NCBI GenBank assembly: GCA_014904845.1
Contig: MU119202.1
Span: 992,001 to 1,056,000, forward strand
DNA from: Acephala macrosclerotiorum
Lineage: Eukaryota > Ascomycota > Leotiomycetes > Helotiales > Mollisiaceae
DNA: 64,000 nucleotides
Direction of reading: 5' to 3'
Shown: one piece after another, positions 1 to 64,000 of the stretch
Numbering within the stretch: the stretch's first letter is position 1
Layout: every line of letters starts with the position of its first letter
Notes under the pieces: generated by a model
Database searches by the model: none
Told to the model about the DNA's origin: nothing
Seen by the model: the letters and a program-made list of their open reading frames with translations, nothing else
Program-made: the position numbers and the translations under genes

Positions 1-238
1 TGGAATACGTTCGAGCGCCGATGCTTTTCCCTCGTCGAGTCGAATTCGTTGCATCCAGCTTGGCAGTGAAAACGAGTGCAGCGGAAGCATCAGGCACGGC
101 CTTAAGCTGTTGTAGCTGCTTCCTCTCATCGTCAGTGAGGACGCTTCCGAACTCTGAGAGCGCAATTTCGAGCGAATTTGTCACGGGTCCATTGGTGTTA
201 CCAGTGCGAGGTGTGCTACCAAGAGCGATCACAGACAT
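1..238 (-). CDS. N-terminus of a fungal STAND/NACHT-type protein (partial)
   Basis: The minus strand is open from an ATG at 236-238 to the window edge, giving 79 residues. Residues 26-62 hold the pattern ALSEFGSVLTDDERKQLQ, then KAVPDASAALVFTAKLD, then a basic RRGKS. I know this combination from the N-terminal helical domain of fungal NACHT/ankyrin STAND proteins, which precedes the nucleotide-binding domain. Such proteins are intracellular receptors linked to non-self recognition or heterokaryon incompatibility. Only the N-terminal domain is visible; the NTPase and repeat domains, if present, lie left of the window. The family call rests on pattern recognition without a database search. Confidence 0.6.
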   Translation of the reverse strand, partial: MSVIALGSTPRTGNTNGPVTNSLEIALSEFGSVLTDDERKQLQQLKAVPDASAALVFTAKLDATNSTRRGKSIGARTYS

Positions 239-828
239 CCTGGGCCCGTTGTAGTCGGCCGCAGTCAACCATGCGCGACGTACTCGAGTAGTCCTTAGCA
301 AGCGAGCTAGTGATAGAGAAAAGTGCCGCGATAGACGAAGGCAGCGTAGAGAACAACACAAAATGGAAGATAATATTTCCCGAGAAAGGAAAGATAGCCT
401 CAAGGCGGAACATGAGAAGATGGAATGAGGCTGTGGGCACCACGTCTGCGGCCTCGTGGGCTCTGTTCATGGGCTGAGCTGCGGGGTTGACATGTCTGTA
501 AGCCACACGAAGCAACACACCCAGGCCACACATCCAGTGCATCTCGCAGATATTTCTCAACACTGATAGGATGTGGCTTGCGTTATGGCTCAAGCACGAT
601 ACGGGTTTGTCTACCGCTAGAAGAAGCGCCTGTTCTGGTCCTTCAGGCAAAGTTAGAAGATAGAGCATCGGCATCGCCACCGAGATACCTTTCCTTTGAC
701 ATCGCACTCGAGATTTGGTAAGTTCCAAGGCACTTCTCTCGTATCTCACCACTTCTTCTTGTCTTCTCTTGTCGTTCTCTTTAATGGAGACAAGCTACTA
801 GAATCTATGTATCTCATCACCCTTGACC
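239..828. other. intergenic region, divergent promoters
   Basis: This 590-bp stretch separates the minus-strand STAND gene from the plus-strand dehydrogenase, so it should hold both promoters. A 178-codon minus-strand ORF (216-752) crosses it but shows no protein-like composition or recognisable motif, and it overlaps the STAND coding start. I see no repeat or RNA gene. Confidence 0.5.
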
Positions 829-2386
829 ATGAAGCTCTCACTCAGCCTCAGCCTCGCCAACGCGGCTCTGGGAGCTGTCTTCTCCAGGGCAGTCTCGGCG
901 GCGACTTGCAACCCCAAGCCTTCTTATCCTACACCCTTAACAGCTGATGGCTGGCAAGCGCAGCTCGTTGCGACAGGTTTAAGTAAACCAAGAGGTATTA
1001 TATTCGATACGAGTGGAAATCTGCTACTTGTGCAGCAAGGCTCTGGAATTGTGCATCTAGCATTCGATGATGGCGGCAGTACGTGTTTGGATGTATCTAA
1101 GAAGACGTTCTTAATCAATGCCACTGCCGTGAGCGTTGTTCCCCAATCCGCATTCGCAGAGACTGATACCATACAGCTCAATCATGGCATCGCGCTCTCT
1201 AACGATGGCAAGACCCTCTATGCTTCCTCCTCCGAAGCGGTCTTCTCGTGGTCCTACGATGCTTCTGCAGTAACAGTCAGCGATACGAATCAGACGTTGG
1301 TTACAGGAATGACCAACGACGACCATACAACCCGCACACTCATGATGTCGCAGAAAGCGCCTGGCATATTGCTGGTCAGCAGAGGCAGTACCTCAAACAT
1401 CGATACCGAAGCAGAGCTTCTCAGCAGCGGACACTCACAAATCAAAGCCTTTGATCTGAACAATGTCAGTTCCTCTGCACCTTACGATTTCGATACACAA
1501 GGCAGATTGCTTGGTTGGGGACTTCGAAATTCGGTCGGTGTTGCAGAAGAGCCTACCACAGGAGGAATCTACAGTGTTGAGAACTCGGCTGATGAGATAG
1601 ATCGCGCTGGAGTTGATATTCATCAAAACAACCCAGGTGAAGAAATGAACTACCATGGTTTCCTCAATGCCTCGACGGAGAATCAAGGAGGGAACTACGG
1701 GTACCCGCTTTGCTTTGCACTTTGGAATACAAGTATCCCGGATCTAGGGAGCCTGAAAGTTGGAGACCAATTTACTCTGGATCAGAACGCAACGCTCAAT
1801 GATACGACCTGTCAAACGGAGAAAGTCAGTCCAAGGTTGACGTTCCAGACCCATATGGCACCTTTGGATATGAAGTTCTTGCCCAATGGAACAGAAGCTT
1901 ATATTTCTTTCACGGATCTTGGTAATGCTCCCACCTCTCCTCTCCCATCGTGTCTCTTTTCTTCAATCCCTTCTCTCTTCTATCATGAACCACTCTAACA
2001 AACCCCCTAGGGACCGCACTAACCCAATCGGTTACAAAGTCTCTTCCCTCCTCTTCAGCTCCGGCTTCCCCCTCGCCCCCCAATCCAGCACAAACAGCAC
2101 GACGGACATTTTCGCCAATGCAGATAATTCCGCTTGTCCAAATAACTGTTTTAGACCAGTTGGGTTGGCTATTGATGGTAAGGAGAGACTTTGGGTTTCT
2201 AGTGATGCTACAGGGGAGTTGTACGTGTTGGCTAGGACGGGAGTGGCGACTGCGACTGCGACGGCGAGTGGGGCGACGCCTAATAGTACGAAGAAAGGTG
2301 CGGTGGGGAGGGTTGAGGCTGATGGGATGGGGATGTGGGCGGTGGTGGGGTTACTTGGTGCGGTTGTTGTGGCCGTGTTTTCGTAG
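829..2386 (+). CDS. AA12-like PQQ-dependent sugar dehydrogenase, GPI-anchored; frameshifted
   Basis: Secreted soluble quinoprotein (glucose/sorbosone or pyranose dehydrogenase, AA12-like beta-propeller) that would oxidise sugars at the cell surface and feed electrons to oxidative enzymes. The ATG at 829 starts a signal peptide (hydrophobic to about residue 25). Propeller motifs include NHGIALSNDGKTLYASS, GLRNSVGVAEEP and NPGEEMNYHG. Exon 1 is 829-1921, the intron 1922-2010, and exon 2 2011-2386. Exon 2 encodes RTNPIGYKVSS and a Ser/Thr-rich tail ending in a hydrophobic GPI-attachment signal. The family's HGSW motif directly before RTxPIGYK is out of frame: one base appears missing near 1909-1912, so as written the protein leaves the conserved frame at the exon junction. 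With one base more the model is 489 residues and splice phases agree. Real mutation or sequence error is undecided. Confidence 0.75.
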
Positions 2387-3291
2387 GGGAAGGATAAACA
2401 GAGGCGAGGGGAGAAGACGTGGTTTGGGGCCATACCGGAGGTCCAGAGGCTTCCGTGAAGCTCTCCTTTGAAACCCGTCTCGTTCTGAGAGACGCCTGAT
2501 CCCCAGAATTTGGCATTGAGGAAGAACAGAAGGTTCATCGCGAGCCCTATGATGTTTCATTTCATCTTATGAGCAACGATACCCACGACCGCTTCATGTT
2601 TATACTATCTCTATGAATCATTCCGAATATTACTTCTTGGTCTATCATTTGCAGTTTAGATATATTAAGAGTTGAGAACTGCATCTTTCTAGAACAGAAA
2701 TTACGATCATCGATCCTTCCGCTCAAGGTTCCACTGGATGAAAGCCAGCGGGGACATCCAAAGAGGGAAGCGGCGACTTTAAAAGAACAGAGACACTGAC
2801 TTGAGGTGGGACATTCAGGGGTGGAGACTTTACTTTGCCGGCACAGCGACATTCGTAGAAAGTAAGACGTGCAACAAAGCAGACGAAGGGTGGAGGTGGA
2901 GGTATCGGAGACAATGTAGAAACGGACACTCGAGAGGCCGGGACTATGAAACGATGTTGGACATCTGAATGGCTTTGGTGAGACATCGGGAGAGCCAAGC
3001 TGCTCTTGGTATACTCAAAGAATGTGGAAGATTCTGGACGAACTTGCAAGATACGACAAAGATGAAAAGATGAAAAGATGACAATGCAAACAAAATATAG
3101 TCTTGATTCATCTTCATGCTATGGGACTCCTCGTACCCCTTGCATATTCTGACTCAAATAGGGTCTCAGTAAAGATTTTATGCAGCATACTTATAGTCAA
3201 AATCCATGCAAACCCTGCAACGAAGGTATCTTCAACTCCAAATCCAATGAAACGCCTCTGGCCAGTGCCAGCATATCATCTGAATGTCATC
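2387..3291. other. convergent intergenic region
   Basis: About 0.9 kb between the 3' ends of the dehydrogenase and KHA1. It should contain both terminators. Short minus-strand ORFs (2562-2852, 2723-3049) show no recognisable domain. Nothing else seen. Confidence 0.5.
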
Positions 3292-6200
3292 TCAAGCGTC
3301 AAGACCTCTCCCACCGGCCTGGATGACAAGCACGCTTCCCCTAACACCACCAGAGATCAACGTCTCGGCAACAACACCAAGTGTCTTTCTCATCTCCGCG
3401 TTCCCTGCAGCATCATAGAGCTCGGCCATGCGGCCATGACGTCCTCTGCCAACCACAATCAGATCACCAGCATTCCTCGGAGACTGGCCAACCTCTTGTC
3501 TTGCGTGAGCGAGACAATCATCAATTGGAGCAGTGGTGGCCACTTCAACGAATACGACACGGCTTGTCAATGCAACTGGAAGAGAATCACGTAGAGTATG
3601 CAACAAAGCTGCATCTTGAGCTGCATCAGTGTACAGAGCTTCAGTGTCGACTCGCTCCGTGATGTCGAGCTTGGGCGAACTAACGTGGAATGAAGACGGC
3701 TCGGCTACGTGTGCTGATGCAGGTCTCTTGATCCCTGACTGGATTGGCATGTTGAAATGAATGACCGTAATAGTAATGTTGCTGTTTTGGGCGAGCTGCA
3801 ACACGAATCGTAGAGCCACACGGTCGTCCGCTCCTCCGAAGAAGGGGAAGTAGACATGATGACTTCGGTCAACAATAGGTGGTACGGGTGCATGACTGGT
3901 TCTACTGCGAAGGCTCACGCCGCTGACAGTACGACTGAGGGCGCGAGGCTCGACACTTGCCTGGCCACCAAAGCCACGGTTGAAGAAAACTGCTGTATTG
4001 GTAGTAGCGGTTTCGAGAGTCTTTTGAATGAAAGCGTCTTGGACTCCGCTGACAACTGAGTCTAGCCCGTAAATATCTTCTGATGTGTCGCTCCAAGGGA
4101 TTAGAACGAGGTCCGAGAAGTGGTCGTGTGCTTGAGCTGTCAATGTTTCGGCATAGGACCCTTCAGGTACGATGGATACACCTCCAGAGACCGCCACGTT
4201 GTTGAGCTGCGCAAATGTCCTGAATGCATTCACTACTGGGTCGCGGTATGTGTACTCGTCGACTTCTGAGGATTTCATCACTGAAGATGTACGTTCTGTC
4301 AATTCCAACATACGAAGCCCGTGGACCTCGAGTGGGCGTTTAGAAACCAGACCAGTGGTAGAATTTGTCGAGTCTTCAGGTACAGTCTCAAGTTCCGACT
4401 TAGATCGATGAACTTTCGTGGAGACAGCGGATCTGTCGCCCCCGAGGAGCGCAATGAATGTGAAGAGACTAGGTAAGCTGTCGAGTCTGAGGTACACCAA
4501 AAGCCGTCTGACTTCGTTGGTTTGGAATTTTTCGATGGGCCATTCCGGAGTACTGCTGTCGCCCCCAGATTCAGGGGCCAAACGGTTTCCATCCCAGTCA
4601 ATCTCTCCTCTCTTCCAAGCATCAAGTTTTTGTTGGTAGGCAGGAGGATAGAGCCACGATACGAGTGGTGTGGTCGAGACGGTAGTAACGAGAGCCATTA
4701 CAACAAAAATGGTGAACGTCCTCGTTGAAAGAATTTTGGCTTGCAGCCCAATGTTCTGCTTGGTCAGTCTATGATCTACAGGGTGGGTTTGCGCTCATAA
4801 AGGGATACTCACAAGAACAATCAACTCCACGAGGCCTTTACAACTCATCAACGCGCCGATTGCGAAGCTCTCCCGCCATACCAATTTGTTGGCTCTGGCA
4901 GCCAAGGTGCCACCAATGATCTTTCCTGAAAAAGCGACTGCGATAACTCCAATTACGTACGCCCAAGTGATGCCATCGTTAAGCAATCCAAGATTGGTAC
5001 TTAGACCGGAAAGAGCGAAATATAGGGGCAGAAAGACAGTAGACACAAGATCTTCTATCTTTTCCGTGAGTTTGATAGCGAAACCCCCATCATGAGGGCA
5101 AATGAGACCAACGAGGAAAGCTAGATAGTATTAGCATGGTCTAATAAATATCATAATGGAAGCCTACCTCCAAAAATTGGATGAACTCCGATAATGCCTG
5201 TAAACCACGCTGAAGTAAGAGCTAAAAGCAACGTGAGAGCAACCATGCCCTGACTTGGGCCATTCTGTAAACTCCCATTCCGGCGTAAAATCCAAATTAA
5301 AGCAGGGCGAATCGCGTAGACCAGAAAGAGGATCCATCCTAAGCAGACAAGGAGGACGTAGAGCGCAACAATTCCTGAACCATTGTTGACTAATGCAACG
5401 CAGAGTGCCAAAAGAATCCACCCGGTCACATCATTGCCAACGCCTGCAGCAAGCACAGTAACCCCAACAGGTGTTCCGAGAAGCTTCAACTCTGTGAGAA
5501 TTCGGCAAAGGACTGGGAAAGCCGTGATCGACAATGCAGTGCCGATGAACAGCATATAGACTCCAAAACTAATTGGCACGGTCCCAGGGTCAGTCCTGAA
5601 CTCATTGAAGAGACCCCACGCAATAGCGCAACCCAGGCCGAAGGGCAATATCATTCCAGCTAGACCCACACTCAAAGCCACGCGCCAATTTGAGAGGAAT
5701 AGCCGCATATTGACTTCCAGCCCTACCAAGAACAGGAAGAGGATCAGCCCGAGATTGGCTACCAAACTCAATCCCGCCATGGAAGCTGTTGGGAAGATAG
5801 CATTCTGAAAACCTGGTATTCGCATCATGACCGAGGGACCGAGTATGATTCCACCAATGACTTCTGCTATCACACGAGGCTGTCGTAGCTTGGAAAGTGG
5901 GTAGTGTAGGAGTCGGCAGAAGATGACAATGATTCCTGCCTGCAAGCCATGTTAGCCTGCCCATGCATTCTGTGATTACAATCGAAGAATAATTAGGTTG
6001 ATCAGAGAGTGCTGAACTAATCATTCACCAGTTCTGTAGATCTGCGAATGCGATATGCGACTTGTGGTACGTCGTTCGAATCCCCCGAAGGGTACTTGCA
6101 GTTCCGCAGTGGTGGAACCTGGACGTACGACCCGCCCATGAGGCACAGTGAACAAACTTGCCTGGATGATGAATAGGATGATCGGATTTTTGGCATCATA

Positions 6201-6329
6201 GTGACTCGGGTTGCCGCCTTCGAGCACTCCTCCCTGGGGTGTTGCACGGTCTGCTGAAGAAGATGCAGCTGCGGACGCAGACACCGTCTTGGTGACGGTC
6301 CTGGTAGCTATCGATGCAATTGAAGACAT
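3292..6329 (-). CDS. KHA1: K+/H+ antiporter (CPA2 family)
   Basis: Monovalent cation:proton antiporter of endomembranes, homologous to yeast Kha1, acting in K+ and pH homeostasis. Exons (minus): 6162-6329, 5168-5939, 4813-5120, 3292-4755; 903 residues, close to the yeast protein. Residues about 50-430 form the multi-span Na_H_exchanger domain, with FLFLVGLEV near residue 124, the NDVTGW ion-binding motif at 225-230 and a later PLYFALSGLSTN. The C-terminal half is a soluble regulatory region with two USP-like stretches. All splice phases agree with one continuous frame and no lesion was seen. Intron 1 is 222 bp and uses a GC donor (CAG|GCAAGT...TTGCAG). The start at 6329 gives a Ser/Thr/Ala-rich N-terminus before the first membrane segment. 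Confidence 0.93.
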
Positions 6330-9300
6330 AATGGTAGTTGTCGCGGTCGCCCTGTGTAACGACGATCAATGGTCACGTCGGGCGACGAGGTGAGGGTGAC
6401 CCGGATGGGTTTATGTATGGAGGGAAGGGGGAAGAGAGAGAGAAGAGCAGCATGGTGGGGGAGTACGAGGAATCCTGATATGTGGAGAAAAAGACAGGAC
6501 GCAACCGAAAGGCGTCTGGACGGTGAGAGCTCTTGGCCCTTGGCAGTTCGATAGTTCGATAACAGGCGCGGCGCTGACTTCGCCCAGAAGATGGATGTCC
6601 CAAAGATGGCTGAAGTGTGGAGCAGAGTTAAAGCGTTTGCGGCTGTGGCGGGGAAGAAACAGAGGAATGGAACCCTGGGAGAATGCTACTGACAGGGTTC
6701 TAGAGCTCGGTTGGGCGCCTATTGGAGGCTAGCTTCGGGGCATGCGAGTCGAGGCAACGAACCTTAACCACCACCAACTTCAATCATATATCATGTGGAG
6801 TCCACCCATGGCATGGCGAAAGAGGTGAGTGATTTTTGAGCATGTTGGTTGAGGTTACAGGTGGTCTCTGCATCATGAGACCTCAAGCCACCGAAGCCGC
6901 CTGAGCGGAGGAGGCAATCATTCATCGAGAAGTCTCAGGAGATGCGCCCACATTGCCATGTTGGCTTGGCGAAAGAGCGCTTGAAGACTGTCAGGTGCTT
7001 GGAGCATGTCATCTGTTTGTCAACTGCATGTTTGTCTTTGCCGATTCTCAAGATAGGATGGGAGCACAAAGTGTGTTCTCATTCAGCCACGGCATCTATT
7101 CCAATTTGGAGACGGCTCAGGCCCACTGCCTTCTCAGCCAGAGTTTCCATTGTATTGGTCCATGGCGCTCTTGTATATCCATAGCCTGCATAGGCTGGGC
7201 TTTTGGCAAGCCTTTTGAAAGACAAGGTCATACAGTGACACTTGTACAACTGTCCCCTTGCTTTCGGGGGAGAAGCACGATGCAAGGGAATGCTTTTGAG
7301 AAGTCTTCCCTTGAATTGACCTATGGGAATGCAACGAAGAGGCTCGTGCCCATGGTACAAGATGGGCATCAATGACAAGTGTTGGGCTTAAATGAGTGAA
7401 GGTCGAGATACTTCATGAAGCTCAATTGACATTGCTCTCTGGGACTGGGCTGGGACTTCGATTCGAAACCGAGAGACCCGCTCAAGTAAATGCCGCATGA
7501 TCCATTCTTCGGCGAGCTATATGTCGAGTCTTCTGTGCAACAGCTCTAGAATCAATGTAGGGTATCTACTCTTATGCAAGGCTTTTAAGCATACATGTTG
7601 TGTCCATCTTCCTTTTAGGACCAAGGACATGAAGGGTGAGCTTATTTATACTTCTGTGCAAGTACCAATACTTATCTAAGGAGCTGTCAATGTTTCAAAT
7701 GCCGCCCAACTTACGATCAAAGCACCTCTAATGAGGTATACTGCACATGATATTGGCTGCCTTAACGCCAGCCGGTCGCCGTTTTGCATGCGCTCCGTTT
7801 ACCATCATCAACTTCGTCCACTTTCGACTTCTGCCTCTTTGCGATCACCTCTTCGGCAACTCTTGACCGAGAATGATTCCACTTTTCACAGAGTATCACG
7901 ACTCCAACTCAAGTGGAAATCGATCTCCCGAATAGCACTCCCCTCTTCAACGGCAAGATGACTCCGCCTAGTTGAAACTACTCAGCCGAAGTTAACTTGA
8001 TGGCTATGTAGCACAATGGACTTCATCTACCGCTTGGCATGCGACTCGAGATTTCTCATACCGAACCAAAATACGGACTTTGCCGTCATCCTCTTCGCTG
8101 TCATCTACTCCGACTCTTCCCTCTTCTTCGAAAAGATGAAACTTAGCCTATGATTCCCTCCGGGCAAGGATCAAGACAATCATCGTGGCAGCATGATTCG
8201 CATACCTTTCATTTATGATTGCCTGTTGGCGAGTTCCCACGGCCCCTCGAATCAGATATTATTTTCCAAATCAGGATATTCATCACCATCAGAGACAATG
8301 ACACTCGCAATTCACACGAGCGAACTTCCTAGATTGCTCTCGCTCAAATACGACGCGAGGAAATCACATCATCCTCCATCGTTACGCCGCATACAAAAAT
8401 TTCAGCCATACTGCAAGGCGTCTTCGTCTATCTGATATATCATATTAAACATCCGTGACACTCTGATGTGGGATATTTCGAAGTAGCTTGAGTTTTCTTG
8501 CCCTCCCAATTTTCGTCGACGAGAGGTAAGCATCCCGATCTAAGTCTTCTTTGGACTTCTAGTTTGAAAAGCTATTCCGCCAACAAACAACCATCACAAA
8601 CATACACAATGCGAAAACTCTAGCGAGCAGATTCCCTTCCTCGTCAGAAGCTCCGCCAAATCGCCTTGCGCAAAAAGAAGGGGAAAATCAATCATCTCTA
8701 CATCCCATACCTTACTTGCTACTTTGCTTAATCAATCTTCCTCTCTTTTATCATTACCCTTCTCACATCTTCAGGCACAATCTATCATTGACATCTCCAT
8801 GCTACATTGAGTTCTGCCTCGGGCTCAAATACCAAGCTTTAATTTTGTCACTTCTTGAGCTTTCTAACTTCCTTAAAAGCAACTTCTGTCAACTCGCCCG
8901 AAACCCTCACATTCCTCGAGCACAAACTCTCATCCTACCAAACCACCAATGGGGAAGCTGCCATGATATCAGGATAACTATTATTGAGGATTAACAGATA
9001 TTGAGCGACGTTCGTAAGCTAGAGTTGAAAGTTGAAAAGTTTCTGGGAGAAGTTACTTCAGACAATGCAAGCATTTTACAAAGGATAACCTTTCTCAGTT
9101 ATTCAATCATCACACCCTACCATCGCTTCTTCCATCGCACCTCTTCTTTTCAAGAACCACCTGCTCCTTGCCCAAGTCGCAGCCAGGCCTCAACTCAGAG
9201 CCCCCTCCCATGGAACACCTTACCCCTCCAATTTCAACATCCAGAAATTCATCGAAAGATTTCCGAGACACAAACTAAGAATACAAAAAAGCACGAAAGT

Positions 9301-10559
9301 GCCCCAAACGCGACCATAGACACGCAACGAAAACTCTTCCAATATTCCAAGGAACTGGTACGTTCACCCTTTCGTTGCACATCTTGCGAACTTCGGGACG
9401 ACTTCACGCTTACTTTGCCCGACACCAACCTCTATTTAACCTAGCTCACTCTCAAATCTCAGCATATACGCAGCTCCCCTTTCCCTTCACCTTCGCACAA
9501 AGGAATGACCCTGTTCTCTGGGACAATGTGAGAGTTTTGTTGCGTGTCTGCTGGCACGATCGATTCTGTCTATCTGACGTTATTCGATCTACCTTTATGA
9601 TGAATTTAAGTCCCATTGCTGTCTCTTCAGCTTTAGTCCATTCCTGTATCGAAATGACCCGAACGGGGATGTCTCTTCGGTATCTAGACATTCATCTCAT
9701 GTGCACCGAGGAGATTGGATACTAGGGAGTGGTCTCGGTGTAAAAGCGTCTGGTGAGAGCGGGATGTGTTACAAAATAGAGGGTATTATCCTGGCTGGGT
9801 TTGACTGAACGGTTGGGTTGATGTCCACTTTCATGAAAGAAATTCAAAAAGATTAGGTAGGAAAGAGAATAACTCCAGGCTCAGACAAAGTCAGTCGAGC
9901 TATAAGATATGGAACGAAGCTTGGTCACTGTTCTTTGCATTTCCGTACTTTGACCAACATGTTTTGCAGAGATGTGCTTCACTACTTCCTCCCTGCTTAG
10001 ATGAGATGGATCATGATATATAGTCTCACTTTCCCACGAAGACTTTTAGGGTTTGCATAACGACCTGCTATTTGGTCGAGTTCCTACCATCAAGAGTATA
10101 GTGATCTCGATGACAACTTGTGCAACGAATTCTAGCACATCACTCTGTTTCTGTCGGAAGCAATGACGTGTCCCCTCAACAATTCCTCCGAGAAGATGAT
10201 GGCTTCGACAAAGATCTTGACAGGGCCATCAATCCCAACTTCACAAGCTACACCCTCCATCCCTCTCCACCACTTCTATAAGTACAGACAACCTCTGTGT
10301 TTATACAGAGGAATTAACTACCTCGAAGACCCGAGTCCTCTTCAAATGGATGTAGGGAAGCCCACAACGGCGTGAGCCAAACATACTAAATAATCATCAC
10401 TGAAGAAAACTCTACTCGGTGAAGCTGCAACAAGCTCGACTAGAAGTGCAACAGATCTTCGAACGAAAAGCCACTTGTTGATTCAGAATCCCTTCTCGTA
10501 AGCAACTCCTAGTAATGTTCAAACACGAATTGAAACCAAGGGAACCTTTGCCACACTGA
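6330..10559. other. gene-poor region
   Basis: About 4.2 kb upstream of KHA1 with only short ORFs lacking recognisable motifs, several of which begin with non-ATG codons (for example 9001-9444). From about 7780 to 9250 the plus strand is pyrimidine-rich with many short ATG ORFs, as in long fungal 5' leaders, but I find no coding exon downstream that it could serve. No tRNA, repeat or transposase seen. Confidence 0.45.
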
Positions 10560-10561
10560 TA

Positions 10562-10918
10562 CTTGAGTACAAGGTTAGCCAATTCCAATTCCAACTCCAA
10601 CCCCAACTCCAATTCCAACTCCAACTCCAACTCCAACTCCAACTCCAACTCCAACTCCAACTCCAACTCCAACTCCAACTCCAACTCCAACTCCAATTCT
10701 AACTCCAACTCAAGTTTAAGACCTTTTTTTCTTCTTCGAAGAATTGGGATTGGAATTGACTTCCTAATCGGGCATTAATGCCAATTCAAGACTCGGGACT
10801 CGCGAGTTTAAGACTTTTTTTTCTTTTTTTTCTTCTTCGTAGAATTGGAGTTGGAATTGCTAATTCTAGACTCGAGTCTAACTCGAGTTTGAGTTGAAAT
10901 TGGCCAACCTCGCTTGAG
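10562..10918. mobile_element. MITE-like element with TIRs and TA target duplication
   Basis: A 357-bp non-coding element. The left end reads CTTGAGTACAAGGTTAGCC and continues AATTCC; the reverse complement of the right end reads CTCAAGCGAGGTTGGCC and continues AATTTC. These are imperfect terminal inverted repeats of about 35 bp. Both ends abut a TA dinucleotide (10560-10561 and 10919-10920), as expected for Tc1/mariner-type insertion. The interior holds a hexanucleotide array (10579-10718) and two copies of a poly-T/CTTCTTCG unit (about 10712-10760 and 10804-10860). No transposase is encoded, so it would be non-autonomous. Family assignment is inference from the ends only. Confidence 0.6.
10579..10718. 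repeat. hexanucleotide microsatellite (CCAACT)n
   Basis: About 140 bp of near-perfect CCAACT repeats, degenerate at both ends. It lies inside the MITE-like element. The minus strand translates as a long Glu-Leu dipeptide run in a 98-codon ORF, which I read as a by-product of the repeat and not a gene. Confidence 0.9.
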
Positions 10919-10921
10919 TAT

Positions 10922-13900
10922 TGATAGTGTTACTGCTTGAGACAACGCATTGAGGGAGTTGGTCGGGCATCTGCTGTTTCGAAAACACCTTTCCGCCACT
11001 TGCATGATTACAGAAATCTTCCGGAAGCGCCTTAACGGAATAATACGTACTAGAGCAGACCTCCACCAGAATTCTGGCAATGTGGGATGGTAGGCCGGAG
11101 TCGTAGCAGGTATAGGACTGGCCGGTCCCGTGGACACTCGAATATCATTTCCAGTTGCACTTCCGGTAGCACCCCTCAGGCTGCAGCAGAAATGAGGTTT
11201 GGAAAAGCGATTTTTTAGGGAACCGATCTTCCATCGTTGTCCCCAAACCCCCCTGAAGCTTCGAAGAACGTTATCGTGGAATTACGACAGGAAGGTGGGG
11301 GTGGCATCGAGGTTCTTCCCTGATCTACATCTTTGATAACTAATGAGTGAGAACACGACGCGTCGAAACTCAATGAAAGAGAATATTACGAACGACTATC
11401 AAAATCCGTTTTAAGCATCTAGAAGACCAAGAAAATGATTGTAGCCCATATTGTTGGTCACCGCCTGCGAGTTGATGTGTTGTGACGATGAGTGTTCATG
11501 TGCGGTGTTTTGGTTGTACTCCCAATTCCCGCGAGAAAATAGCTAATTCAACAAGTCCAATGCAGAGTAGCGCAGATACCTGAGAATCGCGGGATGTATA
11601 TTATGGAAGTTCACTTGAAGAATTATTGGTACTTCGACCTCGGTAGTAATACATTGTGGGGGAGTGCAGCGTCACAGTAACGCGTTCAGGTGTCCCGTCA
11701 CTTGATTGACTTGATCGCCGAAGCATCTTCATAGCATCACCACATCAACAAGTTACGGGCATAGAAAATTCTCCCATAGCAGTCGTGGGGTTTATTGAGG
11801 CTAGGAGAGCACCTCTTCCACTAGGCTACTTCCCACTTGAATCACTTTATATTCTCGTGCTCCCCTTATGAAAAGAAGCTAAAAAGAAAGAAAGAGGAGA
11901 GAGAAGAAAGCTTCTTTTCACAGCGGGAGCACGAGAATATAAAGTGATTCAAGTGGGAAGTAGCCTAGTGTGAGAGGTGCTCTTCTGGGAAGGCATGATG
12001 GGTGGTGAGGAAGGTGTTGTGCGGGGTTGAAGCATGAGAGGAAGGGACGTCCAATCCTCGACCAAAGATTCGTTTCCTTTTCCTTGAAGTCATGGGAGAC
12101 TCCTCTGGCACGTCACTGATCTAAGTAAAGATGGATTCTGGTAAGACGGCAAGGTGCAGCTTCATCTCATGATACCATGAACTGGCCTCAAAACTATGAT
12201 CGGTTGAAGATTTGATGCCGATGCATGACTCAATTGCGTCACTACGAAGTCGGTTCAAAAGAGACACACTTTGACCTCACGGTCGGAGAGGCACGTCCAT
12301 CGCTGCTTCACCATCTTGCCTACCTCACTTGCACCTCGTCGCTTGCTCAATGCTCTCATAGAAAATCGATTCAGTGCCTTCGAGAAACGCTGCCAGCAAG
12401 TCCTCGGATGAACAGTGTGACACAGCAATAAGAATGCGACACTGTTGGCACGAGTGCAGCGAGATCTTCACGGCCGCAGAGACGCCTGCTTGAGAAAGTG
12501 TTTGGAAGTGTTGATCGAGCCTTGAATGTGTGCCTGCTGCTGAGAATGTAGATAAAAGTGCTACTGCCTCGGTCATCGACTTTCCACATCTACAAAGTAG
12601 CAAAACAGTTCAGGTGACTTTGCCAACACGTTCGGACGACATAGATACAGCCAATTATGCTATGTAAGGCTGTAAGATGGAAAATTCAGTACCAAGGGGG
12701 AAAAGTCAAGAGAAAGGATGAATAACAGGAGGAACTCTGAACAAAATTCAATATCTGGGAGGTCCTTCATACTTCGGACAATGAAACGACTTTCGAGTGT
12801 TCTCCCTTTCGGTCAATCATGCTGCTTGACTTGATGCTCTAATACGAGTATGCGGGTATCTAAATTCAGGCCTCCAAGAAAAAGTTCTAGACTTTCTGCA
12901 CTTGCTATCTTCTCTGCTCGCTGCTTTGTATCTTCATTCTTACTCGAGCGCCATTTTACTACCCGATCGAGACGGAAATGAATATAAAATAAATGATTCA
13001 AGAAATAAATCCAAAAACCCTTCCATGATTCAAAAAGGAAAATGCAAATAAGAACTGGAGCAGATCAGATAACATCGGGAATGAAATCAAGGAATCAAGT
13101 GCATGGGTTACTCTTATCCCCGCGCACATACAGCCGATGAAGGCCGAAAAGGTAGCCTACGTGCTCAATCCAGTATATGCTTCTAACCCTTGACTCCCCA
13201 TCCTAACAAATGGAAAGCCCCCAAACCCCGAGAACGATGACAAATACCCTACGAGCCTCATTTTGCAGATCTTCCAAATCCCGAGCTGAACACCCTCAGG
13301 CGAGTCCCGATGAACTTCAGACGAGAATGTTCGGCTACGGAAGGGACGTTTCGGGTTCATCTTTTTGCTTCTGAAAGTTAGGATGACGGATGAAAATAGC
13401 GAAATCGCTGACTCAAAGTACGCTTGTTGAGTTAATCGGCCGCGAGGAGGAAGGTTTGACTTTTGGCCCTCAATTTCATATGTCCATGATATTGACCGCA
13501 TTTGGGTAAAGGTGTTGAAGGAAAGTTGCTTCCATGTCTGCCCCCCTTCAAACCGCTGCCTAATTATCGTATCTGGTACGATGAAAATCGACAAGGGATG
13601 AAAAAGCGAGTCGGTGAAGGTACGTACCTTTTCCGACGCTCTGGGATACTCGGTTTCGTGAACATAGATGAATTCGGAACGATGGGATATGCGGCTAGAG
13701 AAGGAAGTGTCAGGTGCATATAATTTTCCGGCTTGGGAGATAATCGTAAGGGTGATCGTGATGTGTATTGGACCGATCGTACCGGTCGGATATAGGAGAT
13801 ATTAGATTGGGAGTATGTGGAGGGTGTCATTGTGGTTGTCTTTTCGGATATGCCGGTCTTGGGGTGTGAATGTGAGGGGAGGGGCAGATAGAGGAGGGGT

Positions 13901-14749
13901 CATAGGGCTGTGTCCGCCGGACATACGCGTGTGTATCGCTGCAATGCGTAAACATATTGAACTGCATGTTGGTTGGAGCTCAAGCTCGAGCTTAGGATCG
14001 AAGACTTCGGCAATGATATTGTAAGCACGGGGGGATGATCATCACGATGCGTATGGAAAGGGTATGAAACTGGGGGTGGCGAATCCTTGTTGAGTGCTTG
14101 GTCATGTATCAGAAAAGAAGAAGCTATGTTACATGTGAATAATGTGTGAATATTAATGTTCGTTAATCAATGGAACAATAGAGAGCCCGCTTACGAGAAT
14201 TTGAATTCTAGGTTAATTATGTGATGGCACGATACGGCCAGCCTCGGCGGTGGAAATATGCGGACTTTTGGTGGACGGGACGGAGGAACAAACTTTACAA
14301 ACGCGTCAAAGCGAAAAGGGGGAGTGAACGGTTTTGATGGCTTGCATATGCGAGGAACATGCGATCAAAGTCATGAGTGCCGTGCACGGCTTCTGGAAGA
14401 GGCGATGGCTGGTATTTTGAAGGTTGTATCAATGCTGAAAGATACAAGGGTCTTACGCGAACGGAGCAATGAAATCCTCTTGTATGCTGTGTGACGAGAA
14501 TTGTGATGCAGTACCGTGATTGCAGGCTTTAGATACGAGTGCTGTTGTCTGTCTTGTTGAGAACACAATAGCCGAGGGCTTTCAGGGGGAGCATATCAGG
14601 TTAATTTGATATTGGGTTTCGAGGTCAATTGAATGTGTCGCATCAAATTTCCATTCTTAGCCTTCGTGATGCGATACCTTGGGCGAATGCTCTGGCTGAG
14701 CGCCAATTCATGATATCGGATATTACCCATTTATTTGATTGATGTGCGA
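10922..14749. other. gene-poor region with one long hairpin
   Basis: Apart from the hairpin at 11807-11982 I see no supported gene. Minus-strand ORFs such as 13157-13594 and 12325-12603 have no recognisable domains or coherent exon neighbours. Isolated TGACTCA heptamers occur (about 12226 and 13410) but have no adjacent gene. Confidence 0.45.
11807..11982. repeat. long inverted repeat (74-bp arms, 28-bp purine loop)
   Basis: The left arm 11807-11880 and right arm 11909-11982 are reverse complements at 69 of 74 positions by my alignment, with two small mismatch clusters. The spacer 11881-11908 is entirely A/G. A transcript from either strand would fold into a hairpin of about 74 bp. Each arm carries TAGCCTAGTG(G/T) followed by AGAGGTGCTC, which resembles a tRNA A-box. 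I find no B-box, so a tRNA-derived SINE origin is only a guess. No clear target-site duplication flanks it. Confidence 0.85.
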
Positions 14750-15555
14750 CTAATGGATGTTACAAAGTCGAAATAGCCAGCCAAACCAACTTTGGTCTTG
14801 CACGACTGATGTTCGCCCAATTTCTTCGTCCGGCCGGTGGCCGGGCCGGGGTATGGAAGTCTCTCTTGGGTCGTCGTGATATTCACATGTGTCGGCCGAC
14901 TTGTGGAAGACCGAAATTGACCTAACAGACAAGGAGAAGTCCCCTTTTTGAGTACCAAAGAAGCTAGTGATGTTAGCAGAGTGCTTGGTGGGGAGGCTAG
15001 CTATTTATACCTTCTCATCATGAGACTAATTCTCTTGACGTGCTTCAGATCCAATGGCTTGGCATCCTTCTTCTCCCTTCCTCGATACGTAGCTGTGAAA
15101 TCCTCCCACCGAACGTAGACCTTTTCTCCTCTCTTGTCTGCCTTGAAGTCGTACTCCCAGCTGATGGTGCTTTGCTCCCTGCCATTGGGACTTTTTGGCA
15201 GCAGTTCATCTTCAGTGTCAAAGTGTACTGCTTTCCGTCCGCCTTCTCGATGTCCAGTAGCACGCCATCGTATTTCGATAGGTCCCAATTCCGGTCTTCT
15301 CCTGTACTCCTTTGTGATGCAAAGCCCGCGCCACCTAGTGTTTCGATGTCGAGATTGCCTTGGAATACGGCTGTTGGGGAGAATGGACTGCAGGCAAGCT
15401 CTGAATAGGATGAGCCTCCGCGAACGCGGTCGTCGCTGCTAGTCCAGTCAAGAGGTGACCAAGGTCTATGAGATGTTAGCATATGTAGGAGGAGAGAGGA
15501 TCCAGGAGGCTTACTTGTCCCCGCCGAATAGGGAGATGTTGGAGGTAGAAACCAT
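14750..15555 (-). CDS. CIA30-domain protein (NDUFAF1-like), frameshifted
   Basis: Small CIA30-domain protein of the complex I assembly-factor superfamily; this short fungal type has no visible mitochondrial presequence, so its role may differ. Exons (minus): 15515-15555, 15011-15465, 14750-14963. Motifs: PWSPLDWTSSDDRVRGGSS near the start, GEDRNWDLSKYDGVLLDIE mid-domain, REQSTISWEYDF and VKRISLMMRSFFG across the last junction. After the residues YTLTLK the conserved continuation DELLPKSPNG is one base out of frame (near 15209-15212). Exon phases agree only if one base is added, giving 236 residues. As written the frame runs into non-homologous sequence. Real lesion versus sequence error is undecided. 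Confidence 0.8.
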
Positions 15556-17172
15556 TGTGAGAAGGAAGAAAATGGACTGCACTTTGCAGGTTGAACACAA
15601 TTGAAAAAAGAAAATCTTGTCTCTTGAACTTGTCGGAAGTTCAAGTAATAGAAATTCTCAAGTATGCTGGTACACAAAAGGACAATTGAGAGAGCGTCCA
15701 ATGGTTCTTTTTGACTGCGAAGACGAGAGGTCCAGGCGCGGGAGAATGTTGACAATGTTTTCTTTAAGGAAACCTCGCTGGCGTCGCGCGATACAACCTC
15801 ACCTTCTTAGTTGATTGAGGAGAGCATGCTAGGTGACAAGTAGACCTGATGTCTCGATGTCGAACAGCAATTGTCTACTGCTCTGCAGTTGGTAAAGCCT
15901 CAGAATAAGCATGAAGTGAAATTTTGGTGATGACTTCACTATCGTTGGCGATTTAGCGCTCGGCCTTATGTCAGCAGTAGCGGCCGATTCGTCGCGCTTA
16001 AGTAGCGCCTACCCGGCTAATACCCATGCGAGTGGGACTTCTCCGCGACCGTATTTTCTTTCATTCTTTGTCCCAAATCATTTAGCTCACCAATTCCATA
16101 TTCAGATCTCCACTAAACGAACAATTGACTCCTAGGTCCCTACTCCGTCCGCGGTGTCTCGTCTCCGCTACTTTAATTTGACCGAGTGCGAAAGTAACGA
16201 TCCATCTCGTTTCCAAATATACTTAATTAAGCGGCTGTGCTGCTTGCTCGGATTCCTACAACAGGCTATGGAATCGGATGTAGAGTTTGGAGGATCAGTC
16301 CTGCACGGACTCCAGCGCTACCGGGTTCGGGTTCATCACCTACGCGCAATGACCATTTGTCATTTTAGACCAACTCCAGCTGTGGAGAGTCGGCAACTAG
16401 GACTACCGATGAAGTTCATCAGATCTAACCTTCCTCAACGGGTCAACAATTGACTCAAAATCAAAACCTTGCTGGAAATACGGGATCTCGAGTCTGTCAC
16501 TCTGTAATTAGAATCTTTACGTGAAGGAAGTTACGGGATCGCTGTGAACTACCATTCGTTCCTGAGAATCTTCAATCAATCATGGGACCGGAGCTCGGAG
16601 AGTTGTTTCGCTGCGAGAATGCGTGGCCCCTGCCGCACATGCCGCAAAGTGACGCAAGGCTACGAGTTTGCGAGTTGCTACCTACTTACGGAGCAGACGG
16701 AACGCAGAAGACACGAATACTTGAGGGATTTGTTAACGGATCCGGGAATTTTGCGAAGTTTTCGTTTCGTGTTGGAATTGTTGACGTCGGAGGCGCCATC
16801 ATACTTTTGATCCTAGTGGAATCATGAGGCTGTCGAAAAATGTTGGAGGAATGTTGGATTAAGATGCTAAGAACTTATACGAATTTGTCACAGTAAGAAA
16901 AGATGGAAAGTGAAGTGAAGTGAAGTGAATTGTTCAGTTTTCATTACTCGAAGATCAACAAGTGTTCGAGCTCAATCTGCGCTGGGTATTTACAGCAGAA
17001 ATCCAAACGATTTCCAAACCAAGAGAACAAGCAAACTCAAAGAACACCAGACGACCATGCTTTCATTCCTTTCTTTCAAACCCAAATTCGTAAAACATCT
17101 CTAGAATGAGTGTCGAGCGCTTCGAACTCTGTTCCATGTACCCAAAAGAAGGAAACCACACTATCACACGCC
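15556..17172. other. intergenic region
   Basis: About 1.6 kb holding the upstream region of the CIA30 gene and the 3' flank of the bZIP gene. Short ORFs (16154-16453, 16544-16827) show no recognisable motif. A (GTGAA)n stretch near 16908-16930 is the only simple repeat noticed. Confidence 0.45.
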
Positions 17173-18074
17173 TTATATCTGCGACAACATCCTTGGGGAC
17201 GGAGGCATTGATAGAGGTGTCGATGGGTATTGGTACCCTGATTCCGAGCTCACCGAGTGCTCATAGGAATGTGAAAGCGGAGGAGTCTGGATATGCCTGT
17301 TAGAATTCGTCGGTTTAATGTTCTGAGCCCAGAAGCTACGTACGTGAGGATTTGAGTCGTCATAGCCGTGCGATGCGTGGATGTCGATAGCCGGAAGACC
17401 CTGATTGTACATATTGAATGGGTGCATCGTGTCGTCTTCCCGCTTGATAGCCTCGTTGAAATGCATCATCGAAGGGAGGGTCACTGGTACTGGAGCCAAG
17501 TAATCTCTGTACTCTGCGGTGGTAACAGTGTGGTATGGCTGAGATTGTGGGTATGGTGGGTAGACGATGTCTTCTGGAGCTGGATATGTGTGGTATGCGA
17601 AGAGAGGAGGTGTTCGAGATCCATCGCGCTCAAAGTGTGATGGGAACATGAGATTGTCCTCCATTGGCGGGGTATATTGATTTGGCATCATTCTGGGAGA
17701 TGGCTGCCTGTGGACGATTTCTGGACTTCGCTGGTATTGCTTGACGTTCTCCTTGCGCTCTTGCTGGAGCTCTGCGTGCAACTGAGGTGGAGATGCTGAG
17801 GACGATCCGGCGCGTCTCTCGAGGTCTTCGAGACGTCTCTTGAGCTTCTTGCCTGCATAGAAATCAGTTCCTGGCCAGATCGGAGAGCACGGAGTTACTT
17901 ACGGTAGTTACGTTGAGCAATGCGGTTTTGGATTCTTCTTCTCTCAGCCAAGTCGGAGATCTTGGTCCAATCCTCGTCTGGGTTTGCTGAACTGCTGAAT
18001 GCACTGCTTGTGCCGTGGCCGGTGATATGCCTTGACGCCGTGGCGGTCGAGTATGAATAACTTGCTCGAGACAT
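17173..18074 (-). CDS. bZIP transcription factor
   Basis: Nuclear DNA-binding protein of 283 residues. Exon 1 is 17903-18074, exon 2 17173-17852, with a 50-bp GTAAGT intron inside the basic region. Residues 36-75 read EDWTKISDLAERRR, then IQNRIAQRNYRKKLKRRLED, which is a fungal bZIP basic region (N-x-x-A-Q-R-x-Y-R) followed by a very short zipper. The rest is Pro/Ser/Tyr-rich, ending TPLSMPPSPRML, and could be an activation domain. The frame is intact. It belongs to a group of short fungal bZIPs with Yap/MeaB-like basic regions; I cannot name the orthologue or its targets. Confidence 0.85.
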
Positions 18075-21000
18075 GTTGGATATGTTTGTTGGTTTTCACT
18101 CTATCACGTATGAAGATACAAGAGAAAGGAAGATATCTTCAGAGTAAGAGAGGACTGAAGAAGGATTTGTAGTCTGGTGTTAGGCGGATATCGAGAAGCC
18201 TCAATTGGGGTTCAACCTGAAGTATATATGTTGCTGCGGGACGACACATCCTCCGCAGGTATACGGACTTTACCATAGCCATCTCCCATCCTTGCACACT
18301 CCAGCTCAGCTACAAAAACAACCCTGGTGATTGACAAGACCAGGGCTGGGATTTACCCCTGCACGCTTCCCACCCTCCCGGCCGCCTTCGAGCAACGTTC
18401 GCAGGGTGCCATGCAAGCCACGGTGCTGGGGGCCCGACTTTCTGCACGCCTCGAGTCCTGGCCCGAAGAGGACTAGACTCGACAAGCCTCATGCATGCAC
18501 GCCGACCACGCTCCTTCTTTGACGAAACTACGAAACCAAATCTTGTGGCACCCTTGCAGCGCGCTAAAGATGGCTATTGTTGGTTAATTAGCTGCAATTA
18601 TAGAAAAGGCTCCAAAACGGGAGCCTCCTTCGTAAAGTCGTGCCAACCAGTGACCGCATTCCGGTCTCAGGGTTTCCCACGACACCACAAGAGTGTTCCA
18701 CGAATAGATTTCGCGCTAGATGGACGAATGGCCGCAAGATAGGCTATCACTGGTACCAAACAGCCCTATAGGATGGGGAGAAGGTGCTGGACGACCATCA
18801 AACTGGTGTTAATAATTCTGCCACCAGGAGGAGAAGGCAGGAGGAAGGGCGTAGAGTGCCACTGGCCTCTGCAGAGCCCGAGACTTGGGCGATGGCGATG
18901 GCGATGAGCCATGCCATCCTGCTGTCCTCAGAATATGCACCAGCTCGCATTCTGGTTCTAGTACATGCACACGGCGATCTAATCGTGGACAGAAGGCGGA
19001 AATGGCTGCCATCTTCGCCAATGTCTGCGTCGGGTACGGCGCCGCCAGTCAGCTCGTCAACCCCCATCACCGGTAAAGACTACGACGGCGAGAATGTGAG
19101 ATGCCAAATCACTGCCAAACCAGCATTGCTCGTTTCGAGCATCGCTCCAGAAATGGTTGCTTGGGTACCATTTGGGGAACACCACGATGCATACCCTGAA
19201 TCACGTCGGACCTTGGATCAATCAAAATGCGCGGAGCACCGAGTGCTCATGCTCTTTGGAGATCCCTGATCTCACGATTTCCACAACGGGGTGGAGAATT
19301 GGGGACACTTTCTCGGTTAACAACGTTACGATCAGTGCATCGGAGCACCGTCCAGCCCTTGTTGACAGCTTCATGGTTCTGCACATGTTCGTCGCCAATA
19401 CCGTATTTGATATTAACCTCGATTAATATCAGGATATGAGGAAACGTGCATTGCCAAGCAGATTTCAAAGGATATTACCGAGCATAATTACCGCGGTCAA
19501 CATGAGTAGGACCTCCACACAGAGCCCAGCACAAATTACCAAGCAATGCTATTCCTGTTAGAACGCTACGAGCTTTAGAGCTCCACGAGATCACATATCC
19601 CCTCCCATGCCGGACCCTGAAGCTTATCGTATCCTCTACCATTTAGCATTTATCATTCATGTTGATCAATCTTATCAAAGTGTCCATCGGTCTGACTGCT
19701 CGCACATGGCCGGCACGAGAGGCTCGGGCAAGTGGTAGTCTGAAGTTTTGGCCCCAAACTGAAGGCGGCAAGGTTGGGGACGATGCTGTCCAACAGTGCG
19801 AGCTCCCCCTGTTCTCCGGCCCTCTTCTAGAAGCACGGGCGCTTTGTCATATGTTTATTTTTGCCCCGCCGATTTGTAAAGATTCCCGGGCCTGAACGAT
19901 TGGTTGAGGTCGTGCGATGTAGCGACGGGCTCCACCGGCCCACGAGCTTCCCCTCTCGCCAGTCTCGCCATTCACATTGCTCACCGCGACTTTTCCCCCC
20001 TGCACCCTCGCCGCAGGGGCACACAGCCAATGGCAGCAGCTGTATCGTATTTATAATGGGGCTGCTGGCTTTTGACGACGGTGAGGACAGACGAGCCTTC
20101 TCCCTCCACAACAGCACGTCCACGACGTCCAAGTGGCCCAATTTGCACCTGCTTGCCGGTAGGGCCGATTGCTGCGCATGGGGTATGATCCAGTGCTCTC
20201 CCCATCCCACACAGCCTTCAGCCCTACCCGGTGTTCTTGTGTTGCTGGAGTCTGCCCATCCGTCCCAATGCAGAGCGTTCTTTGACACACTGGGAAATAG
20301 CCGTGGGTCGTCATGCATCCACGTTGCCGTTACTGAGGCCACAATGCAGGAGAAGCTGATTGAATCTCGATGGAAGCTTCATCGTGGCGGCCGGAGCTTT
20401 GTGCCTTGCTCGTAGAAAGTGTTAGAGTACGAGCTGCGTTCTGGCCTCGAGCCCTGGCATCGTCATGTCCACAAGACCCAGACAATCACGGGCAACGTTT
20501 CAATTTCTTATGCTTCAATAATGCCCTGCACAGTGAGGGGGGTTCTGTCTCGGTCTTTGCGTATTCCCAAGGGACTATTGTTTCCTCTGGATGTATCCTT
20601 CCAGTACTGCATAGTAATCAAGATATTGGAACTCCACAGACCCCAGAAGAGTTTTGGAATCTGTTAACTCCGAAGTTTGTCGGCCGCCTGTCTGAACCTC
20701 GCCCCTGAAGAAGGCTATTTTGGAGGTACCGCCCAGAGGTGACATTGCTCTCTGGTTATAATTTGTCACATGTTCCTTGAATAGCATCGTGGTCCTCCCA
20801 TTCTGATCATCATCGGCCGAGTGTCTCGCTTTCCTTCTAAATTCATCATGAAGGATCAAGGACGTGGCAGCAGATCCATGCGATACCTGCCAATGCTCAA
20901 ACATTTTGATGTCAATCGATATCAATGATGTCTCCAAGGTGCCTGGCTTTGTTTTGGTGGTATTAGGCTCGTGGTTTGATAGCCCATCAAGTCCTCGGGA

Positions 21001-24000
21001 AGCTCGTCTCATTCATGTTCTGGAACGGAAGCCTTTCGCCATCACCTCCCTGAATCTCAGCCATCTCAGCCATCTCAGCCATACACGCCATCACATCTTG
21101 TAAGGACCAATGCCACCACGCGGAGAATAAACCGTTTTCCCGCCACAGTCCTGCCGCCTTCAGCCCTTTTAGGAAATTTGGTGCTAAGGCATCAAGGCGC
21201 AAGCTGTCAAGCTTTGAAAGTTTCACTTCCTGTCGAAGACGAGGATGCGAAATTGCAGCAATCCTTTTTAGCAGCTACAGCTGCTTGATAAAATGCTGAT
21301 TCATCTCACGAGCCGACAGGCGGGTCGGAATTCCTCAAGTTCATTCTGGAGAAAAGCTTGGCATTGTCTTCGCCGGCCCTGTACCCACCCCACATGTTCA
21401 CTAAATGCTTATCCCATGTAAATGGCAGCATACTTGGGATGGCAGCTTCCGGTGGCTTCAGCATTACCTGTGGTGGACGATCCCTACATTCATACTTTCG
21501 ACTGTGGCCCTCGAAGGGGCATTCGGGTTCGGGAAGTGGCGATCCTTAGGATGGGGGAGCACGATTCAAGGGTAGTTATCCTTTTTGGAAACATGACTAT
21601 GGGAATCGGATCTTCAACTAATCAAATGAGGACATCACTTCATCTCGTTTGCTGTTTCGGTCAAAGCTTCCTCACTGTGCACTCTGATCAGGGGGCAGGA
21701 TTAAGAATCTCACCGCATCCCCCACTCCCCAGGGCTGTGTAAGATGTGTGTTCCAAGAACGTAGCTGCGGGATCTGTAAGGGCTGAGCACACTCCTAAAT
21801 GGAATACAGCCGAAGCTGTGGCTCGTAGGCGCTTCGCACAGCGGAGCCTGTCAACGCCCTAACGCCTAAGCGCCGCGTGAACGCAAATGAAGGACTCGCG
21901 AACTTCACGCACACACTCAGTTCGTCGCGCAAATTTCCTCTTCCTAACGATAGACTTTGCTAAACCTTAGAGGGTGGAGAATCCCTTTCGGCGATGTCAC
22001 TGTTCGTGTCCCTAACTCTAAAGGCCCGATATCGAGAACAATCCTACACAGGAAGATCGTTCCCATGGATCGACAAGCAGACGCCTATCTCCCGCGTCCT
22101 AGCACGAGCTATGGTCTTGAACGAGAACGAGCCACGTGGTCCCTAGTTTTGCGAGAGAAACTATTCCCACGATCGTCGCGTCGTGGAAGTAAATTAGGAG
22201 AATTTGCCATGCTGCGGAAGTGTTCAAGCAGTGAAGTTCTTAGACCCATCTCATCACAAAACGTTTGACGTGCATATATCTCAAACATTCAACTTTCTCA
22301 TTGGCCCATTCGTACTCCCTAAACCATAGAACCCCCTATCTCGGCACGTGGATTTAAGAAATGAAGCACATTTGAAGATTGTCCCAAATCATGAGTTTCC
22401 TCGACAATCTTAAACGAAGGAGAGATGCCAATTGGTCAGTTCAGACGATCTCATTTGGAACCGAGTTACAGCCCAAGGATTGCCTGGACAAAGTTCAGAG
22501 GCAGTCGGGTGTACCAAGTGGTGCCAGCACTCCAGCAAAGTGTCAATGCACTGAAAACATAGGTCGGCGTTTGGCTCCTAGTCCTTGTCAAAAATGCTTA
22601 ACAGAAGATACTTCAAATTTTATTTGTGGATGGACAGGCTACGCCAGAGAACTGGACTAGAGGACCACCAAGAAGGATAGCCTAGTCCTTGAGGCCTTGC
22701 GCCTTAGGCTTTTAGCCAGCGACTGTGTCATTGGTCGTATGTTTGCCGATGAAAAGGGGGGCGGAGGGTGTGCACGTGTTTTTGACATCAAATCCACCAA
22801 GGCTTCAATCCTGATGCTTCATCTCGATTCGCTGCATGCATAGCATCTCTGCAACCTTGCGCCATTGCAACGTGACGTTCGCTCTTTGTTAAATTGCCTT
22901 CGTTGAGTCACCGCCGAGGAGCAAACTCCACTGCATGCCGAGCAGCTTAATAATGGCAACTGTGGTGCTTGAGTTGCAACCTTTGTGATGTCGGTGCCTC
23001 CGCAGAGTGGAGGTGGATCAATCATAAGGCTGAAGACTGAAATCCCTGATCTCCGCTGCGTTAAGCTACGCCGAGGGCCAAGGGAGGGAAATGATTGGAG
23101 CAGGGAACGATCAAATGGGGGAGATAGTCAGCTATGCGCAGAAGAGCGGGCTTGAAGTCGGCGTCTATCGACCAGGTCGAGGCTGGCTTCAAACGCCAAA
23201 GAGGCTCGAGAAGCAGGAGCACCGCAAGGCTCTCTGCTGCTTCACCGCTGCAGATCGTGGTTGCATCTTGAGGAGGGTGTGGCTATTACTCCTTTCTGTC
23301 TAGCGTACATCCCTAGCTCGGGCTCGGATGTGCTTCCAAGCTTTTTGTGGTGCAAGAGGTCGTGCACTGCCACCATCCTTCTTTAGGATCTATTAACAAC
23401 CATTGTTCAGACGCCTCCACACAAAAGATCCCCATTCTTAGCACCTATCATATGCTTTACAGTAGGGGGCGGATCCAGTGACCCAGCCTTACAACGGCGA
23501 GTCGGCCGCCCTTACGAATGTTAAGTTCTGACCACACGCACCACGCGAGACCCTGGAGTTCCGCGAGCGCCCCCGCGCCTTCGACGGTGGAGTTGGGCAA
23601 CACAAGCCTAAAGAGATCGCTTGTCGTATTTTCTACCAACCAGATTGTCTGCTTCGCTCAATGTCCCCGCTGCTTTTGGTCTTTTCGGCCCCCATCCGCC
23701 CTACGAGATTCCACATCATCAACACCACATCTGGCGACCGACACGGCGTACCACTTCCGGCTAGCCAATACTTTATTTTCCTAGATATCTACGAGCAAGT
23801 CAAGTCCGGTGCCAAACTCTGGAAGCCGTGGATGTCGGTCAAGTTCTGATTCCAGTCAGTAACCTGGCAACCGAAGGGCGCGGAGTCGAGACTATCGGCG
23901 GAGTTGGGAATCACCTCTTTTCAGACATTAGATGATAATCCCTCGCGACGATCTTTCAATTCTCCAAACTTTATCAATTTCAAACACCGCAACTAACCCT

Positions 24001-27000
24001 TGCGCAGCCCAGCCATTTCATCACACACTCTTATCTCCGAGCACGCCAGCCGTCTGCTCGTACCTGACAGCCAATCATCAAGCTGGATCCGCTTGATTTC
24101 CTTGAAGCTTCAATTTTCCCGAATCCGAGATGCGAATATAGGATTGCAACGCGAGCATCGAGAGTTCCAAGATGGATCCTGTGGATTCAGCTGTTCCCTG
24201 GCATGGCGTGCCACGACAATGCTGTTTCTGTTTGATCTTGCAAGGTCCCTTGGTCTCTTCTATTCCTTGAGCTTCTCCATGCGCTGGGGCTTTGACAATG
24301 ACCGCCGTGACCGTTCCCGCTTCCATTTCCGCTCCTCTATATTCGAATCAAATGCTTAATGGGGTATGCAATGCAGCTTTTGATATTCCTTCAAGAACAA
24401 AATGAATCCTCCGGATTGGGTGACCTTTACGACTGCTTCAAATGATCAACATCTGAATCTCGACTTGGTGGTTAATGTTTCACGTCCTGCCCATCTGCAT
24501 GCACACTTCATCACGGGTTGAATCTCTATCGTATCAAAGCACGCAATGAAGAACTTGGGGGCTGTTTCGCCACGATCTCCTTTTTCCTCCTTCTATGCCA
24601 TTGCTACACCGTTTATGGCTTTACGCCATTTTGAGGAGACGGGTCTTAGTTGTTGGATATCAGAGTGCCATGCCATATGCTGTGTGACGAGTTCACGGCC
24701 CCCAGTTATTCTTCGTGGGCATCGGGAATGGACACTAACTGATGCCGCTCAGGGGTACACAACAACTCCTGCATTGAGAATGCACGTTGTCGCTTTCAAG
24801 CTGCGATTGCATCGGGTCCTTTTCTACGGCACAGCACGGTAGGGCACTGCCGGCTCTTTACTTTCCGTCCTATGTTATACTTTGAAGTACGACGCGAGGG
24901 CGGGTTCTATTTGAGTTTTTCTTTTCTGGAAGTTTAACTGCGGCCAATCACGTTGCATGCAATTCAAATCCCGACCACGAGCATCCGAATATACCCCCCT
25001 ATGATTTGAAATTCCCAACGTAAGTGTTTGTTTCCAAATCGGGCATTTTCCCTTCTCCACAAGGGTGGAATTGAGGGGTACCGAATGGATTCTCGTCGTG
25101 ATGCATGCTCAGAATGCACCCAATGCGCATCCACCACATTCGCGAATAACCCCCCCAAAATGGCGCCTAAAACTGCTGCATCTCGGTTTCAGGGAATTCA
25201 AAGCGTTTATGTAAAGTTGCGGCTCAGCTGCATTGTCAATTCAACCAGAATGTTTCGATGTTTGAGTGTGGATGGGATGAAAAGATATTGGGTGCTTTGT
25301 TCACAACCACTCGGCCTTTTTACGTCGGTTTAAGGAGGTGCCAGAGAGGGGAAGACGAGCTAGCTAATGAAATGCTTGCCCCGCGTTTGGATCGAATAAG
25401 GAGCACTGTAAGGCTGCGAGGCTCTGGCCTCCTGAACTTCTCCTTTTTCCTTTGCTATTTGCGCAGAAGGCGCGTACACCGTATTCTCGTACGGATCTAC
25501 GTGCAGGTGTTGGATCCAACATGTCTCAAACCATTCGAATGAAATTTCAAAGCAAATATAGCATTCCAACATTGCTAGCATCGGGAATACCCAAATTCAG
25601 CGAACGGTGTCGAATCGAGGTTCGCTTTCGCATTCACCAAAAATTCCTCTTATCTCCCCAAGACATTGACTCCATACCAATATAGAACTCCTCCTCCGAG
25701 GCATCTTCTCGTGAAACTCCACTGTGCAGCCAACAAAATAAACTTTCACTGAGCCCTAACGTTCGGAACAGTATTTGCCTGAAATCCCTCCAGTTCTGCC
25801 TCCAATCGACATAATGCAGTGAGTTATTACATGTAGTGTACACAAGGTTCTGACTGGTCGCTTCGTGTCCTGTTACCATCCCGTTCCCATTTCCATCCTA
25901 ATCGCCGTCTCCATTAGAAGACGGCACTTTCATCCCCCCGGCTCCGACCATGGCTCTTTTGTCTCCGAGTGACATTTCTTTGTTTTCCGTCTCCGTCTTG
26001 GGGCGATGGGATGGGCAAAGATTTGAGTTTTTGGAATTGATGTGGGAAGGGGGAAATTGGGTTTGGATTGGTATGTTTCTGCAGGTAATGAGAGTTTGGG
26101 AAAAATAAATAAAGGATGGTAGTAACGTCGCGCGAACTCCGTGGGGAGTGAAACGCAGCGAAGCGCATCCGCCCCCAGGAATCGTTCGGCGAGCTCAGCT
26201 CAAAGAAGATGGAGCGACAGCGGAAGGAAAGCACGAGCGCAAGGCAAGGGTACTCGGTGTTGGACAATATTCGGTGTTGGACACCAGCGAGATCCGAGCG
26301 AGATGCGCTCTGCGTGCCGAGACTCGAGAGAAACAAATTGGCGGGTTTTGGGAATAGTGTACGAGATCTTCAGGATGCGAGGGATTGAGAGACAGATGAG
26401 ATGCAAAGTGACGTATCAGTGTACGAATTTCTTTCTTTCTTGGGTCTCGGGAGTCGAGCGTTTCACTGCCACTTCCTTTTCTCATTTCTTCCTTCGAATG
26501 GTCGAAATGGATGCCTATTTGAAGAGTCGTCGTAGTCGGAATTTACCAGCTATTGGAGGACGTAACGAGAAGTTCTTTTTAAGGGTCTTGAAGGATTGGT
26601 TGTGGGGATTCGGGAAGGGAAGATCGCAATGCACCCCGATAAGAAGGTATCCCAACGCACTGATCGACACTCTACGTCCGCAGACCGACGAGACAGAAGA
26701 GGAAGATTGCTGCGTCTGCCTTTTTTGAGGTTTGCCTCTTGGGATAATCGTTGATGTTGCATGTTTTTGAAGATCGATGATCGGCGGAAGATGGAATTCA
26801 AGGCTGGTGATTTTACAGGTGGGTTGTGGGGAGATGGCTGGGGAAAGGATAGTTGTCCATGTTCCAGATGTATGGGGTTTGAGGGAGGGATTGAGGATGA
26901 TCGTTGAGTGATGCGGTGTGAAAGTCATATCGGCGTGGGCGAGGTTGTTCTTTTTGGATTATCTTGTTGTTTTCCTCCCTTGCTGATGGTTTGCTTGAAT

Positions 27001-28236
27001 ATTTTAATTGGATATTGGTGGCTGCATGGTGAAAGGCAATTGGATTGTCTGTCTGTCTGATTCTGATCGTCGTTATTGCAGCTGCTATTTCAATATTGCA
27101 AGACTGAGCCAGAGACATTCGATACGATACGCAGCCCTACCCAGCGACATATCTGATCTTGGTCTTCTTGATTTGGTTCTGTGGGGTTTTACGTACCGCT
27201 CGGATTGATGTCGAGAGATCGTATAGCCTATCCATTTCTCAAGTACAGTTCTAGTTTTCATTCTTCAATTACAAAGCATCATGAGCTAACTTTCGGCCAG
27301 CTCTGTTGCAATGAGTGGGTTTCCCCCTTGACTTTCGTCTGTCATGCTTCTTTGCGACGGCGTGAGATTACAGAATCTCCATTACCGAGGGGGTTCTCAT
27401 CACGGATCGACTTCCCCAGTCTTGCTTGGCTTTTCTTGTTTCGAGTTTATTAGTCTTGAGAATTGCCTGTCTGAGGTAGCAAGTGATGGTGTGCATCATC
27501 GTAGCTCAACGCACCGACAGGCCAAGACTGGTTACAAATCCATCAGAAAGCCAAGAGTGGCACTGTTCATAGCTGCTTGGAGTTTGATACCACATGAAGA
27601 GCGGTTGGCTGCTGAGTAGCGTATTCTCTTGACTGTTGGCACTGAATGCCGGTGTGAAACTCCGTTAGTAGCTCGTTAGATAGGTCGTGCAACGGAGTGA
27701 TAGCTTGACATCGATGCCAACATCGGAGTCGATATTAGTCTGCCAAGAACAATGCCGTGGTCGTGAGGTTTCGCAGGGTCTTGAATGTACCAAGTGTCCT
27801 GAACAAGTCAACAAGTTCGGGTGAAGGGGTGAGGCTGTGTCTTGAACGATCCGCTGCTGCTATTTGACAGCGGGTGAAGCCAACTGCTTTGAGAGTCAAG
27901 TGAAGTAGAAGACTACTGCAATTACCGAAGGAAGAATAACTACTATAAGTATTTTTGTGGTCGTGCACTTTAGAAACAAGGCTTTGTCAACGAGCACCAT
28001 GCGAAGAACAATAAAGACGGAAAAAGTCGTCGGGACAAACAACGACGGCAATAGCTTCACGACGAATTTTATGTCCCCTCGAATTAGAACGAGTACTTGA
28101 TAGAATAAAGTCAAGTGGCTTGATTGATTGAATGTAAAAACACTAGAGGAGGCTGTTTCATTTGTCCGAGGTACGAAGGGTCTCTAGTTATCTGCTTTTT
28201 GCCCAGATTTCCTGCCATTACGCCATGAAAGGGTAT
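18075..28236. other. 10-kb region without supported genes
   Basis: GC content looks ordinary and there is no strong AT-rich (RIP-like) signature by eye. Many ORFs of 60-195 codons occur on both strands, but none shows a recognisable domain, a coherent exon chain or a convincing ATG. The largest, 26141-26728 and 19861-20415, start at non-ATG codons. A short triplication of CTCAGCCAT lies near 21058-21085. It could hold long promoter sequence for the bZIP gene, non-coding transcripts, or lineage-specific genes I cannot see. Confidence 0.4.
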
Positions 28237-29830
28237 CTAGATCTCCTCCCCTCGACCAAGCTTGGCCTCACCGTGCTTCTTCAAGCGGATAGCTACACCA
28301 AGTCGGAATTGCTGGTCATAAAAGGACCGTGGTTTTGCAAACTTTACCAGATGTCTATCACGTAGCTGGGCACTGGGGAGGAGAAATGGAAAGAGATCAA
28401 CATGCCTTGAACAGCGATGAAACCACCAGTCTCTTGTGGGGAGAAAGCACCGATCTCATCTATAGAGCTCTCGCTGGCATCGTACAACTTCTCGGTCTCG
28501 GAGTTACGTCCAAGCACGGAGAAAATTCCCTTGTAGACACGGCATCGAACGGTACCATTGACGGTCTTCTGAATGGCAATGATCGGCTCCTCAAGGAACT
28601 CACGTTCAGGAGAGAAGTAAAGACCATTGTACAGGATCTTCACGTAGTTGAAGGTGACGAACTGATCACGGAGAGCGCGAACCTCAAGATCAATGTGGGT
28701 AGGGCGCAAGCAGGTCAAGCCTGGAGTCTCGTAGCATCCACGGGACTTGAGACCAATGAATCAGTTCTCAACGATATCGATACGTCCAACACCATGGCGG
28801 CGAGCAATGGTATTGGCTTCCAAGAACCACTCAACGGCATCGGTAATAGTCTTTCCCTTGCTGATGAGCTTCTTTGGCGGACCCTTCTCGGATACCAATG
28901 TGAAGTCCTCTGGGGTATCAGGAGCCTTCAATGGGTCGACAGTCAACTTCCACATATCCTCCGGAGCGGTGACATCTAAGTCCTCCAAGATACCAACCTC
29001 GTAACCGCAGTGTGCCAAGTTCTCATCCATGCTCCATCGCTTGCTCTTTGTGCTGCTGACTGGAATGCCAGCCTTCTCGGCATAGTCGAGGAGATCGTTG
29101 CGGCCGGCGAGGCGTTCGAAGCGTTCCATGGGGTAATGACCTTGATAGAGGGTTGGAGAGCATAGAATCCGAGCTCGAAACGAACCGTCGCCCTTGCCCA
29201 CAACCGTGCGAAACAGAAATGCAACCTTCCTTCTGTGCAACTTTGATTTGTGCTCGTGCAATAACTGGGCGTGCGAGGGATGTACCTAGCAGATTGTTAG
29301 CAAATGCGTTTACTGTTGCTTTTGTAGGCTACATACCAAGGAGGTATACGTTCTCGTAGATAGCGTTGCATTGAATAGCTGGGAAGCACAACTCTTCAAT
29401 GAATCCACGTCTCAAATCCTCAACGTAAACAGCTGGAGCTCCAATCTTCTTTGCCTTGGCCTTGGCGGCTTCGAAGTCCTCTGTGTACCCAATGTGAGTG
29501 ACCAATTCTTCTTGTAATACAGGAATATTTCTGCCATACCTTCTTGACCAATATCTGCCATGAAGCATACAACCTGTAAAATGTCAATATTATGATTCGC
29601 AGGACCGTGAATCTTGTTCTCACATCGTATCCCTTCTCCAACAACCATGCCACTATCCCAATTGTGGGCTCGAAGTGTCTAATTGTTAACCATAAGACTT
29701 ACAGATACAGCTGGTATCCAGACCACCAGAGTATGCGAGACAGACCTGAAGTGAATATCTTCATCAGCCCAATTCTCTTTCGGCAGTGAGGGGTAGGATT
29801 TTGAGTCATACTAACCTTGTCCGTAGCCAT
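28237..29830 (-). pseudogene. ARG1: argininosuccinate synthase, multiply disrupted
   Basis: The enzyme joins citrulline and aspartate (ATP-dependent) in arginine synthesis. Exons (minus): 29816-29830, 29703-29745, 29624-29652, 29540-29573, 29337-29480, 28406-29285, 28237-28292. Clear motifs: the P-loop AYSGGLDTSCI, VVCFMADIGQEEDFEAAKAK, YENVYLLGTSLARPVIARAQ, GRNDLLDYA and SRGCYETPGL. Exon 6 carries four lesions against the family pattern: a net 7-base loss in SHGC(TGKGNDQ)VRFEL near 29183-29204; a 10-base loss after ITPW near 29121-29126; a TGA at 28761-28763 where the conserved VENRF arginine is expected (CGA to TGA); and an 18-base in-frame loss after THIDLE near 28680. The losses sum to 35 bases and, when allowed for, all splice phases close at 411 residues. 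The last intron has a GC donor. Confidence 0.85.
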
Positions 29831-30458
29831 TTTGGAGATTTGTGTTTGAATTGGTTTCTGAGAGAAGTATGAAGTGTTCGAGGAGTCTAATATCGCTTCT
29901 GCCACTTATTACACATCGTAGAGATGACTCAATGGACAAACAAAAAGTTGGAAAAGCACCTCGGAAATTTTTGTAAACAGCCTGTTTTCGGTACGCTAAG
30001 ATAACGATGTGGAGCTTATCGCACACGGACCTGATTGTTAGCTAAAAGAGGGGTTGGACACGAAGGTCCGAAAATTTCTTTGGGCCGAGAAGCTTGTCGA
30101 GATCTCCCACAGCTCACATGTTGGAAGAAATTTTCTGTAGCATATGCTCAGGTCACAGAATGATGGCATGAGGTAATGGTTCGTTTTCAATAGGCTGATC
30201 ATCATAAAAAGCTCTGTCTGCACTGCACAAGCATGGAGCGCGCAATTGTGGACTGTTAATAGTCTTGATTTGTACTTCCTCACTACTAACCACTCCTCTG
30301 CACGAGGTATCTCATCCACCCATTCTGTATGAAAGCACCAACGCTATCAATAGACGTACGAAGAAAAACAACGACCAGTCAGAACAACCTTGCCAGCAAT
30401 ATACACAACATGATCAGAAGATCATGCTGGCTCATTAGTGCAGCAAAGTAGAAGCAAC
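29831..30458. promoter_or_regulatory. ARG1 upstream region / tub2 3' flank
   Basis: This 628-bp interval contains the ARG1 promoter (right-to-left) and the 3' end of tub2. Apart from the TGACTCA element at 29925-29931, I see no further feature. ORFs here are short and unsupported. Confidence 0.5.
29925..29931. promoter_or_regulatory. TGACTCA element (Gcn4/CPC1 site) upstream of ARG1
   Basis: The sequence ATGACTCAAT lies 95 bp upstream of the ARG1 start codon. TGACTCA is the core recognised by Gcn4/CPC1/CpcA dimers, and arginine genes are classic targets of general amino-acid control. Binding here is inferred from position and sequence. Confidence 0.65.
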
Positions 30459-32080
30459 TTATTCCTCCGGATCCACTGGGGCCTCCTCCTCGTACTCCTC
30501 CTCACCCTCGGAGATAGAGGCATCCTGGTATTGTTGGTACTCGGAGACTAAATCGTTCATGTTGGACTCAGCCTCAGTGAACTCCATCTCATCCATACCC
30601 TCACCAGTGTACCAATGCAAGAAAGCCTTTCGTCGAAACATGGCAGTGAACTGATCACCAACACGCTTGAAGAGCTCTTGGATGGAGGTCGAGTTTCCAA
30701 CGAAGGTGGAAGACATCTTGAGACCACGGGGTGGGATGGAGCAGAGTGCGGTCTGGACGTTGTTGGGAATCCACTCGACGAAGTAGGAGGAGTTCTTGTT
30801 CTGAACGTTGCGCATTTGGTCCTCGACTTCCTTCATGGAGACCTTACCACGGCTGTGAAGCGTTAATATGCGGATCGAAAGAGGTGGGATATGAAGACTT
30901 ACAAGATGGCAGAGCATGTCAAGTAGCGACCGTTGCGGAAATCGGAGGCGGCCATCATGTTCTTTGGGTCATACATTTGCTGGGTCAATTCTGGGACCGT
31001 TACGGCACGGAAAGAGTGAGCACCACGGCTGGTAAGAGGAGCGAATCCAACCATGAAGAAATGGAGACGAGGAAAGGGAACCATGTTGACAGCTAACTTT
31101 CGGAGATCAGAGTTGAGTTGACCTGGGAAACGGAGACAGGTAGTAACACCAGACATGACGGCAGAAACCAAGTGGTTGAGGTCGCCGTAAGAAGGGTTGG
31201 AGAGCTTGAGGGTTCTCATGCAGATGTCGTAGAGAGCCTCGTTATCGATACAGAAGGTCTCGTCGGAGTTCTCGACCAACTGATGAACAGAGAGGGTGGC
31301 ATTGTAGGGCTCAACAACGGTATCCGAGACCTTGGGGGATGGGACAACAGAGAAAGTGGCCATCATGCGGTCTGGGAACTCTTCGCGGATCTTGGAGATC
31401 AAGAGCGTACCCATACCAGCACCAGTTCCACCACCGAGAGAGTGGGTGATTTGGAAACCTTGGAGGCAATCGCAGCCCTCAGCCTCACGACGGACGACAT
31501 CCAAGACTTGGTCGACGAGCTCAGCACCCTCGGTATAATGTCCCTTAGCCCAGTTGTTACCAGCACCAGATTGACCGAAGACAAAGTTGTCGGGACGGAA
31601 GAGTTGACCGAAAGGACCGGCACGGACAGCGTCCATGGTACCTGGCTCCAAATCGACAAGGACAGCACGAGGGACATACTTGTTGCCAGAAGCCTGAGAC
31701 GCGTTAGCAGAGTGTACCTAATATCAAATGACAATACAAACTTCGTTGAAGTAGACATTCATGCGCTCGAGTTGCAAATCAGACGTGCCATTGTAGACAC
31801 CAGAGCCATCAAGGCCGTGCTCGCCTGAGATTGTTTGCCCTGCGCGGTATTAGCAGATGCAGAGGGTGATGGAGGTTGGGGAGACAAACAGAAAGCAGCT
31901 CCGATTTGGTTACCGCATTGGCCGGTTTGGAGATGAACCTGTACATCGCAGTGTGGTCAGTCATAATGTTGTCTTCAATCTCCAAGGTAGTGGGGTACAA
32001 TTCAGGGGTCAACATCAGACGCGTCTGAAAATCTTTGCATAGGGCGCGCAAGGCGTGGCAGAACTTACGATTTCACGCAT
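30459..32080 (-). CDS. tub2: beta-tubulin
   Basis: Subunit of alpha/beta-tubulin heterodimers and microtubules. Exons (minus): 32069-32080 (MREI), 31890-31938, 31742-31839, 30903-31693, 30852-30459; 447 residues, the normal length. The GTP-binding loop GGGTGAGMG, the N-terminal [20 protein letters not shown] and the acidic tail ([15 protein letters not shown]) are present. All four intron phases agree and no lesion is seen. Residues linked to benzimidazole resistance are wild type: A165, F167, E198, F200 and L240. It is divergent from GCN20 across 318 bp. Confidence 0.98.
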
Positions 32081-32398
32081 GATGAAGTTGGTATGGTTAT
32101 TGAGTTGGATTTGAGGCTCGTAGCGACGTTTTGGGGATGGAAGCAAGACGTTGAGAGGTAGGTCTTGTGTTGATGAATTGGAGATGTGGGAGCGGTGTAC
32201 GGTAGGTAAGGGAAGGAGCGCACTGGCCAACCGTTAGCGTCGAGGCAGCGAAATAAACAAAACTAGCGCGATTGATCACGTGTAGCGAAATCAACCCTGA
32301 AGAAATCGGAACCTAATATCAGGCCTGTATTCAATGTCCCACAACATATCAGGACATTCAAAGACTACATACATCTTTTAAGGCTGGTATTGATTGCA
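32081..32398. promoter_or_regulatory. shared divergent promoter of tub2 and GCN20
   Basis: The two start codons point away from each other across 318 bp, so both promoters and 5' leaders must share this space. I recognise no individual site. Confidence 0.6.
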
Positions 32399-34772
32399 AT
32401 GGAGTCTGAAATCAAGTCCTTCTTGCCTGGTATCGACCCTATTATCTCGGAGTATTCTGTTGGTTACCTCACTCATGCCTCAAACGCCTTTGCACCGGAT
32501 GCAGACTCTACGGGCCCATCGCCGTTAGAAGAGGCAGCCGTGTCTATCACTTCACTTCTTGTGTCAGCTTCAGGGGATCCATCACCAGAAAATGAGACTA
32601 AGATCAGTCAGCTTGTGGACAAATGGGTGGAAAAGTTCAATGCCTCTGCAGCAAATGGACAACGAAAACAAATGTCCTCCGCTGCTAGAAGGCTGGATCA
32701 GGCCATCCAAGTCGGGGCCCAACGGAACATGTCATCTACGCTTGGGGTGTCTACTGGTGGAGTGGATCTAGAATCCGCAGGGACAAGGAAACTAGAGTCT
32801 AAAGTTGACCGAAAGAAGCTTGAGAAAGCAGAACGGAAGATTGCTGCAAAGCAGAACAAGAAGACTTTCAAGACTGTCGAGTATGAGGCATCTAAGTTGT
32901 TGAATCAACCGGACGAGGCTCAGTCTTACGAGGAATTCTTCATGGCTGTCAATCCTTTGCAGTTAGGAGGTTCGTCGGGACAAAAGAGCAAGGATATCAA
33001 ATTGGACGGCATCGACGTGTCAATTGGTGGTTTACGTATCTTGACAGATACTAGTTTGACGTTAGCTTTTGGTCGAAGATATGGTTTGGTTGGTCAGAAC
33101 GGTATCGGGAAATCTACTCTTTTGCGAGCATTGGCCCGCAGAGAACTAGCAATTCCAACTCACATTTCGATTCTTCATGTTGAGCAAGAGGTTTGAAACA
33201 CCCTAGAAATAGAGTGCAGCCCTTGAGCTGACATTATTATTAGATTACTGGAGACGATACTCCCGCATTACAAGCTGTGTTGGACGCAGATGTTTGGAGA
33301 AAGCACTTGCTAGCGGAACAAGTTGTAAGTTGTTGATAAATGATCCTTCATCCACGATTTGAGACTGCTGTATTAACTTCGGTCAGAAAATCTCGAAGCA
33401 ACTTGCAGATATTGAAGCAGAGCGATCATCCCTTGCTGACACCTCAGTGGATGCCGAAAAGCTGGATCGAGACCGTGAAGGCTTGGACCAAACTCTAGGA
33501 GACATCCAGTCCAAGCTGGCAGAAATGGAGTCCGACAAAGCTGAATCTCGAGCTGCATCAATTCTTGCAGGTCTCGGATTCTCAACAGAGCGACAACAAT
33601 TTGCCACAAAGACATTCTCTGGTGGTTGGCGTATGCGTCTGGCTCTAGCACGAGCACTATTCTGCGAGCCTGATCTCTTACTTCTTGACGAACCTTCCAA
33701 CATGTTGGACGTCCCCTCGATTACTTTCCTTGCCAACTATCTACAAGGTTATCCTAGCACGGTATTAGTTGTTTCTCACGACAGAGCTTTCTTGAACGAA
33801 GTCGCAACCGACATTATACATCAGCATTCAGAACGCCTCGATTACTACAAGGGTGCTAATTTCGAATCGTTCTATGCCACCAAGGAGGAGCGACGGAAGA
33901 CAGCTCAGAGAGAGTACGACAACCAAATGGTTCAACGTGCACATTTGCAAGCATTTATCGATAAATTCCGTTACAACGCCGCAAAGTCATCAGAAGCTCA
34001 GTCTAGAATCAAGAAACTTGAAAAGATGCCTGTTCTTGAAGCCCCAGAGAGTGTTTACACTGTCCACTTCAAGTTTCCAGACGTGGAGAAGCTGTCGCCT
34101 CCTATCGTTCAGATGACCAATGTTTCATTTGGATACACGAAAGACAAACTACTTCTGCGAAATGTTGACCTCGATGTTCAGCTCGACTCTCGAATTGGTA
34201 TCGTAGGTCCTAATGGTGCCGGTAAAACGACTGTCTTGAAGCTACTCATCGGAAAATTAACACCTACGTCTGGTCTCATCTCTCAGAATCCTCGTCTGCG
34301 TATTGGATTCTTCGCACAACATCACGTCGATGCGCTTGACCTGACCACCAGCGCGGTAGGCTTCATGGCCAAGAACTTCCCAGGAAAACAAGACGAGGAA
34401 TACCGACGCCATCTTGGTGCATTCGGCATCACAGGTATGACGGGTTTGCAGAAGATGGAACTGCTATCTGGAGGTCAAAAGTCTCGTGTCGCCTTCGCAT
34501 GCCTTTCTCTTACCAATCCCCATATCTTGGTTCTTGACGAACCTTCCAATCACTTGGATATCGAGGCTATGGATGCGCTCAGTACGGCTCTTCAGCAATT
34601 CCAAGGTGGTGTTTTGATGGTCAGTCACGATGTCACAATGCTTCAAACAGTATGCACGAGTCTTTGGGTATGCGACAATGGTACAGTAGAGAAGTTCCCA
34701 GGAGATGTGCAGGCGTATAAGAAGCGTATAACTGCCCAGGCGGACGCGAGCGGGGTTGTGCAAGCTCATTAG
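32399..34772 (+). CDS. GCN20: ABCF ATPase GCN20
   Basis: Soluble ABC ATPase that with Gcn1 binds ribosomes and promotes Gcn2 activation, and so translation of GCN4/cpc-1 mRNA, on amino-acid starvation. Exons: 32399-33190, 33244-33324, 33387-34772; 752 residues. Two ABC modules are visible: Walker A GQNGIGKST with FSGGWRMRLALARAL and LLLLDEPSNMLD, then GPNGAGKTT with LSGGQKSRVAFACLSL and LVLDEPSNHLD. The roughly 200-residue N-terminal extension with a Lys-rich helix before KDIKLDGIDVSIGG separates GCN20 from other ABCF proteins. Frame and phases are intact. Confidence 0.95.
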
Positions 34773-35327
34773 ACAAAAGTCATAATAATGAGACAACTCT
34801 TGAAGATTTCACTCTTGGGGCTGTGTGGCTTTAACATCCCTGTAGGTGTCATGCAAGGTTTCTCCCCGCATCCCCAATTTTCAGCTGCAACCTTGCCGTT
34901 GAAGTCTTTATTTAGTGCTCACTCAATCGCTACAGCCCTACGGAGTCGGAGTTTTGTCGACTTCAGCCAGCCACTCACCATTGTAGAATTTAACTTCTTC
35001 TAGTTATAATTGCGACACCTCCAAGGATCCCTCAGCAATGTCGACATAATTCGACGCTTTTAAATTAGCTTTCGGTGTCGGCCAGCCACTTCGCAAGCAA
35101 GCGGGAGCTTTCAAGATTATGGTCAAGTGGCCGGCTGTGTTACCCACTTTCCCTGCTAGCGAGGCTGCATGAAGAAGCAAATTGTGGCTTGCGCCCAGCA
35201 ATCGGTCTGGCTCGAGATAACTCCACTAGCGATTTTCAATTTCTTCTCCACCATCTTGCGATGAAAATAACATCACATATTTTGTCTCCTTAGATTTCGC
35301 TATCTTTGTGTAATAGCGTCCAGTCAG
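34773..35327. other. intergenic region
   Basis: 555 bp between the GCN20 stop and the DUF3176 gene. Only short ORFs; nothing recognised. Confidence 0.5.
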
Positions 35328-37604
35328 ATGGCCTCGGCCGGAAACTACGCAAGATTTCCCACCTCACCTCCAGCCTATCCACCATACGGCTCTCCTAACT
35401 ATTCTTCGAGGCGATGGGCTCAAAGTCCATCAACACCAACATTCCATGAGGAATTCAGCCCCTCATTTAGTGGCCCACCAAGTGGTGGACAACCCAATAA
35501 ACAATACATACAGCCTTTGATCCACGAAGATGAACCAAGTTTCCATAGGCCAACCCGGATACCGCACCGTCTCACAATTTTTCTCTTCAACTGGTGGCTA
35601 TGCGTCCTCAGCATCCTCCTCAGCATACTTGCTCTTGCCGCAATTGTTATCCTTTTAGCAATCGTGGACAACAGGACCCTTCCAACGCTCCCTCTCAACA
35701 TCACGGTCAACACCTACATCTCGTTCTTTTCTACAATGGCAAAAGCGACTATGCTCTTCGCTGTAGCTGAGTCCTTGAGCCAGCTAAAGTGGTTGTGGTT
35801 CCGTCAGCCAAGAATGTTGGAGGAGATACAAGTAAGCCCATCCTCTCACTAATATTCGCCTTTCCCCGCCTCCTTTGCTTTCGAGAGTTCTAAATGTCCT
35901 GAGCTTGCTGGGACACTCAACTATCCTCTTCAAATGCTTGAAATAGGAATACTGACACCGATATCTTGGGTGCAGACCTTTGATGACGCGAGTCGAGGGC
36001 CGATGGGAGCTGCTCAATTGATTATCAGGACGAGTGCTTTTCATTTGGCAACTTTGGGAAGTTTGATTACGATATTGAGTTTGGTCATGGATCCGTTTGC
36101 GCAGCAGATTTTGTCATATCCTCAGAGGACGATACACGTTGGACACGCGAGTGTGAAGAGGGCTCAGGTTTATGACGAAGGGGTTGATTTGAGTACTTGT
36201 AAGCTGATTTCGAAGTCCCAGCTTCTAGAGTGCTTTCTGAGATCCATATTGTTCGAACTTCAGCTGAACCTCGTTAGTGGACAGCGGTTTACTTGCTGGA
36301 CCTGATTGGGGTAAGTCTCATCTACTCTAAGTTGTATTCTCGTTCCTCTTTGCTTTGGGAGTCTTCAATGTCCTGGCCTTCCTGGATATTCTCCTCGTCT
36401 CCTCGAAATGTATGGAATAGGAATGCTGGCTCTGACACTCTGGGCACCAGGAATGAAAGCTGCCGTATTCAATGGCATCTTCAGCCCCCAAACTGTCCAA
36501 GACTTGAGACCCGCCTGCGATACCGGCAATTGTACTTTCCCGCTCTTCGACTCCTTAGCAATGTGTAGCAAGTGTCTCAACGTCACCAACAATGTGGTCA
36601 ACAATACCCCACAACCGGCTACCATCAGTGGAGTCCAGAACATCAGCTACACCATACCAGGAGGCGCCCAGATCAAATTCTCAGCTATATTTGAGGAGGG
36701 TGGCCTGGCAGATGGACCCTCGACTATTTCGACTACTGTCCTTCCCGCCAACATGTCCAAGGATATGCTGGGACTTCAAGATCCTCTCTTGATGCTTGCG
36801 GTCCTTCAGTTCCCGAATGTGAAGCAGCAGATTCATGATGGCAACTACTGGAGTTCATTACCAGTCACACAAGAATGCGCTCTCTACTTCTGCGTCAACA
36901 CATACAACCTCACCGTCCAGAACAGCGTTGTAAACACAACTGTAATCAGTTCATGGACCAGCGATACCGGAACGCCGACAGTCGGTGGAGCTCTCCAGCC
37001 CAACGGAATGGAAGGTACCCAAGACGCAATATTACAACGACCTCCAACAGCCCAAGGAGGAAACGACACATATCAGATCCCAGCCGGGACATTGGCGACT
37101 TTGAAATCATGGCTCAACGTAACTCTGCAAGGGACGTACAATACATCATTCAGCATCTTCAACGGCACGGCCTGGCCTAGCGATGCACTGCAAGCACTTG
37201 ATGGGACGACTGACTGGGGCGGCCTTATAGCTAACATCTCGACGGCAATGACGAGTTATATACGAGATCCGGTAGAGTCCGATTCTGCTACGGACGTGGT
37301 CAATGGGGTCTCTCACACAGTGGAAACGTTCATCCATGTGAAGTGGGGATGGCTGGGCTTACCAGTGGGGTTGGTAGGGATGTCGATTGTGTTTCTAGTC
37401 GCGACTATGGTGAAGAATGAGAGGACGAAAGCGATGGCTTGGAAATCGAGTAGTTTGGCTTTGCTGTTTCATGGTTTGGAGGGTGTGGGGAGAGGTGCTG
37501 GAGAAGGATTGGGGCAAATGAAGGATGTTGCGAAGAGGACGAGGGTGGTGTTGACAAGGGGCGATGATGGAGAATGGAAATTGATTAATGCGAGGTATCG
37601 ATAA
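35328..37604 (+). CDS. DUF3176 fungal membrane protein
   Basis: Predicted multi-span membrane protein of the fungal DUF3176 family, function unknown. Exons: 35328-35831, 35976-36198, 36278-36310 (33-nt microexon, less certain), then 36451-37604 (or 36421, same phase); about 637-647 residues. A Pro/Ser-rich N-terminus is followed by a transmembrane segment from NWWLCVLSILLSILALAA, the family signature TMAKATMLFAVAESLSQLKW, and TFDDASRGPMGAAQL. A large Cys- and N-glycosylation-rich lumenal/extracellular region follows (DTGNCTF, CSKCLN), then a final membrane helix WLGLPVGLVGMSIVFLVATM and a basic cytosolic tail. The frame is open throughout. Introns 1 and 3 are copies of one another. Confidence 0.85.
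35832..35975 (+). repeat. intron 1 of the DUF3176 gene, homologous to intron 3
   Basis: This 144-bp intron aligns along most of its length with intron 3 of the same gene. Shared blocks include a TTTGCTTT block, AATGTCCTG with a following CCTGG or GCTGG, and GAATAGGAAT before a CTGACAC branch-like site and a TGGG...CAG 3' end. Two introns of one gene being copies suggests an introner-like element or a segmental duplication. Confidence 0.7.
36311..36450 (+). repeat. intron 3 of the DUF3176 gene, homologous to intron 1
   Basis: This 140-bp intron shares the block order of intron 1. Homology to the intron 1 acceptor favours splicing at 36450. A second AG at 36419-36420 is 30 nt upstream and in the same phase, so alternative use would add ten residues. 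Confidence 0.65.
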
Positions 37605-38293
37605 TATATGAAGTAACGGGACAAGGTCTCCTTTAAAATACTTCTCACTGTCCCATTGTTCTCCAGGACGTTTGAATTTCAAAAGTGCTCTCCTAGGCTC
37701 AAGATTTTAAAGGTAGAGAGGTTACTTTTCTACTTTTTCAAAGTGCTTCTCATTGTTCAACAGTTACACAGGACATTTGAACCTCAAAAGTAGTATTCCA
37801 GACTTGAATACCCGCGCTCTTAGCTTGAAGAGACCTCCAAAATGTTGAATCCATCTAAATAGTTTCCAGCATACGTTTAATCATGTGCATGGAGACTTCC
37901 GAACATCAACCTCGTGAACATGGACAGGGGGCTTACTTTAATTTCCTTAAGCGCGATGGCATCGAAGGTGAGATTCATCCTTCCGCCCGCCAATATCGTA
38001 AACTCACTTATTGGAAGCAAAGAATGCTGTAAAATATAACTTCTTCAGTAGAGCAATCAAGGTTGTAAATTCTTAGGGAAGTGGTCTCACAAGTAGTGGG
38101 GGTGTTGTCGTCAAGCATCCGGCCAGGGGTCGGTTTAACCTTAGCGTGAGTTGGAGTTGATCGATAGCCTCAGCAATTTACCACTCTAAATCAATATCAC
38201 ATCACATCAACCCCATGCAATAGCCATTGATTCACTCTTGCTGGCTCATGACCAATTACCGACTCACAATTACTCGCATACTCCGCCATCACG
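37605..38293. other. intergenic region with a degenerate direct repeat
   Basis: Two diverged copies of a roughly 75-bp unit lie at about 37632-37707 and 37736-37812, both containing TTCTCA(C/T)TGT...CAGGAC(G/A)TTTGAA and then TCAAAAGT. Nothing coding is seen. The remainder should be the promoter of the Whi2-like gene. Confidence 0.55.
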
Positions 38294-39822
38294 TTGTCTA
38301 ATCAAGCCAACGAGTCCCTCAGGGGCGTCAGGCTCGACGACAACGATCTCGAGATCAAACTGGACGAAGACGTTAACCGCGCCCAATCACCACCTCCCCA
38401 ATATCCGATCTCAGAAGCTTCAGGATCTTCTCCCCCTTCTCTAAGACCGCCGCCGTTCTCGTCACTATACACATCGACTGCAGAAGCTGTCGAGGCATAC
38501 AAAACAGCCGTCACAGAGGCTGGCGCATCTGCTTCAGTCCCAGCCTACGCGCCAGTTGCACCCAAGCCTTCTACCTCCCAAGATCGAGACGTCTGTGCAG
38601 AGACCAAGGCTGCTCCTCCACAGGACAATAAAGGAGAGTCATCGAAGAAGGACGACGATAACGAGCCACCGCCAGCTTATTCAGAGGGTTCCAGCCCACT
38701 CGAATCTTTCACATACCTGATGGCGGCCGCAGGAGGAGCTGCGAGTATTATTACTCAAGTGCAGCAAGGTGGTGCACCACCGATCAATACTTTGGGAGGT
38801 AAGACGCGTTACAATCTGCGTCAATGGCTGTTCACTTACGCGATCTGCAGATGTCGGCGCCGATGAGAACATCACGATGGACCTACGGTATTACATTTGG
38901 GAGGCGCTTGTAGAAACAAGATGCTGATATTTCTAGGGGACAACGGTTTACACTATCCAGAGACGAACTGCTGACACTTCCCGAATTCGTCCTCCTTTCA
39001 CTCTTCCCGAATGGCCTGCTTCCTGATGGACATTTGAATACATACCATGAGGGGGACGCTTTCCAAGTTGATGTCCGTGAAGTCCAATATATGCGCAATA
39101 TATTAAGCAATTTAGACATAAACATAGCTAACCTAAGCTCACAGTATGACCCAGCGTCACTGCAATACATGCTCGAGTTCTTCAGAACTGTTGCACAAAC
39201 AATTCCCACGTCCGAGTCGCCATCTGCAGAGGCAGACGCAGTACCAATTGAGCCAATGGCTGGATCGGCGCGGGAGATGTTACAGGATCGGGCGGGCATA
39301 ATTGTGTTGAGGGAGGATTTGGATTTCTACGTTATACCACCAAAGCCCGACATTGAGCAACCTGAGATGATTGAGGTCAAGAGAGCGGCTGGGAAGGCTT
39401 TGCTAAGACAAGACGGCATCTTCTCCGGGCTGCGAAGAAGCGAGGAGACTGGCACTACGGAACAACATTTGATCGAAATGTTGACTGCTGGGTAAGAGAT
39501 GAAAGCAGATTTCTGGAAGCCATTACTGATCTATACTAGTGGATTTAACCATGACGATACCTGGGGCCACCGAGCCAACGAACCAAACAAAGCTGTCATC
39601 TGCAGTCTCGCTCTCGCCCGACTACGAACCGACATCCGAAGCGATATGGGTAATAACGCTGTCGGAATGGCTCAAAAGCTTTTGCTGTTCTGGAGAAAGC
39701 CTGCCCGAAGATGCTGGTGGGAGGGTGTCGAGCTAGAGAACGTGGATGGCGTAGAGGGCAAGCTGAAAGTGTGGATCCGAAGAGTTTGGACTTTGGAGAT
39801 GAGCGTTATTGGTCTGCGCTAA
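38294..39822 (+). CDS. Whi2-like BTB-domain phosphatase-activator homologue
   Basis: Cytosolic BTB/POZ-fold protein related to the yeast general-stress phosphatase activator Whi2. Exons: 38294-38798, 38851-38887, 38937-39072, 39145-39491, 39540-39822; about 435 residues. After a Pro/Ser-rich N-terminus come RFTLSRDELLTLPEFVLLSL and FPNGLLPDGHLNTYHEGDAF, then YDPASLQYMLEFFR (BTB), REDLDFYVIPP, KAVICSLALARLRTDIRSD and a C-terminal RRVWTLEMSVIGLR. The open frame begins with TTG (38294-38296) where an ATG is expected; the nearest upstream in-frame codon of note is a stop at 38249-38251. Intron 3 (72 nt, donor GTCCGT) is a stop-free multiple of three, so its retention would add 24 residues. Confidence 0.8.
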
Positions 39823-40761
39823 GCATTCCCCTATACCCTTTCCATTTGTCTAATCCTCTGTGGGTTTGTTATATCCAGAAAGTACAGGCTTCAAAAGCTC
39901 CGCTAGCGTCGTTTTGTTTATTGTAGCATGGCTCTCTTGTTTTCGTTTGTGGTTTCTTGTTAGGCTCGCATGGCGTGCGTGGGGGCCTTTGGCATTGTTT
40001 CCTGGTTCTGAAGAATTTGATTCCCTTGGTGGTGGAGCGAAGTGAATTGTACACGAGAAAATGGAGATGCCGGTACAATACATAGAGTGTCATTACAGAA
40101 ATTCTCGTTCTCAAATTGGTTCCCCCGTCATTGTTCAGAAGCCGCTCCCAAATTAAGATTCGGGCAGCTCGTCTCGTCTCGGTACCTTCTCATGAGAGTG
40201 CGGGTAACTAGTGCTCCCGTTCTTCTTACGCAAGAAAATCTAACTCCAAATATTTGATTTTACTTCTACAGCATACTGCCTTTCGTTTAACACAATCTCC
40301 CAGCACATCACAGTCATTGTGAGCAGGACCATGTTCTAGTCTATCATTTTGACACACACTTTGCTTGGCCATTATAGAAGCATTTCGTAGCAGTCTGACT
40401 TCTACGTCTTTACTTTCCAAGAGCACATAGCGAATACCTAAGCTCGCTTAGGTGTAGGATAATTAGCGTCATGGCATCGATTATGTAAATTATCCCTTCC
40501 TGCAAGTGCATCCTAGCCATTCCTTCAAAATCGTATAAGGAAAGGAGGTTGACAAAAACATGCACATAGGCAAATCCAAGGAGATCTGACGGCGATGGAC
40601 TCTCGTCGGGTCCTTCCTGTCGGCTGGGGCAAAGTGTGGGTGCCCAGACACAACAATTTCGCTTTCATCCATGTTCGTACGGGCTACGTTCAGAAGGAAA
40701 TCCTTGTGGGCTCAGGCCAACGGCTACTTCGTTGAAACAAGCAGCCGCTCAAAATGATAGA
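39823..40761. other. intergenic region
   Basis: About 0.9 kb. An ATG at 40595 opens a short out-of-frame ORF encoding LPVGWGKVWVPRHNNFAF, loosely WW-domain-like but lacking the second Trp, just upstream of the next gene. Nothing else recognised. Confidence 0.4.
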
Positions 40762-42747
40762 ATGGTTGTGGGAGGGGGTGCAGGTATTGAAAGAGGGTCT
40801 TTAGAACTAGATAAGGACGTAAGAACCGAGCAACATCCTCTTGCACCTGTTACTCACTTTTCCCACCCTACAACTAGTCTTCTCGCTGATTTATATTCAT
40901 CTAAGCCTGAGCCCAGTCCAGTATGCCGTTCACTGTCCAAGTCCAATGCATGGGACAAGTTGAGTGAATGGCAAGATGCACATGCTTGGGAACAGCGCGA
41001 ACTCGAGGCTATACTCATCTCGGAGCTTCCTCTCCATCAAGTCATGGACAATCTTCCAGACCGGTGGGACATACACAGGTATCCGACTTCTCGTCAGAGC
41101 ATAGCTAATGTGCGTGCCGTCACGAGAAGATGGTTTGAGGCGGAGACTAAGGAGCATCAGACACGGGTTCGGGAAGAGGTTGAGGATCTGCTCTCCGATC
41201 TGCCTCCCCATCAATCCGTGAACAGTTTGCCGAACCCACTGATCGGACCAACATTTGCAACTCTTCATCAGAGCACAGCTAGTCAACTTGGGGCCATTGG
41301 TTCTGCTGTATTCCAAGAACAAAATGCTCTCGATCAAATCGAATTTCGGAATCCGGCGTTGGGAGGACAGGCCGCTGTCAGCTTGGGACAAGATCTTGCT
41401 GTTCAGCACTCTACTATCCCAGGACCATCTCAGCAAATGCCCACGATCCCAAACAGGCCGTCGAGCTGGCCAGAACATAGCAACCTCGAGGTGGAAGCGA
41501 GCCATAATAAAGGTTCTCAGGAATCTTCTTCACATCCAAGCAATCTATGGAGCATATTGCAGACCACTGTTTCCAGCAACGAGATTCATTCTCGTGCAGC
41601 TGAGGAAACTACTTTGGCTCTACAAAATGCGATAGATGGAATGCCGGGAAGGCAGGCTAATGCTCCTGCCAAACAGAACTCTGCATTTTCTACATCGCAG
41701 CAAACTTTGCCGACTATCAACAATTCGCCGAATCAAAACGCAAGCAGCACGAATGGTGCTTATGCGCAATCTTTCTCCAGCCAAGACAACAGGGGCACTG
41801 TCACCTTGGCTCAAATAAGCACGTACAACGCGGGAGCCACTGCCAATTCTCATGCATCTATGGTCCCTAGTGTTCCCACTCCACCTCGAACACCCCTGGG
41901 CCTATCTTTCACCTCACCTCCGAGATCTACTTCCCGAACGTTGTTCGCTCAACATCTTCAGGCTCACAACGCACCTTACGGATCAGATACCCTTCACGCA
42001 GCGCCCCAAAAGCTGACGGGACCATCGTTCCCCCAAAATCTTCAACGCCAGAACACAGGCCACTCTCAGAACCCATCGCATACGCAAACACGACGCCGAA
42101 ACTTCACCTACGACCCCGTAGCAGATGCAAATTCACAAGCGGGCACAACTGTGATCGTCAATGGACAGGAACACGTTTTGGGAACTCAATTGAACGGGCT
42201 ACCAGAGCCCACTGAAATGGTTACTGCGGGGTCTTCCTTTCAAACGGGAGTAAATTACCAGAGTCTTGAATATCACAACCAGCCAAGTATCGCCATGGGA
42301 GGAGACATGAAAGTCGTTTCTGCCACAAATCCAATCAGCCAACAGCAAGGAGTGTTATATTCCCAAGCCGCCACTACCCAAAGCAATGAAAGCGATCAAA
42401 ATGATCAACCCAACGCGGCTGAGGAAGAAGATATACCAGAATCAACCCCCACACATCCCCGCGTCCGACTCCCCCCTCAGCCTCCCGCCCCTTCAAATCC
42501 CACCATAACAGCACCTATCCCCTCTGGCTCATCTGTACCATCCCAAGGAGTGCAAGCATTTGCTCAAATGGCAAGTCAACAGCCGTTACAGCAGGTACAA
42601 AGCCAGATACAGGTCCAGGCGCATGCCCAGAGATCAAGACGAGGACAAGGTGTTCCTGGTGCGCCTACTGGTCCTAGGAATTATTGGCCTTCGAGGCGTG
42701 ATGATCGTTGGGAAGGAGGCGCGGGCCCTTCAAATCCTGAGTTATAG
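40762..42747 (+). CDS. unrecognised Gln/Ser/Asn-rich protein
   Basis: A 661-residue uninterrupted ORF from the first in-frame ATG at 40762; the frame is open upstream to a GTG at 40636, but that part looks like a shadow of another frame. Residues about 60-170 form a helical region with two related segments, ELPLHQVMDNLP and DLPPHQSVNSLP, about 64 residues apart and each after an acidic helix, suggesting an internal duplication. The rest is low-complexity Gln/Ser/Asn/Pro-rich sequence, with a short Arg-rich C-terminus (SRRGQG, PSRRDDRWEG). I do not recognise the family. A nuclear regulatory or condensate-forming role would be a guess. Confidence 0.65.
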   Translation: MVVGGGAGIERGSLELDKDVRTEQHPLAPVTHFSHPTTSLLADLYSSKPEPSPVCRSLSKSNAWDKLSEWQDAHAWEQRELEAILISELPLHQVMDNLPDRWDIHRYPTSRQSIANVRAVTRRWFEAETKEHQTRVREEVEDLLSDLPPHQSVNSLPNPLIGPTFATLHQSTASQLGAIGSAVFQEQNALDQIEFRNPALGGQAAVSLGQDLAVQHSTIPGPSQQMPTIPNRPSSWPEHSNLEVEASHNKGSQESSSHPSNLWSILQTTVSSNEIHSRAAEETTLALQNAIDGMPGRQANAPAKQNSAFSTSQQTLPTINNSPNQNASSTNGAYAQSFSSQDNRGTVTLAQISTYNAGATANSHASMVPSVPTPPRTPLGLSFTSPPRSTSRTLFAQHLQAHNAPYGSDTLHAAPQKLTGPSFPQNLQRQNTGHSQNPSHTQTRRRNFTYDPVADANSQAGTTVIVNGQEHVLGTQLNGLPEPTEMVTAGSSFQTGVNYQSLEYHNQPSIAMGGDMKVVSATNPISQQQGVLYSQAATTQSNESDQNDQPNAAEEEDIPESTPTHPRVRLPPQPPAPSNPTITAPIPSGSSVPSQGVQAFAQMASQQPLQQVQSQIQVQAHAQRSRRGQGVPGAPTGPRNYWPSRRDDRWEGGAGPSNPEL

Positions 42748-43431
42748 GTGAAGACGAAGTTGGTGTGGATGTGGATATCGCTGTTTGGGCTAGGATGGAA
42801 GGAGCAAGAAGTACGAGGGTATTGAATGAGGGACGGGCTTGGATTGAGTTTCAAGATATATTTGCGAATTTTGGACTTCCTCTTGCGGTACTGTTTTTTT
42901 GATTAGTTTGAGAGGATCTGTTGTACATACTATATGAGGGTAAGAATGTCGGAGCTGGTTGCCTAAGGTGTTTTGGCATGTGAGGGATATTTTGCGAATC
43001 CTAGATGAGTGGGTGAGACTCGATAGGTCTTTATCACAAGTTTAAAGTCGGAGGCCTTGATAATCTGTTTGCATGCTGCGTTTGATGGCTACATGTCACA
43101 GTTGGGAAAGTATGTTGCGCACCTAATGTCTGAGAAAGAAAAGGAGTTAAATGGTCCGGCGTGGAGGTACAAAGAAGAGTTGAGGAATCCTTGTTGATTT
43201 GAAATGCAAGCTTTTCAAAATTCTTTCCCCAAACCTATGCCATTTTCACTCCCATTTTCACTCTATACCTCCGTTCAGACTGGAGTGCGAGGCTGACAGG
43301 CACATTTCTCACAAAAGGCATGACAAGTATTGAGTGGAATATCTTGGATATATCTCCGAGGAAGTTATTACAGAATGGTATCTAAGCAAGCAATTCGAAC
43401 GGTATATCTTTCGAACCAACCAAACCCTCAT
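42748..43431. other. convergent intergenic region
   Basis: 684 bp between two converging genes; expected to hold both 3' ends. Nothing recognised. Confidence 0.5.
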
Positions 43432-44738
43432 TCAAACATCGAAGTCTTTCGGATCAGCTCCCAGATGTTTCCACATCCTCATAACCTCCAAATCATCACC
43501 CTTTCCCTTCGCCGGTATCAGATAGTCCTTCTCATCATTCTCCTGCACGTACATCACACTTTCATTCCTTCCCAGGCTTAACGCCAGAGAACCTTCAACG
43601 AAATGCGGCTGGTAATGTTTCGAAGCTGTGCGGCCCTTGATCATGGATAGAATATTCGACACGGCGACGTCCGACTGCATCATACCCGCTCTCGCCATCT
43701 TTGGGCCTCCTGTCTCGGCAACGTCTCCTAGGGCGAAGATGTGTGAGTATGCTGGGTCCATGAGTTGAAGTGTCGGCTTGACGTGAATTCTCCCTGACTT
43801 GGCTAGGACGTCAAGTCCAAGATTGCCGACAATACTGGAGTTTGGCGTTTGACCTGTGCATGGTATCTGTTCCCCCATCAGCTGCATATACTTTCACTCA
43901 ATAATCTAGGACTTGCCACGAGGTCGAACTCCTCGAAACCTCCATCCTTGAATTCCAACGAAGTGGTCTTTTCCACCGACCCAGTAGGCGGCAACACAGG
44001 TCGTTCTCCAAGCCTAAGCTTGATTCCCATCTCACTAAGCTTCGACGAAACATGCTCATGCAACCTCCTCCCAAAAGCCGGTAACAGCACCTCTCTCGAC
44101 TGGATCAAAGTAACCTCCTTCTCAGGATAATAACTTTTCACATCGCTCGCCAACTGTACACCCACTGCTCCTCCACCAACCAATGCAATCCTCTGATTGG
44201 AATTGATGGCTTCCTGCATACTCCTTAGCTCCGCCGCTCCCCTTTCTTTCTCGCTGCTCTTCACGTTCGCTGGATAAGGGAGCTTGGATCCCGTCGCTAT
44301 AGCCAAATATTCGAACTTGACTGTCTTTCCAGACGCTAACTCAACGACGTTATCTTTAGCATTCACACTAACGGCTAAATCGTAGACTTGTTCAAAGATT
44401 CCTTCTGGTGCATTCTTGCCGAGTCCGGTGTATGGGATGAAAGCTTTCTTCTCATTACCTGTAACAGAATACCGGGGAAAGTTGAACAGGTGCTTGAAAT
44501 GGGAATTCTTTTCGATGAGGACCACGCGGTATCCTGTTGGGAGGGACTCGGTGAGACGACGGGCGAGTTGGACGCCAGTGAATGAACCGCCGATGACCAC
44601 AACGTTGAGAGGGGATGACACGGCTTTGTAGGAGTACTTGTGAGCGATCGCTTGTATTCTTTGGATGAGGAGCGTGAGGCCGTAGGAGAGGATTAGGCGG
44701 GAGTAAAGGAGGATGACTTTGAGTTTATCAGACGCCAT
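43432..44738 (-). CDS. FSP1/AIF-like FAD-dependent oxidoreductase
   Basis: Pyridine-nucleotide-disulphide oxidoreductase of the AMID/FSP1 (AIFM2) type, expected to reduce quinones with NAD(P)H at a membrane. Exon 1 43917-44738 and exon 2 43432-43866 give 418 residues. A hydrophobic/amphipathic N-terminus precedes the FAD-binding motif NVVVIGGSFTGVQLARRL (residues 45-62), an ATGS motif, the second dinucleotide motif RIALVGGGAVGVQLA, and the C-terminal FAD-contact FALGDVAETGGPKMA. The single 50-bp intron has a GC donor (GTG|GCAAGT) with an AACAG acceptor. The frame is intact. It runs convergently to the unknown Gln-rich gene. Confidence 0.9.
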
Positions 44739-45586
44739 GATGAAATTTCAAAACAACAACACGAACAATTCGAGAGCAATGCAAGAATTTCAAAAGTATA
44801 ACAGTTGAAAAAGAAAGGAAAGAGAACAGAAAGGCCCAGCGAAACCCGGGCGAAGCATGGGGCTTATATCCCATCCATATTCGTCACCCGTAATACACCT
44901 CGCAATCGGACAATTGCCGCTCCCGACAACGGTCTACGCATCCTCCCAGACGCAACCCGTATGCCTAGCAGGATGAGAAATGTGTTCAGAGCTCTCACGG
45001 TGATCAAGATACCTTGTCTCCATGGAATTTCCGTCTCAGCTCCACTCGGTGAATTCTCTCATTGAAGGACTTACCAACCGCCAAGAGAAATAAAGTTATC
45101 AGATCGATCGGATAAAAAATCAACCTCTCGGAGGTCGGAAACGTGTCCTTCCCCATTCTTGATATATTTCAGCAGGCTCCAGCGCAGCCTCGTGAAGTGG
45201 GTCGTTCGCTAAGGATCGGGGCCGAACTCGAGTTTCTTATGTCCGAGATCTAGTCGAAAAGGAAGGACTCGCCCTTCTCCAAAAGTTGAGGTTTGGGTTC
45301 TGCATAAATTGCACAAGTTGTGCAATCGCCAGTGGTGTGACAGGATGCGTGGCCCCTGTTTATGTGTGTAAATGATGGGTTGATTTCAGAGGTTGCGGTG
45401 AGCAGGGTACAGTTTCCAGTGCCTAGCGAGATATCTTGTACCTTTTCATAGTACCTGCCTACCCTCTTCAATTGATGGTTCTTTGGTGTCTCCTGTTCTC
45501 TTCCCACTGCCTGAGATGCGTTTTGAAGCCAATTGATTCTATTGATATCAATTGATTCTTTCGTCTTGTCGTCGTCTTCGTTCCAA
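44739..45586. promoter_or_regulatory. divergent intergenic region
   Basis: 848 bp between the flavoprotein and desaturase start codons, so it should hold both promoters. A minus-strand ORF at 45250-45663 overlaps the desaturase start and shows no domain. Confidence 0.45.
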
Positions 45587-47355
45587 ATGGGTCCAAGCGC
45601 CACCGCCATCCTCGATACCTCGTACGTCGAAGCTTTGATCGAAGATGGTACCACAGTTGTCATCTACAACAAGAGCGTCCTGAAGCTCGACTCATGGCTC
45701 AAACATCACCCAGGAGGAGATAAAGCAATCTTGCATTTTGTTGGTAGAGATGCAACAGATCAAATCAATGCGTATTCTTCCCTTCCACTCTCGTACCATT
45801 TTCTCGATACTGATTGATATGGACAGTTTCCATTCCGAAGAGACGAAGAAGTCAATGTTTCGATACCAAATTGGCCTCATTGATAAGAAATGGGACAACG
45901 TTATTCCTCCAATTCAGCGTGCTTCTGATGGGAAGAATGTCCTTGAGCTGGGTCACGGGAACAGGAATAATGTGGACGACAAGAGTGGCACCAGCTCACC
46001 GGCTTCAAGTATCTTCGAATCTCCCCAGCGAAGGAGTCGAGCTCAGGGTACCGAGTCTCCCACGTCATCAGTATCTTCATCGTTCGAGGACAAGCCAAAG
46101 CTTGATCAGAAGGTACAAGTATCAAATGATGCAGACAAGAACAACGGCAATGCCAAGCTCGATGAGGATGCAGTCGTATCTTCTTTCCGTGAGCTTGTCG
46201 CCAAGCTAGAAGCGCAAGGCCTATATGACTGCAACTACTGGTCCTACTTGACCGATGTGATCAGGATCTCATGTATCGGTGCTGTTATGCTCCTGCTTCT
46301 GCACTACAAGCAATATTTCCTTTCATCCATTGCTCTAGGTACTTTCTGGCATCGTACGTCTCCATACCCTTCCACCTCCACCCCTCACTGCCTCGTCACA
46401 AAACTCACACCCCCCAGAACTAGTCTTCATAGCCCACGACGCTGGTCATCTCGGCATCACCCATAACTACCAAATCGACACATTCATCGGCCTCCTCCTC
46501 TCCTCCACCCTCGGCGGCCTTTCCCTTTCTTGGTGGAAGAAATCCCACAACATCCACCACCTAGCCACCAACTCCCCCTCCCACGACCCCGACATCCAAC
46601 ACCTCCCCTTCATGGCCATCTCTCCCTCCTTCTTTTCCTCCCTCTACTCGACATATTACGACCGAATCATGCCTTACACCCCTTTTGCTCAATCCATGAT
46701 GAAGCATCAGCAGTGGTTGTATTATCCCTTACTATGTCTCGGACGATTCAACCTCTATGCCTTATCCTGGGAACACCTATGGCTCGATCGCGGGCCAAAG
46801 AATAAGGATATGTGGTGGCACCGACCCTTCGAAATTCTCGGCCAGCTGGTCTTCTGGTACTGGTTCGGATACCGCATTGTCTACCTCTCTCTCTCGAATG
46901 CTTGGACAAGGTTCATGTTCGTGCTCGTCTCACATGCTGTGACGATGCCATTGCATGTTCAGTTCACGTTGAGCCATTTCGCCATGGCGACAGAACCAGA
47001 TGAAGACGCGAAGGGCGAAAATGGCAAAGATGAGAGTTGGGCGAGACAACAGTTGAGGACTACGATGGATGTTGACTGTCCGCCTTGGATGGACTGGTTT
47101 CATGGTGGACTGCAGTTCCAGGCTATTCATCATCTCTTCCCAAGGTTGCCGAGACATAATTTGAGGAGGACGAGTGAGGTTGTGAAGGTGTGGTCAAAGG
47201 AAGTTGGATTGAGGTATGAGGTTTATGGGTTCGTGGAGTGTAATGGGAGAGTCCTAGGACGGTTGGAGGAGGTTGGACGACAGGCAAGGTTCTTGAGGGA
47301 GGCGCATAAAGGGGTGTTGGAGAGTAAGGAGTGGTTGAGAGGGGAGTGGGAATGA
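45587..47355 (+). CDS. cytochrome b5-fusion sphingolipid delta-8 desaturase
   Basis: ER membrane front-end desaturase that introduces the delta-8 double bond in the long-chain base of fungal glucosylceramides. Exons: 45587-45771, 45827-46353, 46418-47355; 549 residues. The N-terminal cytochrome b5 domain has the haem motif WLKHHPGGD (residues 37-45). A Ser-rich linker follows (about residues 105-165). The desaturase domain carries the three histidine boxes HDAGH, HNIHH and QFQAIHH; the Gln-led third box marks front-end enzymes. Splice phases and frame are intact. A delta-6 fatty-acid desaturase is the main alternative, but overall length and linker fit the fungal sphingolipid enzyme. Confidence 0.9.
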
Positions 47356-50300
47356 ATTGCGAAAAGTCTTTTGTGAAGAAGGGATTAATGGTACCGGAAG
47401 AAGAGAAAGACTCCAGCGTATCAGGCGATATCTGCTTGAGATAATGTCCATTCTGGGGAGGGTATGAGTGATAGAATCGGACCTACATTCACCTCTGGTT
47501 TCACGAAGATGATTTTGCTTAGTAAAGTGGTATGAAAGTGATAGGTAAGCCGACAGCCAATGCTAAGAAATATGGGGCAGAAGGGAGCGCTCGGTTATCT
47601 CCTGTGAATACCGCTACAACTGCAACTCTGTGATCGACTTTTCGAAAACACGTACAAGATTTCCGATCAGAATCTATCCTACTCCTCGTATCTCATTCTA
47701 TTCTCGCTTCTATCAAATCTCTCCATGCTAAGAGTTTAAACAATTTCTCGATTGTGGTGTAGGTGGCGACATTTCGAATCTATAATCCGGTCTTGATACT
47801 TTTCCAGACCGAAGCGACTGACTATTCTGCAAACAATCAAAGGATCTCCCGATTTCTAGTATTGAAACATGTTTTTCCTTAAAAGCTCCATGCATTATAG
47901 GTGACAAATGGAGCGGATAAGCATCACCTGACGTCCAGGTAACTCCCTCCAGTCTATCACATCCACAACCCAGCTCCTAGACAAAGTCCAGCGATTAGCA
48001 AATATTTAGGAAAGAAGAATGAATGTCAGAATCAATTAGACCCTCTGAATCTTCCTTCATGACTAGGTAACCAAACCCAGAAAGCAGAGCGGAATTTCAG
48101 AGGGGGGTCAAGACTCCTGACATCTTGGTAAGTCAATCAATCAATGACCTTAGAAATCCCCTGATATCGGAAGTTGGAACCTTGTTTCTATGCAGAATAA
48201 AGTTCAGCATCAAATAAATACAAGTGCTGTCGCTACTCATATCATCGCGTCGCATCGCATCCTGACTTCAAAGTTCCTCGCCGCATTCGAATTCCTCAGA
48301 CTCTCTGTCTTGCAACAAATACCATGCCTTCAACTCCTCCTCATCGGCCCAGGAAAGTGGCACTCATTTCAAGGAATATGAAACGTCTTGTCCTGGACCG
48401 GGGATTGCCCTGTCGTCTCTCTCCCTCTCTCCCGAGCGAAGGAAAGAAGTTGAGGTGAAAACATGGGCAGAAGGAGTAGATTGGCGTCCTCTTCAAAGCT
48501 GCGCGTGACACCCACTACTCTTCTCGAGACGTGTGAAGAGGAGCTTATCAAGGACTTCAAAGTCCGTCCCCGTCCGTCCCATCACCGCTTTCTAATGCAA
48601 AACTGATGCAGAATAGGTGGCAACGACAGCTCTCTGCACAACAGCCTAACAGACCCTCTCTTCTCCCAAATGTCCGGGGACAAGAAACCCTCGTTCCCAG
48701 TGACGAGTAGTCTCCTTTGGAAGGAGCTGTATGTGGATTATTTTAGTCTCAGTCTAGCAAAAGCGAGTCAAGAATTTAGTGTAGAATTTTAGGATGAGGT
48801 GTCCTGGTATGTTTTTGGAAAAGAGAAAGAAAAATGGGACGAAGGTTGATGAGATGATAGCTGTTCATATCGCCTTGCTGAATGTAGGTGGACATGTGAG
48901 TGAGGATGATGAGATTTTGAATCTGAGTGCTGTTGCGAGGAAGGTTTGAGAGTTGTATGAGCGGGAGAGGGAGGATTGGTCTTTGGATTTGGAGATGCTT
49001 GGGAAACAATAGAGTGCTTTTGTAGGAGAGAATGTCTGAGGCAAGAAGGGTGGACGACTCAGATATCCTGCCAGGCAGGGAATGACAGCCTGATCTCTCC
49101 TTGGCCATCGCAAGACAGCAGTGCTCGAAAACGGATCACATGACCATTATGTTTCATGACTGCCATGTTCTGTCTAGAAATTTGATCGCAGAAGCTCAAC
49201 AAACCTCCTCTTCGAGAGAGGAGGCTTGCGAAGCCGGCCTGCGTACTCCTTCTACGTTCCTGCGCTCTAATGCCCTCTCAGACTCTATCCATCACGTGAT
49301 ACTCTGCAGAAACCTCCTGCTCTCAAGTGTAGTGACGAGGCTTACGAAACCAACCCGCATATTGTATGTGCATCTTCAAAAGTTCTAGACTTCAGAGCTT
49401 AATCATGAACTCCGCTGAATTCCGCTGGTCCTCGTACCTTCCGTAAGCAACTTTCAAGTTTATGCAGCTTCATGCAGGCAACTAACCGCAATCAAGCCTC
49501 GAAAATGAAACAACCAATGAGAAGCCGTCTACTAAGGACGAAATTCTGACCTGAACCAGTGCCGTTTTTGGCTCAGGATCTGAGAAAAGATGAGTCACAG
49601 AGAAACTCTGGGAGATCGTGGGGTATGAAGGAAATGAGGGGGCTTGAATTTTGCGCATTTGCGCATTTCGTAGACGCCCTTGATATTCGCAAAAGGGCAG
49701 AAGGGCCGTTCGACATGAACATCAAGGGCGCGCATGTCGATTCGATACCGATCCTGGGTGGATGCCTGCTGGAGGCGCTTTGCTTCGGCGAGAGGATGTG
49801 GAGAGGCGGGATGGAACGGTGTCCTCAATTGAGGTTCGGCGTCGATAGCGACAAGATAACACGAAGCTGCTGTTGATTTGCGCGTCTCCTCCTAGCGTGT
49901 CGTATTTCCAGATGAAGTCGATGCTGTTTTAAGGGATTTTGAGGACAGACATCTTACTGAAGCCTAACGGAGGGACACCAGACCTGGGTGCGCCAATCAA
50001 AGATTCTGCAGGGCTCGAACATCCACCAATACAAGAGCCACAAGTACCTGGGAAAGTGCTGGGTTTGGTACTGCCCCGTGGCTTGACACCGAGTAGTCGC
50101 GCTCCTTGTAAATTCCGCGTAAAGTGACCTTTCTTCTTCCGCTGCTGATCTCCATCTCCATCTCCATCTCCATCTCATCTGTCTGTCCAGCCTGCTGGTG
50201 CGGCACAGGGCTAAACTCAATCTGGGCCCGGGCTGGTTTGGGCGGATTGATTGAACTCCGCCTTGCTCCCGTCCAAACTCCGGTCCCGCGCGAAAACGAA

Positions 50301-50569
50301 GATGGGCGATGGGAGCGAAAGAGAAAATGAAGAACTGCACAACAAACCATGATGAGAACGTCAAACCAAATGGTGATTGTAGAGTCTCGAGGACAGCGTG
50401 CGAGCGGGAGCTGCGTTGGCTGCTGCATCATGGGGGAGGCTGTGAGGATTTATTCAGTGAGGCCGCCTCACATAGGGTGGGTCGGACACTCCTCTCAGCT
50501 TCGGCCAGCAAATCAGGAAAGACCCAGCCCAGTGCCAACCTTCGCCGGTTCTAGAAAAGGTTTAGTCTG
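47356..50569. other. gene-poor interval with a short microsatellite
   Basis: About 3.2 kb with only unsupported short ORFs (for example 49559-49876). A (TCTCCA)n run of four to five units lies at 50149-50176. The right part is the upstream region of the CPC1-like gene. Confidence 0.45.
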
Positions 50570-50576
50570 TGACTCA
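50570..50576. promoter_or_regulatory. TGACTCA element upstream of the CPC1-like gene
   Basis: TGACTCATT lies 168 bp upstream of the two-codon uORF and 390 bp upstream of the best-context ATG. Autoregulation of fungal cpc-1/cpcA through such elements is known, so this is a plausible self-binding site; function here is inferred. Confidence 0.55.
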
Positions 50577-50737
50577 TTCACACTTGCCCACTAGCCCGGC
50601 TTACGAGTGCACGAAAGTTCAAATATCGACCACCGCGCCCTTAGGCATCCCTTCTGACTCTCCTTTTCACCCATCATCCTGACACATACAATACAATACA
50701 AAACAACACAACATAGAACATCGAGTACAAGCCCAAG

Positions 50738-50746
50738 ATGTTCTAA
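50738..50746 (+). promoter_or_regulatory. two-codon uORF (Met-Phe-stop) in the CPC1-like leader
   Basis: ATG TTC TAA lies in the presumed 5' leader. Short uORFs that delay reinitiation are the hallmark of GCN4/cpc-1/cpcA translational control. The transcription start is not known, so its presence in the mRNA is inferred. Confidence 0.45.
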
Positions 50747-50959
50747 ATCAACAGTCATCGCGACTATTCCCGACACCTCAGTCACCATTTCATCCCTACC
50801 AGAAATCATACCAACCCACTCCCCTCAACCCCAACTACCAGACTTTCCCTTCCAGGAAATTCTGACTTCAAGTTCGGCTTCACGCTTCAACTTCAGTCTC
50901 CCAACCGCCAACATACCTTCACAAGAGTTTAACTCTTTCACAACGGATTCCCAGTCATC

Positions 50960-52169
50960 ATGGCTTCCCTCCAGTTCATCGAGCCTGCCGGCACAATCAC
51001 CGCAAACACAGCATCATCAGGACTTCTCCGCCCCACAAGCCCAACCGTCGCATCAGGACTTCGTTCTGTTCGATCAGCGGTCTCCGAGCGTTCGCAGTAC
51101 CCCTAGTCTGTCCAACAACCACGCCGTAACTGGCCAACATCGTCGTCACTCATCTCAACTCGCCTCTGCTGCCTCTCTGCAGAACCAAAGAGTCGCTGCG
51201 ATCATTCAATCTACTGGACATTCTATCACTACTTCGGCCCTTACCAATCGGTTTAATCCCTCGCAGAGTCCTCAGCAGTTTTACGCTTCTTCTGCGCCCA
51301 ACTCGACCACGCACTTGCAACAGCGTCAGACACGCCCTCCTGTCCCACCGTTTTCGCAATCAACTGGTCACATCCCGCAAACTCCAAATATGGCTATGCA
51401 AGGTAATTCACCTCGATACTCGACTGCGAAGGCGCGTGACTCACACAAGCCCGCAGACATGGATCTCTTTGACGAATTCACTGCCTTCGAGGGTGGAGCC
51501 TCGACTCAAAACGCGTTCCCATCGGCTTACTCTTCGCCAGCCGTGCCAACGATCTACGATCAAACCGCGAACCTCTCCTCATCGAGCTCCACCAACATGG
51601 GTACTGTCTCTCCACAAGATTTGCTTCGTGATCCATTCGCCTCCGCTCCCAACTCAACATCATTCACAAACTTGACATCTCCTTCGACAAACTACAACGA
51701 GTCACCCGAGTACAACGATAACTTCGATGTTTCTCCATTTGTAGGCAACAACGCCGACCTCGATCAAGCTCTTGCTGGCGACCCTTGGTATCCTCTGTTT
51801 CCTCAGGATGACCAACTCGAACAGTCTAGAAACTCTCAAAATGTCGATCAGTCTCCACTTCTACCCGAAGAGGAGCTTGAGGTTTCCGAAGCTCTCCGCA
51901 CCGGTCGTCGTCGTTCTGGCACTGCTACATCTCCACCATCGGGTTCGCACTCTTCTGTCTCTGGTGTTCGCAAGCGTGACAAGCCTCTTCCACCTATCAT
52001 TGTCGAAGATCCCAACGACACGGTAGCTATGAAGCGTGCGCGTAACACCTTGGCAGCCCGCAAGTCTCGTCAGCGAAAGATGCAACGATTTGAAGAGTTG
52101 GAGGATGAAATTGCTAAGCTGAAGGCTGAAAGGGATCACTGGAAGGGCCTTGCTTTGCGTCGCAGCTGA
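50960..52169 (+). CDS. cpc1: CPC1/GCN4-type bZIP activator; start frame disrupted
   Basis: Activator of general amino-acid control. The C-terminus has the basic region MKRARNTLAARKSRQRKMQR and a short zipper ending RDHWKGLALRRS, typical of fungal CPC1. Upstream are the family activation-domain motifs MDLFDEFTAFEGGA, SSPAVPTIYD and MGTVSPQDLL. The conserved frame is open from about 50658, includes HQDFVLFDQ and QFYASSAP, but has no ATG until 51390 (259-residue product). A strong-context ATG at 50960 (MASLQFIEPAGTI...) is in another frame and stops at 51104-51106. I infer a +1 or -2 shift between 50960 and about 51045, or initiation at 51390. I found no intron that reconciles the frames. Confidence 0.75.
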
Positions 52170-53041
52170 ATCATATTTTGGTCATTTGCGCCGGCACTAC
52201 CTCATGAATTGGGGGGAAGATCTTAAGGCTCTTTACCCTCGGAGACAATAGTAGCAGCTGGTGCAGGGGCTCAGCAAGGACGCTATTAGTCGTGGAAGAA
52301 AAGTTTTCGTGTACTTACCTTTTCATACTTACCGACTTTGGCCTTTTGCAGCGAGCTTCGGATAGGGCAGCGTCTTTGGAGTCTTTTCCTTGGAAGGGAT
52401 TCTTGGTGTTGTCATGGTCTTGTTGCTTGCACTTCTACTTTCCTTGGCTGGATTTGCTCGTACTTGCGTTGCTTCGGTGTCTCCCCTCTAACGGGATGGT
52501 GACCCAGGCGTTGTAGTTTCTCGATTAGTCAATTACACTCACATAAACCAAGACCTTCTCCAGGAGAGTTTGAAATGGGCTTCAATTCTGGACCCCATAC
52601 CTGCAGTCGCTTGAATTCCTGCTCTAAATGTCACGTGTACTTCTTCTACTCGATGATTAGCCGATGCCGGCGGATGCTGACTTAATTCCTGCCCAAGGAA
52701 TTGAGAGCTCAAGTCCTAGCGGCACGTGCCATTTGCGAACGACACTTATGTGAAGGTAGATTCTGGCTCCTTGATTGTGTCATCCACTTTATGCTTTGCT
52801 TCAATGTACGGCTGCACTCCCAATATCGGCGGTGAGCACAGTTTCTACCTTACTCTATTGCCAGAATGTCTCTGCTGCACCCTCCAAATGGGTTGCTCCT
52901 GTCTATACAGTAGCAGAAAGTTTGAGATGCGAAAATGGCATCAATGCTTTTGCTCGTACGGTACGGATCGCTAGCTCTATTCTTTGCTCAACGCGTATTT
53001 ACACAGTACCAATATCATACTGTACTCTTAACAAATCAATC
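52170..53041. other. convergent intergenic region
   Basis: About 0.9 kb between the CPC1-like gene and the NLR 3' end. Pyrimidine-rich near 52310-52480; no gene, repeat or RNA recognised. Confidence 0.5.
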
Positions 53042-55329
53042 TTATCTATCCATTTTGACCCCAGTCTTTTGATCTGACAATACAGCATCCTTTTGCTTGG
53101 CCTTCCACTTACGTAAAGCTCTGCAGGATGATATGGTATATGGATGATCGAGTCCCAAGACACGTTTCCGTGATTGTATGCATTCCCCCATAAGTCTTAT
53201 AGCCTCGGTTTCTCTGCCGGTTTCTTTCCACGTAAATGCCAGATTGTTCATGCTCATCAGCGTGTCTGGATGGTCCGCTCCGAGTTTCTTCTTGCGAGTC
53301 TCCATCACTTGCAACTCTAGCTCTTCAGCAGCGTCCCACCGGCCTTGATCCCTATACGTCGACGCTAGGTTGTTCATGCTAGTCAACGTGTTTGGATGGT
53401 CCGCTCCGAGTTTCTTCTTGTGAGTCTCCATCACTTGCAACTGTAGCTCTTTAGCAGCGTCCCACCGGCCTTGATGCCTATACGTCGACGCTAGGTTGCC
53501 CATGCTAATCAGCGTGTCTAGATGGTCCGCTCCGAGTTTCTTCTTGCGAGACTCTATTACTTGCAACTCTAGCTCTTCAGCAGCGTCCCATCGGCCCCTA
53601 AACTTATACACCAAGCCTACCATTGCCATACTCCACAGAGTATCATTGTGCTCTCGACCTAGAATCCTCTTTCTAACTTTCATTGCCTGAATCGACATCT
53701 TCTCCGCCTCCACCCCTTTCCCCACTTCCCACGCGTACCATGCTGCCTTGTAGAGTATTGAAGCCCAGTCTCTTAATGAGTCTTCTTCCTCCGGCTGCTG
53801 TGCTATTGCCGATTGCGCGTGCGGGAAAAGCGTCTGACACCTCACCCAATTCTCATACTCTCCCGTCGGAAGCTCTGCGTCAAGATTCTTGATAAACTGC
53901 TGTTTCCACCTCTCTTGCTGCTCGTGGGCTTTAAGCCATTCTCGCGTGGCTAGCTGCACTAGTCTGTGCATTTCAAAGGTTGTGCCGTCCGTATTAACGG
54001 AGATGAACGAATAATTTCGTAGGATCAAAACATCGTCTTCAAATCCTTCACTCACGCTAGACTGTGATGCGTTATCTTTATCATCATCACTATAACCAGT
54101 ATCCAAATTATCATAATCGTCGTCACTACTCTCTTCCTGGCCTTGCCGTGAGTTTCTCTGCTCGCTTCGACTTCGAAGTAGAGCCTCAGGGATTCCTTGC
54201 CGGTCAAAAAAGCTCATAAGCGATAGCAAATCAGTAGCTGATGGTCGAACCTTACGGATGTAATCGAATGATATTCGCCATGTAATGATGATGGAGTTCT
54301 TCGCCTCTTGATCTCGACGGAGCTGTTCGCCTTCGTAGTTAAGAAGACTCGTTCTCTTGCGATCGCTCTTCTGAAAGTCCAGAAGGTACTCTCGTACGGA
54401 ATAGCGCGGCGCTCTTTGAAATATGTATGCGGCTGCCTGAACGATAGCAAGCGGCATAAACTCGAGCGCCGCGGCGAGCTCGGCAGTGTCATCGCCGTCG
54501 TCATGCCTTCCCAACTTGTTCTCAAAGAGTGCCAGCGCACCTGCCCTGTCCATCGGTTCAACTGCGATGATGTCGCGCTGTTCAACCAGCTTTAGCGCGG
54601 CGCTTTTGCTTCGTGTTGTTATGAGAATCGATCCATTCGGGCACTGCGGAAGGTATGCAACGAGCGGTCGTAAGTTCCCGCTGCTTATGTTGTCCGTTTG
54701 CTTATCCTGGCCGGTGCTTTGAGCCTTGACAAGGAACTCGGCATCATCCACATTGTCAAGTATAAGAACCCACTTTCCCTTCCTATCGTTGCGCAACCAG
54801 TCGTGCACAAGCTGGAATATATTGGCCTGCAGATTCTGCCGCCCCGGGATCTTGACGCAGTTTGCAATATCTCGAAAGCTCTGTTCAAACCGGGCCGCGT
54901 TGCTCGCGTGGACCCAGAAAACCCACGTTTCCACCGATCGATCTCGGGTTCGGTACGCGTATTCGATAGCGAGTTGCGACTTGCTTCGTAGCAGTTAGCC
55001 ATCCGCAATAGCAGAAGCTTTTGAGCTTACCCGACCCCGCCTAAGCCAACGAGCGCGGTCCGAGACCCCGAGATAGCGCATTTCTGATGGATCTGATCAA
55101 GTACTGCCCCTCGCTCGACAAAGTCTACGTCGCGACTGAAGGGTATTACGATCGACGGATTCGCTGGGGTTTCTGGCCGCTCTGGGTGGGGCTTTCGTTA
55201 GCGCTGGTTAGCTTGAACTTTTCCAAACTCACCAGGAGGGGCATGGTGATGAAACTCAGTATTGACCGGACCGTTAATAGTCCCGGCCTCGAGGCCGGAG
55301 TTATTGCTACCAAAAGATATGGATGCCAT
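53042..55329 (-). CDS. NB-ARC/TPR NLR-like receptor with N-terminal amyloid-type motif
   Basis: STAND-class intracellular receptor of 729 residues. Exons (minus): 55233-55329, 55031-55181, 53042-54983; introns of 51 and 47 bp, phases agree, no lesion. Exon 1 encodes only a 32-residue Gly/Asn/Ser-rich segment (residues 4-22 ISFGSNNSGLEAGTINGPV) and a His/Pro linker. NB-ARC follows: P-loop GLGGVGKS at 78-85, Walker B KWVLILDNVDD near 153, GSILITTR, FMPLAIVQAAA and the MHD-like FEMHRLVQLA. From about residue 530 are TPRs of 42 residues (GRWDAAEELELQVMETRKKK type), near-identical to each other. There is no fused effector domain; the only N-terminal element is the motif, nearly repeated at the C-terminus of the divergent HeLo-like gene. 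I infer that ligand-induced oligomerisation templates amyloid folding of the partner. Confidence 0.9.
53224..53601 (-). repeat. 126-bp tandem repeats encoding near-identical TPRs
   Basis: Three consecutive units with exact 126-bp spacing (for example TGGTCCGCTC at 53271, 53397 and 53523). Units differ at only a few positions each, including at third codon positions. DNA-level identity implies recent duplication or gene conversion. Confidence 0.9.
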
Positions 55330-55514
55330 CGCAGAAGAATTGTGTTGCGACGAAGTGCCAGCAGTAGCTGAGCCTGGTGTTCTGCTTCGCTGTATGTTAG
55401 CCGCAGCGGCTTGCGGCTACCCTCCAACCAGATTGAATGGCGCCTACCAAGCCTCAGCTAAAGATCTAGGTCTTTATTTTACTTTCAGCCCAGCTTGTAT
55501 CGTTAAAAACACAA
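55330..55514. promoter_or_regulatory. bidirectional promoter of the NLR/HeLo-like pair
   Basis: Only 185 bp separate the two divergent start codons. Inside is a perfect 8-bp inverted repeat, TAGCCGCA (55398-55405) and TGCGGCTA (55412-55419), around GCGGCT, giving closely spaced CGG half-sites of the kind bound by zinc-cluster factors. A TTTATTTTAC stretch lies near the effector start. Coordinate expression of both genes is inferred. Confidence 0.6.
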
Positions 55515-56404
55515 ATGGATCCTGTCAGCATTACTGCCAGTATCGTGGGTATTATCGGGCCAGCCTTGCACGGCACACGACTGCTTCTAGAAGACCTGCA
55601 GCAGCTCAAAGATGCACCCAAGACCGTTACGCGCCTAGTGAAAGATGTGCACTCTGTCGACATATCACTCAAATTGCTCCAGGGTGTAGAGGATAGAGAG
55701 TGGGACTTACTTGGCGTAGGCATAGCTGAGCAGTCAAAGACGACGATTAGGAGCTGTACACAAGCATGCAATCTCTTTAGGGCCGACCTCCAGCGACGGA
55801 CTAGACACTCGGAAGAGGGAAAATTAGCATGGCAGGATCGAGCAAATGTGGGATTTTTCAAGCAAGGGCAAATTAAGGCCATGTCAGAGCAGCTTTCAAA
55901 CTGTAAGCTCGCTATTAATTCCGTCGTCAATATAGCGACCTTGTGAGTAACTCTAATCTAACCGTTTTCGTACGGAAGATAAGCCAACCTTGCCTTAATA
56001 GATACAGCTCCGTCCGCCATAGCCACATTACGGAAGAGATCAAGAAGACGATATCTACAACGCAGACTGAGGTTAAGGGTGCCATTACTATAGCGGATCG
56101 ACAGCTGGTAGTGTTAGAGAACAGGCTGGAAGAGCTGGACCTCAGCAGCGATGATGACGAAGCAGCTGGATCCAGTGAAGACAAAAATGAGGCATTGCGA
56201 CAACTTGAAGAAGAATTGAAAGGTGTGAAAGTGTCGCAGAAGCTGCTCAATGAGCTACTGTTAAAGTCGCAGGAAGAAGCTGTTGCGAAAGCTGCGGGGA
56301 ACCAGAGGGGTGCAACCACGGTGACGTTCGGTGCTCAGAATTCGGGCTTTCAAGCTGGGACCATTAATGGCGGAGTCAGTGGAATCACTTTTGGCAGCAA
56401 GTAA
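55515..56404 (+). CDS. HeLo-like effector with C-terminal amyloid-type motif
   Basis: Probable cell-death effector partner of the adjacent NLR. Exon 1 is 55515-55942 and exon 2 56002-56404; 276 residues. Residues 1-200 fit the fungal HeLo-like N-terminal domain: MDPVSITASIVGIIGPALHG, then a mainly helical region with a coiled-coil stretch. An acidic linker (SSDDDEAAGSSEDKNE) and a further helix lead to the last 29 residues, where 250-268 read VTFGAQNSGFQAGTINGGV, matching the NLR N-terminal motif at 12 of 19 positions. In characterised fungal systems such C-terminal motifs are unfolded until templated by the NLR, after which the HeLo-type domain disrupts membranes. The frame is intact. Function is inferred from architecture. 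Confidence 0.82.
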
Positions 56405-56867
56405 ACATATGATATCTGCATCTTGACGGCCGATTAATACATTTTCTTGATTGAAACGATAATATCCTTTAGACTTATATAAAGCCAGGGATTGTGGTAT
56501 GTGCCAAGAGCACGCTAAGGCTCCAATGCACGGCCGTGAGGCTTCTCGTAGAGCCGATCGTCCTCTACCCATGCTTCATGATGCCATTCACAGATCCTCC
56601 TTCCTGCATTCACACGTGCCGTGATTCCCAAACCCACATTTCTAGTCACTCACAACCCTTGGCATCTTCACCTCACCTCGCTTCGCATTCACATTCAGGA
56701 TTCTTCACCAACGCACTCTGTCTATGATTCCTCCCCCTTTCCGTATGAATTCTGACCTCGCTTCAAATTCATCCACATCCTCCACAATTCGTGATTCATC
56801 TCCCTCTCCACCAAATTCCGACCTCGCTCCAAACATTCACATTCTCCACGTCCCCTAATTCAGCAAC
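56405..56867. other. intergenic region
   Basis: 463 bp between the HeLo-like and TenA-like genes, pyrimidine-rich from about 56580; presumably the TenA-like promoter. Nothing else seen. Confidence 0.5.
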
Positions 56868-57611
56868 ATGGCTGACTCCTCGAGATCTCTCACACAACAC
56901 CTCCTCTCCCTCTCCCCCTCATCCTTCAAACTCGCAACACAGACTCCCTTCCTCATACAAGCCGGTTGCGGGACCCTATCAAAAGAAATTCTCGAGAAAT
57001 GGGTATTTCAAGATAGGTTATATGCTCAGGCTTATGTTAGGTTTGGGGGGAGATTGCTTGCCGGTTTGGCGGGGAAGTTGCCTTCGAGGGTTGATAGTGG
57101 GGATGTCAATGAGAGGTTGCTGGATCTTGTTCTTGACGCTGTGAATAATGTTAGGAGGGAGTTGAAGTTTTTTGAGGATGTGGCGGGGAGGTATGGGTTG
57201 GTTATTGATGCTGAGGTGGTTAGTGAGGGTGTGAAAGGCTATCGAGAATTGTTTGAGGGTCTGGGGGTTAAGGTGACGAGTGGTGAGAGGGAGGAGGTGT
57301 TGGAGGGGTTGGTGTTGCTTTGGGGGACAGAGATCTGCTACCTGGAAGCGTGGAGGTATGCCAAAAGCTTCACTGAGGGAAGTGAGGGGGAGGAGGATAG
57401 TGATGGAGGTGCGCTGAGGAAGGAATTTATTCCTAATTGGACGAGTGATGAGTTTGCGGAGTTTGTTGAAAAGATTGGAGGTTTCGTGGATGAGGTTTGG
57501 GAGAGTATAAGAGGTGGGAGTGGGAATGAGGAGATGTTGAAGAGGGTGGAGGGGATTTGGAGGGAGGTATTAGATATTGAGCAAGTGTTTTGGCCTGTGG
57601 TTGAGGGGTAG
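56868..57611 (+). CDS. TENA/THI-4-like (haem-oxygenase-fold) protein
   Basis: Intact single-exon gene of 247 residues from the ATG at 56868. Recognisable features are the N-terminal AGCGTLSKEILEKWVFQDRL, a central helix LDLVLDAVNNVRRELKFFED and LEGLVLLWGTEICYLEAWRYA, all typical of fungal TenA/THI-4 family proteins with the all-helical haem-oxygenase fold. Bacterial TenA is a thiaminase II, but the fungal stand-alone proteins are mostly of unknown substrate, so I do not assign an activity. It heads a tandem series: two decayed copies and a fragment follow on the same strand. Confidence 0.8.
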   Translation: MADSSRSLTQHLLSLSPSSFKLATQTPFLIQAGCGTLSKEILEKWVFQDRLYAQAYVRFGGRLLAGLAGKLPSRVDSGDVNERLLDLVLDAVNNVRRELKFFEDVAGRYGLVIDAEVVSEGVKGYRELFEGLGVKVTSGEREEVLEGLVLLWGTEICYLEAWRYAKSFTEGSEGEEDSDGGALRKEFIPNWTSDEFAEFVEKIGGFVDEVWESIRGGSGNEEMLKRVEGIWREVLDIEQVFWPVVEG

Positions 57612-57952
57612 ATGGTGATGCTTCTCATGTTTTGGAGTCACGATCTCTCTCTGTACTGTTCACACCCCAGCACGTACTGTATCTTTTACTGTTAGCTTTG
57701 CTTCGTATACTTGCTTTTTTTCTATATCTTCAATGTTTCCCCGCCACCTCGTTTTTACCCCGACTTCATTTCGAAGAACACTCGGATCACTTGCTTTCCA
57801 TCACTATTTCTTGAGTTACGATCCTACGAAAGACTCTCCTTTTCGCCTCGCACTTCCACGAGCTAGAGTGAAAAGTCTGTTTGTTTGTTTGCCGTTTTGC
57901 TTCGCGCATCAACTGGAGCCTAGAACATTCATCAGTCAATCCTCGCCATAGT

Positions 57953-58890
57953 ATGTCTCACAGCAATCCCCTCATTATCTAAGCACCTTCTCCCCCTCGG
58001 CCCAGTAGGGTTTCAGAAAGCTACACAAGCACCCTTTCTCGTTCAGATAGGACAAGGAACCTTACCTAAGAATGAGGTGGAGGATTGGCTGCGTCAAGAT
58101 AGGCACCACACGCAGGACTTTCTTGGCTTTGGGATAGTCTGTTGTCTGGGTTGAGTATGTCGTCGAAAGTTAACCCAGAATGTTATGAGGAAAGGTGAGA
58201 GGAGGTGTTTTGTTTTGTATGGTTTTGTTGTTTTCCTCGAAGTCCCTCATTCTCCTTTCAATTCTGTTGTTTCTCTGCTCCCGTTTCCGGTGAATTGGTC
58301 CTCGTCGTCGAAGGATATGAATTTGAGGGGTGTTGAAATTAAAAGACTTCTCTTCAAACAGAGAGTATCAGGCTCGTAGATCTTGTCCTCGATATCTTGG
58401 CATATTTCCGGCAAGAACTAAGCTTTGCTGTACAAACGGCTTCCAAATACGATCTTGACATGACACCATATCCTCGAAAGTTCATTTGCTACCCGTATGG
58501 GTGGCAAGAATACCATGATATCTTCAGCAGTGTCAAAGCTGCTGTTCAGAAGGACACGATAGGAGGAACCTTGGATAGGTATTCTTGTAGGGCATGCAAT
58601 ATTGCCAACTGAAAGCCTGGAGCTACGCTACGTCTGTTGCAAAAAGGGACAAAAGGACGAAGATAGAGGAGCGTTGAGGAAAGGGTTTATCCGACATTGG
58701 ACGAACCACATGTTCGCGGATTTGTAGATCAAATAAGAGATTCTGTAGATGAGGTTTAGCATGAGATGGATGAAGGGGATCCTTCTCTTAGTGATAAGCC
58801 ACCGGAGATAGGTTGGGGCTGGGGCAACGGTCGATATCAGATGAGGGGAAGGGTGGAGGAGATATAGAGGAGCATCTTGGATGATTAACA
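57953..58890 (+). pseudogene. decayed TenA-like copy 1
   Basis: One frame from 57972 encodes ATQAPFLVQIGQGTLPKNEV and EDWLRQDRHHTQDFLGF, homologous to the start of the intact gene. The frame then breaks. A later block near 58375-58450 (LVDLVLDILAYFRQELSF) and scattered C-terminal pieces to about 58890 (GALRKGFIRHWTN, RVEEI with an in-frame stop) follow in other frames. Multiple stops and frameshifts mean no full product. Confidence 0.75.
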
Positions 58891-59238
58891 GAAGAACTAA
58901 CCTCGGGTTTGAGATTTAGAGTAGGAACAAGATGCTGAAGGAGAGGATTGAGTCTTGTTTTTCAACGCTTGTTGTGGCACAAAATATTCACGATGCTCGA
59001 GTAGAAGAACCTAGCAGGAATATAAATTTCCTAAGTCCCAGCTTTCCGGCTCAAACTCAGTTCCGATCGTAGATCTTTCCCTCTCAGCATAGGCCTCATT
59101 ACTTGAATAAAACATCCAATTCATCTTTTGCGAGGGACAGGAACGAGTGATGAATAGTGTTTTGTGTGAAGACGAGAGATGTTATTGATGATATATTGAG
59201 AAAGAGATTGAGGACTTCGGTTACGAGTATATACTGAA

Positions 59239-59303
59239 GAGTCGGAAGAAATTTGGAAGGGTGTTCTGAATATTGTGCAGAGGCTTTGGCTAGTGGTTGA
59301 GTG
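59239..59303 (+). pseudogene. TenA-like C-terminal fragment
   Basis: About 65 bp encode ESEEIWKGVLNIVQRLWLVV, matching the GIWREVLDIEQVFWPVVEG end of the intact gene. No upstream portion of this copy is recognisable, so it is a relic of a third duplicate or a displaced piece of copy 1. Confidence 0.5.
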
Positions 59304-59816
59304 GCGAGTATTGGTGAAAGCCTGAAAGTGCTGATGGAAGAGAAGAGGGGATAAGAAAGTGAAAGCAGGACTGGGACATTGAAGCCGCTACAGCTTGAAG
59401 AAATGGCGTGAGAAGAAAAGAGATTTGAATGCCGATCTTCCACTTGCCTATCTGGTGTTCATCTCGTGATTGCTTGTCAGATGTCGGTGATGCACTGATG
59501 CACCAGAACATCACTTTCATTCTCCCTGCGCGTAACTTTTGTTGTTTTCTCGCCAACGCGTCTCCACTGCCGGTTCAACCTTGACAACTTGTCAAGTCCT
59601 CTTCTTAAATTAGTCTCGAGCTTCTGACCTGAGTCTGTACGTACGTCGTATTCTCCGCTTGTGCTTGACTGATTACTTTTTGCCTCGGCCTCAGAATATC
59701 ATAGACATAGATGCCAGACCCCGGAGCGAGATTGTTTATCCCGAAGACGTTGCCTCCTGACACAACATCTTCTGGCTCTTGATATTCCTTACATCTACGG
59801 ATCCACTCTTAAACAT

Positions 59817-60395
59817 ATGTTCATGGAAGCAACACTAGCAATCTTCCTTGTTCAAGCGGGCGAGGGTAGATTGCCGAAGGAGAAGCTGCAAGAGTGGTTG
59901 ATCAGACTTCGGGTTCGGGTGAGCACACACAAGAACGCCTACAATTCATCTTCGAGCTCCCTTCTAGCTTAAATCTACCAGCAAAAGTCGACCCAAAACA
60001 TATCAAGGGAAGATTGGCCTCCATATATCTCGACGCCATGTTCGATGTTAGAGCAGAGTTGAAGATCTTTAAAAAGTTCGTCAAAGCACATGGTCTCGAT
60101 ATCTCGGGCAAAGTTGGTCATTGGACCCAAGTCGGCAGTAAGTTCTACCTCAAAATTTCCGTTATTGGCCAAATTGGTATCGAGGGCAAACTCGAGGGTC
60201 TGGTTTTGCTGTGGGCAGCGCAGCACGTATACGCCGAAGCTTGGAAGTACGCTGCCTCCTTTGCTGATGAGGGAAACGATAGAGACGAGGATCTGGATGG
60301 AGGATTGCTGGGTTTCTTCTAAACTGGACGAGTAGGGACTCTACGGAATTTGTGGACGAGATCAAAGCATTTCTGGCCTGTGGCTGAGATTGAGA
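59817..60395 (+). pseudogene. decayed TenA-like copy 2
   Basis: The first frame encodes IFLVQAGEGRLPKEKLQEWL and is lost near 59915. A 142-codon frame (59894-60322) then continues with LDAMFDVRAELKIFKKF and LEGLVLLWAAQHVYAEAWKYA. It lacks part of the N-terminal helices and ends early; a last FWPVAE-like scrap lies near 60375. The middle could still be translated, but the gene is not complete. Confidence 0.7.
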
Positions 60396-63300
60396 CGGAG
60401 GATTGGAAAACATGAGGACCTACAATGTCTCAAAAGCACTTTGTCGGTGTAGCCCTTTCCATTTCATCAAACCGGGAAGATCTCAATCGAGCGGAACAGG
60501 ATGGGTTTCTGCCTCATGCGCGGATAGCCTTATTCTCTTCACCTTGAGCTCATATCTACATTCTCTCCTCAGCATAGATCTCATCAATCATGACCCAAGT
60601 AAACAAATCTTCCAATCTCTCACCTTCTTGTCCGTCGGAACTCGTTACCGCGCGGAACTCGGAGTGAAGCCTCGCATCTGTGACACTGTCTCAAGCCCAC
60701 CTCGGAAGTCATCCAGCCAACGATCTTCCATCATCTCAGCCAAAGAGCCTCAAAAGAAATGATTGTTGCATGTCGCCCTCGTTGGCTTTTGTCCCGGGAT
60801 GCTAGCAGCGCTGGCGGTGGAGCAGATATGCTGGCTCGAACATGTCCTATCAGATGTTTTCCATCTCAAGCCTGTTTTCAAAAGTTGAAAATGGTTCATG
60901 AGTTTGCATAGGAAAGTCTATCACATGTCATTTTCGATGTTGTCGTCCTGTCTGGGGTTCTTCGTCAATAATTGCGTTTACGGGCATAGCGCTCGCCTGA
61001 GCTGTGGCCCTGGCAGGAGTTCAATCTCAGTGCCACGAACCGTCTTTCCTCCCATCGTCCAGTCGGCTCACAAACACCGGCTCCTGTTTGCATTTGTTGC
61101 ATTTGTTGCATTTCGCAACTCGTCGGCTCTGTGACGGGGAGCCGGGTCGTCTCTTCTCTCGCTGTCCCATCATCTCAAAAAGCATCCCGAGAATGCAACC
61201 TCATCCCTATCCTTCCCCGCTTGTTTCCTTCCGCGTTTGGCGACAAGAGTGTCTCGGATGCATGTCCCGATCTAGAACATCCTAATAGCAACACTCTCGC
61301 ATCGCAACCCAACAAATTCCTCTTTCGCGAAAATAGACGGCCAGCAACACCTGAAAGGGAATCATTGGGGCTTTGTTGCACATCGATCTCCACCGGCTAT
61401 GCAACGGCTCGCGGGGCCCGGTTCCGCGAGGGAAAACTGTCAACCCTAATCTATTGAGGCTGACGGGCCGCCTCCGCGACGGAGAACTTCTCCAGCCAGC
61501 CCCCACAATAGGTGCGAGATTTTTGTGGCAATTTTTAGAGTTTCGAGTTTTGCTGGCGGTTGATGGCGTTGAAGGCGCCCAGCTTTGCTTGGATGGGAGA
61601 GTTGCTCCCTGGTCAAGGCCAAAAAGGACATGATTACTTATCATGACTTCTGGTCAATGACAAGTCACCAGGGCGCCTCCTGTGGTACTCGAGGTCTGAG
61701 ACTATGATTTCGATGAGAGCTTGGATTCAGCTGGTGAGTTTATTCGAACCTCTGATAGGATGACTGAACAAGAATATGCACGAACAGACCAGTCACAATC
61801 CACCTTGGCATAGCCCTGATGTCTTGGGCCCCTGCTTGTGACGCAGAAATCAGATCATTGTCTCTGAGCCTATTTCAGCATCGCGGAAGAATGCATGCCG
61901 TCTCAGCTGTAAGAGGGATGATATTCCTGACGACGTGTACTTTGCTAGCCGATCTCAGCATTCGTAACGTATACCTTGTGTACTTGCCGAAATGGGAGGC
62001 TTAAATATGCTTTTTAGCTGCCGAACTAATTTGTTTGTCTCGACCCCAGGAGGCGACTGGCTTCCGGAAGCTCAATCCGGTCGAGCAGCCGACGAGATGC
62101 GATGTGCAACAGACGTCATATAGTAAAAGCTGTACCTTCGGGGTTTGACGGTTTACGTGCGTCTTCTTGAACTTCAAGCTGCTTCCCGCAGAGATGTACA
62201 TTTCGGGATCTGCTCATGCATATTAGAGTCGAAATGGATCGACCTGGTCCGGTTCCCCGTCTTAGCAGCCGACGAGTGCGACTTGCAACAAAGGCTTGAA
62301 ATTGTTTGGATTAATTCTCTTGCAGAAGCTATTGGAATTTGATCCCAAGTGCGTGTGTTGGCAAAGTTGTGTTTTCAATTTCGCTAAAGAAGTGCCAGCC
62401 CAGCAAGTTCGACTGTCACAAATACTGTAGTGTTGCTCCATCGGGACGTCATCAAAGCCTTCAATGCCTTCCTCCAACCGGGTATCATTATTTAAGGACG
62501 CCCCATTCTGGTACAGTTTATGCACCCCACCACCCCCTCTGCAACTCAGCGATAGAAGCCGAACTCTTCGATCCGCCGTGATGTTGTAGCATTCTCGAGC
62601 TTTGTTGACCTTGCCTAAAACCCTCCTTCTGCGCTTCCCTTCTCCCTCTCAGACGATCCCACCACCTTTTTCATCCTCACTTCATTCGATCTAACCTGAA
62701 TATCCAGCTCTCCCTCGTTCCCTCACGAAACCCCTTCACCCTCACGCGTTTCCTGTCCCTTCCGTACATATGTACAAAGCGCACTTCAGTGTGTCGCCGC
62801 TTGTCAGTTCCACCGGGGCAGAGCGCGCCGTCTTCGTCTTTACGGGTGGTCTCTTCCTCCTCATAATCGTTGTCTTCTGGAAGAATCCAATTCGGACATT
62901 TGAAAGCACTTCTCTGCCATTTCATCGTCTTTCGTACTAGCGGAACATCAACGATTTGGGACTCGGCATAAATGTCGTTTTTGGGTGGTCCTGCTGGCTT
63001 GGGACAGTCGTCGCAGTGCTCGATTCAAAATTTAGAGTGGTTGCAGCTATAGCGGACTTTGATTATGGCACACACTGTGGCTGTTGGAGCAATGAATGTC
63101 TGTAGTAATGTGATTGATTATAGACATCTGTTTTGTGTTTCTTGTTTTATTGTTTGGTTTCGAGTTTTGATGGAGGGGTTTGGCTGTTTTGAGAAGGTAG
63201 CTCCTGCCTCTTGAGTCTTGAAGTTGAGTTGATTGGGAAGGCGCGATCAGTACTCTCCTCAACAGCACAGGCGGTGCTTACTTCTCCTTTCTGCAAATAA

Positions 63301-63670
63301 TTTCGTATATTCTGCTTCTAATGCTAATCTCGAATAATGAGCCTACGTACCTTCAATCATTAGACAGTCGCCTCGAGAATATGGGGAGCTTGACCTAATC
63401 ATCACAGCCGTGCCAAACCTTAGTCTGAGTTGCACTTTCCGTTTCATAATTACTTGAAGACAGTCCTTACAATATAGACTGTACCGCTGTCTCCATATGA
63501 TACAATATTCAGCATCTGTACAAGTACGGTACTATGCCATCGTTACACTGTCTTCAAATCTATGCAGTACTCTTGATAAACGCTGCTCCCCTAGACTAGG
63601 TCATTGTTTCTCTGAATCAACGCTATTTTTGTCTAAATAAAATTTCTCCAAATCAAGACTACTTTCCAAA
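60396..63670. other. gene-poor interval
   Basis: About 3.3 kb with only short unsupported ORFs. A minus-strand ORF at 62677-62925 (starts MKWQRSAFKCPNW, acidic/basic middle) is the most protein-like, but I find no partner exon. No RNA gene or repeat noticed. Confidence 0.4.
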
Positions 63671-64000
63671 TTACTTCTTCATAAAATTCTCTCCGTAACT
63701 GCGCATAATCTTAAGGAGATTTGTGTTGTCGTATAAGGGTTTCATGGGCTTATAATTTTGGTCATATTGAAAGTAAGGGGACATCCCATTGTAGGGAGGC
63801 GCCACCATCCCAGTGTGTAGGTTTGGAATGTCTGGTGCATATCGGGTGCCCATACAACGTCCCCCTTCCCAACTTCGCCTCTCGAAGTCCAAAGCGCAGC
63901 AATCTCCCACCTCAATTGCGTAATTAGCCTTTTCTTGACTAGTTCCGTGCCAGTTATTCGGGCACGAATAGACCATGTCCCTGAACTTGACCATTTCCGG
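63671..64000 (-). CDS. hypothetical protein, C-terminal part (partial)
   Basis: The frame is open to the window edge and stops at 63671-63673. The 107 residues after the first Met at 63994 include CPNNWHG and GDCCALDFERRSWEGGRC, then a Pro/Tyr-rich stretch and a basic end. The frame continues upstream of that Met (Pro-Glu-Met), so the start is probably outside the window. I recognise no family; four cysteines suggest a possible secreted or metal-binding protein, but no signal peptide can be seen. Confidence 0.4.
   Translation of the reverse strand, partial: PEMVKFRDMVYSCPNNWHGTSQEKANYAIEVGDCCALDFERRSWEGGRCMGTRYAPDIPNLHTGMVAPPYNGMSPYFQYDQNYKPMKPLYDNTNLLKIMRSYGENFMKK

Follow-up and report, generated by a model that had tools for sequence, protein, structure and literature searches.

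The window, the whole 64,000-nucleotide stretch of DNA that was analyzed, comes from the genome of Acephala macrosclerotiorum (Leotiomycetes, Helotiales), a root-associated fungus, and was found to contain two intact, divergent genes, one encoding a receptor and the other an effector. The two genes very probably form a module in which the NB-ARC/TPR receptor is predicted, by analogy with known systems, to seed amyloid folding of a matching motif in its HeLo-like neighbor, likely killing the cell. As judged at the sequence level, the locus is a real and conserved member of the fungal NLR amyloid-signaling kind. The receptor/effector architecture is already known in other fungi, and the motif is a variant. 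The initial annotation had read the locus as an amyloid-signaling pair, and this reading gains support from the domains, the placement of the motif, and the recurrence of the motif in homologous gene pairs.

The receptor and effector genes

The NLR receptor gene (53042..55329, minus strand), defined by its gene model and Pfam domains, encodes 729 aa in exons 55329-55233, 55181-55031, and 54983-53042, with open and spliceable frames. The protein consists of an N-terminal motif followed by NB-ARC, DUF7779, and TPR domains (PF00931, 30.1 bits; PF25000, 41.6 bits; PF13374, 203.5 bits). Within it, residues 78-86, 154-163, 258-264, and 421-426 presumably correspond to the Walker A, Walker B, GLPL-like, and MH-like stretches, respectively. 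The initial annotation described a receptor without a fused effector domain; upstream of the NB-ARC stretch, which starts at residue 67, no Pfam family above its own cut-off and no recognized effector domain was found, in agreement with that description. A public receptor model, P0121 (720 aa), is 100% identical to the window receptor over residues 83-708, and its C-terminal end, compared by eye, diverges from the window model past residue 708. Repeat analysis revealed near-identical 42-aa TPR units (53244..53596, minus strand) with a 126-bp period, 2.8 copies, and 90% matches. The two start codons are separated by a 185-bp gap (55330..55514, no strand), a putative shared promoter, the length of which, measured from ATG to ATG, equals the one annotated initially.

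The HeLo-like (HELL) effector gene (55515..56404, plus strand) encodes 276 aa in exons 55515-55942 and 56002-56404, the frames of which are likewise open and spliceable, and public record P0001 is 100% identical across all 276 residues. The claim that both genes are intact stands. The divergent neighbor had also been called HeLo-like, and it does match PF17111 with 72.3 bits (cut-off 27.2); the family is listed as Helo_like_N, is named HeLo-like in the literature (PMC9815663), and was precomputed on 119 of the 120 effector homologues listed (best 120 of 249). The AlphaFold model of the effector (mean pLDDT 80.9) is all-helical to residue 240, and the tail beyond it is a less confidently modeled coil; no MLKL or HeLo fold stood out in fold searches. 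The model and the hydrophobicity of the homologues point to an N-terminal hydrophobic helix, approximately residues 6-25 (55530..55589, plus strand), as a candidate membrane-inserting segment. In 84 of the 96 homologues in the effector alignment (A1, drawn from the 120 listed, with short or odd models left out), the most hydrophobic 19-residue window begins at or before residue 12.

A motif shared by the two proteins

The receptor begins with MAS and continues directly into the motif copy ISFGSNNSGLEAGTINGPV (residues 4-22; 55264..55320, minus strand), whereas the effector copy VTFGAQNSGFQAGTINGGV occupies residues 250-268 (56321..56377, plus strand). Translation reproduced the match reported in the initial annotation, 12 of 19 residues being identical without gaps. 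Profile alignment extends the similarity past the 19-mer to a conserved Phe (receptor F26, at 55252; effector F273, at 56392), interrupted once by a one-residue gap that follows the 19-mer, and the motif unit is thus estimated at about 23-24 residues.

When the last 50 residues of the effector were shuffled and compared with the first 50 of the receptor, 12 identities were reached in none of 20,000 shuffles (best 11); shuffling the motif in register, also 20,000 times, gave a maximum of 7. Shuffles of the whole effector (400, without positional restriction) had a mean of 7.5 and also reached 11, so that the case for the motif rests on its position and its conservation. The motif was detected near the C-terminus in 103 of the 120 listed effector homologues (best 120 of 249), and 15 of the 17 without it come from gene models of less than 260 aa. 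An N-terminal motif was detected in 116 of the 120 listed receptor matches (best 120 of 805), a figure that is biased upward because the query (residues 1-95) contained the motif; presence on either side was scored against one hand-made reference string with a cut-off of 25. Within the effector family, conservation of the motif columns (3.27 bits) is similar to that of the helical domain (3.18 bits), compared with 2.42 bits for the linker that precedes the motif.

An unfiltered profile comparison of 96 effector tails with the N-terminal 40 residues of every one of the 120 listed receptor matches gave a probability of 98.2% (E 5e-14) over 25 columns, up to the conserved Phe, while all 14 control windows of the effector remained at or below 0.6%. 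With rows selected for the motif by reference score (101 of the 120 effectors, 104 of the 120 receptors), together with 10 PP-like heads taken by eye, the effector-receptor comparison gave 98.8% (E 6e-17); 15 of 16 control windows were at or below 1.3%, and the sixteenth, which partly overlaps the motif, gave 58.8%. The motif-selected figures are inflated, because the rows were chosen by score or by eye, and it is for this comparison that the filter was removed in the unfiltered version.

Class of the motif

The only Pfam family matched by the window motif peptides was Ses_B (PF17046), the profile that is used for the PP motif (PMC8086366), with scores of 15.5 and 13.4 bits where the cut-off is 23.2. 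Ses_B was not listed for the full-length receptor or effector at E ≤ 5, and a Ses_B search of the genome did not return this locus. Among 46 natural peptides (alignment A2, made from 18 of 20 unambiguous pairs and 10 PP-like receptor heads), a Ses_B match at E ≤ 10 was obtained for 36, the best of them with E 4e-14, and a match to one other Pfam family for a single peptide. The 104 receptor heads of the window form aligned in gap-free register with the 10 PP-like heads (99.1%, E 6e-19), and the effector tails aligned with the same heads at 96.1% (E 3e-9), both figures being inflated by the selection of rows. The 10 PP-like heads were picked by eye, and 3 of them have a precomputed PF17046 match.

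The strict PP core has been described as NxGxQxGxN (PMC9815663). Neither window copy has this core, the effector reading NSGFQAGTIN and the receptor NSGLEAGTIN; relative to the central residue, the last Asn is shifted from +4 to +5, and the receptor has Glu in place of the central Gln. As judged from these alignments, the motif is a PP-like variant of the form N-x-G-F/L-Q/E-A-G-x-I-N-G, and it is called PP-related rather than a strict member of the PP class because the published core is not present. The amyloid-type character proposed in the initial annotation is reflected in one profile, Ses_B, at scores below its cut-off. The shifted register is widespread: among the motif-bearing listed homologues (116 receptors and 103 effectors), Asn occupies the published core position in 9 and 1, and Ile, Val, or Phe in 102 and 93, respectively. 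Glu replaces the central Gln in 4 of the 116 receptors, including that of the window, and in 1 of the 103 effectors; the related P0122 of Hyaloscypha finlandica, for instance, has Gln. A polar residue at the variant core position tends to co-occur on partners (both sides in 2 pairs, one side in 2, neither in 18; Fisher p = 0.038, kinship ignored).

Pairing of receptor and effector across fungi

Homologues were listed from the best 120 of 249 effector matches, the best 120 of 805 receptor matches, and the best 120 of 286 matches of a third search. The listed effector and receptor matches have 24 equal-sized contigs in common (33 combinations; 116 effector and 115 receptor sizes), equal contig size being only a proxy for neighborhood, notably on large contigs. 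The motif was present on both sides in 23 of these 24 shared contigs, so that the paired motif does recur in homologous gene pairs among those listed; the one exception has a short effector model. Receptor P0223, which lies on a shared contig, lacks the motif. Two additional pairs came from the third search, and one receptor/effector pair lies on a contig of 3.9 kb. Judging by the organism names of the listed homologues, the pair is present in several fungal classes. In both lists, 11 genomes (counted by eye) are represented by numbered tags. Locus numbers run consecutively in 6 of them (BP6252_09458/9, ACEPPN_000485/6, MMC30_009216/7, FQN54_008954/5, IFR05_014029/30, and NPX13_g5913/4), and in the other five (VE00, VE03, V496, DV736, and Uu.00g) the listed genes are non-consecutive and lie on differently sized contigs.

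Motif similarity was found to be greater between true than between swapped partners (BLOSUM sum 52.3 versus 48.3, p = 0.0002, 22 pairs), also when swaps were made within lineages only (52.3 versus 49.5, p = 0.004, 22 pairs). This test includes two manually added pairs, leaves the first 6 motif positions of P0086 blank, and groups the lineages by organism name, with P0047 placed by similarity. By group, the p values were 0.016 for Dothideomycetes (5 pairs), 0.07 for the others (6 pairs), and 0.10 for Leotiomycetes (11 pairs), in which the partner gain is by itself not significant. An earlier test with 20 pairs, from which 3 of the 23 contigs were left out for having several possible partners, yielded p values of 0.0018 (BLOSUM) and 0.014 (identity). 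The P0097/P0225 pair of Arachnomyces has Glu at the motif center on both sides.

A second locus in the genome

A copy of the cassette with the same divergent layout was found on contig C247, where the DNA of the gap is still recognizably similar, the 185-bp gap being partly conserved. The effector of this copy is open in both exon frames, as far as the frames themselves tell, and terminates in a consensus-like motif. The receptor beside it has decayed: 7 TAG and 2 TAA codons interrupt the main stretch, and the receptor motif copy has lost both core glycines. The (CA+TG)/(AC+GT) ratio is 0.89 in the receptor part versus 1.25 in the neighboring effector, and the TA/AT index hardly separates the two (1.06 versus 0.98). 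We take the dinucleotide bias of the receptor to be a signature of the repeat-induced type of mutation. A search of the genome with the effector motif returned two effectors and one receptor copy, and no third motif protein apart from a weak, stop-containing match on contig C258, although a diverged copy may escape such a search.

This locus, with its open effector next to a receptor in decay, is a natural setting in which to study whether a single receptor can serve two effectors. A broader proposal, which we regard as rather doubtful, is that an insulated, separate PP-signaling subtype, N-x-G-F-Q-A-G-x-I-N-G, with the register shift on both partners, dominates Leotiomycetes and Dothideomycetes, and also that the single intact receptor drives two executioners, its neighbor and the orphan effector on C247.

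Proposed mechanism and alternatives

The same architecture acts through prion templating in Podospora anserina (PMC7885112). By analogy with PNT1/HELLP of that fungus, we infer oligomerization, amyloid folding, templating, membrane insertion, and death for the window locus. A trigger read by the TPRs would cause the NB-ARC receptor to oligomerize, and the clustered N-terminal motifs would then adopt an amyloid fold, which would template the C-terminal motif of the effector. The HELL bundle would thereby free its hydrophobic N-terminal helix, which may insert into the membrane, with cell death as the likely outcome. The steps that the sequences support are those that involve the domains, the shared motif, the matching of partners, and the N-terminal hydrophobic helix.

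That the likeness of the motifs arose by chance between two Gly/Asn-rich termini has a negligible probability. The termini are simple in composition, and shuffles of the whole protein get to 11 of 19; however, neither the shuffles restricted to the termini (none of 20,000 at 12) nor those in register (7 or fewer) approach the observed match, and 23 of the 24 shared contigs have the motif in both partners, which contradicts chance. Membership of the motif in the sigma or the HET-s/HRAM class is very improbable as well. Both were named as examples in the initial annotation, and the computation lends them no support: neither motif peptide matched the sigma profile (PF17106) at E ≤ 5, the three sigma matches of the genome lying on contig C255, and PF11558 did not match at the window motif, its one sub-threshold match in the genome being on contig C220. 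The anatomy differs too, since the sigma motif is about 40 aa long with repeated submotifs and HET-s has two 21-aa repeats (PMC5485727), whereas the window unit is about 24 aa and occurs as a single copy in the effector. Because profile and anatomy both disagree, these classes were excluded, and the assignment was revised to PP-like.

It is also conceivable, though unlikely, that the shared motif is a non-amyloid docking motif, with a one-to-one contact that lets the receptor activate or restrain the effector. The computed results do not tell docking from amyloid stacking, the matching of partners is expected under either, and the central Glu of the receptor copy would be awkward for an in-register stack. 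However, the motif resembles itself on both partners, as homotypic stacking requires, and it is profile-related to PP, the tested members of which form prions (PMC7885112). A different question is what the module senses, and here a role mainly in heterokaryon incompatibility (self/non-self) between strains, rather than in sensing other organisms, has a modest probability, well short of even. The near-identical TPR units (126-bp period, 90% matches) resemble those of fungal NLRs with concerted repeat evolution (PMC5485727), but such repeat conservation has been described for fungal NLRs generally, and the presence of the pair in several fungal classes fits a general sensor module at least equally well. 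Amyloid templating between receptor and effector remains the preferred reading of the locus.

Comparison with known systems

The locus provides a natural PP/RHIM-like variant that differs in the central Gln and the flanking Asn; many fungi beyond the Sordariomycetes models carry it on both partners. With such a variant, natural peptides could be used to test the sequence rules that govern cross-seeding between parallel amyloid signalosomes. In the portions of the fungal amyloid-signaling literature that were compared, no description of the variant register, the receptor Glu, or the orphan effector locus was found.

The NWD2/HET-S system of P. anserina (PMC5485727) shares the principle that a receptor motif templates a C-terminal effector motif, which applies here by analogy. 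It differs in its NACHT and WD-repeat receptor and in the two 21-aa beta-solenoid repeats of its effector, compared with NB-ARC, TPRs, and a single motif of another class in the window. The sigma module Het-eN/SESA/SESB of Nectria haematococca (PMC5485727) likewise has an NLR with an amyloid motif and effectors in the same gene cluster, but its motif, as described there, is about 40 aa long with repeated submotifs, and the sigma matches of the Acephala genome lie elsewhere, on C255. The RHIM of mammalian RIP1/RIP3 is comparable in its core only: the window effector copy has the G-phi-Q-phi-G core, and the residue that is Gln in the PP and RHIM cores is Glu in the window receptor. PP and RHIM prions have been reported to cross-seed partly (PMC7885112).

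The HELLP/SBP/PNT1 cluster of Chaetomium globosum (PMC7885112, PMC5485727) combines a PP-type receptor with a HELL effector, as the window locus does. Unlike that cluster, the Acephala genome yielded no motif-bearing lipase (SBP) in the search with the effector motif, which a diverged copy may escape. In PNT1/HELLP of P. anserina, as described in PMC7885112, the genes are adjacent, the NB-ARC and TPR receptor carries its motif within the first ~31 residues, and the HELL effector carries a C-terminal motif (region 214-271 in Podospora, 241-276 here), with a Gly-phi-Q-phi-Gly core that is also found in the window effector copy. The window locus differs in its last core Asn, at +5 instead of +4, and in the receptor Glu in place of Gln. 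It is, as a PP-related variant, likely to function in the same way as PNT1/HELLP of Podospora.

Related loci in the same genome

A second copy of the cassette was found in the Acephala macrosclerotiorum genome on contig C247 (54434-57585), where a HeLo-like (HELL) effector and a receptor lie side by side. The frame of this effector is open, and the adjoining receptor is decayed, with stop codons and a signature resembling repeat-induced mutation. A search of the genome with the PP-related N-terminal motif of the window receptor also returned a weak match on contig C258 (32825-32902; E = 0.0097), which is interrupted by one stop, and among the long frames listed there none looked NLR-like. Contig C255 matches the sigma motif profile PF17106 three times (55583-58117) and PF17111 at 62481-62894, and these profile matches point to what is probably a sigma-type amyloid locus, separate from the window pair.

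Flanking genes and public names

In the window, a bZIP transcription factor gene (50658-52169, + strand; PF00170) lies past the 3′ end of the receptor, and a TENA/THI-4 family gene (PF03070) occupies 56868-57611 on the + strand. Downstream of the latter, 58000-58600 and 59800-60320 appear by eye to hold broken relatives; two downstream frames tested against Pfam gave no match. Public names are misleading for both partners: the receptor record (P0121) is called "putative kinesin", and among the best 120 of 249 matches to the effector, many UniRef names open with "Azaphilone pigments biosynthesis cluster protein".

Comparison with the Arachnomyces pair

In the effector and receptor of Arachnomyces (P0097 and P0225, respectively), the motif centre is Glu on both partners, a natural difference present on two sides.
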